40,650 nucleotides of DNA, taken from assembly GCA_019240635.1 (NCBI GenBank), contig JAFAYA010000131.1:1-40650 (forward strand), read 5' to 3'. A program made the translations under genes and the position numbers. Under the pieces are notes generated by a model. The model was not told the origin of the DNA and made no database searches. It worked only from the letters and a program-made list of their open reading frames with translations. This DNA comes from Acidisphaera sp. Its GTDB lineage: Bacteria > Pseudomonadota > Alphaproteobacteria > Acetobacterales > Acetobacteraceae. Of this stretch, positions 1-40,650 are shown piece by piece. Within the stretch, counting starts at the first letter, position 1. Each line of letters starts with the position of its first letter.

Positions 1-72
1 GACTGGAGCCGGCAGACCATATCGTGCCATCCTCGACCGGTGCCCGGAAGACCGGCAGGATCGCCAACCGTG

Positions 73-951
73 ATGATGCGCTCGACCGTGGCTGTCGTGG
101 TACTGCTCGCCGGCTTGCTCGGCGGCTGCGTGCGCCCTCCGGTGCAGGCAGGGCAGGATTTCGTCACCGCGGCGGACGCGCTGGCCACCGCAGAGTCCGA
201 CTATTTCGACCAGATCCAGGCGGCATCGGACGCCAGCCACGTGCTGACCGCCGGCGCCCTCTATGTCGCCCATGCCGGAGATTTCGCGACGGTTGCTGGC
301 GACCTGACGCGGCGCGACGATTTCTCCCGGGCGAAGGCGCTGCGCATGGCGGCGATGAACCAGCTCAAGAACTACGCCCAGCAGGTCGGCGCGATCAGCG
401 CGGCCGCGCAAGGCAGCTGGATCGCCGACGATGTCAAGGCGACGACGACCAGCGTCGATCGACTGCTGGCGGACGCCCACGCCCTGCAGGTGACCCAGCA
501 GGAAGCGGGCATCGTGCAGACCGCGGTCGCCGATCTCGGCCAGGCGATCCTCGCCAGCGTTACGGCCCGCGAGCTGAAAAACCTCGCCCGGCAGGCACGC
601 GATCCGATCGCGCAGATCGCCGCCTTCATCGCCCGCGACAACGCCAACATCGAAGCCGACCATTTCGCGCCGGGCCTCGCGCTGGACCAGACGCAGGCGA
701 TGATGAACATGCTGCACAGCGTCTATGAGGACCGGGGGGCGCACAGCGCGGACCGCATGGCGGCGCTTGCGGCCTGGCGCGAGTGGAAGCCGGCGATCGT
801 CACGAAAGGCCGGGACATCGATGCCGCACTGAAGGACCTGGAGCGGGCCAACGACGCTCTGGCCGCGGGCCAGGATTTTTCCTTCGCAGCGCTGGTCGGG
901 CAGGTCCGCGACCTGGCATTGCAGGCGTTGGCCGTTCCGGCAAGCAGATAG
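73..951 (+). CDS. Putative lipoprotein of unknown function
   Basis: The predicted 292-aa protein starts with a short basic region and a hydrophobic stretch ending in a lipobox (L-G-G-C, Cys at about residue 19), so it is probably exported and lipidated. The rest is Ala/Gln/Asp-rich and largely helical, with no motif I recognise. The ATG at 73 is chosen because it places the signal sequence at the N-terminus. The open frame extends to an upstream ATG at 40, which would add 11 non-signal residues; ATG 76 is also possible. A small gene follows 9 bp downstream on the same strand, behind an AGGGG-like ribosome site, so the two are probably co-transcribed. The lipoprotein call is reasonably firm, but the function is unknown. 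Confidence 0.7.
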   Translation: MMRSTVAVVVLLAGLLGGCVRPPVQAGQDFVTAADALATAESDYFDQIQAASDASHVLTAGALYVAHAGDFATVAGDLTRRDDFSRAKALRMAAMNQLKNYAQQVGAISAAAQGSWIADDVKATTTSVDRLLADAHALQVTQQEAGIVQTAVADLGQAILASVTARELKNLARQARDPIAQIAAFIARDNANIEADHFAPGLALDQTQAMMNMLHSVYEDRGAHSADRMAALAAWREWKPAIVTKGRDIDAALKDLERANDALAAGQDFSFAALVGQVRDLALQALAVPASR

Positions 952-960
952 GGGTGCGCC

Positions 961-1272
961 ATGCCGACGAATGCGGAGGTCATCGACGGGCTTGAGGCCT
1001 CCAAGAAGGCGCTGGAAGATCAGTGCAACGGCGCCAGCGGTGCCACCTTCCTGAAGCTCCTGACGTCGATCCAGCACGTCGCCGACGAGGTCGGCGCACT
1101 CGAGGCATTGACGCTCGACACCGCCGATTACGTTCCGCAGACAGATCCTTTCAGGAAGGGAACGGCGGACGCGCAGGCGTTCCAGGCGACGCTGGAAAGC
1201 CTGAAGACGATCTTCGGCCTGGCCAGCAAGCTGGCGCAGGCGGCGGATACGCTGATCAAGTACATCAAATAG
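961..1272 (+). CDS. Small conserved-looking helical protein, unknown function
   Basis: The predicted 103-aa soluble protein has no signal peptide or membrane segment. Its composition (Ala, Leu, Lys, Asp) suggests a helical bundle, ending in a basic tail. It begins with ATG 9 bp after the lipoprotein gene, with AGGGG about 6 nt upstream, which supports translation and co-transcription with that gene. I recognise no family. The pairing suggests the small protein may work with the lipoprotein, but nothing in the sequence gives its role. Confidence 0.6.
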   Translation: MPTNAEVIDGLEASKKALEDQCNGASGATFLKLLTSIQHVADEVGALEALTLDTADYVPQTDPFRKGTADAQAFQATLESLKTIFGLASKLAQAADTLIKYIK

Positions 1273-1311
1273 GGGCAGGCGCGGCGGGCCTCGGGCCACG
1301 CACCTGGACCT

Positions 1312-1326
1312 GCCGCCGACGGCGGC
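1312..1326 (+). terminator. Possible hairpin terminator after the small gene
   Basis: A GC-only perfect stem GCCGCC/GGCGGC with the 3-nt loop GAC lies 39 bp after the stop codon at 1272 and about 60 bp before the aminotransferase start. No T-tract follows, so intrinsic termination is only a possibility. Short GC stems of this kind also arise by chance in DNA this GC-rich. Confidence 0.25.
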
Positions 1327-1387
1327 CTAATCCATGCCAGGCACCGCCGTCGTCCCCGGCGGTTCGCCCGGTCGGGAGAAGCACGCG

Positions 1388-2602
1388 ATGGACCGCACGC
1401 ACCACCACGCCGGCCGCCATTTCCTGCAAATCCCCGGCCCAACCAACGTGCCGGACCGCGTGCTGCGCGCGATGGACAACCCGACCATGGACCATCGGGG
1501 CCCGGAATTCGGCCGACTCGGACGCGAGATCCTGACCAACATCCGCCAGATCTTTCGCACGACGGGCCCGGTCGTGATCTATCCCGGCTCCGGCACCGGC
1601 GCCTGGGAAGCGGCACTCGTCAACACCCTCTCCCCCGGCGACACCGTGCTGATGTGCCGCACCGGCTGGTTCGCGTCCCTGTGGAAGGAGATGGCCGAGC
1701 GCCTGCAGCTCGCCCCCGTGTTCATCGACACGGACTGGCGCGTCGGCGCCGATGTCGACGCGATCGGCGCGGCGCTGGCCGAGGACCGCACGCACAAGAT
1801 CAAGGCGGTCTGCGTCGTTCATAACGAGACCTCCACCGGCTGCACCAGCCGCATCGAGGAGGTGCGGCGCGCCATGGACGCCGCCCGCCATCCGGCGCTG
1901 CTGCTGGTCGACACCATCTCTTCGCTCGCCAGCATCGAGTACAGGCATGACGAATGGGGGGTGGACGTCACCGTCGCCGGGTCGCAGAAAGGCTTGATGC
2001 TGCCGCCCGGACTTTCGTTCAACGCGATCAGCGACAAGGCCCTCGCTGCCTCGGAACACGCGCGCCTGCCGCGCAGCTACTGGGACTGGCAGCCGATGCT
2101 GGCCGCCAACGAGACCGGCTATTTCCCGTACACGCCCGGCACCAACCTGCTGTATGGCCTTGATACGGCAGTAAAGATGCTGCTGGAGGAGGGCCTCGCC
2201 AACGTCTTCGCCCGGCACGACCGCCACGCCGAGGCGACGCGGCGCGCGGTTCGCGCCTGGGGGCTGGAGACCCAGTGCCGGGAGCCCCGCCACTACTCCT
2301 CAAGCCTCACCGCGGTGCGGCTGCCGGAGGGCCACAGCGCCGACGCACTGCGCGCCGTCATCCTCGAGCGCTACAACATGAGCCTCGGCAACGGGCTGGG
2401 CATCCTGAAGGACCGGGTGTTCCGCATCGGCCATCTCGGCGATTTCGGCGACCTGCAGCTCATCGGCACGCTCGGCGGCGTGGAGATGGGGCTGTGCGTC
2501 GCCGGCGTGCCGCACCGGCCCGGCGGCGTTCAGGCCGCCCTCGATTTCCTCGCCGGCAACGCCCGGGCACCCTCCGCCCCAGCAACGGGAAGCATTCCAT
2601 GA
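1388..2602 (+). CDS. Class V PLP aminotransferase (serine/alanine--glyoxylate aminotransferase family)
   Basis: The 404-aa protein resembles the serine-glyoxylate / alanine-glyoxylate aminotransferases, which move an amino group onto glyoxylate to give glycine. The N-terminal IPGPTNVP motif near residue 15, the YPGSGTGAWEA segment, VHNETSTG (substrate/PLP pocket), the DTISSLAS Asp region and the Schiff-base lysine in GSQKGLMLPPGL (K201) all fit the family, and the length is typical. The ATG at 1388 follows GGGAGA by about 8 nt; the frame is open back to 1334, but those extra residues do not look family-like. Its stop overlaps the start of the glutathione-transferase gene (ATGA), indicating translational coupling. 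The substrate could be serine or alanine; the serine form in methylotrophs serves C1 assimilation, but no other serine-cycle gene is present here. Confidence 0.9.
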   Translation: MDRTHHHAGRHFLQIPGPTNVPDRVLRAMDNPTMDHRGPEFGRLGREILTNIRQIFRTTGPVVIYPGSGTGAWEAALVNTLSPGDTVLMCRTGWFASLWKEMAERLQLAPVFIDTDWRVGADVDAIGAALAEDRTHKIKAVCVVHNETSTGCTSRIEEVRRAMDAARHPALLLVDTISSLASIEYRHDEWGVDVTVAGSQKGLMLPPGLSFNAISDKALAASEHARLPRSYWDWQPMLAANETGYFPYTPGTNLLYGLDTAVKMLLEEGLANVFARHDRHAEATRRAVRAWGLETQCREPRHYSSSLTAVRLPEGHSADALRAVILERYNMSLGNGLGILKDRVFRIGHLGDFGDLQLIGTLGGVEMGLCVAGVPHRPGGVQAALDFLAGNARAPSAPATGSIP

Positions 2603-3297
2603 TCGAAGTCTGGAGCTGGCCGACACCGAACGGTCACAAGGTCCACATCGCGCTCGAAGAGCTCGGCCTTCCCTATCGTGTCATTCCCGTGAATATCGGC
2701 GCCGGCGACCAGTTCAAGCCGGAATTTCTCGCGATCACGCCGAACCACCGCATCCCCGCGATCGTCGACGAGGATGGCCCAGGCGGCGGGCGGCTCACGC
2801 TTTTCGAGTCCGGCGCCATCCTGATCTATCTTTCCGAGAAGACCGGCGGCCGGCTGATCCCCGCGGCGCCGGCGCAGCGCTACGCCTGCCTGCAATGGCT
2901 GATGTTCCAGATGGGCAGCGTCGGCCCGATGTTCGGGCAATACAACCACTTCGCCAACTACGCCGCCGAGAAGCTGACCTACCCGGTCGAGCGATACACC
3001 AACGAAGTCAGGCGTCTGCACCGCGTCCTGGACAAGCGACTGTCGCAGAGCGAGTACCTGGCCGGCTCCGAATACTCGATCGCCGACATCGCGACGTTTC
3101 CCTGGGTGCGAAATCCGGACCGGCGCGGCATCGATCTCGCGGAGTATCCGTCGTTGCGCCGCTGGCACGACGCGATCGCTGCCCGGCCGGCGGTGCAAAG
3201 GGGTGTCGCGGTGCTCGCCGACCGCCAGCGCCAGGGCCCGATGACGGACGCAGAGCGCGAGAACATGTTCGGTGCGACGCAATTCGCCGCGCGCTAG
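2599..3297 (+). CDS. yfcG: Glutathione S-transferase, YfcG/YghU-like disulfide-bond oxidoreductase
   Basis: The 232-aa protein has an N-terminal thioredoxin-like GST domain (about residues 1-88) beginning with the TPNGHKV motif of the YfcG/YghU (Nu) class. The PAIVDEDG and LFESGAIL segments bind the glutathione gamma-glutamyl part in this fold. An all-helical C-terminal domain follows, with the N-capping/hydrophobic-staple region YSIADIATFPW. Length and motif order match E. coli YfcG closely. Enzymes of this class have disulfide reductase and peroxidase activity and hold GSSG or two GSH rather than activating one thiol. The start ATG overlaps the aminotransferase stop by 4 bp (ATGA), so the pair is coupled, although no shared pathway is obvious. 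A palindromic repeat lies downstream. Confidence 0.9.
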   Translation: MIEVWSWPTPNGHKVHIALEELGLPYRVIPVNIGAGDQFKPEFLAITPNHRIPAIVDEDGPGGGRLTLFESGAILIYLSEKTGGRLIPAAPAQRYACLQWLMFQMGSVGPMFGQYNHFANYAAEKLTYPVERYTNEVRRLHRVLDKRLSQSEYLAGSEYSIADIATFPWVRNPDRRGIDLAEYPSLRRWHDAIAARPAVQRGVAVLADRQRQGPMTDAERENMFGATQFAAR

Positions 3298-3332
3298 CGG
3301 GTGATCGCCCGAATCGGAAATCGGCGAGGGCG

Positions 3333-3401
3333 TTGATCAAGCGATCAAACAAAGCGCTGGAGCATGACTGGTGCTCCCGTCTGCGCCGATCATGCTCCAG
3401 C
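3333..3401. repeat. REP-like palindromic element between gst and the PleD-like gene
   Basis: Two inverted repeats sit in tandem. TTGATC/GATCAA (3333-3348) has a 4-nt loop. GCTGGAGCATGA at 3356-3367 pairs perfectly with TCATGCTCCAGC at 3390-3401 across a 22-nt spacer. The rest of the 291-bp gap between the GST stop (3297) and the PleD-like start (3589) holds no convincing gene. No T-tract follows, so it is not a classic terminator. The core GAGCATGA/TCATGCTC resembles dispersed palindromes I associate with alphaproteobacterial genomes, but I have not searched for other copies. Confidence 0.6.
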
Positions 3402-3588
3402 ACGCAGCGAATTGCTTTTGAGAACTTCGGCTTGCGAGCAGCGTTTCCATAGCTGCGTCGCTGTGAAGATCGCGATCATGACAGGATCCCTGGAAGTCCC
3501 GTGGGCCGAATTTCCCGGAAAGCACCAGGTTCCGTCTTTCCACGCGCTTGCTGTCGGTGCTAAGCCCGCTGCGGTTGAGAAGCACGGG

Positions 3589-4959
3589 ATGCTGACGGAC
3601 ACGATGGCTGCACGCGTTCTCATTGTCGGTGCTGCCGGCTCGGGCAACTGCCTCTTGCAGGAAGGTCTTGCCGCCGATCACTTCGAGGTTGCCGGCGCGC
3701 GGGACGAGCAGACCGCGGTGCGGCTCGCGCATTCCTGGAAGCCGGATCTGATCGTGCTCAACGCCGTGCTGCCAGGCACCGAGCCGTACGAGACGTGTCG
3801 CCGGCTGAAGCATGATCCGCGCACGCTGCACATACCGGTCGCGCTGATCACGCGCCACGCCGAAGCCTTGCAGCGGCTGGATGAATTGCAGAGCAGCCCT
3901 GACGATTTCCTGAGCAGTCCGGTCGAGCACACCCAGCTCCTTGCGCGCGTGCGCAACATGGTGCGGCTGAAGCGCACGCTCGATGAGTGGCGTGATCGCG
4001 CGCCCGACGCACGCGGATCGGGCGACGGCGATACCTCGGTGTCCGGCGCCCGCGCCGTGATCATCGATCCATCCGACGCGGCATGCGCGATGGTGCGGCG
4101 CGCGCTCGCTCAGGATGGGATCGAGGTCAGCCGGGCCGCGAGCGCGACGGATGTCTTGACGCAAAGCGAAGCCGACCCGGCCGACCTTGTGGTGATCGGC
4201 CTGGCGGCGGGCCCCGCCGATCCGCTGGCCTTGCCGGCACGCCTGCGCGCGACGCCGGCGACGCGCGCCATTCCGATGCTTCTCGTCGCCGATCCCGACC
4301 ACCGCAGCCGGATCCTGCGCGGCTTCGATCTGGGCGCCAACGACTGGCTGCTGCGACCGGTGGACGAGCAGGAGCTGCGCGTGCGTGCGCGCAATCAGAT
4401 CCGCCGCAAGTTCGATCAGGATCGCTGGCGCGCCGATCTCGGCGAGGCGGTCGAGCTCGCGCTCACCGATCCGCTGACCGGCCTCTACAATCGACGCTAT
4501 CTGCTGCGCCACCTTCGGCGTCTGCTCGGCTCATCGCACGCCCACGAAGTCGCCGTCCTGATGGTCGATATCGATCATTTCAAGGCGATCAACGACCGGT
4601 TCGGCCATGCTGCCGGCGACGAGGCGCTGCGGCTCGTCGCCGGCACGCTGCGCCGGCGCACGCGGGTTTTCGATTCGGTCGCCCGCGTCGGCGGCGAAGA
4701 GTTCGTGGTCGTCATGCCGGGCGCTTCGCCCAGCGACGCGCGGGCAGCGGCAGAACGGCTGCGGCTGGCGATCGAGGCGATCCCGTTCCACCCGGCGCCG
4801 CCGGTGCGCCACCGCCTCACGGTAAGCATCGGCGTCGCCGCGACTGGGCTGGCGGCCTGTGCGGGGAACGCGGAAGTGCTCATCCGCCACGCTGACCGCG
4901 CCCTCTATGCCGCGAAGGATGCCGGTCGCAACCGTGTGGAGTTCGCGCAGGCTGCGTGA
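3589..4959 (+). CDS. pleD: PleD-like diguanylate cyclase with degenerate receiver domains
   Basis: The 456-aa protein has the PleD layout: receiver (about 8-125), receiver-like adaptor (about 150-270) and GGDEF domain (about 290-456). The catalytic motif is GGEEF at 368-372. An RxxD product-inhibition site (RVFD, 359-362) lies five residues upstream, as in Caulobacter PleD. Line-by-line similarity to PleD is evident, for example in LTDPLTGLYNRRY and VDIDHFKAIND. The first receiver lacks phosphorylation residues: the acceptor Asp is Asn58, the acidic pair near residue 14 is Gly-Ala-Ala, and the conserved Lys is replaced in SSPVE. The adaptor is also non-canonical, as in PleD. ATG 3589 is chosen because it aligns with PleD; ATG 3604 is possible. 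rpmG lies immediately downstream and convergent, a neighbourhood typical of alphaproteobacterial pleD, but divK is not upstream. It should make c-di-GMP from two GTP. Confidence 0.88.
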   Translation: MLTDTMAARVLIVGAAGSGNCLLQEGLAADHFEVAGARDEQTAVRLAHSWKPDLIVLNAVLPGTEPYETCRRLKHDPRTLHIPVALITRHAEALQRLDELQSSPDDFLSSPVEHTQLLARVRNMVRLKRTLDEWRDRAPDARGSGDGDTSVSGARAVIIDPSDAACAMVRRALAQDGIEVSRAASATDVLTQSEADPADLVVIGLAAGPADPLALPARLRATPATRAIPMLLVADPDHRSRILRGFDLGANDWLLRPVDEQELRVRARNQIRRKFDQDRWRADLGEAVELALTDPLTGLYNRRYLLRHLRRLLGSSHAHEVAVLMVDIDHFKAINDRFGHAAGDEALRLVAGTLRRRTRVFDSVARVGGEEFVVVMPGASPSDARAAAERLRLAIEAIPFHPAPPVRHRLTVSIGVAATGLAACAGNAEVLIRHADRALYAAKDAGRNRVEFAQAA

Positions 4960-5009
4960 GCGACGGCCGTCACGCGACCGGGCCGCGCGTCCGGTGCGGA
5001 TCGCGCGCG

Positions 5010-5177
5010 CTACTTGATCTTGGATTCCCTGAACGCGACGTGCTTGCGCGCGACCGGGTCGTATTTCTTGAACTCGAGCTTGCCGGTCTGGCTGCGCGCG
5101 TTCTTCTTGGTCACGTAGAAGTAGCCGGTGTCGGCGGACGACACGAGCTTGATCTGCACGGTGTTGGTCTTGGCCAT
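5010..5177 (-). CDS. rpmG: 50S ribosomal protein L33
   Basis: The translation is a 55-aa basic protein beginning [18 protein letters not shown], with the FYVTKKN and [15 protein letters not shown] segments of L33, a small protein near the E site of the large ribosomal subunit. This form has no CxxC zinc pairs, so it is the zinc-independent type found in many proteobacteria. Length is normal for the family. It ends 50 bp from the convergent PleD-like gene. Upstream lie a 15-bp tandem repeat and the S41 protease gene on the same strand, so it may be the last gene of the long minus-strand operon or may have its own promoter in the repeat-containing spacer. Confidence 0.97.
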
Positions 5178-5220
5178 GGCGGGTCCCTCGATCGCCCGCG
5201 AAAATGCGCATCGCCGGCGC

Positions 5221-5290
5221 CCGGGTCAAGCCAGGCCCGGTCAGGCCAGGCCCGGTCAGGCCAAGCCCGGTCAGGCCAAGCCCGGTCAGG
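5221..5290. repeat. 15-bp tandem repeat, 4.7 copies
   Basis: Consecutive units start at 5221, 5236, 5251, 5266 and 5281 (last one partial), with consensus CCCGGTCAGGCCARG. Units 3 and 4 are identical, unit 2 differs by one base and unit 1 by a few more. The array fills the gap between the rpmG start and the 3' end of the S41 protease gene and includes that gene's TGA stop (5286-5288). The unit length is a multiple of three, so copy-number change could extend or alter the end of a reading frame without a frameshift. Confidence 0.9.
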
Positions 5291-6830
5291 GCGCGCCGGC
5301 CGTGCGGCGCGGGCCCTGCGGGACCAGCGCGGTCGCGTAGGCCGCAGGAGAGGCGATCAGGAACTGGGCGGCGCGCAGGTCGCGGTCGCTGCCCACCGCG
5401 GCCGGGCAGGCGTTGCGGATGTCCAGCATCTGGGCGATCGGCATCGGTGCGCGCGCGGCCCGGTGCAACGCGAGCGCCTCGGCCAGCGGCTGGCGGCCCT
5501 GCGACAGGCTGGCGAGCTGGCGCTCCAGCACGTCCTCGCCCAGGCTGGTGCAGACCTGCGGCAACACCCCCAGCCCCTGGATCGGCCAGCCCAGCGGAGC
5601 CAGCACCCGGCTCCAGGTGACGAACAGCTCCCCGCCGTCAGGCAGCGGCGCGATCGTCTGCACCAGGCCCTTACCCATCGTCGCACTGCCGACCACCACG
5701 CCCCGCCCGTCGTCGGCGAGGGCGGCGGCGACCATCTCGGCCGCACTCGCGGACCGGCCGTCCACCATGACCACCAGCGGCAGGCCGCGCGTCAGGTCGG
5801 TGCCGTCAGCCCGCCAGACGTGGTCGGCCTCCGGGTCCCGCCCGGCGGTGGTGACGACGAGGCCGCTGCCGAGCATCAGCTCCGCCGCCGCGACCGCCTG
5901 GCGCAGCAGCCCGCCGCGGTTGCCGCGCAGGTCGAGCACCACGCCGCGCGGCGGCCGGACGCCGGCCAGGGCGGCGGTGAGCACGTTCGCGACCCGCCGG
6001 TCCGTGCTGCGGCTGAACCCGGTGATGCGCAGCACCAGCGTGTCGGCGTCGCGCTCGGGGAACACCGTCTCCGGCGGCACCATGGCGCGGACCACGGCGA
6101 TCGTGTGCAGCCGCCCATCGCCGCCGCGCAGGGTGATCGAGACCGGCGTGCCCTCCGGCCCGGCAATCTCCGCCGCTGCCTGGGCGGCGTCGCGCGTGCG
6201 TAGCGCGGCGCCGTCGATCGCGATGATCCGCTCGCCCGGATGGATGCCGGCCAGCGCCGCCGGCCCATCGGCGATGACCTCCCCGACCACCACCTGGCTG
6301 CCGCGCGATGCAAGCGTCAGCCCGGCGCCCGCCTCGCCGGAGCGGCGGTCCCGGTCGGCGGCGGCCTCCGCGGGCGAGGCGTAGCGCGAATAGGGGTCGA
6401 GGTGGTTGAACAACTCGTCGAAGAAGCTGCGGATCACGCCCTGGGTGCCGGCGCGCCGGACCTGCGGCGAGGCGTCCCACGCAGCCGCGGCGAGCTGCGC
6501 TCCGGTCCTGCCCCAGGCCACCGCGTCCTCGGGCGCCGGCAGCGGCAGGCCGGCGAGCAGGCGGTCGCCGCGGCTCAGCACGATCCGGTCCTCGCGCAAG
6601 ATCGCGACCGTGTCGGTATCCAGCGCGGTCAGGCCGGCCAGCCCCCAATCCGTCAGCTGCGGGATGCCGACCGGATCGAGCGTGCGCGGCTCCATGAACG
6701 CCAGCGCGGTGCCGAACACCTGCGCGGCCAGCGTCGCATTGAAACCGGCGCCAGCGATGGGCGCCTCGGCGTGCGCGCTGGCGATCAGCAGGAGCAGCAG
6801 CAGCAACGCGGCGCGGGTCACGGGACGCAC
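5286..6830 (-). CDS. S41-family carboxyl-terminal processing protease, exported
   Basis: This is a secreted serine protease of the CtpA/Prc family. A signal sequence (TRAALLLLLLL, ending near SAHA) is followed by a helical region, a PDZ domain (about 165-250, GVxIGERIIAIDG-like in GIHPGERIIAIDG) and the S41 catalytic domain. The Ser-Lys dyad is visible as S362 in GRSASAAEM and K387 in TMGKG, 25 residues apart as in the family. GTG at 6830 or 6821 gives a proper N-terminal signal peptide; the frame is open to an ATG at 6899, which would overlap rnr by 68 bp and bury the signal. The gene starts next to the rnr stop (TGA at 6834-6832), so it is probably the penultimate gene of the long operon. 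It probably trims or degrades periplasmic proteins; its substrate is unknown. Confidence 0.85.
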   Translation of the reverse strand: MRPVTRAALLLLLLLIASAHAEAPIAGAGFNATLAAQVFGTALAFMEPRTLDPVGIPQLTDWGLAGLTALDTDTVAILREDRIVLSRGDRLLAGLPLPAPEDAVAWGRTGAQLAAAAWDASPQVRRAGTQGVIRSFFDELFNHLDPYSRYASPAEAAADRDRRSGEAGAGLTLASRGSQVVVGEVIADGPAALAGIHPGERIIAIDGAALRTRDAAQAAAEIAGPEGTPVSITLRGGDGRLHTIAVVRAMVPPETVFPERDADTLVLRITGFSRSTDRRVANVLTAALAGVRPPRGVVLDLRGNRGGLLRQAVAAAELMLGSGLVVTTAGRDPEADHVWRADGTDLTRGLPLVVMVDGRSASAAEMVAAALADDGRGVVVGSATMGKGLVQTIAPLPDGGELFVTWSRVLAPLGWPIQGLGVLPQVCTSLGEDVLERQLASLSQGRQPLAEALALHRAARAPMPIAQMLDIRNACPAAVGSDRDLRAAQFLIASPAAYATALVPQGPRRTAGAP

Positions 6831-6831
6831 G

Positions 6832-8898
6832 TCATTGGGCGCGGGATCGTCGTCCCCTGGAGCGGTTCCGGGATCCCTGCGCGACACCCTGCATGACATG
6901 GAACAGCAGGCCGCCGGTGATCGGGTTCGCCTCGACCAGTCGGACCTCCACCGGCTCGGTCAGGCGGAACACCAGGTGTGTCCGTCGGCCGGCGAGGGTC
7001 TGCGCTCTCTCGTCATGCATCCAGAAGTCGTCGGGCAAGGTGGAGACCGGAACAAATCCGTTCGCACCGCCGTCCGCCACTGTGACGAAAAGACCGGAGC
7101 GCGTCACCCCGGAAATGCGGGCGTCGAACGTGGTACCCACCTTCTCGGCCATGTAGGCGGCGAGGTAGCGGTCGATCGCCTCGCGCTCGGCAAAGCTGGC
7201 GCGGCGCTCGGTGGCGGTGATGTGCTCGGCGACCGCGGAAAAGCGGGCGGGCTCGTCGGCACCGAGCCCGCCCTCGCCGAGCCCGAGGCCGCGGATCAGC
7301 GTGCGATGCACCAGCAGGTCGGCGTAGCGGCGGATCGGGCTCGTGAAATGGGCGTAGCGCGCCAGGGCGAGGCCGAAATGGCCGATATTCACCGCGCTGT
7401 ACTCGGCCTGGCTCTGGCTGCGCAGCGTCACCTCGTTGACCAGCGCCGCCGCCTCGCCACCCGCCACCTGGCGCAGCACCCGGTCGAGGTCGCGCGGGTG
7501 CAGCCGGTCGCCCGGCGGCAGCGAAATGCCGAAGCCGCGCAGGAAGTCGCGCAGTGCGGCAAGCTTGTCCGGCGAGGGTGGGGCGTGCACGCGGTAGATG
7601 CACGGCTGGTGCAGCCGCTCCAGTTCCTCGGCGGCGGCGACGTTGGCCAGCACCATGAATTCCTCGATCAGCCGGTGGCTGTCGAGTCGTGGCCGGGGAT
7701 CGATGCGCACCACCCGGCCGGCGGGGTCGAGCACCACCTTGCGCTCCGGCAGGTCGAGATCGAGCGTGCCGCGCTCGGTGCGGGCGGCGAGCAGCGCGCG
7801 GAACGCCGCGTAGAGCGGCGCGAGCAGGCCGGCGGGGACGCCCTCCGCACGGCCGCCATCGGCCGCCGCCTGCACCTGCTCATAGGTGAGGCGCGCGGCG
7901 CTCTGCATCAGTCCGCGCCCGAAACGGTGCGACAGCTTGCGGCCCCCGGCATCGACGCGCATCTCCACGAACAGGCAGCCGCGCGGCTCGCCGGGGCGCA
8001 GGCTGCAAAAACCATTGGACAGCGCCTCCGGCAGCATCGGCACGACGCGGTCGGGGAAATAGACGCTGTTGCCGCGGTCGAACGCGGCCCGGTCCAGCGC
8101 CGAACCGGGACGGACGTAGTGCGCGACGTCGGCGATCGCGACCACCAGGCGGAAGCCGGACCCGTCCGGCTCGGCGTAGACGGCGTCGTCGAAGTCGCGC
8201 GCGTCTTCGCCGTCGATGGTGACCAGGTTCAGGGCGCGCAGATCGGCGCGCTGCCCGAGCGCCACGTCGCCGGCCCGCGCCGCCTCTTCCAGGGCGGCGG
8301 GCGCGAAATCCTGCGGGATGCCGTGGCTGTGGATGCAGATCAGGCTGACCGAGCGCGCCTCGCCGAGCCGGCCCAGCCGCTCGAGGATGCGCGCCGGCTT
8401 CAGCCCGAGGCCGGAATGCGGCAGCGGCGTCGCCAGCACGATCTCGCCCGACTCCGCCCCCGCCGCCTCGCCCGGCGGCACCAGCCATTCCGCGCGCGCC
8501 CGCCGATCGGTCGGCACGATCCGGCCGCCGGCGGCGCGCTGCCGGCCAGGGGAGGGACGGAACACGCCGAGGATGCGGCCGGGCGTCTCGGTCAGCCGGC
8601 GGAGCGTGCGGGCCTCGTAGCGGCCGGGTCCGGTCGGCCGAAGCCGCGCGAGCACCCGCTCCCCCGGCGCCAGCGCCGGCCGGCCGCGCGGCTCCGGCGC
8701 CATGCGGATGAAGGGCAGCGGGCCGGCCTGCCGTTCCACCGGGCGGGCGAGCGCGTCGCCGTCCGCGTCGGTGCCGGTCACTTCGAGCACGAGGGTCTCC
8801 GGCAAGGCCTCGGCCTGAGGCTCACCGTGCGGGCGTCGCGGCTCCTGGAGGTTGGGGGCGAAAGCCGATCGAGGGCCCGCCCGCCGCCGTCCGGCCAT
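6832..8898 (-). CDS. rnr: Ribonuclease R (RNB-family 3'-5' exoribonuclease)
   Basis: The 688-aa protein degrades structured RNA from the 3' end and helps rRNA and mRNA turnover. A short winged-helix/cold-shock-like N-terminal part (about 1-190) precedes the RNB catalytic domain, which carries the aspartate cluster in IDGEDARDFDDAVY and the GNSVYFPDRVVPMLPE segment. An S1 RNA-binding domain follows near the C-terminus (FDARISGVTRSGLFV to FVPVSTL). The protein is somewhat shorter than E. coli RNase R. ATG 8898 lies one base after the topA stop (TGA-C-ATG), which strongly favours it over the upstream in-frame codon at 9030. Coupling to topA and the S41 protease places it inside the long operon. 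Confidence 0.93.
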   Translation of the reverse strand: MAGRRRAGPRSAFAPNLQEPRRPHGEPQAEALPETLVLEVTGTDADGDALARPVERQAGPLPFIRMAPEPRGRPALAPGERVLARLRPTGPGRYEARTLRRLTETPGRILGVFRPSPGRQRAAGGRIVPTDRRARAEWLVPPGEAAGAESGEIVLATPLPHSGLGLKPARILERLGRLGEARSVSLICIHSHGIPQDFAPAALEEAARAGDVALGQRADLRALNLVTIDGEDARDFDDAVYAEPDGSGFRLVVAIADVAHYVRPGSALDRAAFDRGNSVYFPDRVVPMLPEALSNGFCSLRPGEPRGCLFVEMRVDAGGRKLSHRFGRGLMQSAARLTYEQVQAAADGGRAEGVPAGLLAPLYAAFRALLAARTERGTLDLDLPERKVVLDPAGRVVRIDPRPRLDSHRLIEEFMVLANVAAAEELERLHQPCIYRVHAPPSPDKLAALRDFLRGFGISLPPGDRLHPRDLDRVLRQVAGGEAAALVNEVTLRSQSQAEYSAVNIGHFGLALARYAHFTSPIRRYADLLVHRTLIRGLGLGEGGLGADEPARFSAVAEHITATERRASFAEREAIDRYLAAYMAEKVGTTFDARISGVTRSGLFVTVADGGANGFVPVSTLPDDFWMHDERAQTLAGRRTHLVFRLTEPVEVRLVEANPITGGLLFHVMQGVAQGSRNRSRGRRSRAQ

Positions 8899-8899
8899 G

Positions 8900-11596
8900 T
8901 CAGCCGGTGGCTTTGCGGGCGCGGGTGGGCTTGGGCAGCGCCTTCTTGACGGGCTTGCGGGATTTCGCCGCCGCCGGACGGCCGGGTTTGGCGGCCGCCT
9001 TCGGCGCGGGCTTGGGTACGAGGCCCACACGCGCCGGGGCGACAGGGACGGCAGCGGCGGGGCGGCCCGCCCTGGGGCCGGCCTGTTTGGCGCGCCGTCC
9101 CTTCGGCTTCAGCACTTTTCCGCGCTCGGCGAGCAGCGACAAGGCGCGGTCGAGATCGACATCCTCCATCGCCACGTCGCGCGGCAGGGTGGCGACGGTC
9201 TTGCCGTGCTGCACGTACGGCCCGAACCGCCCCTTGCGCACCAGCACGGGCTCCCGGTCCGCCGGGTGCTCGCCGATCGTGCGCACGCCGGCCAGCTTGC
9301 GCGCCAGCACGTCGACCGCGCGGTTGAGCCCGACCGCCAGCACGTCGTCGTCCCGGTCGAGCGAGCCGAACAGGCTGCCCATGCGCACATACGGGCCGAA
9401 CCGCCCGATCCCCGCCTCGATCGGCGCCTTCGTCTCGGGATGCAGCCCTATCAGGCGCGGCAGGCCCAGCAGCCCGATCGCCTGATCGAGCGTGATCGCC
9501 TCGCCGTCCAGGCCGCGCGGCAGCGTGGTGCGCGGCGGCTTCTGCTTGCTTCCCGCCTCCGGCTCGCCCTGCTGCACGTAGAGGCCGTACGGGCCGCGGC
9601 GCACCGTGATCTCCTCGCCGGTCTCCGGATGGTGGCCGAGCACGCGGAGCCCCTCCTTCAGCGTCTCGCCGGGCTCCTCGCCGTTCTCGATCGCCAGCCG
9701 CCGCGTGTACTGGCAGGCCGGATAGTTCGAGCAGCCGATGAAGCTGCCGTAGCGCCCGAGCTTCAGTCCGAGCCGGCCGTTGCCGCAGGCCGGGCAGACG
9801 CGGGGGTCGCTGCCATCCGGCCGAGGCGGGAAGAAATGCGGGCCGAGGTCGCGGTCCAGCGCCTCGATCACGTCGGAGATCTTCAGGTCCCTGGTCTGAT
9901 CGACGGCGCGGGAGAATTCCTGCCAGAAGGCGCGCATCACCTCGCGCCAGTCGATCCGCCCGCCGGAGATGTCGTCGAGCTGCTCCTCGAGGCCCGCGGT
10001 GAAGCCGGTATCGACGTAGCGGGTGAAGAAGCTGGTCAGGAAGGCGGTGACCAGCCGCCCACGGTCCTCCGGCAGAAAGCGCCGCTTCTCCAGCCGGACA
10101 TAGTTGCGGTCCTGCAGCACCGACAGGATCGAGGCGTAGGTGGAGGGGCGGCCGATCCCCAGCTCCTCCATCTTTTTGACCAGCGAGGCCTCCGAGTAGC
10201 GCGGCGGCGGCTGCGTGAAATGCTGGTCGGCCGCGACCTCGCCGAGATCAAGCGGGTCACGCTCGGCCATCGGCGGCAGCATGCGGCTGTCTTCCTCCTC
10301 GGTGTCGTCCACATCCTCCCGGTAGAGCTTCAGGAACCCGTCGAAGGCGATGATCGAGCCGGTGGCGCGCAGGCGGACGCGGCCATCCGCCACCTCGACC
10401 GTCACCTGGTCGAGCTCGGCGGACTGCATCTGCGACGCGACGGCGCGCTTCCAGACCAGCTCGTAGAGCCGGCGCTGCTCGGCATTGAGATGCCGCGCCG
10501 CCGCTTCGGGCGTCAGGCCGACATCGGTGGGCCGGATCGCCTCGTGCGCCTCCTGGGCGTTCTTGACGCGCGTGACGTATTCGCGGGACGCGGCCGGCAG
10601 GTAGTCCGGCCCGTAGGCGTCCTTCACGTGGTCGCGGATGGCGCCCACCGCCTCGCGCGCCATCTGCACGCCGTCGGTGCGCATATAGGTGATGAGGCCG
10701 ACCGTATCGCCGTCGATCTCCACGCCTTCATAGAGCTGTTGCGCCAGGCGCATCGTGTTCTGCGCGCCGAAACCCAGCTTCCGCGACGCCTCCTGCTGCA
10801 AGGTGGAGGTGGTGAAGGGCGGCGGCGGGTTGCGCTTGACCCGCCTGCGCTCGACCGACGCGACCGAGAACCGCCCGGCCTCCACCGCCGCCCGGGCGCG
10901 CATCGCCGTCGCCTCGTCGCCGAGATCGAACTGGTCGAGCCGCCTGCCGTCGAGATGCGTCAGCCGTGCCGCGAAGGGGGCGCCGGCCGGGGTCGTGAAC
11001 TGCGCCTCGACCGTCCAGTATTCGCGCGGCCGGAACGCCTCGATCTCGGCCTCGCGCTCGCAGATCAGGCGCAAGGCGACCGACTGCACGCGCCCGGCGC
11101 TGCGGCTGCCCGGCAGCTTGCGCCACAGCACCGGCGAGAGGGTGAAGCCGACGAGGTAGTCGAGCGCGCGGCGCGCCAGGTAGGCCTCGATCAGCGGCAG
11201 GTCGAGGTCGCGCGGATGCTCCATCGCCGCGCGGATGGCGCTGCGGGTGATTTCGTTGAAGGTGACGCGGCGGACGGCGACGCCCTTCAGCGCCCGCTTC
11301 TCCTCGAGCATCGCGCGGACGTGCCAGGAGATCGCCTCCCCCTCCCGATCGGGGTCGGTCGCGAGATAGAGCGTGCGCGCGCCCTTCAGCGCCCGGGCGA
11401 TGGCGGCGACCTGCTTGTTGCCGCGCTCGTCCGCCGCCCAGTCCATCGCGAAATCCTGCTCCGGCCGCACGCTGCCGTCCTTCGGCGGCAGGTCGCGCAC
11501 ATGCCCGAGGCTCGCCAGGACGGTAAAACCGCCGCCGAGGTATTTGTTTATAGTCTTGGCCTTGGCAGGCGATTCGACGACGACGACGTCGGTCAT
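8900..11596 (-). CDS. topA: DNA topoisomerase I
   Basis: The 898-aa type IA topoisomerase relaxes negative supercoils through a 5'-phosphotyrosine intermediate. The TOPRIM domain is at the start (VVVESPAKAKTI) with its acidic triad in ATDPDREGEA. The active-site tyrosine is Y304 in GLITYMRTDG. A single clear zinc ribbon (CPAC...CSNYPAC, about 595-625) is followed by Toprim-like C-terminal repeats with FGPYV motifs at three sites. It ends in a Lys/Ala/Pro-rich basic tail that probably binds DNA, common in high-GC alphaproteobacteria. The ATG has AGGA about 6 nt upstream. It follows dprA by 30 bp and its stop nearly touches the rnr start. Confidence 0.97.
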   Translation of the reverse strand: MTDVVVVESPAKAKTINKYLGGGFTVLASLGHVRDLPPKDGSVRPEQDFAMDWAADERGNKQVAAIARALKGARTLYLATDPDREGEAISWHVRAMLEEKRALKGVAVRRVTFNEITRSAIRAAMEHPRDLDLPLIEAYLARRALDYLVGFTLSPVLWRKLPGSRSAGRVQSVALRLICEREAEIEAFRPREYWTVEAQFTTPAGAPFAARLTHLDGRRLDQFDLGDEATAMRARAAVEAGRFSVASVERRRVKRNPPPPFTTSTLQQEASRKLGFGAQNTMRLAQQLYEGVEIDGDTVGLITYMRTDGVQMAREAVGAIRDHVKDAYGPDYLPAASREYVTRVKNAQEAHEAIRPTDVGLTPEAAARHLNAEQRRLYELVWKRAVASQMQSAELDQVTVEVADGRVRLRATGSIIAFDGFLKLYREDVDDTEEEDSRMLPPMAERDPLDLGEVAADQHFTQPPPRYSEASLVKKMEELGIGRPSTYASILSVLQDRNYVRLEKRRFLPEDRGRLVTAFLTSFFTRYVDTGFTAGLEEQLDDISGGRIDWREVMRAFWQEFSRAVDQTRDLKISDVIEALDRDLGPHFFPPRPDGSDPRVCPACGNGRLGLKLGRYGSFIGCSNYPACQYTRRLAIENGEEPGETLKEGLRVLGHHPETGEEITVRRGPYGLYVQQGEPEAGSKQKPPRTTLPRGLDGEAITLDQAIGLLGLPRLIGLHPETKAPIEAGIGRFGPYVRMGSLFGSLDRDDDVLAVGLNRAVDVLARKLAGVRTIGEHPADREPVLVRKGRFGPYVQHGKTVATLPRDVAMEDVDLDRALSLLAERGKVLKPKGRRAKQAGPRAGRPAAAVPVAPARVGLVPKPAPKAAAKPGRPAAAKSRKPVKKALPKPTRARKATG

Positions 11597-11626
11597 GGCT
11601 TCCTGAGCGCGCGGGAGGCGAAAAAC

Positions 11627-12769
11627 CTACTCGGCAATGAGAGCGACGCGATTGCCCGAAAATGTCTCCACGCGCCCGGCAAGCTCCAGTTCCAGCAGGA
11701 CCGCGACGATCGCGGCGGCAGACATCTGGCAGCGGCGCACCAGATCGTCAACCGAGGTCGGCGAGGGCCCGAGCAGGTCCATCACCCGCCGGCGCAGCCG
11801 CTCCTGCTCCGCCGGCGCCAGGTCCGGCTCCTGCCAGGCGGGGGCGGGCGCGGCGAGGCCCGGGGGCGCGCCGCGCGCGAACAGCGGCGAGCGGCCGATG
11901 CCCTCGCGCAGCGGGTGGTCCGGCAGGTTGTCGAGCACGTCGGCGGCGGTCTCCGTGAGGTGCGCGCCCTGGCGGATCAGGTCGTTGGATCCGCGGCAGC
12001 GCGGGTCGAGCGGGGAGCCCGGGACGGCAAAGATCTCCCGCCCGGCTTCCTGGGCAAGTCGCGCGGTGATCAGGCTGCCGGAGCGCGGCGCCGCCTCCAC
12101 CACCACTACGCCGAGCGAGAGCCCGGCGATGATCCGGTTCCGGCGCGGGAAGTGGCGAGCCTGCGGCGCCGTGCCGGGCGGCGCCTCCGTCAGCACGGCC
12201 CCGCCGGCGGCGATCTCACGCTGGAGCGCCGCGTGCTCCGGCGGATACGGCATGTCGAGCCCGCCGGCGACGGCGGCGATGGTCGTCCCGGCGCCGAGCG
12301 CGCCGCGATGCGCCGCCGCGTCCACGCCGCGCGCCAGCCCGGAGACCACGGCGACCCCCGCCTGCGCCAGCGAGCGCGCGAGGTCCTCGGCCATTCGCTG
12401 GCCGTTGGCCGAGGCGTTGCGGCCGCCGACCACGGCGACGGCGCGGCCGGCGAGGGTCTCGATCCGCCCGAGCATGGCGAGCACGGGCGGCGCGTCCTCC
12501 AGCAGCGCCAGCAGCGGCGGGTAGTCGGGGGTGTCCAGGAACAGCATCCGCCCGCCGAGTCGTTCCACCGCCGCGATCTCGTCCTCGGCGCCGGCGCGGC
12601 CTGGCGTCGCCGGCGCCCGGGCGCGGCCACCCGAGCGGGCCAGGCTGGGCAGGGCGGCGAGCGCGCCGGCGGGGGTGCCGTAGCGGCCGAGCAGCCGGCG
12701 ATAGGCGACCGGCCCGACGCCTTCGCTGCGGGCCAGCCGCAGCCGGTCCACCGCGTCGGCGCCGCTCAC
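11627..12769 (-). CDS. dprA: DNA-processing protein DprA
   Basis: The 380-aa protein loads RecA onto incoming single-stranded DNA during natural transformation. An N-terminal helix-hairpin/SAM-like region (about 1-90) precedes the Rossmann-like DprA domain with [35 protein letters not shown] and [11 protein letters not shown]-terminal winged-helix (DprA_WH, about 320-370) ends at VETFSGNRV. The GTG at 12769 overlaps the plsY TGA by 2 bp (GTGA), a coupling arrangement that fixes this start. comEC, the DNA uptake channel, is also in the window, so transformation genes are present, but no pilus genes are seen. dprA is widespread, and this does not prove competence. Confidence 0.95.
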
Positions 12770-13356
12770 CCGGGCTCCGCCGGCTTGCGGCCGATCCGCG
12801 GCTCCGTGCCGGCGAGCAGGCGGCGGATGTTGCCTTGGTGGCGCAGCACGATCAGCAGCGCGACGGCCAGCGCCAGCCAGACGACGCGCGGCGCCAGCGC
12901 GAGCGCCCAGAGCGGGGCGGTGAGGAAGGCCGCCAGCGCGCTGGCCGACGATATGCGCGTGAGGCGGGCGACGCACAGCCATACCGCGCCGGCGCCGAGT
13001 CCGACCGGCCAGGCCGCGGCGAACAACACGCCGAACCCGGTCGCCGCCCCCTTGCCGCCGCGAAACCGCAACCACGCCGGAAACAGATGCCCGAGCACCG
13101 CGAACAGGCCGCCCAGCGCGGCCCCGCCGGGGCCGGCGAGCCAGCCGCCGAGCAGCAGCCCGGCCGTCCCCTTCGCCGCGTCGAGCAGCAGGGTCGCCGC
13201 GGCGATGCCCTTGCGCCCGGTCCGCAGCACGTTGGTCGCACCGATATTGCCCGATCCGATCCGCCGGATGTCGCCGAGCCCGGCCGCGCGCGTCAGCAGC
13301 AGGCCGAACGGGATCGATCCCAGCAGATATCCCAGCGCCGCCGCGACCGCGATCAT
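12766..13356 (-). CDS. plsY: Acyl-phosphate:glycerol-3-phosphate acyltransferase PlsY
   Basis: The 196-aa inner-membrane enzyme transfers an acyl chain from acyl-phosphate to glycerol 3-phosphate, the first committed step of phospholipid synthesis. The three PlsY loop motifs are visible: GSIPFGLLL near the N-terminus leading to [13 protein letters not shown] (about 38-50), then [12 protein letters not shown] (about 98-110), then [13 protein letters not shown] near the C-terminus. Several hydrophobic segments separate them, as expected for a multi-pass protein. The start ATG overlaps the upstream pyrC-like stop (ATGA at 13353-13356), and its own stop overlaps dprA. Confidence 0.96.
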
Positions 13357-14630
13357 CCGAACACCCGCCGCCCTGCCTTCCAGGTGCCGAGCACGCGGCC
13401 TTCCAGCGCCCGCCCGTCGAACGGCGTGTTCTGCGCCTTGCCGGGCAGTTTTCCGGCCTCGACCTGCCAGATGCGCTCGGGATGGAACAGGCAGAGATCG
13501 GCGGGCGCATCCTTTTGCAGCCGCCCGGCATCGGCGCCGAGCAGCCGCGCCGGCCGCGCCGTCAGCAGGTCGATCGCCCGGGCCAGCGTCAGCGCCCCGC
13601 CATGCACCTGCGCCAAGGTCACCGCCAGCAGCGTCGCAAGCCCGGTGCCGCCGGGTGCGGCCTGGGCGAACGGCAGACGCTTGTCGTCGGCGTCGCGCGG
13701 CGCGTGGTCGGAGGCAATCGCGTCGATCGTGCCGTCGGCCAGTGCCGCGCACACCGCCAGCCGGTCGGCCTCGGCGCGCAGCGGCGGCGAGAGTTTTGCG
13801 TAGCTGCGGAAATCGCCGATCGCCGTCTCGTTCAGGTCGAAATACGGCGGCGCGGTATCGCAGGTGACGGAAAGCCCGCCGTCCTTGGCCCGGCGGATCA
13901 GCGCGAGCGCTTCGGCTGTCGAGACATGGGCGAAGTGCACGGCCCCGCCGGTCAGCTCGGCAAGCCGGATGTCGCGCGCAACCAGGATCGCCTCGGCGAC
14001 GGCGGGGATGCCGGGCAGGCCGAGCCGGGTCGCCAGTTCCCCCTCCGTCGCCGCACCGCCCGCGGCGAGCGAAGGCTCCTCCGGATGCTGGACGATGCGC
14101 GCCCCGAACCCGCGCGCATAGGCGAGCGCGAGCCGCATCAGCCGCGCCGGGCCGATCGCCCGCGCACCGTCGGTGAACGCCACCGCGCCGGCGGCGCGCA
14201 GCAGGCCAAGCTCGGAAAACTCCTCGCCGCGGCAGCCGCGGGTCAGCGCCGCGTACGGCAGGATGGCGAGGCTGCCGGTCTCCTCGCCGCGCGTGCGCAG
14301 CAACTGCACCAGCGCCGGGTCGTCGATCGCCGGGCGGCTATCCGGCAGGGCGGCAAGCGTCGTGATGCCGCCCGCCGCCGCCGCCTGCGCCGCCGAGGCG
14401 ATGGTCTCACGGTATTCGTAGCCGGGCTCGCCGAGTTCGGCGCGCATGTCGACCAGCCCCGGGCAGAGCACGGCGCCGTCGCCGTCCACCACCATCGCCC
14501 CGTCCGGCCGGCCGAGCGAGGCGCCGAAATCGGCGATCCGCCCGTCGCGCATCAACAGCTCGCCGGGACCGTCAAATGCCGACGCCGGATCGAGCAGCCG
14601 GACACCGGTGAACAGCGTGTCAGAGGGCAT
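13353..14630 (-). CDS. pyrC: Dihydroorotase-like protein, probably non-catalytic (PyrX/pseudo-DHO)
   Basis: The 425-aa protein has the class I dihydroorotase/amidohydrolase fold from end to end, but key metal-site residues are gone. The canonical DxHxHxREPG becomes [10 protein letters not shown] at residues 61-70: the two zinc-binding His are R63 and E65, and the substrate-binding Arg is G67. The TPHHL histidine region is replaced by APPYFDL. ASDHAPR and FAHVS are retained. In Pseudomonas and relatives, an inactive DHO encoded beside pyrB is a structural partner of aspartate transcarbamoylase, and this gene overlaps pyrB by 11 bp. I infer a scaffold role, with a functional pyrC elsewhere in the genome. 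Automated annotation would probably call it simply dihydroorotase. Confidence 0.85.
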
Positions 14631-15558
14631 TGCGCCGCTGCACGCGGGCGAGCGTGTCGAGCACCGCCATGCGCACCGCGACGCCCATCTCCACCTGCTC
14701 CTTAATGACGCTGCGCACGGGGTCGTCGGCGACCGCGCTGTCGATCTCCACGCCGCGGTTCATCGGCCCGGGATGCATGACCAGCGCATCGGGCTTCGCG
14801 TGCGCGAGCTTCTCCTGATCGAGACCGAAGAAGTGGAAGTACTCGCGCTCGCTCGGCACCAGGCCCTTTGCCATGCGCTCGCGCTGCAGGCGCAGCATCA
14901 TCACGATATCGGCGTCGGCGAGGCCCGCCCGCATGTCGTGGAACACCGCGATGCCCAGCCGCTCCGCCTCGGCGGGGATCAGCGTCGGCGGGCCGACGAC
15001 CCGCACGCGGCTGCCCAATGTGGTCAGCAGGTGGATGTTGGAGCGGGCGACCCGCGAATGGGCGATGTCGCCGCAGATGGCGACCGTCAGCCCTTCGAGC
15101 CGGCCCTTGCGCCGGCGGATGGTCAGCGCATCGAGCAGCGCCTGGGTGGGATGCTCGTGCGTCCCGTCCCCGGCATTGATGACGGCCGCGCCGACTTTCT
15201 GCGCCAGCAGGTTGGGCGCGCCGGACTGGTCGTGCCGCACCGCCAGCAGGTCGCAGTTCATCGCGTTCAGGGTCGCCGCGGTGTCCAGCAGCGTCTCCCC
15301 CTTGTTCACGCTGGAGGTTGCCACCGACATGTTCAGCACGTCCGCGCCGAGCCGTTTTCCCGCCAGTTCGAAGCTCGTGCGGGTGCGCGTGGAGTCCTCG
15401 AAAAACAGGTTGATCAGGGTGCGCCCGCGCAGCAGGTCGCGCTGCGTCTTGCCCGACCGGTTCAGCAGCACGTAGCTTTCGGCGAGATCCAAAAGATGCG
15501 TGATCTCGGGCGGATGCAGCCCCTCGATCGCCAGCAGGTGTCGATGCGGATAGTACAA
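14620..15558 (-). CDS. pyrB: Aspartate carbamoyltransferase catalytic subunit
   Basis: The 312-aa cytoplasmic enzyme joins carbamoyl phosphate and aspartate, the committed step of pyrimidine synthesis. The carbamoyl-phosphate loop [13 protein letters not shown] is at about 53-65, HPTQALLDA lies in the middle (about 137-145), and HPGPMNRG closes the active site near residue 265. Length is normal. The start codon appears to be TTG (15558) with no strong ribosome site; an in-frame stop lies not far upstream and no ATG intervenes. Its 3' end overlaps the degenerate pyrC by 11 bp. It is the first gene of the minus-strand block, so the promoter should lie in 15559-15737, shared with the divergent cassette. 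No pyrI regulatory-subunit gene is nearby. Confidence 0.95.
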
Positions 15559-15737
15559 GCGGAGTCCGCGTTGAATTGCCGGCCCATCCTATCGCCGGTC
15601 AGTTCCGGCGCCTAGCAGGCTGGAAGTCGGCACCTGCTATTGCCGGCCCGGAGGCCGTTCCTTGAAGTCAGTGACTACGGTCAGGCTCAGCCTACTCGAT
15701 GGCCACTTGGCGTCGGCAGAGTTAGAGGAGGAAATGA

Positions 15738-16103
15738 GTGTATCAAGGGCTGGCAGTCGACTATCCTCGGCGCATGGTCAAACTGCGGAAATCGGAATCC
15801 GAAGGGTCGAGCGTACCCGGCGCTACATCGGGTCGAGAAGCGCGTCTGTTTCATGAGATCCTTCGGAAGCAAGGCCGACTGCCCGCCGGCGTGCAGCGGG
15901 TCGAATTCCGCTTTGGTGAAGACTCGGCTGGCGAGCCCGCGGTGTGGATAGTCTTCGTCGCCAAAGACGACCTGAACCCGAGCAAAGCAAAGATGTCTGC
16001 TATCAGGCGCCTTGCTGAGAACGTTCGGTCCGAAGTTCGCCGCTCGGGCAGCGAGCGATGGCCGTACGTAACGATTGAGGCTGAGACGACGGAGGCTGAG
16101 TGA
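15738..16103 (+). CDS. Unknown 121-aa protein, first gene of a two-gene HEPN cassette
   Basis: The translation is a charged, soluble 121-aa protein. A basic, variable N-terminus (about 1-35) precedes a compact core with FRFGEDSAGEPAVWIVFV (about 58-75), then SKAKMSAIRRLAENVR and a short end at ERWPYVTIE. It suggests a small alpha/beta domain. It lacks the GS-x10-DxD signature of MNT nucleotidyltransferases, so it is not an obvious MNT antitoxin. GTG 15738 follows a strong AGGAGG (15726-15731) with a 6-nt spacer; ATG 15774 is the alternative. The second gene follows in the same frame 6 bp after the stop. GC content is clearly lower than in flanking genes (line 15721-15780 is 32/60), suggesting acquisition. 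I recall similar proteins beside HEPN genes elsewhere but could not check. Confidence 0.7.
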   Translation: MYQGLAVDYPRRMVKLRKSESEGSSVPGATSGREARLFHEILRKQGRLPAGVQRVEFRFGEDSAGEPAVWIVFVAKDDLNPSKAKMSAIRRLAENVRSEVRRSGSERWPYVTIEAETTEAE

Positions 16104-16109
16104 TCAGCG

Positions 16110-16637
16110 TTGGCGCTTCATCACGACCTCCTCGAGCAGGCCTCTCACCTGGCAAAGCGGGAGACGAAAAAACCAAGACAGGCCAGCCTCCGGCGCGCCG
16201 TGTCCGCAGCCTACTATGCGCTGTTTCATCTTCTGATCGCTGAAGGGGCACGGCTGCTATCCCCCGCAACTCCTCCCGGTCTAAAGATCCTGGTCAGTCG
16301 GGCTTTCGATCACGGACAAATGCGGCATGTCTGCTCAAGCTTTGTGCAGGGTAATGCCGGGAAGCCGGGGAACAGGAGCATCCCTCTCGCCACACAGGCG
16401 GTGCTGAGACTTCCTCTCGATCCGGGCCTTGTTCAGGTCCTCGAATCGTTTGTTGATCTTCAGGAAGCTCGTCATGAGGCGGACTACGACCTCGCGAAAG
16501 TGTGGACTCGGCTGGACACCTTGAATCACGTGCGGACCGCAGAACAGGCTTTCAACACCTGGGAGCGAGTCAGGGACACTTCGAATGCCTCGGTATTTCT
16601 GGCAGCCCTCCTCCTCCAGAAGCATTGGGCCAGGTAG
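16110..16637 (+). CDS. HEPN-like domain protein, second gene of the cassette
   Basis: The 175-aa helical protein carries LRRAVSAAYYALFHLLI (about 27-43) and a C-terminal ARHEADYDL segment (about 119-127), both characteristic of HEPN four-helix proteins. The canonical RNase motif Rx4-6H is not clearly present; the nearest candidate position reads RHEADYD. It may therefore be a non-nucleolytic HEPN protein or a variant. The likely start is TTG at 16110, since no ATG or GTG in frame lies between the previous stop (16101-16103) and the conserved region; GGAGG at 16091-16095 is far for this start, so translational coupling is likely. Codon use and GC content match the partner gene, not the neighbours. 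HEPN proteins are often toxins or defence components, but that is inference here. Confidence 0.75.
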   Translation: MALHHDLLEQASHLAKRETKKPRQASLRRAVSAAYYALFHLLIAEGARLLSPATPPGLKILVSRAFDHGQMRHVCSSFVQGNAGKPGNRSIPLATQAVLRLPLDPGLVQVLESFVDLQEARHEADYDLAKVWTRLDTLNHVRTAEQAFNTWERVRDTSNASVFLAALLLQKHWAR

Positions 16638-16779
16638 TGACCGGCAGAGTCGGAGGCAGATCGGGGGGTGCAACGAACACCAGCCAAACCCTGCCAAGTC
16701 GTCGGCCGCCCCCATCCCCAGCCGTTGCGCTTCGCGGAGAACCAGTCTCGGGCGTCGATTCCCCATGCAGAATTCCGTC

Positions 16780-18183
16780 CTACCCGCCGCACGCCGTCCG
16801 TAGCCGCGCCAGCGTCTCCTCGCGCCCGAGCGCCGCGAGCGTCGCATCGATCCCCGGGCTCATCGTGCTGCCGGTCAGCGCGGCGCGCAGCGGCTGCGCC
16901 ACCTGCCCGAGCTTCTTGCCGCTCCGCTCGGCATAGACGCGCAGCGCCGCATCCAGCGCCGCCGCCGAAAACTCCGTCGCCGCCAGCATCTCGCTCAGTT
17001 CGCGCAGCATCGCACACGCATCCGCCGTCAGCATCGCGGCGGCCTTCGGCTGGAACGGCAGTGGCGGCTCGCGCGCCAGAAACGCGGCACTCTCAGCCAG
17101 TTCCACCAGCGTTTTCGCCCGCTCTTTCAGCCCGGGCATCAGCGCGCGGATGCGCGCCGCCGCAGTCTCCCCGAGCGTCAGCCCGGAAATGTCGGCGAGC
17201 CGCTCCAGCACGTCGCGCGTCAGCCGGCCGTCGTCCGCCTGGCGCAGCCACACGCCGTTCAAATGCGTGAGCTTCGCGTAGTCCATCCGGCTCGGCGCCC
17301 GCCCGACACCGTCGAGATCGAAGGCCCGGATCGCTTCTTCGCGGGAAAACACCTCCGCGTCGCCGTGCCCCCAGCCCAGCCGCAGCAGATAGTTGCACAG
17401 CGCCTCCGGCAGAAAACCCTGCTGGCGGAACTCCAGCACGCTGGACGCCCCATGGCGCTTGGACAGCTTCGCCCCATCCGGCCCATGGATCATCGGCACA
17501 TGCGCGAAGCGCGGCACGTCCCAGCCCATCGCCTCAAAAATCATCACCTGCCGGAACGTGTTGGTCAGGTGGTCATCGCCCCGGATCACGTGCGTGATGG
17601 CCATGTCGTGATCGTCCACCACGACCGCGTGCAGATACGTCGGCACGCCGTTGCTGCGCAGGATGATCATGTCGTCCAGCTCGGCGTTGGCGACGCGCAC
17701 CTCGCCCTGCACGAGGTCCTGCACCACCGTCGCCCCCTCGCGCGGCGCTTTGATGCGGATGGCCGGCGCCATCCCCGCCGGCGCCTCGGCGGGGTCGCGG
17801 TCCCGCCAGCGGCCGTCGTAGCGCGACGGCCGACCCTCGGCGAGCGCCTGCGCGCGCATCTGCTGCAGTTCCTCGGCCGTGCAGTAGCAGCGATAGGCCC
17901 GGCCCGACGCCAGCAGCGCATGCGCGACCTCGGCGTGGCGCGCCTGCCGGGTCGACTGGAACACCGGCGGCTCGTCGGAGCGGATGTCCAGCCAGCCCAG
18001 GCTGTCGAGGATGGCTTGCGTGTATTCCGGCCGGTTGCGCTCGCGGTCGGTGTCCTCGACGCGCAATAGGTGCTGTCCGCCGTGATGCCGGCTGAACAGG
18101 TAGTTGAACAGCGCGGTACGGGCGCCGCCGATATGCAGCTGGCCGGTCGGGCTTGGAGCGAAGCGGGTGCGCACGGTCGTCAT
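16780..18183 (-). CDS. gltX: Glutamyl-tRNA synthetase
   Basis: The 467-aa class I aminoacyl-tRNA synthetase charges tRNA-Glu. It begins with TRFAPSPTGQLHIGGART, containing the HIGH-type signature, and carries the KMSKS-type loop as AKLSKRHGA in the middle. A helical anticodon-binding region follows. Length is normal for bacterial GltX. ATG 18183 is chosen because it sits directly before the conserved N-terminus; the frame is open upstream to 18243. Alphaproteobacteria often carry two gltX copies, one of which may favour tRNA-Gln; this sequence alone does not decide which this is. It is divergent from comEC with about 100 bp between starts. Downstream lie about 140 bp without a recognised element, then the HEPN cassette. 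Confidence 0.96.
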   Translation of the reverse strand: MTTVRTRFAPSPTGQLHIGGARTALFNYLFSRHHGGQHLLRVEDTDRERNRPEYTQAILDSLGWLDIRSDEPPVFQSTRQARHAEVAHALLASGRAYRCYCTAEELQQMRAQALAEGRPSRYDGRWRDRDPAEAPAGMAPAIRIKAPREGATVVQDLVQGEVRVANAELDDMIILRSNGVPTYLHAVVVDDHDMAITHVIRGDDHLTNTFRQVMIFEAMGWDVPRFAHVPMIHGPDGAKLSKRHGASSVLEFRQQGFLPEALCNYLLRLGWGHGDAEVFSREEAIRAFDLDGVGRAPSRMDYAKLTHLNGVWLRQADDGRLTRDVLERLADISGLTLGETAAARIRALMPGLKERAKTLVELAESAAFLAREPPLPFQPKAAAMLTADACAMLRELSEMLAATEFSAAALDAALRVYAERSGKKLGQVAQPLRAALTGSTMSPGIDATLAALGREETLARLRTACGG

Positions 18184-18281
18184 TCGGCATAACTGGCCCC
18201 GGCGTCGCCCGGCGTCCAGCGCCGGCGTGGCCAAACCGGGCACGCAAGGGTAGTCTCGCCGCTCTCAACTCCGGGGCGAGC

Positions 18282-20444
18282 GTGCAGCAGGTCGCGGGCG
18301 CCATCCGATGGGCACGGCAGGGCCACGCGTCGGCGCTTGCGCCATTTCTGCAGGCGCTGCTCGCCGGCGAGCGCGGACGGCCAGCGCTCTGGCTGCCGGT
18401 GTTCCTGGGCGCCGGCGACCTCGCGTATTTCGCGCTGCGGAGCGAGCCGCGATGGTGGATCGGCGCCGCCCTGCTCGCGCCGACGCTCGCGGCATGCTGG
18501 CTCGCGCGACCCTGGCCGGCGGTGCGGGCGGGGACAGCGGCGCTGGCCGCCGCGGCGCTCGGCTTCGCGGCGGCGCAGTTCGCCGCACTGCGGGCGCCCG
18601 GGCTTGCGGCTCTGCCGAGCCGGGCGACGATCATCAGCGCGACGGTGCTCGGCGTGGAGCCGCTGCCGCAGGGCCGGCGGGTGCTGCTCGGCGCGGCCCG
18701 GCTGGACGACCAGGCGCCGCTCGACCGCTCGCTGCGCATCCGGCTGCGCCGCGATGACGGCGCCGCGATCGCTGCCGGCGACGCGCTGCGGCTGCGCGCC
18801 CTGGTCCGCCCGCCGCCTCCGCCGGCCTATCCCGGCGGCTGGGACCTCCAGCGGGACGCCTACTTTGCGGGTTTCGCCGGCTACGGCTACGCGCTCGGCC
18901 CGGCGGAGGTCACGCCGGCCGCCGGCGGCGGCTGGTCCAGCCGGCTGCACGCGCTGCGGGAGGGCGTGGCAGGGCGGATCACGGCGGCGCTGCCCGACGC
19001 GCGGGGTGCGATCGCCGCGACCTTGCTGACCGGGCTGAGCACCGGCATCGCCGAGGCCGATCGGGCGGCGTTCCGGGACTCCGGGCTGGCGCACCTGCTG
19101 GCGATCGCCGGGCTGCACATCGGCATCGTCATGGGGCTGGTGATGGGTGTTTCGCGCCTGCTGCTCGCCGCCTGGGAGTGGGCGGCGCTGCATTGGCCGA
19201 TCAAGCAGGTCGCGGCGCTCGCGGCGCTGGCCGCGGGCGGCGGCTACGCGTTGCTCACCGGCGTGCACGTGCCGATCCTGCGCAGCTTCGCGATGGCCGC
19301 ACTGGTGACGCTCGGCCTGCTCGCCGGGCGTCGCGCGATCTCGCTGCGCGGCCTGGCGGTCGCCGCCGCCGTGTTACTGCTGACGTCACCCGAGCAGGTC
19401 ACCGGCGTCAGCTTCCAGATGAGCTTTTCCGCCGTGCTGGCGCTGATCGCCGGGTATCAGGCGATGCAGCCGCATCTGCGCGCGCTGCTGGGCGAGGCGG
19501 CGCTGCCCGGGCGGCTGCTCACGCTGGCCGCCACCCTGGCGATGACCAGCCTGCTCGCCGGCACGGCCTCGGCGCCATTCGCCGCGTACCATTTCGACCG
19601 CATCCAGCTCTACTACGTCGTTGCCAACCTGTTCGCGGTTCCGCTGACGGCGTTCTGGGTGATGCCGGCCGGGCTCGCCGCCCTCGCGCTGATGCCGCTC
19701 GGCCTGGAGCGCCTGGCGCTGCTGCCGATGGGCTGGGGGGTCGGTGCGGTGCTGTGGATCGGCCGCACGGTGTCGGCCTGGCCGGCGGCCACCGTCGCGG
19801 TGCCGCAGGCGCCGGGCTGGGGGCTGGCGCTGGTGGCGCTCGGCCTCGCCTGGCTCGGCCTCTGGCGCCTGCCCTGGCGCGCCGCCGGGCTGCCGCTGAT
19901 CGCGCTCGGCCTGCTCTCGCCCTGGCTGGTGCGCCGGCCCGACCTGCTCGTCTCCGCCGACGCCCGGGTGATCGCGCTGCGCACGCAACAGGGCGTGTTC
20001 GCGCAGATCGGGCCGGGGGCCTCCCGCTTCACGCAGGACAGTTTTGAGCGCTTCTGGGCGCGCGGGAGGCTGCGCGACCTGCACGAGGCCGGGCCGGACC
20101 TGCTCGGCTGTGAGGCGGCTGGCTGCCTACTGCGCCCGGCACCGGGCGCTCCCGCCGCGCTGCTGTTGCTGGGAGAGGGACAATCCGAGCGCTGCGCCGA
20201 GGCGGCGCTCATCGTCTCGGCCGAGCCGATCCGCCAGGGCTGCCCGGGCGACCTGCCGAGGATTGACCGCTTCACGGTCTGGCGCGACGGCGCCCAGGCG
20301 GTCTGGCTCGGTCCCGGCGGCGCGACGATCCTCAGCGACCGCGCCGAGCGCGGCCAGCGTCCCTGGGTTCAGCCGACCCCAGTGCGCCAGCCCACGCGCG
20401 CGCCGCTGCCGATGGCCCCCGCCGCCCCGCTGCCGCCCGAATAG
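18282..20444 (+). CDS. comEC: ComEC/Rec2-family DNA internalisation membrane protein
   Basis: The 720-aa protein forms the inner-membrane channel for single-stranded DNA in transformation. An N-terminal region with two or three hydrophobic segments (DUF4131-like, about 45-180) includes the PPAYPGGWDLQRDAYFAG motif. The Competence domain (about 215-530) follows with LLTGLSTGI, FRDSGLAHLLAIAGLHIGI and many membrane segments. The soluble C-terminal part (about 540-720) has no clear HxHxDH metallo-beta-lactamase motif, which fits the short alphaproteobacterial form. GTG 18282 is a plausible start; the frame is open back to 18153, but that would overlap gltX head-on. dprA in the nearby operon is the other competence gene in view. 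Confidence 0.9.
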   Translation: MQQVAGAIRWARQGHASALAPFLQALLAGERGRPALWLPVFLGAGDLAYFALRSEPRWWIGAALLAPTLAACWLARPWPAVRAGTAALAAAALGFAAAQFAALRAPGLAALPSRATIISATVLGVEPLPQGRRVLLGAARLDDQAPLDRSLRIRLRRDDGAAIAAGDALRLRALVRPPPPPAYPGGWDLQRDAYFAGFAGYGYALGPAEVTPAAGGGWSSRLHALREGVAGRITAALPDARGAIAATLLTGLSTGIAEADRAAFRDSGLAHLLAIAGLHIGIVMGLVMGVSRLLLAAWEWAALHWPIKQVAALAALAAGGGYALLTGVHVPILRSFAMAALVTLGLLAGRRAISLRGLAVAAAVLLLTSPEQVTGVSFQMSFSAVLALIAGYQAMQPHLRALLGEAALPGRLLTLAATLAMTSLLAGTASAPFAAYHFDRIQLYYVVANLFAVPLTAFWVMPAGLAALALMPLGLERLALLPMGWGVGAVLWIGRTVSAWPAATVAVPQAPGWGLALVALGLAWLGLWRLPWRAAGLPLIALGLLSPWLVRRPDLLVSADARVIALRTQQGVFAQIGPGASRFTQDSFERFWARGRLRDLHEAGPDLLGCEAAGCLLRPAPGAPAALLLLGEGQSERCAEAALIVSAEPIRQGCPGDLPRIDRFTVWRDGAQAVWLGPGGATILSDRAERGQRPWVQPTPVRQPTRAPLPMAPAAPLPPE

Positions 20445-20466
20445 GGGCTGCTCATCGGAGGGTCCG

Positions 20467-21372
20467 TCAGGGCAGCATCTCCGAGCCGGGCACCATCCCC
20501 TTCGGCAGCTCGGCAACGTAGCGGGCGAGCTCGCCGGGCCGCGTGACCCAGAGGCGCTCGCGTTGCGAGAGGACGTGCCGCAGCGCCTCGCGCAGTGGCC
20601 GCAGGCGGAACGGCTGGCCGACCAGGAACGTGTGCAGCACGATCGAGCAGACCAGCGGCCGCCGGCCCGACTGCTCGAGCATCTCGTCGAACTGGTCGAC
20701 GATCATCTCGGCGAACTGGCGGCCGGTGTGCTGGCGGAACACGATCGCCGGGCTGTCGTTGAGCTCGACGCTGTAGGGAACCGACAGGATCGGGCCGCTG
20801 CGCGTGGTCATCCAGAACGGCTGATCGTCCGCCGGCCAGTCGAGCACGTAGGAAAAGCCCTCCTCGCGCAGCAGGTCGAGCGTGACCGTGCTCTGCGCGA
20901 GATAGGGCCCCAGCCAGCCCTGCGGCGCCGCGCCGGCGTGCCGGGCAATGCCGTCGCGACACTCCCGGATCAGGCGCCGCTCATCGTCCTCCCACAGCGC
21001 ATCCTGGCGTTCCGCATTGGTGCGGCCGTGGCCGACGAACTCGTCGCCGCGCGCACGCAGCGCCGGGGCGATCTCCGGACATGCGTCCAGTACCGCGCTG
21101 TTGACGTTGTGCGCGCAAGGCAGGCCGAGCTCGTCGAGCATTTCGAGCTGATTCCACAGGCCGACGCGGTTGCCGTAGTCGCGCCAGGCGTAATTGCGGC
21201 TGCTCTGCGCCGCCCCCGGCTGCGCGCTGTCGCTGCCGAGCCCGGCGCGGAACGCGAACTGCTCGATGTTGTTGCACACGACCAGCGCGAGCCGCGCGCC
21301 GTTCGGCCACTCATAGGTCGGGCGGGAGGTGATTGCGCTATGCCGATAGCGTCCGTGGCCCGGCAGATTCAT
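20467..21372 (-). CDS. Polysaccharide deacetylase / PuuE-allantoinase-like family protein
   Basis: The 301-aa protein has the NodB/CE4-like barrel found in polysaccharide deacetylases and in cofactor-independent PuuE allantoinases. Visible family segments are YDYS-like RYRHSAIT and YEWPNGARLALVVCNNIEQF at the start, NYAWRDYGNRVG, AVLDACPEI, the GHGRTNAE motif (part of the metal/active site) and WLGP. ATG 21372 follows GAGG by 8-9 nt; the frame is open to 21405. No signal peptide is present, so it is probably cytoplasmic and more likely a small-molecule amidohydrolase than a cell-wall enzyme. No purine-catabolism genes are nearby to support allantoinase. It converges on comEC with a 22-bp gap. 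Confidence 0.82.
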   Translation of the reverse strand: MNLPGHGRYRHSAITSRPTYEWPNGARLALVVCNNIEQFAFRAGLGSDSAQPGAAQSSRNYAWRDYGNRVGLWNQLEMLDELGLPCAHNVNSAVLDACPEIAPALRARGDEFVGHGRTNAERQDALWEDDERRLIRECRDGIARHAGAAPQGWLGPYLAQSTVTLDLLREEGFSYVLDWPADDQPFWMTTRSGPILSVPYSVELNDSPAIVFRQHTGRQFAEMIVDQFDEMLEQSGRRPLVCSIVLHTFLVGQPFRLRPLREALRHVLSQRERLWVTRPGELARYVAELPKGMVPGSEMLP

Positions 21373-21670
21373 CAGCGAACCTCTTTGCGTCGCGCACGGC
21401 GACACTGGCGGCAGACAGCTGTGTTGCCAACCGGTTCAGCATCCCGGCGGACAGATATCGAGCGCCCGCGTGATCCGCGCGTGCTGTTCAGCGACAGGCA
21501 ACGCGGCGCTTCAGTCGCCAGCCACAACAGACCGGCCTGTGCCTCGTGCGGGGTCGTCAGCAGATGCATGCGGCGCTCGTAACGACTCGCCGGCATAGGC
21601 CGCCTCGGCGAACAAGTGATCAAACCGAGAGAGCCGGCAAGCCGGCCGAGTGCCGCCGCTTCGAGACGGC
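21373..21670. other. Intergenic stretch with no recognised gene
   Basis: About 300 bp separate the deacetylase start from the lexA stop. A reading frame on the minus strand (21372-21623) is open but Arg/Cys-rich, with no family resemblance, so I do not call it. The region presumably carries the deacetylase promoter near 21380-21450. No strong hairpin, tRNA or repeat was seen. Confidence 0.5.
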
Positions 21671-22384
21671 TCAGTACCGTCGCATCAGCGCCACTAGGTG
21701 CCCCTGCACCTTCACCCGGTCGGCCGGAAAGATGCGCGTCTCGTGCCGGGCATTCGCCGGCTCCAGCGCGATCGAGTTGCCGCGCCGGCGCAGCCGCTTC
21801 AGCGTCACTTCGGCATCGTCGACCAGCGCCACGACGATCTGCCCGGTCTCCGCCGTCTCGCTGCGCCGGACGATGACGGTGTCGCCGTCGAAGATGCCGG
21901 CTTCGACCATCGAGTCGCCCGCCACCTCCAGCGCGTAGTGCTCGCCGCCGCCAAGCAGCGCCATCGGCACTTCGATCTGCGTCTCCTGGTCGCGCAACGC
22001 CTCGATCGGCAGGCCGGCGGCGATGCGACCGTAGAGCGGAAGCTGCATCGCCGCGGCGTCGTTCGCCGCCCGCACGCCGGGCAGCCGCGTCGTGAAGTCG
22101 CCGCGGATGACGTTGGGCGCGAATCCCGCCTCGCGGACGGTCTCAGCCTCGGGTGGCCGGGCAGCCGCATTCTCGGGGACCCGCACCACCTCGAGCGCGC
22201 GGGCGCGATGGTGGCGACGGCGCAGGAAGCCGCGTTCCTCGAGCGCCGAGATCAGCCGGTGGATGCCCGACTTGGACTTCAGGTTGAGGGCCCCCTTCAT
22301 CTCCTCGAAGCTCGGCGAAAAGCCGGTGGATTTCAGGTGCTTGTCGATGAAGCTGAGCAGTTCGTGCTGCTTGCGCGTCAGCAT
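21671..22384 (-). CDS. lexA: LexA repressor, SOS regulator and self-cleaving protease
   Basis: The 237-aa protein represses SOS genes and cleaves itself when RecA filaments form. The N-terminal winged-helix ([13 protein letters not shown] to [15 protein letters not shown], about 1-55) binds DNA. A linker leads to the S24 domain: the Ala-Gly cleavage site lies in [11 protein letters not shown] (about 127-137), the catalytic Ser in [13 protein letters not shown], and the catalytic Lys in DAEVTLKRL. Length and the Phe-Ser-Pro-Ser-Phe-Glu-Glu-Met-Lys signature match alphaproteobacterial LexA. ATG 22384 is the family start; the frame is open far upstream but without similarity. A perfect SOS box lies 72 bp upstream, so it should repress itself. 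The helicase gene upstream is on the same strand but separated by that promoter. Confidence 0.97.
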
Positions 22385-22455
22385 GTCTCGTATTTCCCCC
22401 CGGCGGGACGCGCCAAGCGGGCCGCGTCCTGGAACAAACCAGCAACTGACCCCGC

Positions 22456-22470
22456 GTTCTATATTGGTTC
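22456..22470. promoter_or_regulatory. SOS box (LexA operator) of lexA
   Basis: GTTCTATATTGGTTC matches the alphaproteobacterial LexA operator GTTC-N7-GTTC exactly (reverse reading GAAC-N7-GAAC). It lies 72 bp before the lexA start codon and 68 bp after the helicase stop, the position expected for autoregulation. It sits in a short AT-richer patch in otherwise GC-rich DNA, as expected for a promoter. Confidence 0.92.
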
Positions 22471-22538
22471 CGGCAGCCGCGTCAAGCCGCCGCCAGGCGG
22501 CCCGCGGCGGGGCGCTCAGGCGCCTCGCCGGCGGAGGG

Positions 22539-24212
22539 TCAGGCCTCGATCTCCGGGCGCGGCTGGAGGCGCGCCGGGGCGGGCTCGGCCGCTGGCCGTG
22601 CACGCAGCAGCATGAAGGCCGGCACGTCGTCGCCGAACCCGACCACCCCGCGGTCCGGCTCGGGCGGCTCGCGCATTCGCGGCGCCGGCGCGGCGGATGC
22701 CGGGCGCAGGGCTGCCGCGGCGGGTCGCTGTCGAGCGGAGGGTTTTGCCCCGGACGCGCTGGCTGCGGCGGGCTTGGGCGCGGCGCGCTGGGGCGCCGCG
22801 GGCCTGGGCTCGGTCGGCCTGGGCTCGGTCGGCCTGGGCTCGACGGGCATGCGCTCGACGGGCATGCGCTCGACGAGTTTGGCAGCCGGCTTCTCCGCCC
22901 GCGAGCGGGACGGCGCGGCGGAACGCGCACCGACGCCCTGCCGCCCGCGACCGCGGCGCGGCACATCCGTCGCCCAGTCCACGGGATCGAGCCCTTCCAC
23001 CGCGATGCGCGGGATCGGCCCGCCCGTCAGCCGCTCGATCGCCTCGACCGCCAGCCGGTCCTCAGGCAGCGCCAGCGTGAAGGCGCGTCCGTCGCGTCCC
23101 GCCCGCCCGGTCCGCCCGATCCGGTGCACGTAGTCCTCGGCATGATGCGGCACGTCGAAATTGAACACGTGCGACAGGCCGCCGATATCCAGCCCGCGCG
23201 CCGCCACGTCGCTGCACACCAGCAGCCGGATTTCGCCGGCCTTGAATTTTTCCAGCGTCGCGAAGCGCACCGGCTGCGCCATGTCGCCGTGCAGCGCGCC
23301 GACGCTGAAATGATGCCGCGCCAGCGACTTGTAGAGGATGTCGACGTCGCGCTTGCGATTGCAGAAAATCAGCGCGTTCTGCACGTCCTCCTTGCGGATC
23401 AGCCGGCGCAGCGCCTCGCGCTTGTCATGCGTGGAGACCAGCGCCAGGCCGGCGGTGATGTTGGTGGCGACGGTCGCCGACGGCGTGACCGCGATCTGCT
23501 TGGGGTTCTGCAGGAAGGCGTCGGCCAGGCGGCGGATCTCCGGCGCCATCGTGGCACTGAAGAACAAGGTCTGGCGGGTGCGCGGCAGCATCGCGACGAT
23601 GCGCTCGACGTCGGGGATGAACCCCATGTCCAGCATCCGGTCGGTCTCGTCGATCACCAGCATGCGTGCGTCGGTCAGCAACAGGCCGCCGCGCTCGAAC
23701 AGGTCGATCAGCCGGCCCGGCGTGGCGATCAGCACGTCGACGCCGCGGGTCAGCGCATCCCGCTGGTCGGCCATGCTCTCGCCGCCGATGATCAGCGCGT
23801 GGTTGAGCCGAAGGTATTTGCCGTACTGGATGAAGTTCTCGGAAACCTGCAGCGCCAGTTCGCGCGTCGGCTCGAGGATCAGCGAGCGCGGCATGCGGGC
23901 GCGCGCGCGCGAGCCGGCCAGGATGTCGAGCATCGGCAGGGTGAAGCCGGCGGTCTTGCCGGTGCCGGTCTGCGCCACGCCGAGCACGTCGCGGCCCATC
24001 AGGATGGCGGGGATCGCCTGCTCCTGGATCGGCGTGGGCTGCAGGTAGCCCTTCTCGGCGACGGCGCGCAGCACCGGCTCGGACAGTCCGAGTTGCGCGA
24101 ACCCCGTCGCGGGCGGCGGCGCGGCCTCGCTGTCCGGCAACGCCTGCGTGGGCGCGACCTGCGTGTCGGCAAGGGTGTCCGGCTCCGCCGGGTCAGTCGT
24201 GATCTCGGCCAA
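22539..24212 (-). CDS. DExD-box ATP-dependent RNA helicase with repeat-rich C-terminal tail
   Basis: The 557-aa protein unwinds RNA duplexes; relatives (RhlE/DeaD type) act in ribosome assembly and RNA decay. The Q motif ([13 protein letters not shown] to PTPIQEQAI), motif I AQTGTGKT, Ia PTRELA, Ib TPGRLID, II DETD, III SAT, then [12 protein letters not shown] and [13 protein letters not shown] are all in order within about 35-400. Motif II reads DETD, not DEAD. The C-terminal tail (about 400-557) is Arg/Pro/Ala-rich, contains a pentapeptide repeat ([15 protein letters not shown]) and probably binds RNA. The in-frame start is TTG 24212. An ATG about 20 bp upstream in another frame (reading MTETLFG before stopping) hints at a possible start-region frameshift. 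The subfamily is not certain. Confidence 0.92.
22801..22875. repeat. 15-bp tandem repeat inside the helicase C-terminal tail
   Basis: Five in-frame copies start at 22801, 22816, 22831, 22846 and 22861. The first two are GGCCTGGGCTCGGTC, the last two GGCATGCGCTCGACG, and the middle one is a hybrid. On the coding strand they give five-residue repeats (VERMP twice, then VEPRP and TEPRP). The array could vary in length without breaking the frame. Confidence 0.85.
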
Positions 24213-24451
24213 ACAGCGTCTCTGTCATTCGGGAGCGTTTCGGGAGCAGGCATGACATTCGGCAGCATCTGCGCGACGCCTGCGCTGCCGCATATCTGGG
24301 CAGCGCACGGAAATGTCAAGCACAAGCCGGTGACAGCGTGGCCGAACCGATCGGCATGACTGTCCGGCCGATCGCCGTCGGGTGCAGCTGGACCGGCGAT
24401 CCGGCGGCCGCGCGGGATTCCAGCGGGCACGATCGCAGTCTACAAGCGGGC

Positions 24452-25183
24452 ATGGGCCGCACGACGCTGCTGCTGCTTCCCGGCCTGCTGTGCGACGCGC
24501 GGCTGTGGGACGCACAGTGCGCCGCACTCGCCGACGTGGCGGAGACCATCGTCGCGGACCTGACACGGGACGATGATGTGGCGGCGATGGCGGCGCGGGC
24601 GCTGGAGCTTGCGCCGCCACGCTTCGCGCTGGCCGGCCTGTCGATGGGCGGCTACGTCGCCTTTGCCATTCTGCGCGCGGCACCGGAGCGCGTGACCCGG
24701 CTCTGCCTGATGGACACCACGGCGCGGCCCGACTCGGAGGAGCAGCGCCGGCGCCGGCGCGGCCTGATGGCGCTGACCCGCCAGGGCCGGTTCCGCGGGG
24801 TCACGCCGCGGTTGCTGCCGATGCTGCTGCACCCCGACCGGCTGGCCGACGCGCCGCTCGCCGCGGAGGTGATGGACATGGCAGGGCGGGTCGGCAAGGC
24901 GGCGTTCCTGCGCCAGCAGCAGGCCATCCTGGCGCGGCCGGACAGCCGGCCGGATCTGGCGCGCATCCGTGTGCCCACGCGCGTGCTGGTCGGCAGCGGC
25001 GACCAGCTGACGCCGCCGCCGCTCGCGCGCGAGATCGCCGACGGCATCCCGGGCGCCTCGTTCGACGTTCTGCCGGGGTGCGGTCACCTGCCGCCGCTGG
25101 AGCGACCCGGGCTGGTGAGCGCACATCTGCGCGACTGGCTCGCCGACGCGGCGGGCAGCCACAATTCGGATGCAATCGGCTGA
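24452..25183 (+). CDS. Alpha/beta-hydrolase fold protein
   Basis: The 243-aa soluble protein has the alpha/beta-hydrolase pattern: LLLPGLLCDARLWDAQ at the start (oxyanion-hole region), nucleophile elbow GLSMGGYVA (Ser at about 69), acid residue in GSGDQLTP, and catalytic His in GCGHLPPLERP near the end. A Leu/Arg-rich cap lies between. ATG 24452 matches the family start; the frame is open to 24338 but the extra residues are not family-like. It is divergent from the helicase and lies 13 bp upstream of a secreted-protein gene. The substrate cannot be told: esters, lactones and similar small molecules are usual for the family. Confidence 0.88.
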   Translation: MGRTTLLLLPGLLCDARLWDAQCAALADVAETIVADLTRDDDVAAMAARALELAPPRFALAGLSMGGYVAFAILRAAPERVTRLCLMDTTARPDSEEQRRRRRGLMALTRQGRFRGVTPRLLPMLLHPDRLADAPLAAEVMDMAGRVGKAAFLRQQQAILARPDSRPDLARIRVPTRVLVGSGDQLTPPPLAREIADGIPGASFDVLPGCGHLPPLERPGLVSAHLRDWLADAAGSHNSDAIG

Positions 25184-25196
25184 AAGGCTGGCAACC

Positions 25197-25583
25197 ATGA
25201 AATATTCGTTTCCCATCCGTCCGGTGCTCGCCGCCCTGGCACTGGGCGCCGCATCCGTGCCGGTCCTGCTGCCGACGCCGGCGCATGCCTGGTGGCACGG
25301 CGGGTTTTTCATCGGCGTGCCGTTTCCGCCGGTGGTGATCGCGCCGCCGGTCTATGCGCCGCCGCCGGTCGTCTACGCACCCCCGCCGGCGTACGACGAG
25401 AACCCGGCGCCGCAGTCGTATAGCTACACGCCCGCTCCCCCCGGCTACGCCTACACACCGTCGCCGGGCGGCGGCACCTGCTACGCCGGCGCCTATACCT
25501 GCCCGCTGCAGTACGCGGCGCCGGCCGGCAGCAGTTGCTCCTGCCCCGGAAACACCGGCCGGGTGTACGGCCGCTCCGGCTGA
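25197..25583 (+). CDS. Small exported Pro/Tyr-rich protein
   Basis: The 128-aa protein has a clear signal peptide (MKYSFPIRPV, hydrophobic core, PAHA-W cleavage near residue 30). The mature part is rich in Pro, Tyr, Val and Gly, with repeats such as VYAPPPVVYAPPP and PPPAYDE. It ends in a Cys-containing segment (GTCYAGAYTCPL, SSCSCPG) that may form disulfides in the periplasm or outside. AAAGG lies about 9 nt before ATG 25197, and the gap to the hydrolase gene is only 13 bp. It resembles low-complexity envelope proteins seen in alphaproteobacteria; I recognise no family and assign no function. Confidence 0.75.
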   Translation: MKYSFPIRPVLAALALGAASVPVLLPTPAHAWWHGGFFIGVPFPPVVIAPPVYAPPPVVYAPPPAYDENPAPQSYSYTPAPPGYAYTPSPGGGTCYAGAYTCPLQYAAPAGSSCSCPGNTGRVYGRSG

Positions 25584-25722
25584 ATCCTTCGCGTCACGCC
25601 GGCGTTCGTGCACCGTTCGGACGAGCGACGGGCTGCGGCCGCGGCGCAGGGATGACGGTACTCCGCGCCCGGGGTGCCGCAGCAACAAGCAGCAGGGAGG
25701 TTCGCCCCCGGCGCGCCTAGAA

Positions 25723-25953
25723 ATGGTCCCGTTCGGCATACTGGCCGCGGCCGGGGCGACCAATTTGCTGCTCATCACCTTTTTGATCCCGGTCAGCGCC
25801 ATCCCGCCCGGCGGCGTCGCGTTGGGTGAGCGGCTGCAGCAGCGCCATTTCGCCGGCATGGCGCTGATCGGCGTGGGCCTCGCCTGCATCGACGGCCGCC
25901 TGCCGCGGCTGCTGCTCGGGCGACGCCTGGTCGGGCGGATGCCGGGAACGTAG
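25723..25953 (+). pseudogene. C-terminal remnant of an EamA/DMT-family transporter
   Basis: The 76-aa stretch starting at 25723 reads GATNLLLITFLIPVSAI, then GERLQQRHFAGMALIGVGL and CIDGR, which is the last two membrane segments and end of an EamA (DMT) transporter. Full-length members have about 290 residues and ten helices, and the first eight helices are missing. No matching sequence is found upstream in any frame between 25584 and 25722. The usual SAILLG turn reads SAIPPG here, consistent with decay. It sits in a 458-bp gap before the GH15 gene, the rest of which holds nothing I recognise. It is almost certainly non-functional, though an AGGGAGG-like site lies not far upstream. Confidence 0.72.
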
Positions 25954-26041
25954 CGCGGCCCTGGCTGAACAGATCGCCTGCTGAACAGATCGCCGGTTCG
26001 GGCGTTCTCGGCCGGACCTGCATTCTCACCCGGGGGCCGGC

Positions 26042-27853
26042 TTGCCAGACTCAGACCTCAATCCCTCGCGCATCGAGGACTACGCGCTGATCGGCGACTG
26101 CGAGACGGCGGCGCTGGTCAGCCGCAACGGCTCGATCGACTGGCTGTGCTGGCCGCGCTTCGACGGGGCGGCCTGCTTCGCCGCCCTGCTCGGCCGGCCC
26201 GAGCATGGCCGCTGGCTCATCGCCCCCACCGATCCCAAGCCGCGCCTGAGCCGTCGCTACCGTGACGGCTCGATGGTGCTGGAGACGCTGTTCGAAACCG
26301 CCGGCGGCAGCGTCGCGGTGATCGACTTCATGCCGGTCGGCCACGACAACTCCTCGGTGATCCGCATCGTCGAAGGCCGGCGCGGCCGGAGCGCCATGCG
26401 GCTCGAGCTGATCCTGCGCTTCGACTATGGCGCCTCGGTACCCTGGGTTACCCGTAGCGAGCAGGGTGACGGCATCGTCGCCATCGTCGGCCCCGACATG
26501 GCGGTGCTGCGCACGTCGATCGAGCTGCAGGGCCAGGATCTTTCCACCGTCGCCGAATTCGAGGTGGTGGAGGGCCAGCGCGTCCACTTCGTGATGACGC
26601 ACGGTCCGTCGCACCTGGCCCCGCCCGCGCCGCTCGACGCCGAGGCCGAGCTCAAGGCCACCGAGGCGTTCTGGACGGAGTGGTCGGGCCGCTGCACGCA
26701 TCCAAGCCCTTACGTCGAGCCGGTCCGCCGTTCGCTGCTGACGCTGAAGGCGCTCACCTACGCACCGACCGGCGGCATCGTCGCCGCGGCCACCACTTCG
26801 CTGCCGGAAAAGCTCGGCGGCTCGCGCAACTGGGACTACCGGATCTGCTGGCTGCGCGATGCGACCCTGACGCTGTTCGCGCTGATGGACGCCGGCTACT
26901 ACGACGAGGCGAAGGCCTGGCGGGACTGGCTGCATCGCAGCGTCGCCGGCAGTGCAGAGCAGGTGCAGATCATGTACGGCCTGGCCGGCGAACGGCGGCT
27001 CGCCGAATGGGAGGTGCCCTGGCTGCCGGGCTACCAGGGAGCGGCGCCGGTGCGCATTGGCAACGCCGCGTCCGCACAGCTCCAGCTCGACGTGTACGGC
27101 GAGGTCATGGACGCGCTGCACCACGCGCGTGAGGGCGGGCTGTCGACGCCGCCCTCCGCCTGGGACATGCAGCGCGGCCTGGTCGAGCATCTCGCGGCGA
27201 TCTGGGACCAGCCGGACGAGGGCATCTGGGAGGTTCGCGGCGGCCGTCGGCAGTTCACCTTCTCGAAGATCATGGCGTGGGTGGCGCTCGACCGCGCCGT
27301 GCGGGACGCCGAGAAATATCGCCTCGAGGGTCCGCTCGAGGAATGGCGCGCGCTGCGCGAGCGCATCCACGACACGATCTGCCGCCAGGGCTTCGACAGC
27401 GGGAAGAACAGTTTCGTGCAGTTCTTCGGCAGCACCGAGCTGGACGCAAGCCTGCTGATGATCCCGATGGTCGGCTTCCTGCCGGTCGAGGACCCGCGCG
27501 TCGCCGGCACGATCGCCGCGATCGAGCGCGAGCTGCTGCGCGACGGGCTCGTGCAGCGCTACCGCACGGAGTCCGGCGCCGACGGCCTGCCGCCCGGTGA
27601 GGGCGTGTTCCTGGCCTGCAGCTTCTGGCTCGCCGACAACTACGCGCTGCAGGGGCGCGACGACGAGGCGCGCGCGCTGTTCGAGCGGCTGCTCGAGCTG
27701 CGCAACGACGTGGGCCTGCTGGCCGAGGAATACGATGTCGGGCGCAAGCGCCAGGTCGGCAACTTCCCGCAGGCGTTCTCGCATGTCGCGCTGATCGGCA
27801 CGGCGATGAACCTGCACGCGAGCGGCCCGGCCGAACGGCGCGGCAACCACTGA
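26042..27853 (+). CDS. Glycoside hydrolase family 15 protein (glucoamylase/trehalase-like)
   Basis: The 603-aa protein has the two-part GH15 layout of bacterial glucoamylase/trehalase-like enzymes. An N-terminal beta domain (IEDYALIGDCETAALVSRNG, SIDWLCWPRFD, about 10-250) leads into an (alpha/alpha)6 barrel. Catalytic-region motifs are GGSRNWDYRICWLRDAT, IWEVRGG (Glu397, candidate general acid) and the EEYD/GNFPQAFSH end (Glu562-563, candidate base). It would hydrolyse alpha-glucosidic bonds in trehalose, maltodextrin or dextran. No signal peptide is seen, so it is likely cytoplasmic. The start is TTG 26042 behind a GGGGG stretch; no ATG lies close upstream in frame. No trehalose-synthesis gene (ots, treS) is adjacent, so the substrate is open. 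Confidence 0.9.
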   Translation: MPDSDLNPSRIEDYALIGDCETAALVSRNGSIDWLCWPRFDGAACFAALLGRPEHGRWLIAPTDPKPRLSRRYRDGSMVLETLFETAGGSVAVIDFMPVGHDNSSVIRIVEGRRGRSAMRLELILRFDYGASVPWVTRSEQGDGIVAIVGPDMAVLRTSIELQGQDLSTVAEFEVVEGQRVHFVMTHGPSHLAPPAPLDAEAELKATEAFWTEWSGRCTHPSPYVEPVRRSLLTLKALTYAPTGGIVAAATTSLPEKLGGSRNWDYRICWLRDATLTLFALMDAGYYDEAKAWRDWLHRSVAGSAEQVQIMYGLAGERRLAEWEVPWLPGYQGAAPVRIGNAASAQLQLDVYGEVMDALHHAREGGLSTPPSAWDMQRGLVEHLAAIWDQPDEGIWEVRGGRRQFTFSKIMAWVALDRAVRDAEKYRLEGPLEEWRALRERIHDTICRQGFDSGKNSFVQFFGSTELDASLLMIPMVGFLPVEDPRVAGTIAAIERELLRDGLVQRYRTESGADGLPPGEGVFLACSFWLADNYALQGRDDEARALFERLLELRNDVGLLAEEYDVGRKRQVGNFPQAFSHVALIGTAMNLHASGPAERRGNH

Positions 27854-27878
27854 CAGCTGCTCGGCAGGGGCCGCATCC

Positions 27879-28016
27879 ATGCGCAGGCTCCGGCTGTGGC
27901 TGTTGGCGCTCTGCCTCGCGTCCCCGGCGGTCGCCGCCCGTGCCGACGGTTCTGCCGGCCGCTGCGCGATCGGCACTGTTCTGCTGTCGAAGTTTCGGGC
28001 TTGCGACTGCCGGTGA
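27879..28016 (+). CDS. Possible truncated secretory ORF (45 aa)
   Basis: This short frame, absent from larger gene models, starts with ATG behind AGGGG and encodes a plausible signal peptide (MRRLRLWLLALCLASPAVA, then ARADG). It ends only 5 bp before a palindromic element. The first 24 residues look like a real export signal, while the rest is short and Cys-containing. It may be the 5' remnant of a periplasmic-protein gene cut off by arrival of the element, or a genuine micropeptide. It follows the GH15 gene by 25 bp. Confidence 0.35.
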   Translation: MRRLRLWLLALCLASPAVAARADGSAGRCAIGTVLLSKFRACDCR

Positions 28017-28020
28017 AAGC

Positions 28021-28140
28021 AAGGCCAGGGGGCTCCGCCCCCTGAACCCCCGCTGGGGCCGAGCCCCAGACCCCATTCTTAAGTTCAGGATTGCAAAGGC
28101 TCTGCCTTTGCCGGGGTCCAGGGGCAAAGCCCCTGGCCTT
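28021..28140. repeat. 120-bp palindromic element with four hairpins and terminal inverted repeats
   Basis: The ends are perfect 11-bp inverted repeats, AAGGCCAGGGG (28021-28031) and CCCCTGGCCTT (28130-28140). Inside are four perfect stems, each with a 3-nt loop: CAGGGGGC/GCCCCCTG (28026-28044), TGGGGC/GCCCCA (28054-28068), GCAAAGGC/GCCTTTGC (28093-28111) and CCAGGGGC/GCCCCTGG (28118-28136). It holds no gene. It begins 5 bp after the short secretory ORF and ends 2 bp from the stop of the AsmA gene coming the other way, so it lies between convergent 3' ends and could act as a two-way terminator. It resembles repeats I associate with Acetobacteraceae, but no copy count is available. Confidence 0.9.
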
Positions 28141-28142
28141 CT

Positions 28143-30167
28143 TCACCGCGCCGGCGCCGTGGGCGGCGTCATCAGCCGCGCGCAGTCATTATGCTCGCCC
28201 AGCCCGAGCTGGATCGTCGGCAGCAGCGCGAGCGGCGGAAACAGCACACCCAGCCCAGCGGCGATGCCGCCGCGCGCGCCGAGCGCGACGAGGTCCGGGC
28301 GGATGCTCGGGTGCTTCAACGTGCCGGTGATGTCGATCGGCGCTGGCAGCGAGCCGATCGTGAAGTGGGTCGCCTGCGTCTTGATCTGGTAGTTGAGCGT
28401 CTCGTTCCTGAGGTCGATGTCTCCGGCGCCGTGCACGTCGGCCTCGCTGGTGTCCAGCGCCAGAACCTGCGTCTGCAGCACGCCGTGGTTCAGCGCGAAA
28501 TCCGAGATCAGGCAGCGTATCGTCGCACGGCTCGGCACGCCGAGCGCCGACAGCAGTGAGTTGCCGAACTCGAAGCCCGAGAGATCCACCAGCAGCGCGC
28601 TGAGGTTGCCTCCGCCGGTCATGTAGAGCCGCAGCTCGCCGTTGCCGTTGCCGAGCATCGCGGCGAGTGAGTTGCCGGCCGTGTCGATGGCCGCGCTGCC
28701 GCCGATCAGCCCGGCGCCGCCGAACATGTGCGTCGCCGCCATGATGCGCGCGAGGTCCACCTGCCGGAAGTCGATCTTCGCCTTCTCGTGCAGCACGTTG
28801 CCGACATTCGCCAGGTCGATGTTGCTGGAGATCGCGCCGCGGCCGATGCCGAAATCGAGCGGGTGCAGGCTGATGTTGCCGTCGGTGATCTCGAGATAGA
28901 CCACGAGGTTGTCGAGCGGCACCGAGCGGCCTTCGATGTGCTCGCCTTTGTAGTGCAGCCGTACATCCGCCGCCTTCAGCTTGGGCATGTTGATCGGCGT
29001 GTCGGGGATCAGTCGCGGGCTCGCCTCGGCCTTCGCCACCTCGGCGCGCTGCTGCGGCGTCTGCCCCGGCGTGCTCGTCTGCCCGGGGGTCGCGCCGATG
29101 AAGCCGCCGAGATCCGCGAGCTGCACGTTGCGCGAGGACAGCGTGGCGGTGACGATCGGCCGCTCGCGGCCGGGATCGATCGCGATGTCGCCGTTCAGGT
29201 CGCTCTTGCCGACCGTGCCGGTGAAGTGCTGGAAGCGGATCGTGTTGTGCACATGGTCGTAGTCGAGATTGCCGGCGATGTTGAACGGCGGGGTCTGCGG
29301 GATGGGGATGCCGGTCAGCGGATAGAGCAGGGCCATGTCCGGCCCGGCGAACTGCAGCTTGAGGTTGGCGCCCTCGAATTTCAGCGGGTCCTGGATCGTG
29401 CCGGCAAGCGCCACCTTGGTCGGCCCGTTGGCAAGCCGCAGGTCCACCGGATAGGGTTTTGTCGCATCGCGCAGGCTCAGCAGCGCGCCGCCGATCAGGC
29501 GGCCGGTGATCGGCTGGCCGGCATAGGTGCCGCGGGCATCGACGATGATCTGGCCTTCCTGCCCGCCGGCGGCTGCGGCCGTTGCGGGTGCCGCAGCCGG
29601 CTGGGCAGACGTCCCCTGGGCAGCCGGCGTTTGCGGCTCATTCGTCGCGATGCCGAGCGCAAAATCCGCCCGCAGCTTGGGGATCACCACATGCGCGTGC
29701 CCGTCGGCGATGCGCAGATCGCCGATCTGCGGCCCCGGACTGCTGGACGACTGCGTGCCCGGCGACGAGGAGCCGGTGTTCAGCGCCCAGTTGGACTTTC
29801 CGTCCGGGGTCTCCGCGGCCTCCACGACCGGCCGCTCGACGTCGATTCCGGGAATCACGATCGCGCGGTGGCGGATGTAGTCCATCACGTTCACCTGGAC
29901 GGCCAGGTGGGCGATCGTCGCGAACGGCGGCGTTTGCGGGAAATCCGGCGGATTGGCGACGGTCACGTCGTCGGCGAGCAGCGTCGTCGTGCGGCCGAGC
30001 TTCACGTCGAAATGGCCGATCGTCACCTTGCGGCCGAGCGCCGAGCTGGCCTCCATCGCCACCAGCGGGCGGAACCAGTTCCAGCTCCAGAACGCGATCA
30101 GCAACACGACGGCGACGACGAACACGCCGAGCACGATCAGTCCGCGATGCACTCTTCGTTCGGCCAT
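28143..30167 (-). CDS. AsmA-family inner-membrane-anchored protein
   Basis: The 674-aa protein begins with a single membrane anchor (about residues 9-28, LIVLGVFVVAVVLLIAFW). A long periplasmic region follows with the AsmA pattern: early FDVKLGRTTTLLADDVTVANPP and IPGIDVERPVVE, repeated beta-rich segments in the middle, and a C-terminal domain including FALNHGVLQTQVLALDTSEADVHGAGDIDLRNETLNYQ-type features. AsmA-like proteins are now thought to carry phospholipid between membranes. A low-complexity Ala/Gln/Pro stretch lies near residues 180-205. ATG 30167 is the start that precedes the anchor; the frame is open to 30194. The stop falls directly at the palindromic element. The next gene upstream (30306-30941) is on the same strand. 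Confidence 0.88.
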   Translation of the reverse strand: MAERRVHRGLIVLGVFVVAVVLLIAFWSWNWFRPLVAMEASSALGRKVTIGHFDVKLGRTTTLLADDVTVANPPDFPQTPPFATIAHLAVQVNVMDYIRHRAIVIPGIDVERPVVEAAETPDGKSNWALNTGSSSPGTQSSSSPGPQIGDLRIADGHAHVVIPKLRADFALGIATNEPQTPAAQGTSAQPAAAPATAAAAGGQEGQIIVDARGTYAGQPITGRLIGGALLSLRDATKPYPVDLRLANGPTKVALAGTIQDPLKFEGANLKLQFAGPDMALLYPLTGIPIPQTPPFNIAGNLDYDHVHNTIRFQHFTGTVGKSDLNGDIAIDPGRERPIVTATLSSRNVQLADLGGFIGATPGQTSTPGQTPQQRAEVAKAEASPRLIPDTPINMPKLKAADVRLHYKGEHIEGRSVPLDNLVVYLEITDGNISLHPLDFGIGRGAISSNIDLANVGNVLHEKAKIDFRQVDLARIMAATHMFGGAGLIGGSAAIDTAGNSLAAMLGNGNGELRLYMTGGGNLSALLVDLSGFEFGNSLLSALGVPSRATIRCLISDFALNHGVLQTQVLALDTSEADVHGAGDIDLRNETLNYQIKTQATHFTIGSLPAPIDITGTLKHPSIRPDLVALGARGGIAAGLGVLFPPLALLPTIQLGLGEHNDCARLMTPPTAPAR

Positions 30168-30305
30168 GGTCCTGCTCGCCGGGCTGGCGGCCACGCGCCG
30201 GGTGGCCGGGGAACTCGCCCTGCCGGGCGGGCGGCGCGCCGGGGCCGGTCCGCCCCGCTGCCGCTCCCGGTCAACGTGGCGTCGTCAGCCGGGTTCCGGG
30301 CAGAT

Positions 30306-30941
30306 TCAGCGCACCAGGAAGGCGAGCATGGATGCGTCGCGCGCGCCGCGTTCCGAAGGATCGGCGCGGAACACCGCCAGGAAGTCGCCCTGCGCGCCCT
30401 GCGGCACGCAGCCGCTGCCGTCGGCGTCGAGACGCAGCGCCGGGTCGCCGAGGCCGCGGTCCGGCTGGAACCAGGCGGCGAATGGGCGGGCGCGCAGCGC
30501 GGCACGGAAGGCGACCGGCCCGGCCGCGGTCTCGAAGCGGTGGCCGATGACGCCGCCCGCATGGTCGCAGACCGGCGTACCCGACGCGCCCGGCGACGTC
30601 GCGACGATCTCGGCTGCCGGCAGGAAGCTCTGCCGCCCGGCGTCGTAGCCGAAGACGCGCACGCGGCCCGGTTCGGCGGGGCTCTCTCCGGTGTCGAGCC
30701 GCACGCGGCGGTAGTAGAGCACCGCGAAGCGCTCGGCCTGCCCTTCCGGCTCGTCGGAGAGGAAGCCGTCGAAATTGGAGAAGCAGAAACGGAACAGGTT
30801 GTCGCCCTCGTAGGCGTTGGCGTCGGCGATGTAGCGCAGCGCGCCGCCGTCGAAATAGCCGCTGGCGGCCAGCCCCTCGGGCGAGAGCCGATAGCCGCCG
30901 GGGAAGGTCAGGCAGCGGACGGGATAGTGCGCGCCGGCCAT
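30306..30941 (-). CDS. Conserved-looking protein of unknown function (211 aa)
   Basis: The predicted 211-aa protein has no signal peptide or membrane segment. It is rich in Phe, Arg, Gly and Asp, with segments FPGGYRLSPEGL, RFCFSNFDGFLSDEPEG and FAVLYYRRVRLDTGE, and looks like a compact soluble domain. I recognise no family. ATG 30941 follows AGGAGG by 7 nt, a strong site that fixes the start; the frame runs open far upstream only because it shadows the large fusion gene. A perfect CRP-like palindrome lies 90-105 bp before the start, so the gene may have its own regulated promoter. The AsmA gene follows after about 140 bp. Confidence 0.8.
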   Translation of the reverse strand: MAGAHYPVRCLTFPGGYRLSPEGLAASGYFDGGALRYIADANAYEGDNLFRFCFSNFDGFLSDEPEGQAERFAVLYYRRVRLDTGESPAEPGRVRVFGYDAGRQSFLPAAEIVATSPGASGTPVCDHAGGVIGHRFETAAGPVAFRAALRARPFAAWFQPDRGLGDPALRLDADGSGCVPQGAQGDFLAVFRADPSERGARDASMLAFLVR

Positions 30942-31030
30942 CGACGTCCTCCTGCGGCTGGACTGAGGTCGCGTAAGGGGCGTCGGGCGACCCGATCGCG
31001 CGCATCCTGCATATCCGGGGATCGAAGCGG

Positions 31031-31046
31031 TGTGAGCCGGCTCACA
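31031..31046. promoter_or_regulatory. Perfect CRP/FNR-type palindrome
   Basis: TGTGAGCCGGCTCACA is a 16-bp perfect palindrome matching the CRP half-sites TGTGA-N6-TCACA exactly. It lies between the stop of the large fusion gene (31070) and the start of the unknown 211-aa gene (30941), 90-105 bp before that start, a usual position for a CRP-family site. It could also be a short no-loop stem acting in termination; no T-tract is present. Confidence 0.6.
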
Positions 31047-31069
31047 TCTCATTCCGGCGCGCGCTGCAC

Positions 31070-34000
31070 TCAGGCGGCGCGCGCCGGCGACGCCTCGACC
31101 ATGCGCTCGACCGCCGGGTAGTCGATCTTGCCGGTGCCGAGCAGCGGCAGTGCGGCGACGGGTGTCACGACGCGCGGCACCATGATCTCCGGGATTTGCC
31201 GTGCGCGCGCGCGGGCCAGCAGCGGCCGCAGGTCGGCGTCCGCCCGCGTCGTCAGCAGCACCAGCCGCTCGCCCTTGCGGGGGTCCGGCACCGCGACCAC
31301 GGCGTGCGCGGCGTCCGGCCAGACCGCCAGCGCCAGATCCTCGGCGGCGGCGAGCGAGACCATCTCGCCGCCGATCTTGGCGAAGCGCCGCGCCCGTCCC
31401 TTGATCGCGACGAAGCCGTCCGCGTCGATCGCGACGATATCGCCGGTGTCGTACCAGCCGCCGTCCGGCGGCTGCAGCACGCCCGGCCGCTCCGCCCGCA
31501 GATAGCCGCGCATCACGTTGGGGCCGCGCACCAGCAGCCGGCCGCCTTCGTCCAGGCCCTCCACCGGAGCGAGCCGCCATTCGATGCCCGGCAGCAGCCG
31601 GCCGACCGAGCCCGGCCGGTTCGCCATGGCCGTGCTGAGGGCGAGCGCCGGCGCGGTCTCGGTCGCGCCGTAGCCTTCGAGGATGCGCACGCCGAAGCGA
31701 TCCATGAAGTGCTGCCGCGTCGGCTCGCGCAGCCGCTCCGCGCCGGCAAACACGTAGCGCACGCGGCGGAAATCGTAGGGATGCGCGAACCGACCCCAGC
31801 CGGCCAGGAAGGTGTCGGTGCCGAACAGCACGGTGGCGTCCACATCGTACGCCACCTCCGGGACGATCCGGTAGTGCAGCGGCGAGGGGTAGAGGAACAC
31901 GCGCACGCCCAGCATCAGCGGCAGGATGGTGCCGCCGGTCAGGCCGAAGGCGTGGAACATCGGCATGGCGTTCAGCACGCGGTCGGCCGGGCTGAAGTCG
32001 GTCACGGCGGCGATCTGCGCGCAGTTCGCCAGGATGTTGCGGTGGCTGAGCACGACGCCCTTCGGCGCGCCCTCGGAGCCGCTGGTGAACAGCACGACGG
32101 CCGCCGCGTCGGGGTCGGCGCGACCGCCGGGCAGGCGGCCCGGACGCCGCGCGTCGAGCAGGCCGCGCAGCTTGGCTCGCCGGCCGATCCCGCCGCGCAG
32201 ATCCTCGAGGAACACGACGCGCAGGTGGCGCGCCATCAGCGCCAGCGCAGCGTCCAGCCGGGCACGCTCGGCGAAGCGGCGCGAGCAGAGGACCGTGCGC
32301 ACGCCGGCGGTGCCGCAGGCGGCGAGCATCGCCTCGCCGCCCGCCGAGACGTTCAGCATCGCCGGCACGCGGCCGAACGCCTGCAGCCCATAGAAGGTCA
32401 CCAGCGTGCCGGCGGCGTTGGGCAGCAGCACGCCGACCGGCTCGCCCGGCGCGGCGAGCGCGTCGAGCCGCCGCCCGAGCACCAGCGCGCCGAGGATCAG
32501 CCGGCGATAGGCGAGCGGGGTGCGCGCGGTGTCCTCGACGATCGCGGTGCGCGCACCGAAGCGCCGGCTCGCTTCCAGCAGCGCGGCGAACAGCGTCTGG
32601 CCGGTGTCGCGGGTCCGCCATGCGGCGTCGATCATCACCGCCTGCAGCGCGTCGGCGACCGCCCGCCGCCGCCGTCGGCCGACCAGCCCTTCGGCGACGG
32701 TGAGTGTCACGGGCGGCAGCACGGTCAGGCGCAGCGGCGGGAACAGGCGGCGATGGCCGGGCATGCGGGCGAGCGGCGTGTGCTGCAGCCCGTCGATGCG
32801 CACCGGCAGCACTTTGACGCCCGCCTTGTCGGCGATCATGCCGGCGCCTTCGTAGATCTTCATCAGCGCGCCGGTGTCGCTGATCCGCCCCTCCGGAAAG
32901 ATCACGAGCGGGCGCCCCTGGCGGACCACCGCCACCATCGCCCGCAGCGAACGGGCGTTGGCGGGATCGACCGGGAACACGTCCATCGGCGCCAGGAACG
33001 GGCGGGCCCACCACTTGCCGCCGAGGTAGCTGTGCACGGCGAACACGGGGTCGCCAGGCAGGAACGCCGCGATCAGCGCGCCATCGGCGAAGCTCACGTG
33101 GTTGCCGACGATGACCGACGCCGGGACGGGCCCGGGCCCGGCGGCGCCGCAATGCTCGAGGCCCTGCACCTGTACGCGGTGGAACAGGCGAAAATACCGG
33201 CGCGCGACCGCGCGCAGCGCGTCGCGCGGCAGCAGCCGGCAAATCCACAGCGCGACCGCGAGGTCGAGCAGCGCCGCCGCCTGCAGCACGCGCGGGGCGG
33301 ACAGGCCGAGGCCGGCGAGCCCCGCAAGCGCCGCCGCACCGGCCGCCATGCAGGCGGCGTTCATCACGTTGTTGGCGGCGATCATGCGGGCGCGGTGTCG
33401 CGGGTCCGACCGCCCCTGCACCAGCGCGTAGAGCGGCACCGAGAAGGCGCCGCCGCCGGCGGCCACCAGGAACAGGTCGGCCAGCATGCGCCAGGCGCGC
33501 GGCGCGGCGGCGAGCGCGCCGATCGTGTGCCAGCCGCTCGCCGTGGTCACGCCGGCGCAGACGTGGCCGAAATCGAACGCGAAGACCGCGATCAGCAATG
33601 CGGCGGCCGGCACGTGGCGCGCCGAGACCTCGCCGCGCAGCAGCCGCCCGGCAGCGATCGAGCCCACGCCGACGCCGACGGAAAACACGGTCAGCATGGC
33701 CGTCACCACCTGCCCCTCGGCGGCGAAGTGCTGGCGGGCGATGACCGGAAACTCCGCGAGGAACGTCGCGCCGAGCGTCCAGAACCAGCTCAGGCCGAGG
33801 ATGCAGACCCATACGGTCCGCTCCGCGCGCGCCTGGCGCAGCAAGGCGAGCGTGTCGCGCGCGATGTTCCAGCCGATGCGCAGGTCGGGTGCGGCGGGCG
33901 CCGCAACGGGCACCCGCAGCGCCGCCGCCATGCCGGCGGCCGCGACGAGCAGCGCGGCGCCCGCTACCACCAAAGACCCGTGCGCCAGCAGCACCAGCGC

Positions 34001-34477
34001 GCCGCCGGCGATCGTGCCGAGCAGGATGGCGCCGAACGTGCCCGCCTCGATCAGCGCGTTGCCGCGCACGATCTCGTCGTGCCGGAGGTGCTCGGGCAGG
34101 ATGCCGTATTTCAGCGGGCCGAAGAACGTCGCCTGGGTGCCCAGGCCGAACAGCACGGCAAGCAGCAGGGCCTCGCTGCCGGTCGCCAGGCCGAGCGCGG
34201 CGACCACCATCAGCGCGATCTCGCAGCCCTTGGTGATGCGGATCAGCCGCGACTTGTCGTGCCGGTCGGCAAGCTGGCCGGCGAGCGAGGAGAACAGCGC
34301 GAAGGGCAGGATGAACAGGCCGCCGGCCAGCGGGACCAGCATCGCGCCGCCGCCGGCCGAGCCGTACAGCACCAGCACGACCAGCGCGTTCTTGAACAGG
34401 TTGTCGTTCAGCGCCCCGAGCGCCTGGGCAAGGAAGAGCGGCAGGAACCGTCGGCTGCGCAGCAGGGCTGGGCGCAT
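31070..34477 (-). CDS. aas: Fused lysophospholipid transporter / acyltransferase / acyl-ACP synthetase
   Basis: The 1135-aa protein joins three functions that are separate (lplT, aas) in E. coli. Residues about 1-400 are an MFS/LplT-like transporter with about 12 membrane segments (NDNLFKNALVVL, LFGLGTQATFFGPLKYGILPE). Residues about 440-610 are a PlsC-type acyltransferase with the HxxxxD motif at H460-D465 (NHVSFAD) and FPEGRISDTG. Residues about 640-1135 are an AMP-forming acyl-ACP synthetase with TSGSEGAPKG (from T798), YGATET, and YDTGDIVAID. Together they would flip lysophospholipid inward and re-acylate it. The ATG at 34477 matches the transporter start. A very long open frame on the opposite strand is a shadow. 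No pld-type lipase gene is adjacent. Confidence 0.93.
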   Translation of the reverse strand: MRPALLRSRRFLPLFLAQALGALNDNLFKNALVVLVLYGSAGGGAMLVPLAGGLFILPFALFSSLAGQLADRHDKSRLIRITKGCEIALMVVAALGLATGSEALLLAVLFGLGTQATFFGPLKYGILPEHLRHDEIVRGNALIEAGTFGAILLGTIAGGALVLLAHGSLVVAGAALLVAAAGMAAALRVPVAAPAAPDLRIGWNIARDTLALLRQARAERTVWVCILGLSWFWTLGATFLAEFPVIARQHFAAEGQVVTAMLTVFSVGVGVGSIAAGRLLRGEVSARHVPAAALLIAVFAFDFGHVCAGVTTASGWHTIGALAAAPRAWRMLADLFLVAAGGGAFSVPLYALVQGRSDPRHRARMIAANNVMNAACMAAGAAALAGLAGLGLSAPRVLQAAALLDLAVALWICRLLPRDALRAVARRYFRLFHRVQVQGLEHCGAAGPGPVPASVIVGNHVSFADGALIAAFLPGDPVFAVHSYLGGKWWARPFLAPMDVFPVDPANARSLRAMVAVVRQGRPLVIFPEGRISDTGALMKIYEGAGMIADKAGVKVLPVRIDGLQHTPLARMPGHRRLFPPLRLTVLPPVTLTVAEGLVGRRRRRAVADALQAVMIDAAWRTRDTGQTLFAALLEASRRFGARTAIVEDTARTPLAYRRLILGALVLGRRLDALAAPGEPVGVLLPNAAGTLVTFYGLQAFGRVPAMLNVSAGGEAMLAACGTAGVRTVLCSRRFAERARLDAALALMARHLRVVFLEDLRGGIGRRAKLRGLLDARRPGRLPGGRADPDAAAVVLFTSGSEGAPKGVVLSHRNILANCAQIAAVTDFSPADRVLNAMPMFHAFGLTGGTILPLMLGVRVFLYPSPLHYRIVPEVAYDVDATVLFGTDTFLAGWGRFAHPYDFRRVRYVFAGAERLREPTRQHFMDRFGVRILEGYGATETAPALALSTAMANRPGSVGRLLPGIEWRLAPVEGLDEGGRLLVRGPNVMRGYLRAERPGVLQPPDGGWYDTGDIVAIDADGFVAIKGRARRFAKIGGEMVSLAAAEDLALAVWPDAAHAVVAVPDPRKGERLVLLTTRADADLRPLLARARARQIPEIMVPRVVTPVAALPLLGTGKIDYPAVERMVEASPARAA

Positions 34478-34527
34478 CCGCGTCCTACGTCATGCCGGCA
34501 TTGCGGATGCCGGCCCGACGGCTTGTA

Positions 34528-35172
34528 TCAGCGGTGCCAGCCGCCGCCGTGCCACCCACCGTCGCCGTGCCACCCGCCCCAGCCGCGGCCCCAGCCCCAG
34601 CCGCCGCCCCAGCCCCAACCGCCGCCCACCCCGACGACCACGCCGGGTCCGACATAGCCGGGACCGTAATACGGATAGTAGGGATAGCCGCCGGCGTAGA
34701 CGCCGTACGGAGCGCCCGCCGCGACGCCGGGCGCGCCCGTCACCTTGTCGCCCCGGGCAACCATGCACTGGGTGTAGGTGATGTCATACCGCTGCTGAAC
34801 CGCGCCGGCCGAGGCATAGGCGTTGTTGGCGCCGGCGGCGCTGCCCAGCAGCAGCCCGCTGCCGGCGCCAATCGCCGCTCCGGCGCCGGGATTACCCGCC
34901 GCCGCGCCCAGCACGGCGCCGGCGGCCGCGCCCAGCCCGGTGCCGACGACCGCGCTGGCAACCCCCGCCTGCGTCGCCGCCTCCCCGGGCTGGACGCCGC
35001 CGGTCTGCACCGAGGCGTACTGCCGGCAGGCGGCATCGTCCCCCTGGAACGCGGCGAAATCCTTGCCCTGGCCTGGCAGCGCCATGACGCTCGGTCCGGC
35101 AGGCGGCGGCACGGCGCAGGCGCCGAGGCCGAGGGTGGCGAGTAGCGAAAGCGATGTTGCGACGCGCGCCAT
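34528..35172 (-). CDS. Glycine-zipper lipoprotein with Gly/Trp/His-rich tail
   Basis: The 214-aa protein has a signal sequence with lipobox LGLGAC (Cys about residue 19). The middle (about 70-120) is a glycine-zipper segment of spaced Gly/Ala (GAAAGAVLGAAAG, GAAIGAGSGLLLG), typical of outer-membrane-associated proteins of the YMGG/Rick_17kDa type. The end is a low-complexity Gly/Trp/His/Tyr-rich tail (GGYPYYPYYGPG, then GWGW repeats, WHGGGWHR), which might bind metal. It lies 50 bp downstream of the fusion gene's 5' end and is transcribed in the same direction as it. No assigned function beyond an envelope role. Confidence 0.82.
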   Translation of the reverse strand: MARVATSLSLLATLGLGACAVPPPAGPSVMALPGQGKDFAAFQGDDAACRQYASVQTGGVQPGEAATQAGVASAVVGTGLGAAAGAVLGAAAGNPGAGAAIGAGSGLLLGSAAGANNAYASAGAVQQRYDITYTQCMVARGDKVTGAPGVAAGAPYGVYAGGYPYYPYYGPGYVGPGVVVGVGGGWGWGGGWGWGRGWGGWHGDGGWHGGGWHR

Positions 35173-35277
35173 GATATGCGTTCTCCAGGCCCGCCGGCAC
35201 GCCCCGCGTGCCGAACCGGGGCAGTTGAGCCTTATAGCACCTCTATTTAGGTCGATTCCCGCCGGTTGGAACGGGCG

Positions 35278-36768
35278 TCAGCCGTATTCCTCGCCGCCGT
35301 AGTCCTCATGCCACGTGCGGCCGTCGCGCTCGATCAGGGCGATCGAGGCTGTCGGCCCCCAGCTTCCGGCCGGATAGGGCTTCGGCGGTTCCGCCGACTC
35401 GGCCCAGGCCTCGATGATCGGCTCCACCCAGCCCCAGGCCGCCTCCACCTCGTCGCGCCGCATGAACAGCGTCGGGTTGCCACGCACGGCGTCCATCAGC
35501 AGCCGCTCATAGGAGTCCGGGTAGCGGGTCTTGAACGCCTGCTCGAAGCTGATGTCGAGCCGCGCCGGCCGCAGCCGCAGCCCGCCCGGACCGGGGTCCT
35601 TGGTCATCATGCCGAGATGGATGCCCTCATGCGGCTGCAGCCGGATGATCAGCTTGTTCGGCTGCAAATCCGCGACCTCCGGCGGGAACAGCGAGAACGG
35701 CACCGCCCGGAACTGCACCACCACCTCCGAGACCTTTTCCGTCAGCCGCTTGCCGGTGCGCAGATAGAACGGCACGCCGGACCAGCGCCACGACCTCACC
35801 TCCGCCTTGATCGCGACGAAGGTCTCGGTGCGGCTCTGCGCGCCGAGATCCGCGGCATAGCTCGGCACCGCCTTGCCCTCGACCGCCCCGGGCACGTACT
35901 GGCCCCGCACGCCGACATGGCCGATCTCCTGCCGGGTGATCGGCTTGAGCGCCCGCAGCACCTTCAGCTTCTCGTCGCGCACCGCGTCGGCTTCCAGCGA
36001 GATCGGGCTTTCCATCGCCAGAAGGCAGAGCAGCTGCAGCAAGTGGTTCTGCACCATGTCGCGCAGCGCGCCGGAGCGGTCATAATAGCCGGCACGGCCC
36101 TCGACGCCGACGGTCTCGGCGACGGTGATCTGCACGTGGTCGATCACGTCGGCGTTCCACAGCCGCTCGAAAATCGAGTTGGCGAAGCGCAGCGCCATCA
36201 GGTTCTGCACCGTCTCCTTGCCGAGATAGTGGTCGATGCGAAAGATCTGAGCCTCCGCGAAGATGCTGCCGACCTGCTCGTTGATCGTGCGCGCGGACGC
36301 CAGGTCGTAGCCGATCGGCTTCTCCAGCACGACGCGCGCGGCATCGCTGGCCAGCCCGTTCTCCCGGATGTTCCGGCAGACCGGTCCGTAGAGGTCGGGC
36401 GAGGTCGCCATGTAGAAGACGCGGACGCGCCCGGGCTGCTCGTCCAGCAGCGCGACCAGCGTCTCCCAGCCCTGCGGCCGCGAGGCATCGAGCCGGACGT
36501 AGCGCAGGCGGTCGAGGAAACCGCGCGCCACCGCCTCGTCCCAGTCGTCGCGGCCGACATGCGGGCGCACCGTCTCGCGGATGTGCGCTCGGTAGCCCTC
36601 GTCGGTGTAGTCGGAGCGCGCGGCGGCGATGATGCGCGCCTGCGGCGGGATCTGCCCGTCGCGGCAGCGATAGTAGAGCGCCGGCATCAGCTTGCGCAGC
36701 GTGAGGTCGCCCGTCGCGCCGAACACGACGCAGTCGAACGGCGGGAGGGGGACGATCTGGGCGGCCAT
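35278..36768 (-). CDS. zwf: Glucose-6-phosphate 1-dehydrogenase
   Basis: The 496-aa cytosolic enzyme oxidises glucose 6-phosphate to 6-phosphogluconolactone, reducing NADP (or NAD) at the head of the pentose-phosphate and Entner-Doudoroff routes. The nucleotide-binding GATGDL motif is at about 17-22. The active-site RIDHYLGKE has D179 and H180, and EKPIGYDL lies before it. The length is normal. The ATG at 36768 matches the family start. No pgl, edd or gnd gene adjoins it here, unlike in many proteobacteria. A GC hairpin sits about 20 bp upstream of the start. Confidence 0.96.
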   Translation of the reverse strand: MAAQIVPLPPFDCVVFGATGDLTLRKLMPALYYRCRDGQIPPQARIIAAARSDYTDEGYRAHIRETVRPHVGRDDWDEAVARGFLDRLRYVRLDASRPQGWETLVALLDEQPGRVRVFYMATSPDLYGPVCRNIRENGLASDAARVVLEKPIGYDLASARTINEQVGSIFAEAQIFRIDHYLGKETVQNLMALRFANSIFERLWNADVIDHVQITVAETVGVEGRAGYYDRSGALRDMVQNHLLQLLCLLAMESPISLEADAVRDEKLKVLRALKPITRQEIGHVGVRGQYVPGAVEGKAVPSYAADLGAQSRTETFVAIKAEVRSWRWSGVPFYLRTGKRLTEKVSEVVVQFRAVPFSLFPPEVADLQPNKLIIRLQPHEGIHLGMMTKDPGPGGLRLRPARLDISFEQAFKTRYPDSYERLLMDAVRGNPTLFMRRDEVEAAWGWVEPIIEAWAESAEPPKPYPAGSWGPTASIALIERDGRTWHEDYGGEEYG

Positions 36769-36786
36769 GCTGGAGCCCTTCTTCGC

Positions 36787-36802
36787 GGCCGGTTCGCCGG
36801 CC
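36787..36802. terminator. Hairpin between the GGDEF-EAL gene and zwf
   Basis: GGCCGG-TTCG-CCGGCC forms a perfect 6-bp GC stem with a 4-nt loop in the 97-bp gap between the stop of the signalling gene (36866) and the zwf start (36768). No T-tract follows in the direction of transcription. It may terminate the upstream transcript or be a leader structure of zwf. Confidence 0.35.
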
Positions 36803-36865
36803 CCGCTGGCGCGACAATCCGCGCATCCTCCGACACATGCAACCGGTGCGCCGGCGCAACCGCGG

Positions 36866-39739
36866 TCAGGCGGCCGCGCTGACGTCCAGTCCCCTGCCGG
36901 TGCCGGAAACGCCGGGCCGCACGGCGGATAGCCAGGCCGCGTCCGCCGGCGCGGGGTGGGCGAACAGGTATCCCTGGCCGTAGCGGCAGCCGAGCTCCCT
37001 GAGCCGCAGCATCGTCTCGTGGTCCTCGATTCCTTCGGCGACGACCTCGATGCCGAGCGCCTGCCCGAGCCCGACGATGGCCGCTACGAAACGCGCACTC
37101 GCCGGATCGCTCAGCAGCGCCGCGGCGAAGCATGGACCGATCTTCAGCCAGTCCACGCGCAGCTCGCGGAGATGCTGGAGGCTGGCGTGGCCGGTTCCGA
37201 AATCGTCGAGCGCCACGCGGATGCCGAGGTCGCGCAGCTCTGCGAGCACCTGGCGCGCGCCCGCGGAATCGCCGGCCAGCACGGTCTCGGTGATCTCCAG
37301 CTCGAGCCGCCGCGGGTCGAAGCCGGCGTCGGCGAGCCGGCTGCGCAGCTCGGCCGGCAGCGCCGGGTCCTGCAGCTGCGCCGGCGAGAGATTGACGGCG
37401 AGGGTCAGATCGTCGGGCCAGGCGCGCGCGTCGGCGCAGGCGCGCGACAGGATGGCGCCGAACAGCTCGCGGCACAGGCCGCGTTCCTCGGCGATCGGCA
37501 CGAACTGCAGCGGAAGCAGGGTGCCGAGCACCGGGTGCTCCCAGCGCGCCAGCGCCTCCATGCCGACGATCGCGCCATCGGCGAGTCGGATGCACGGCTG
37601 GTAGTACGGCACGATCTCGCCGCCGGCGATGGCATGGCGGATTTCGCGCTGCAGCTCGGCGTGCTCCTTCAGCTCCCCCTCCATCGGCCGCTCGAAGAAG
37701 CAGAAGCGGCCGCGGCCACCGCGCTTGGCCTGGTACATCGCGATGTCGGCCGTGCGCAGCATCGCCGCGGTGTCCGCCCCGTCCTGCGGGCTGAGCGAGA
37801 TGCCGACGCTGGCGCCGATCTCCACCAGCACGCTGTCGACGACGATCGGCGCGGCGAGCGCGTCGACGATACGCTGACCGGCATAGGCCACCCCGGCGCG
37901 TCCGTCGGCCAGCGGGAGCAGCACGGCGAACTCATCCCCGCCCAGCCGCGCCACGAGCGCGCTCTCCTCGACCGCGCCCTGCAGCCGGCGCGCGACCTCA
38001 GCCAGGATCATGTCGCCGACGGCGTGGCCGTGCAGGTCGTTGACCGGCTTGAAGCGGTCGAGGTCGATGAACAGCACGGCGAAGCCGATCGCCTCGCCCG
38101 GCGCCTCGAAGCGCCGGGCGACCGCATCGAGGAAGAAGCGGCGGTTCGGCAGGCCGGTCAGCACGTCACTCATGGCAAGGCGCTCGAGCCGGCGCCGCGC
38201 CTCCTCGAGCTGCTCCTCCGCGCGCTTGCGGCGCTGCACGTCGCGCAGCACCACGATCATGCCGCCGTCCTCCGGCATGTAGCGGTAGCGGGCCTCGATC
38301 CAAATATAGCCGCCGTCGCGGTGACGCATGCGCCAGGTCGCGCCGCTGATCGGGTTGGCCGGACCGAGCGCGTCGAACACCTCGAGCACCGCCGGCAGGT
38401 CGTCGGGATGTACCAGCGCGAAGGCGTCGCCGCCCAGCAGCTCCTCGGGCGAGTAGCCGAGCACCTCGCGGCTGGACGGCGAGACATAGACGCGCGCCCG
38501 CGCCGCATCCAGCCGGACGATGACGTCGGTCGCGTTCTCGGTCAGGATGCGATGCAGGCGCTCGCTTCTGGCCTGCTCCTCGCGCGCCGCGGCGAGATCG
38601 GCCTGGTGCGCGTGCAGTTCCGCGGCAAGCTCGTTGAAGGTCGTGCCGAGCGCCCGCAGTTCCGCCGGCGAGGCGTCCGGCACCGCGACCCTGGCGGCGA
38701 GGTCGTGGCGACCGAGCCGCCGCGCCGCCTCGGTCAGCCGGCGCAGCGGCAGCAGCAGCGTGCGCTCGGCGAGCAGGCGGAAGAAGACGAAGGCGGCCAG
38801 CGTCGCCAGCACGGCGACCGCCACCGAGAGCAGCATCATGCGGTCGGCGTCGGCCACCACGGCGGCACTCGGCACGCCGACCGCGATCACCGCGTCGTGC
38901 CCGGCGAGCGCGAGCGGCGCCATGCCGTAGATGCGCGCGACGCCGTCGTCGCAGGTCTGCAGCGCGACCCGCGGCAGACCGCCCGCCGCCGGTGCGGCGC
39001 ACCGGCCGAGGAAGGCGCCGGCGGAGCGGGCGAGGACCTCGCCGCTCGCGGCGTCGATCAGCGCCGCGACGCTGCCGGCGACCCCGGCGCGCTGCGCCAG
39101 TTCGCCGAGCCAGGCGAGGTCGACATCGGCGGCGATCATGCCGGCGGGCGGCCCGTCCGCGGTGTCGCCCGGCACCGGCATCGCCACGACGAGCATCGGC
39201 TTGCCGGTGCGCCGGCTGTTCAGCGGGCCGCTGATGACGACCGGCGGGCGGTCCGGCCCCATGACGCGCTGAAAGTACACGCGGTCGCCGATCACCATGC
39301 GCGACTGCTCCTCGGCACTGTTGCAAGCGATGTGCCCATCCGGTGCGGCGACGAACAGCGCTTTCAGCGGCCGGTCGTCGCCGGCGTAGCGGCTGAGCAG
39401 CGGGTGGCAGGCCGGGCCCATTCCGCTCACGTCAGGCATCCGGCCGAGCAGGCTCATCACCGCCTGCGCCCGGGAGAGCAGCAGGCCCTGCTGGTCCATG
39501 CCGGCGCGGGCGAGCTGCACGACCCGGTCGCGGGCGTCGTCCTGCAATTCCCGCCGGTGCGCCAGGCCGCTGTTGAGCAGCAGGAAGACGAACGGGGCGA
39601 CGGCCAGCATGAACAGCAGGGAAAGATTGACTCCGGCGCCGGGCGCCGCGCGCCGGGACCGGACCGGTGAGCGGCTCAATTCGGGCTCCCTCGTTGCCGT
39701 GCGGGTCGGCCGGATGGCGACGCCGCCGACATAAGCCAT
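36866..39739 (-). CDS. Membrane sensor with HAMP-PAS-GGDEF-EAL, c-di-GMP turnover
   Basis: The 957-aa protein has a first membrane segment (about 36-58), a periplasmic sensor region that looks CHASE/dCache-like, a second segment (about 310-330, MLLSVAVAVLATLAAFVFF), HAMP, PAS (VYVSPSSREVLGYSPEEL to IWIEARYRYM), GGDEF and EAL. GGDEF is intact at 600-604 but lacks an upstream RxxD inhibition site (residues there read EESA). EAL is at 728-730, with the NLSPAQL Asn, ITETVL Glu, DDFGTG Asp pair and Lys866 present. The Asp expected two residues after that Lys is Gly868 (LKIGPCF), so phosphodiesterase activity may be weak. ATG 39739 follows GAGG by 6 nt. It is divergent from the RraA-family gene. 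Confidence 0.93.
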   Translation of the reverse strand: MAYVGGVAIRPTRTATREPELSRSPVRSRRAAPGAGVNLSLLFMLAVAPFVFLLLNSGLAHRRELQDDARDRVVQLARAGMDQQGLLLSRAQAVMSLLGRMPDVSGMGPACHPLLSRYAGDDRPLKALFVAAPDGHIACNSAEEQSRMVIGDRVYFQRVMGPDRPPVVISGPLNSRRTGKPMLVVAMPVPGDTADGPPAGMIAADVDLAWLGELAQRAGVAGSVAALIDAASGEVLARSAGAFLGRCAAPAAGGLPRVALQTCDDGVARIYGMAPLALAGHDAVIAVGVPSAAVVADADRMMLLSVAVAVLATLAAFVFFRLLAERTLLLPLRRLTEAARRLGRHDLAARVAVPDASPAELRALGTTFNELAAELHAHQADLAAAREEQARSERLHRILTENATDVIVRLDAARARVYVSPSSREVLGYSPEELLGGDAFALVHPDDLPAVLEVFDALGPANPISGATWRMRHRDGGYIWIEARYRYMPEDGGMIVVLRDVQRRKRAEEQLEEARRRLERLAMSDVLTGLPNRRFFLDAVARRFEAPGEAIGFAVLFIDLDRFKPVNDLHGHAVGDMILAEVARRLQGAVEESALVARLGGDEFAVLLPLADGRAGVAYAGQRIVDALAAPIVVDSVLVEIGASVGISLSPQDGADTAAMLRTADIAMYQAKRGGRGRFCFFERPMEGELKEHAELQREIRHAIAGGEIVPYYQPCIRLADGAIVGMEALARWEHPVLGTLLPLQFVPIAEERGLCRELFGAILSRACADARAWPDDLTLAVNLSPAQLQDPALPAELRSRLADAGFDPRRLELEITETVLAGDSAGARQVLAELRDLGIRVALDDFGTGHASLQHLRELRVDWLKIGPCFAAALLSDPASARFVAAIVGLGQALGIEVVAEGIEDHETMLRLRELGCRYGQGYLFAHPAPADAAWLSAVRPGVSGTGRGLDVSAAA

Positions 39740-39863
39740 GCAAAACCTCAAGCGATGATTGACGCGCCCCGAGCCAGCCCGATCCCGATGGTGCCGGCCG
39801 GGTACCGGCGCTACGCTCGGCGTCCGTCCCCCGCCCCCGTCATTCGCCCTGAGGAGGCCGCCG

Positions 39864-40553
39864 ATGCTCGAGGAACCGCCGGTGCTGCAGGTCCGCCGCC
39901 TCCGCCACCGGCCGGAGCGCGCGCTGCTGGCCCGCTTCGCCGACGTGCCCACCGGCTTCCTGGTGGACTGCATGGACGGGCGGGGCGCGCTCGACCACCG
40001 GGTCAAGCCGGTCGATCCTCAGCGGGCGGCCTTCGCCGGCGTCGCCGTCACCTGCCTGTGTGGGCCCGGCGACAACCTGGCGATCGTCGGCGCGCTGGCG
40101 TTCGTCGAGCCGGGCGACGTCATCATGGCGGCGGCCGATCAGTTCGCCGGCCTCGCCGTGGTCGGCGACCGGGTCGCCGGCATGGCGCGCAACCGCGGCG
40201 CGGTGGCGCTGGTCACCGACGGCATGGCGCGCGACACCCCGGGGATCCGCGCCGCCGGGCTGCCGCTGTTCTGCCGCGGCGTCACGCCGAACTCCTGCGC
40301 GGCGTCCGGCCCCGGCACGGTCGGCGAGCCGGTGGTTGTGGGCGGGGTCGCCGTGCAGTCCGGCGACGTCGTCGTCGGCGACTGCGATGGGGTGGTGGTG
40401 GTGCCGCAGGCGCGGATCGCGGCGGTGCTGGCCCGGCTCGACCGGGTGCGCGCGGCGGAGGCGGAGATGGACGCCAGGGTCGCCGACGGCCTCGGCGTAC
40501 CGCCGAAGATCACGGCGCTGCTGGCCTCGCCGCGCGTGCGCTTCCTGGAGTGA
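39864..40553 (+). CDS. RraA-family protein (HMG/oxaloacetate aldolase or RNase E regulator-like)
   Basis: The 229-aa protein has the RraA/dimethylmenaquinone-methyltransferase fold, with GDNLAIVGAL, VEPGDVIMA, GAVALVTDG and the signature MARDTPGI (Arg-Asp). RraA-like proteins are either RNase E inhibitors or metal-dependent aldolases for 4-hydroxy-4-methyl-2-oxoglutarate and oxaloacetate; the longer N- and C-terminal parts here favour the aldolase-type family. ATG 39864 follows GAGGAGG by 6 nt, a strong site that rejects the open upstream codon at 39759. The divergent 124-bp gap to the GGDEF-EAL gene should hold both promoters. No pathway partners are in view. Confidence 0.88.
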   Translation: MLEEPPVLQVRRLRHRPERALLARFADVPTGFLVDCMDGRGALDHRVKPVDPQRAAFAGVAVTCLCGPGDNLAIVGALAFVEPGDVIMAAADQFAGLAVVGDRVAGMARNRGAVALVTDGMARDTPGIRAAGLPLFCRGVTPNSCAASGPGTVGEPVVVGGVAVQSGDVVVGDCDGVVVVPQARIAAVLARLDRVRAAEAEMDARVADGLGVPPKITALLASPRVRFLE

Positions 40554-40572
40554 GGCGCGCTAATGGTCCGAT

Positions 40573-40647
40573 CGCTGCAGTCGGTTCCCGACTGCAGCGT
40601 GAATCGGCCCACAAGCAGACTTTCTGGTGGTTCGATTCACGATGCAG
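40573..40647. repeat. Overlapping inverted repeats after the RraA-family gene
   Basis: CGCTGCAGTCGG (40573-40584) pairs perfectly with CCGACTGCAGCG (40588-40599) across a 3-nt loop. The right arm of that stem then overlaps a second inverted repeat: CTGCAGCGTGAATCG (40592-40606) with CGATTCACGATGCAG (40633-40647), one mismatch in 15 with a 26-bp spacer. The first hairpin lies 19 bp after the stop codon and could terminate transcription. The window ends 3 bp after the second arm, so a longer repeat or mobile-element end cannot be excluded. Confidence 0.7.
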
Positions 40648-40650
40648 ATG

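Follow-up and report, generated by a model that had tools for sequence, protein, structure and literature searches.

The PleD orthologue of an Acidisphaera genome has lost four of the five phosphorylation residues of its first receiver domain (REC1), while its cyclase half is conserved. The residues present support the view that REC1 is unable to act as an Asp-phosphorylated receiver. This bears out the original prediction of a PleD-like protein whose receiver cannot be phosphorylated, here a full-length PleD orthologue, and the loss of these residues beside a conserved cyclase half also supports its further claim that control of the enzyme must be different. We give about an even chance to one explanation: the protein would be a pseudo-receiver form of PleD that is no longer coupled to its kinase, with a cyclase that is under selection and probably active at a basal or constitutive level, limited by product feedback.

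The pleD gene and its first receiver

The gene lies in the window, by which we mean the whole stretch of 40,650 nucleotides that was analysed, and reads as one open frame (3589–4959, + strand) of 456 amino acids with no stop or frameshift. Pfam recognizes two Response_reg stretches and one GGDEF domain in the product, giving the REC-REC-GGDEF architecture of PleD, and among PDB entries its sequence is matched best by Caulobacter PleD (residues 6–450, 297 bits). Because the PleD alignment begins at Met6, the true start is probably at 3604. The features of the gene and its neighbours are as follows:

2599–3297, + strand: glutathione S-transferase (GST) gene, upstream neighbour that marks the pleD site in relatives (start read from translation)
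3589–4959, + strand: pleD orthologue, REC1-REC2-GGDEF (open frame, Pfam, NCBIfam, PDB sequence match)
3604–3996, + strand: REC1, degenerate receiver, residues 6–136 (alignment; Pfam Response_reg alone, 45.5 bits)
4051–4422, + strand: REC2, residues 155–278, without an acceptor Asp (alignment, Pfam)
4444–4944, + strand: GGDEF domain, residues 286–452 (Pfam; 0 of 44 family-invariant sites changed)
4663–4674, + strand: RVFD, residues 359–362, primary c-di-GMP inhibition site RxxD (alignment; role from PMC2270323)
4690–4704, + strand: GGEEF, residues 368–372, cyclase signature (alignment)
5010–5177, − strand: rpmG (L33), converging neighbour, not part of the system (read from sequence)

Aligned with PleD and its orthologues, the phosphorylation quintet (DD, D, T, K in a phosphorylatable REC1) has Gly14 and Ala15 for the Asp-Asp acidic pair, Asn58 for the acceptor Asp and Ser110 for the Lys; Thr88 is kept. 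These are the substitutions that had been predicted, and the GGEEF active site and the RVFD I-site are intact, again as predicted. The altered codons (GGT for Gly14, GCT for Ala15, AAC for Asn58 and AGT for Ser110) represent several separate changes and therefore not one sequencing error. Codon-position GC of REC1 differs little from the values in the rest of the gene's domains. REC1 is still recognized by Pfam Response_reg, at 45.5 bits against a cut-off of 30.2, and judged by its residues it is a pseudo-receiver under the definition in section 5 of PMC12632262. The REC2 acceptor Asp is also missing in most family orthologues. At a further REC1 position, Tyr31 (PleD Tyr26), the window protein has His where 99 of the 100 family rows have Tyr. 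In PleD, Tyr26 presumably sits in the dimer contact.

The NCBIfam PleD equivalog NF007135 was the top model for the window protein, although at 387.4 bits the score fell under the cut-off of 474; four canonical proteins (three of the window's family and L107) scored 513–604 bits. PleD is one among several cyclases of this genome, in which we counted nine GGDEF matches in eight proteins and eight EAL domains. In two of the other GGDEF proteins we saw PAS inputs together with Cache-like regions, one of the latter scoring under its Pfam cut-off.

The AlphaFold model of the window protein had a mean pLDDT of 82.1 and a pTM of 0.61, compared with 87.8 and 0.66 for the canonical control L107. Against activated PleD (2wb4), the best match for both models, the window model aligned over 437 residues (Z 37.3, rmsd 14.4), and against 1w25 over 438 (Z 31.4, rmsd 14.5); the control aligned with 2wb4 over 439 residues (Z 40.0, rmsd 16.8) and reached Z 33.6 with 1w25. 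In these models the fold appears to be kept, and the large rmsd presumably reflects different domain placement. We do not take the AlphaFold ranking as a sign that the domains are arranged in a constitutively active way, since the canonical control ranks alike. PDB entries 9g85 and 9g86 are structures of PleD together with c-di-GMP and (p)ppGpp, a possible input that would not depend on phosphorylation.

Divergence of the three domains

Orthologues of the window's own family were gathered from two genome searches, the first at E ≤ 1e-30 and the second at E ≤ 1e-120 to the window protein, a threshold that could miss more degenerate orthologues. Of the resulting 100 family rows, two are fragments of a single split gene. 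Position 58 was Asp in 99 of the 99 rows with a residue at that column, each acidic-pair residue was D in 98 of 98, and position 110 was K in 99 of 100, the sole R being a misplaced C-terminal fragment of the split gene. These counts answer in the negative the question, raised with the original prediction, of whether the loss is shared by Acetobacteraceae orthologues, and they rule out a lineage-wide loss of the acceptor. Canonical orthologues stand at the equivalent locus in genomes G332 and G124, with ~58% identity to the window protein. Searches of the genome collection found no close relative with the same REC1; a scan of named genomes gave no full-length match above 42% identity, and a plasmid search gave matches under 40% only. 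With Asp in all 99 rows, the acceptor loss looks private to the window's lineage.

Divergence was concentrated in REC1. At sites that were at least 95% invariant across 96 full-length family orthologues, the window protein was changed at 22 of 52 in REC1, 2 of 28 in REC2 and none of 44 in GGDEF; a smaller, earlier subset (n = 54) gave 23 of 53, 2 of 31 and 0 of 45. Leave-one-out means over relatives were 1.3% for REC1, 1.7% for REC2 and 1.0% for GGDEF, against 42% for the window REC1. The largest leave-one-out values, 9/53 in REC1 (L285) and 10/45 in GGDEF (L292), both belong to sequences that had been retrieved over a shorter match only. Below them the largest values were 3/53 and 4/45, and the REC2 maximum was 4/29. 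The REC1 pattern is far beyond chance.

Identities point the same way. REC1 is normally the best-conserved PleD domain, with a REC1/GGDEF identity ratio of 1.17–1.33 in 24 chosen relatives versus 0.80 in the window protein, whose REC1 has a mean identity to relatives of 49%. The corresponding REC2/GGDEF ratios were 0.98–1.24 and 0.88. Branch lengths were measured on a tree of 74 tips fixed from REC2 and GGDEF, a fast tree without support values. On this tree the terminal branch of the window protein measured 2.39 in REC1, where the other tips have a median of 0.24 and L066 alone is longer. The branch was 0.83 in REC2 (median 0.27) and 0.80 in GGDEF (median 0.51), so that REC2 is moderately faster too. 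Scaled by tree length, the REC1/GGDEF branch ratio was 3.87 for the window protein and 6.54 for L066, against a median of 0.73 across 66 tips. L029, with a canonical quintet, reached 2.94; a raised ratio alone is thus no proof of a lost acceptor. These alignments and trees show that REC1 evolved under a different regime and that GGDEF did not.

The original prediction had also held that canonical orthologues would indicate a sequencing error or local drift. The orthologues are indeed canonical, yet neither consequence is likely: the many concordant changes make a sequencing error very unlikely, and drift of the whole gene is unlikely because none of the 44 invariant GGDEF sites is changed. Drift confined to the receiver part could still have taken place.

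Within REC1, changed sites were denser in the four loops round the phosphorylation site (9 of 12, versus 14 of 41 elsewhere; Fisher p = 0.02), with the 53-site list of the n = 54 subset and with loops that we placed from the predicted secondary structure once the changed sites had been identified. Of 17 invariant sites around alpha4-beta5-alpha5, 11 were kept (among them R96, D105, D106, F107, R120, R126 and K128) and six were changed (E95, G99, G103, A104, T116 and L124). The residues of this face are thus mostly kept, and it is the face by which the two Rec domains of activated PleD pack against each other (PMC8041772). In the explanation that we prefer, the histidine-kinase input would have been abandoned and the cyclase would still be used. 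c-di-GMP would be made at a rate, basal or constitutive, that follows from the amount of protein, and binding of c-di-GMP at the intact RxxD site RVFD would cap output as the remaining brake. REC1 may then be kept as a folded scaffold against REC2. The change of Tyr31 to His counts against this explanation, as dimerization may be weakened rather than constitutive, and so do the six changed sites around alpha4-beta5-alpha5.

Alternatively, REC1 could have been remodelled into a surface for docking or for a ligand, with a protein or small molecule switching the cyclase without phosphorylation. We hold this to be possible but the less probable course, at perhaps one chance in a few. It would account for a REC1 core that is kept and recognized by Pfam although 22 of 52 invariant sites are changed, and regulation of pseudo-receivers via protein-protein interaction is treated in PMC12632262. 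Thr88 and Phe107, the Y-T coupling pair, are both kept in the window REC1, as in 47% of pseudo-receivers according to section 7 of that review. However, we found no close relative with a like REC1 that would show a new surface to be conserved, and the neighbours of the gene equal those in G124, which has a canonical REC1, so that the locus offers no new partner.

Acceptor loss in a second family and comparison with known systems

Among loci of other families, the acceptor Asp was present in 19 of 20; the exception was L066 of genome G093. In the family of G093, 123 of 149 genomes matched its PleD-like protein at E ≤ 1e-60, and 70 of these were read (loci L191–L260), comprising the 30 best, including G093 itself, and 40 chosen down the list. 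Of these, 34 have the acceptor Asp and 36 lack it. In GGEEF, Glu stands in fourth place in all 70 and in third place in 69, the remaining one having Asp there; the I-site Arg was found in 61. These proteins resemble the window protein in the lost acceptor and the kept GGEEF, and differ in that theirs is a separate loss and in keeping the first Asp of the acidic pair (66 of 70).

A fast tree, without support values and with the G093 family not monophyletic as rooted, placed the losses of this family in four clades of 31, 3 (including Loktanella, L116), 2 and 1 tips, the largest of which spans 31 genera. With the window protein added there were five loss clades among 78 tips, compared with a mean of 30.1 and a minimum of 23 in 200 label shuffles. 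Such few clades suggest that acceptor loss in the family of G093 is old and inherited, with the cyclase retained. REC1 identity was 43.2% among Asp-less and 44.7% among intact members, and by this measure REC1 is not collapsed as a rule; G093 itself (L066) has the longest REC1 branch in the 74-tip tree. The family is probably Rhodobacteraceae, because of the tree position of L115 and L116. L116 scored 363.5 bits on the PleD equivalog, under the cut-off, and we call the proteins of this family PleD-like rather than strict orthologues.

Taking the two occurrences together, we lean slightly towards the view that PleD-type cyclases have repeatedly been uncoupled from their kinase, once here and in a long-lived form in about half of the sampled G093-family proteins, and that this textbook cyclase may often be constitutive or partner-controlled.

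Caulobacter PleD shares with the window protein its domain order, length, pseudo REC2, GGEEF and RxxD. Unlike it, the window protein has a REC1 without acceptor Asp, acidic pair and Lys, has Tyr26 replaced, and is encoded without an adjacent divK. The pseudo-receiver cases named in section 18 of a 2025 review of such domains are mostly DNA-binding regulators, unlike the window protein. The common ground is a REC fold without phosphorylation residues (PMC12632262); the review describes PleD as a receiver followed by a pseudo-receiver, its second domain, and a cyclase. The Wolbachia wOo PleD (PMC4426382) has an Asp-to-Asn change in its N-terminal REC and keeps GGDEF and I-site, but there stops and a frameshift break up the gene, whereas the window gene is intact. 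WspR is likewise a REC-GGDEF cyclase, for which PMC2270323 proposes phosphorylation-independent regulation through product binding; in contrast to the window protein, WspR appears to be phosphorylation-regulated as well.

Pseudo-receivers are already known, and so is the replacement of Asp by Asn in the first receiver of a PleD, in the broken Wolbachia gene (PMC4426382). We found no description of an Asp-less PleD in the window's or G093's family in the open-access literature, covered mostly as titles and abstracts. Apparently undescribed in the literature searched is an intact PleD that combines a dead REC1 with a fully conserved cyclase, has canonical counterparts at its locus in relatives, and finds a parallel elsewhere in a clade of 31 genera. 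PleD is among the best-understood receiver-controlled cyclases, and a natural version with a dead REC1 makes pseudo-receiver switching, a mechanism called a mystery in the 2025 review (PMC12632262), directly testable; the same-locus canonical orthologues of G332 and G124 serve as controls. Our results suggest that a PleD annotation should not be taken to mean 'kinase-controlled' without a check of REC1.

Locus, divK and the sister genome

The window pleD lies between the GST gene and rpmG/S41 protease, as in canonical G124 (L105), which marks it as the orthologue at this locus. The order is the same in G332 (L104), with ~1.75 kb extra between pleD and GST, and the arrangement around pleD is different in G011 (L106).

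It had been pointed out that divK, the usual upstream partner, is absent here while rpmG remains. divK is indeed not adjacent, but its absence has no value as a clue: a DivK-like gene stood beside pleD at none of the 57 loci of the window's family (window included), versus 18 of 20 loci of other families, in counts for which some flanks end at contig ends and whose DivK profile drew on 14 of those 18 genes. None was found in the flanks of the 30 G093-family loci checked, with or without the acceptor. A genome-wide search, proposed with the original prediction, gave no DivK orthologue in any of nine family genomes (nothing above 94.6 bits, and 78.0 bits in the window genome); the control, DivK of G110, which is itself in the profile, scored 234.6 bits. 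A missing divK was rejected as an explanation, as the absence is family-wide. DivJ-PleC-DivK is missing in part of Rhodospirillales and part of Rhodobacterales, according to PMC2877005. Because relatives without DivK keep the whole quintet, another kinase presumably serves them. ChpT-like proteins were found in both genus members.

The single other genome of the window's genus that we compared, G001 (97% complete), has no pleD at the syntenic site, where rpmG and GST are 269 bp apart (L103:5516-5784). The gap gave only chance-level matches to pleD (best tblastn E 0.076), and no full-length PleD was found elsewhere in G001, the widest other match covering residues 154–449 at 34%. Within the genus, then, one species is without pleD, and in the other the gene is retained but its REC1 is ruined. 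The function may be dispensable, a point against the explanation we prefer. The second intact PleD that was to be looked for was not found in the window genome either, in an assembly that is 72.1% complete, with 28% missing.

The sister genome is an argument for a different reading, which we regard as unlikely, a little more so than partner control: the PleD pathway would be being dismantled in the genus, with REC1 eroded after kinase loss, dimerization gone and deletion ahead as in G001, where the 269 bp left hold no clear remnant. The loss of Tyr31 would fit, as would pleD genes split into two frames by a stop or frameshift in G005 (L064, same family) and G082 (L041, another family), though either decay or assembly error may have split these. 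Against decay, the window pleD has no stop or frameshift, and none of the 44 invariant GGDEF sites has changed while REC1 diverged so far.

Two of the flanking proteins are clearly nearest those of G001, the S41 protease (70%, versus 59–61% in G332 and G124) and GST (80% versus 74%). TopA is slightly closer to G001, and the aminotransferase and RNase R are equally close to G001 and to the other relatives. The contig therefore fits this genus. An artefact (sequencing error, chimera or mis-binned contig) is very improbable even in a draft assembly of 134 contigs and 72.1% completeness, given more than 20 substitutions at invariant sites without a frameshift and an S41 protease and GST that clearly side with the same-genus genome.

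Elsewhere in the window, two small frames upstream of the aminotransferase gene (961–1272 and 40–951) had no Pfam match. Near the opposite end, a GGDEF-EAL protein is encoded at 36953–38176 (− strand), inside a frame of 1050 amino acids. A 15-bp tandem repeat of 4.7 copies occupies positions 5219–5290, in the stretch that separates rpmG from the end of the gene for the S41 protease.
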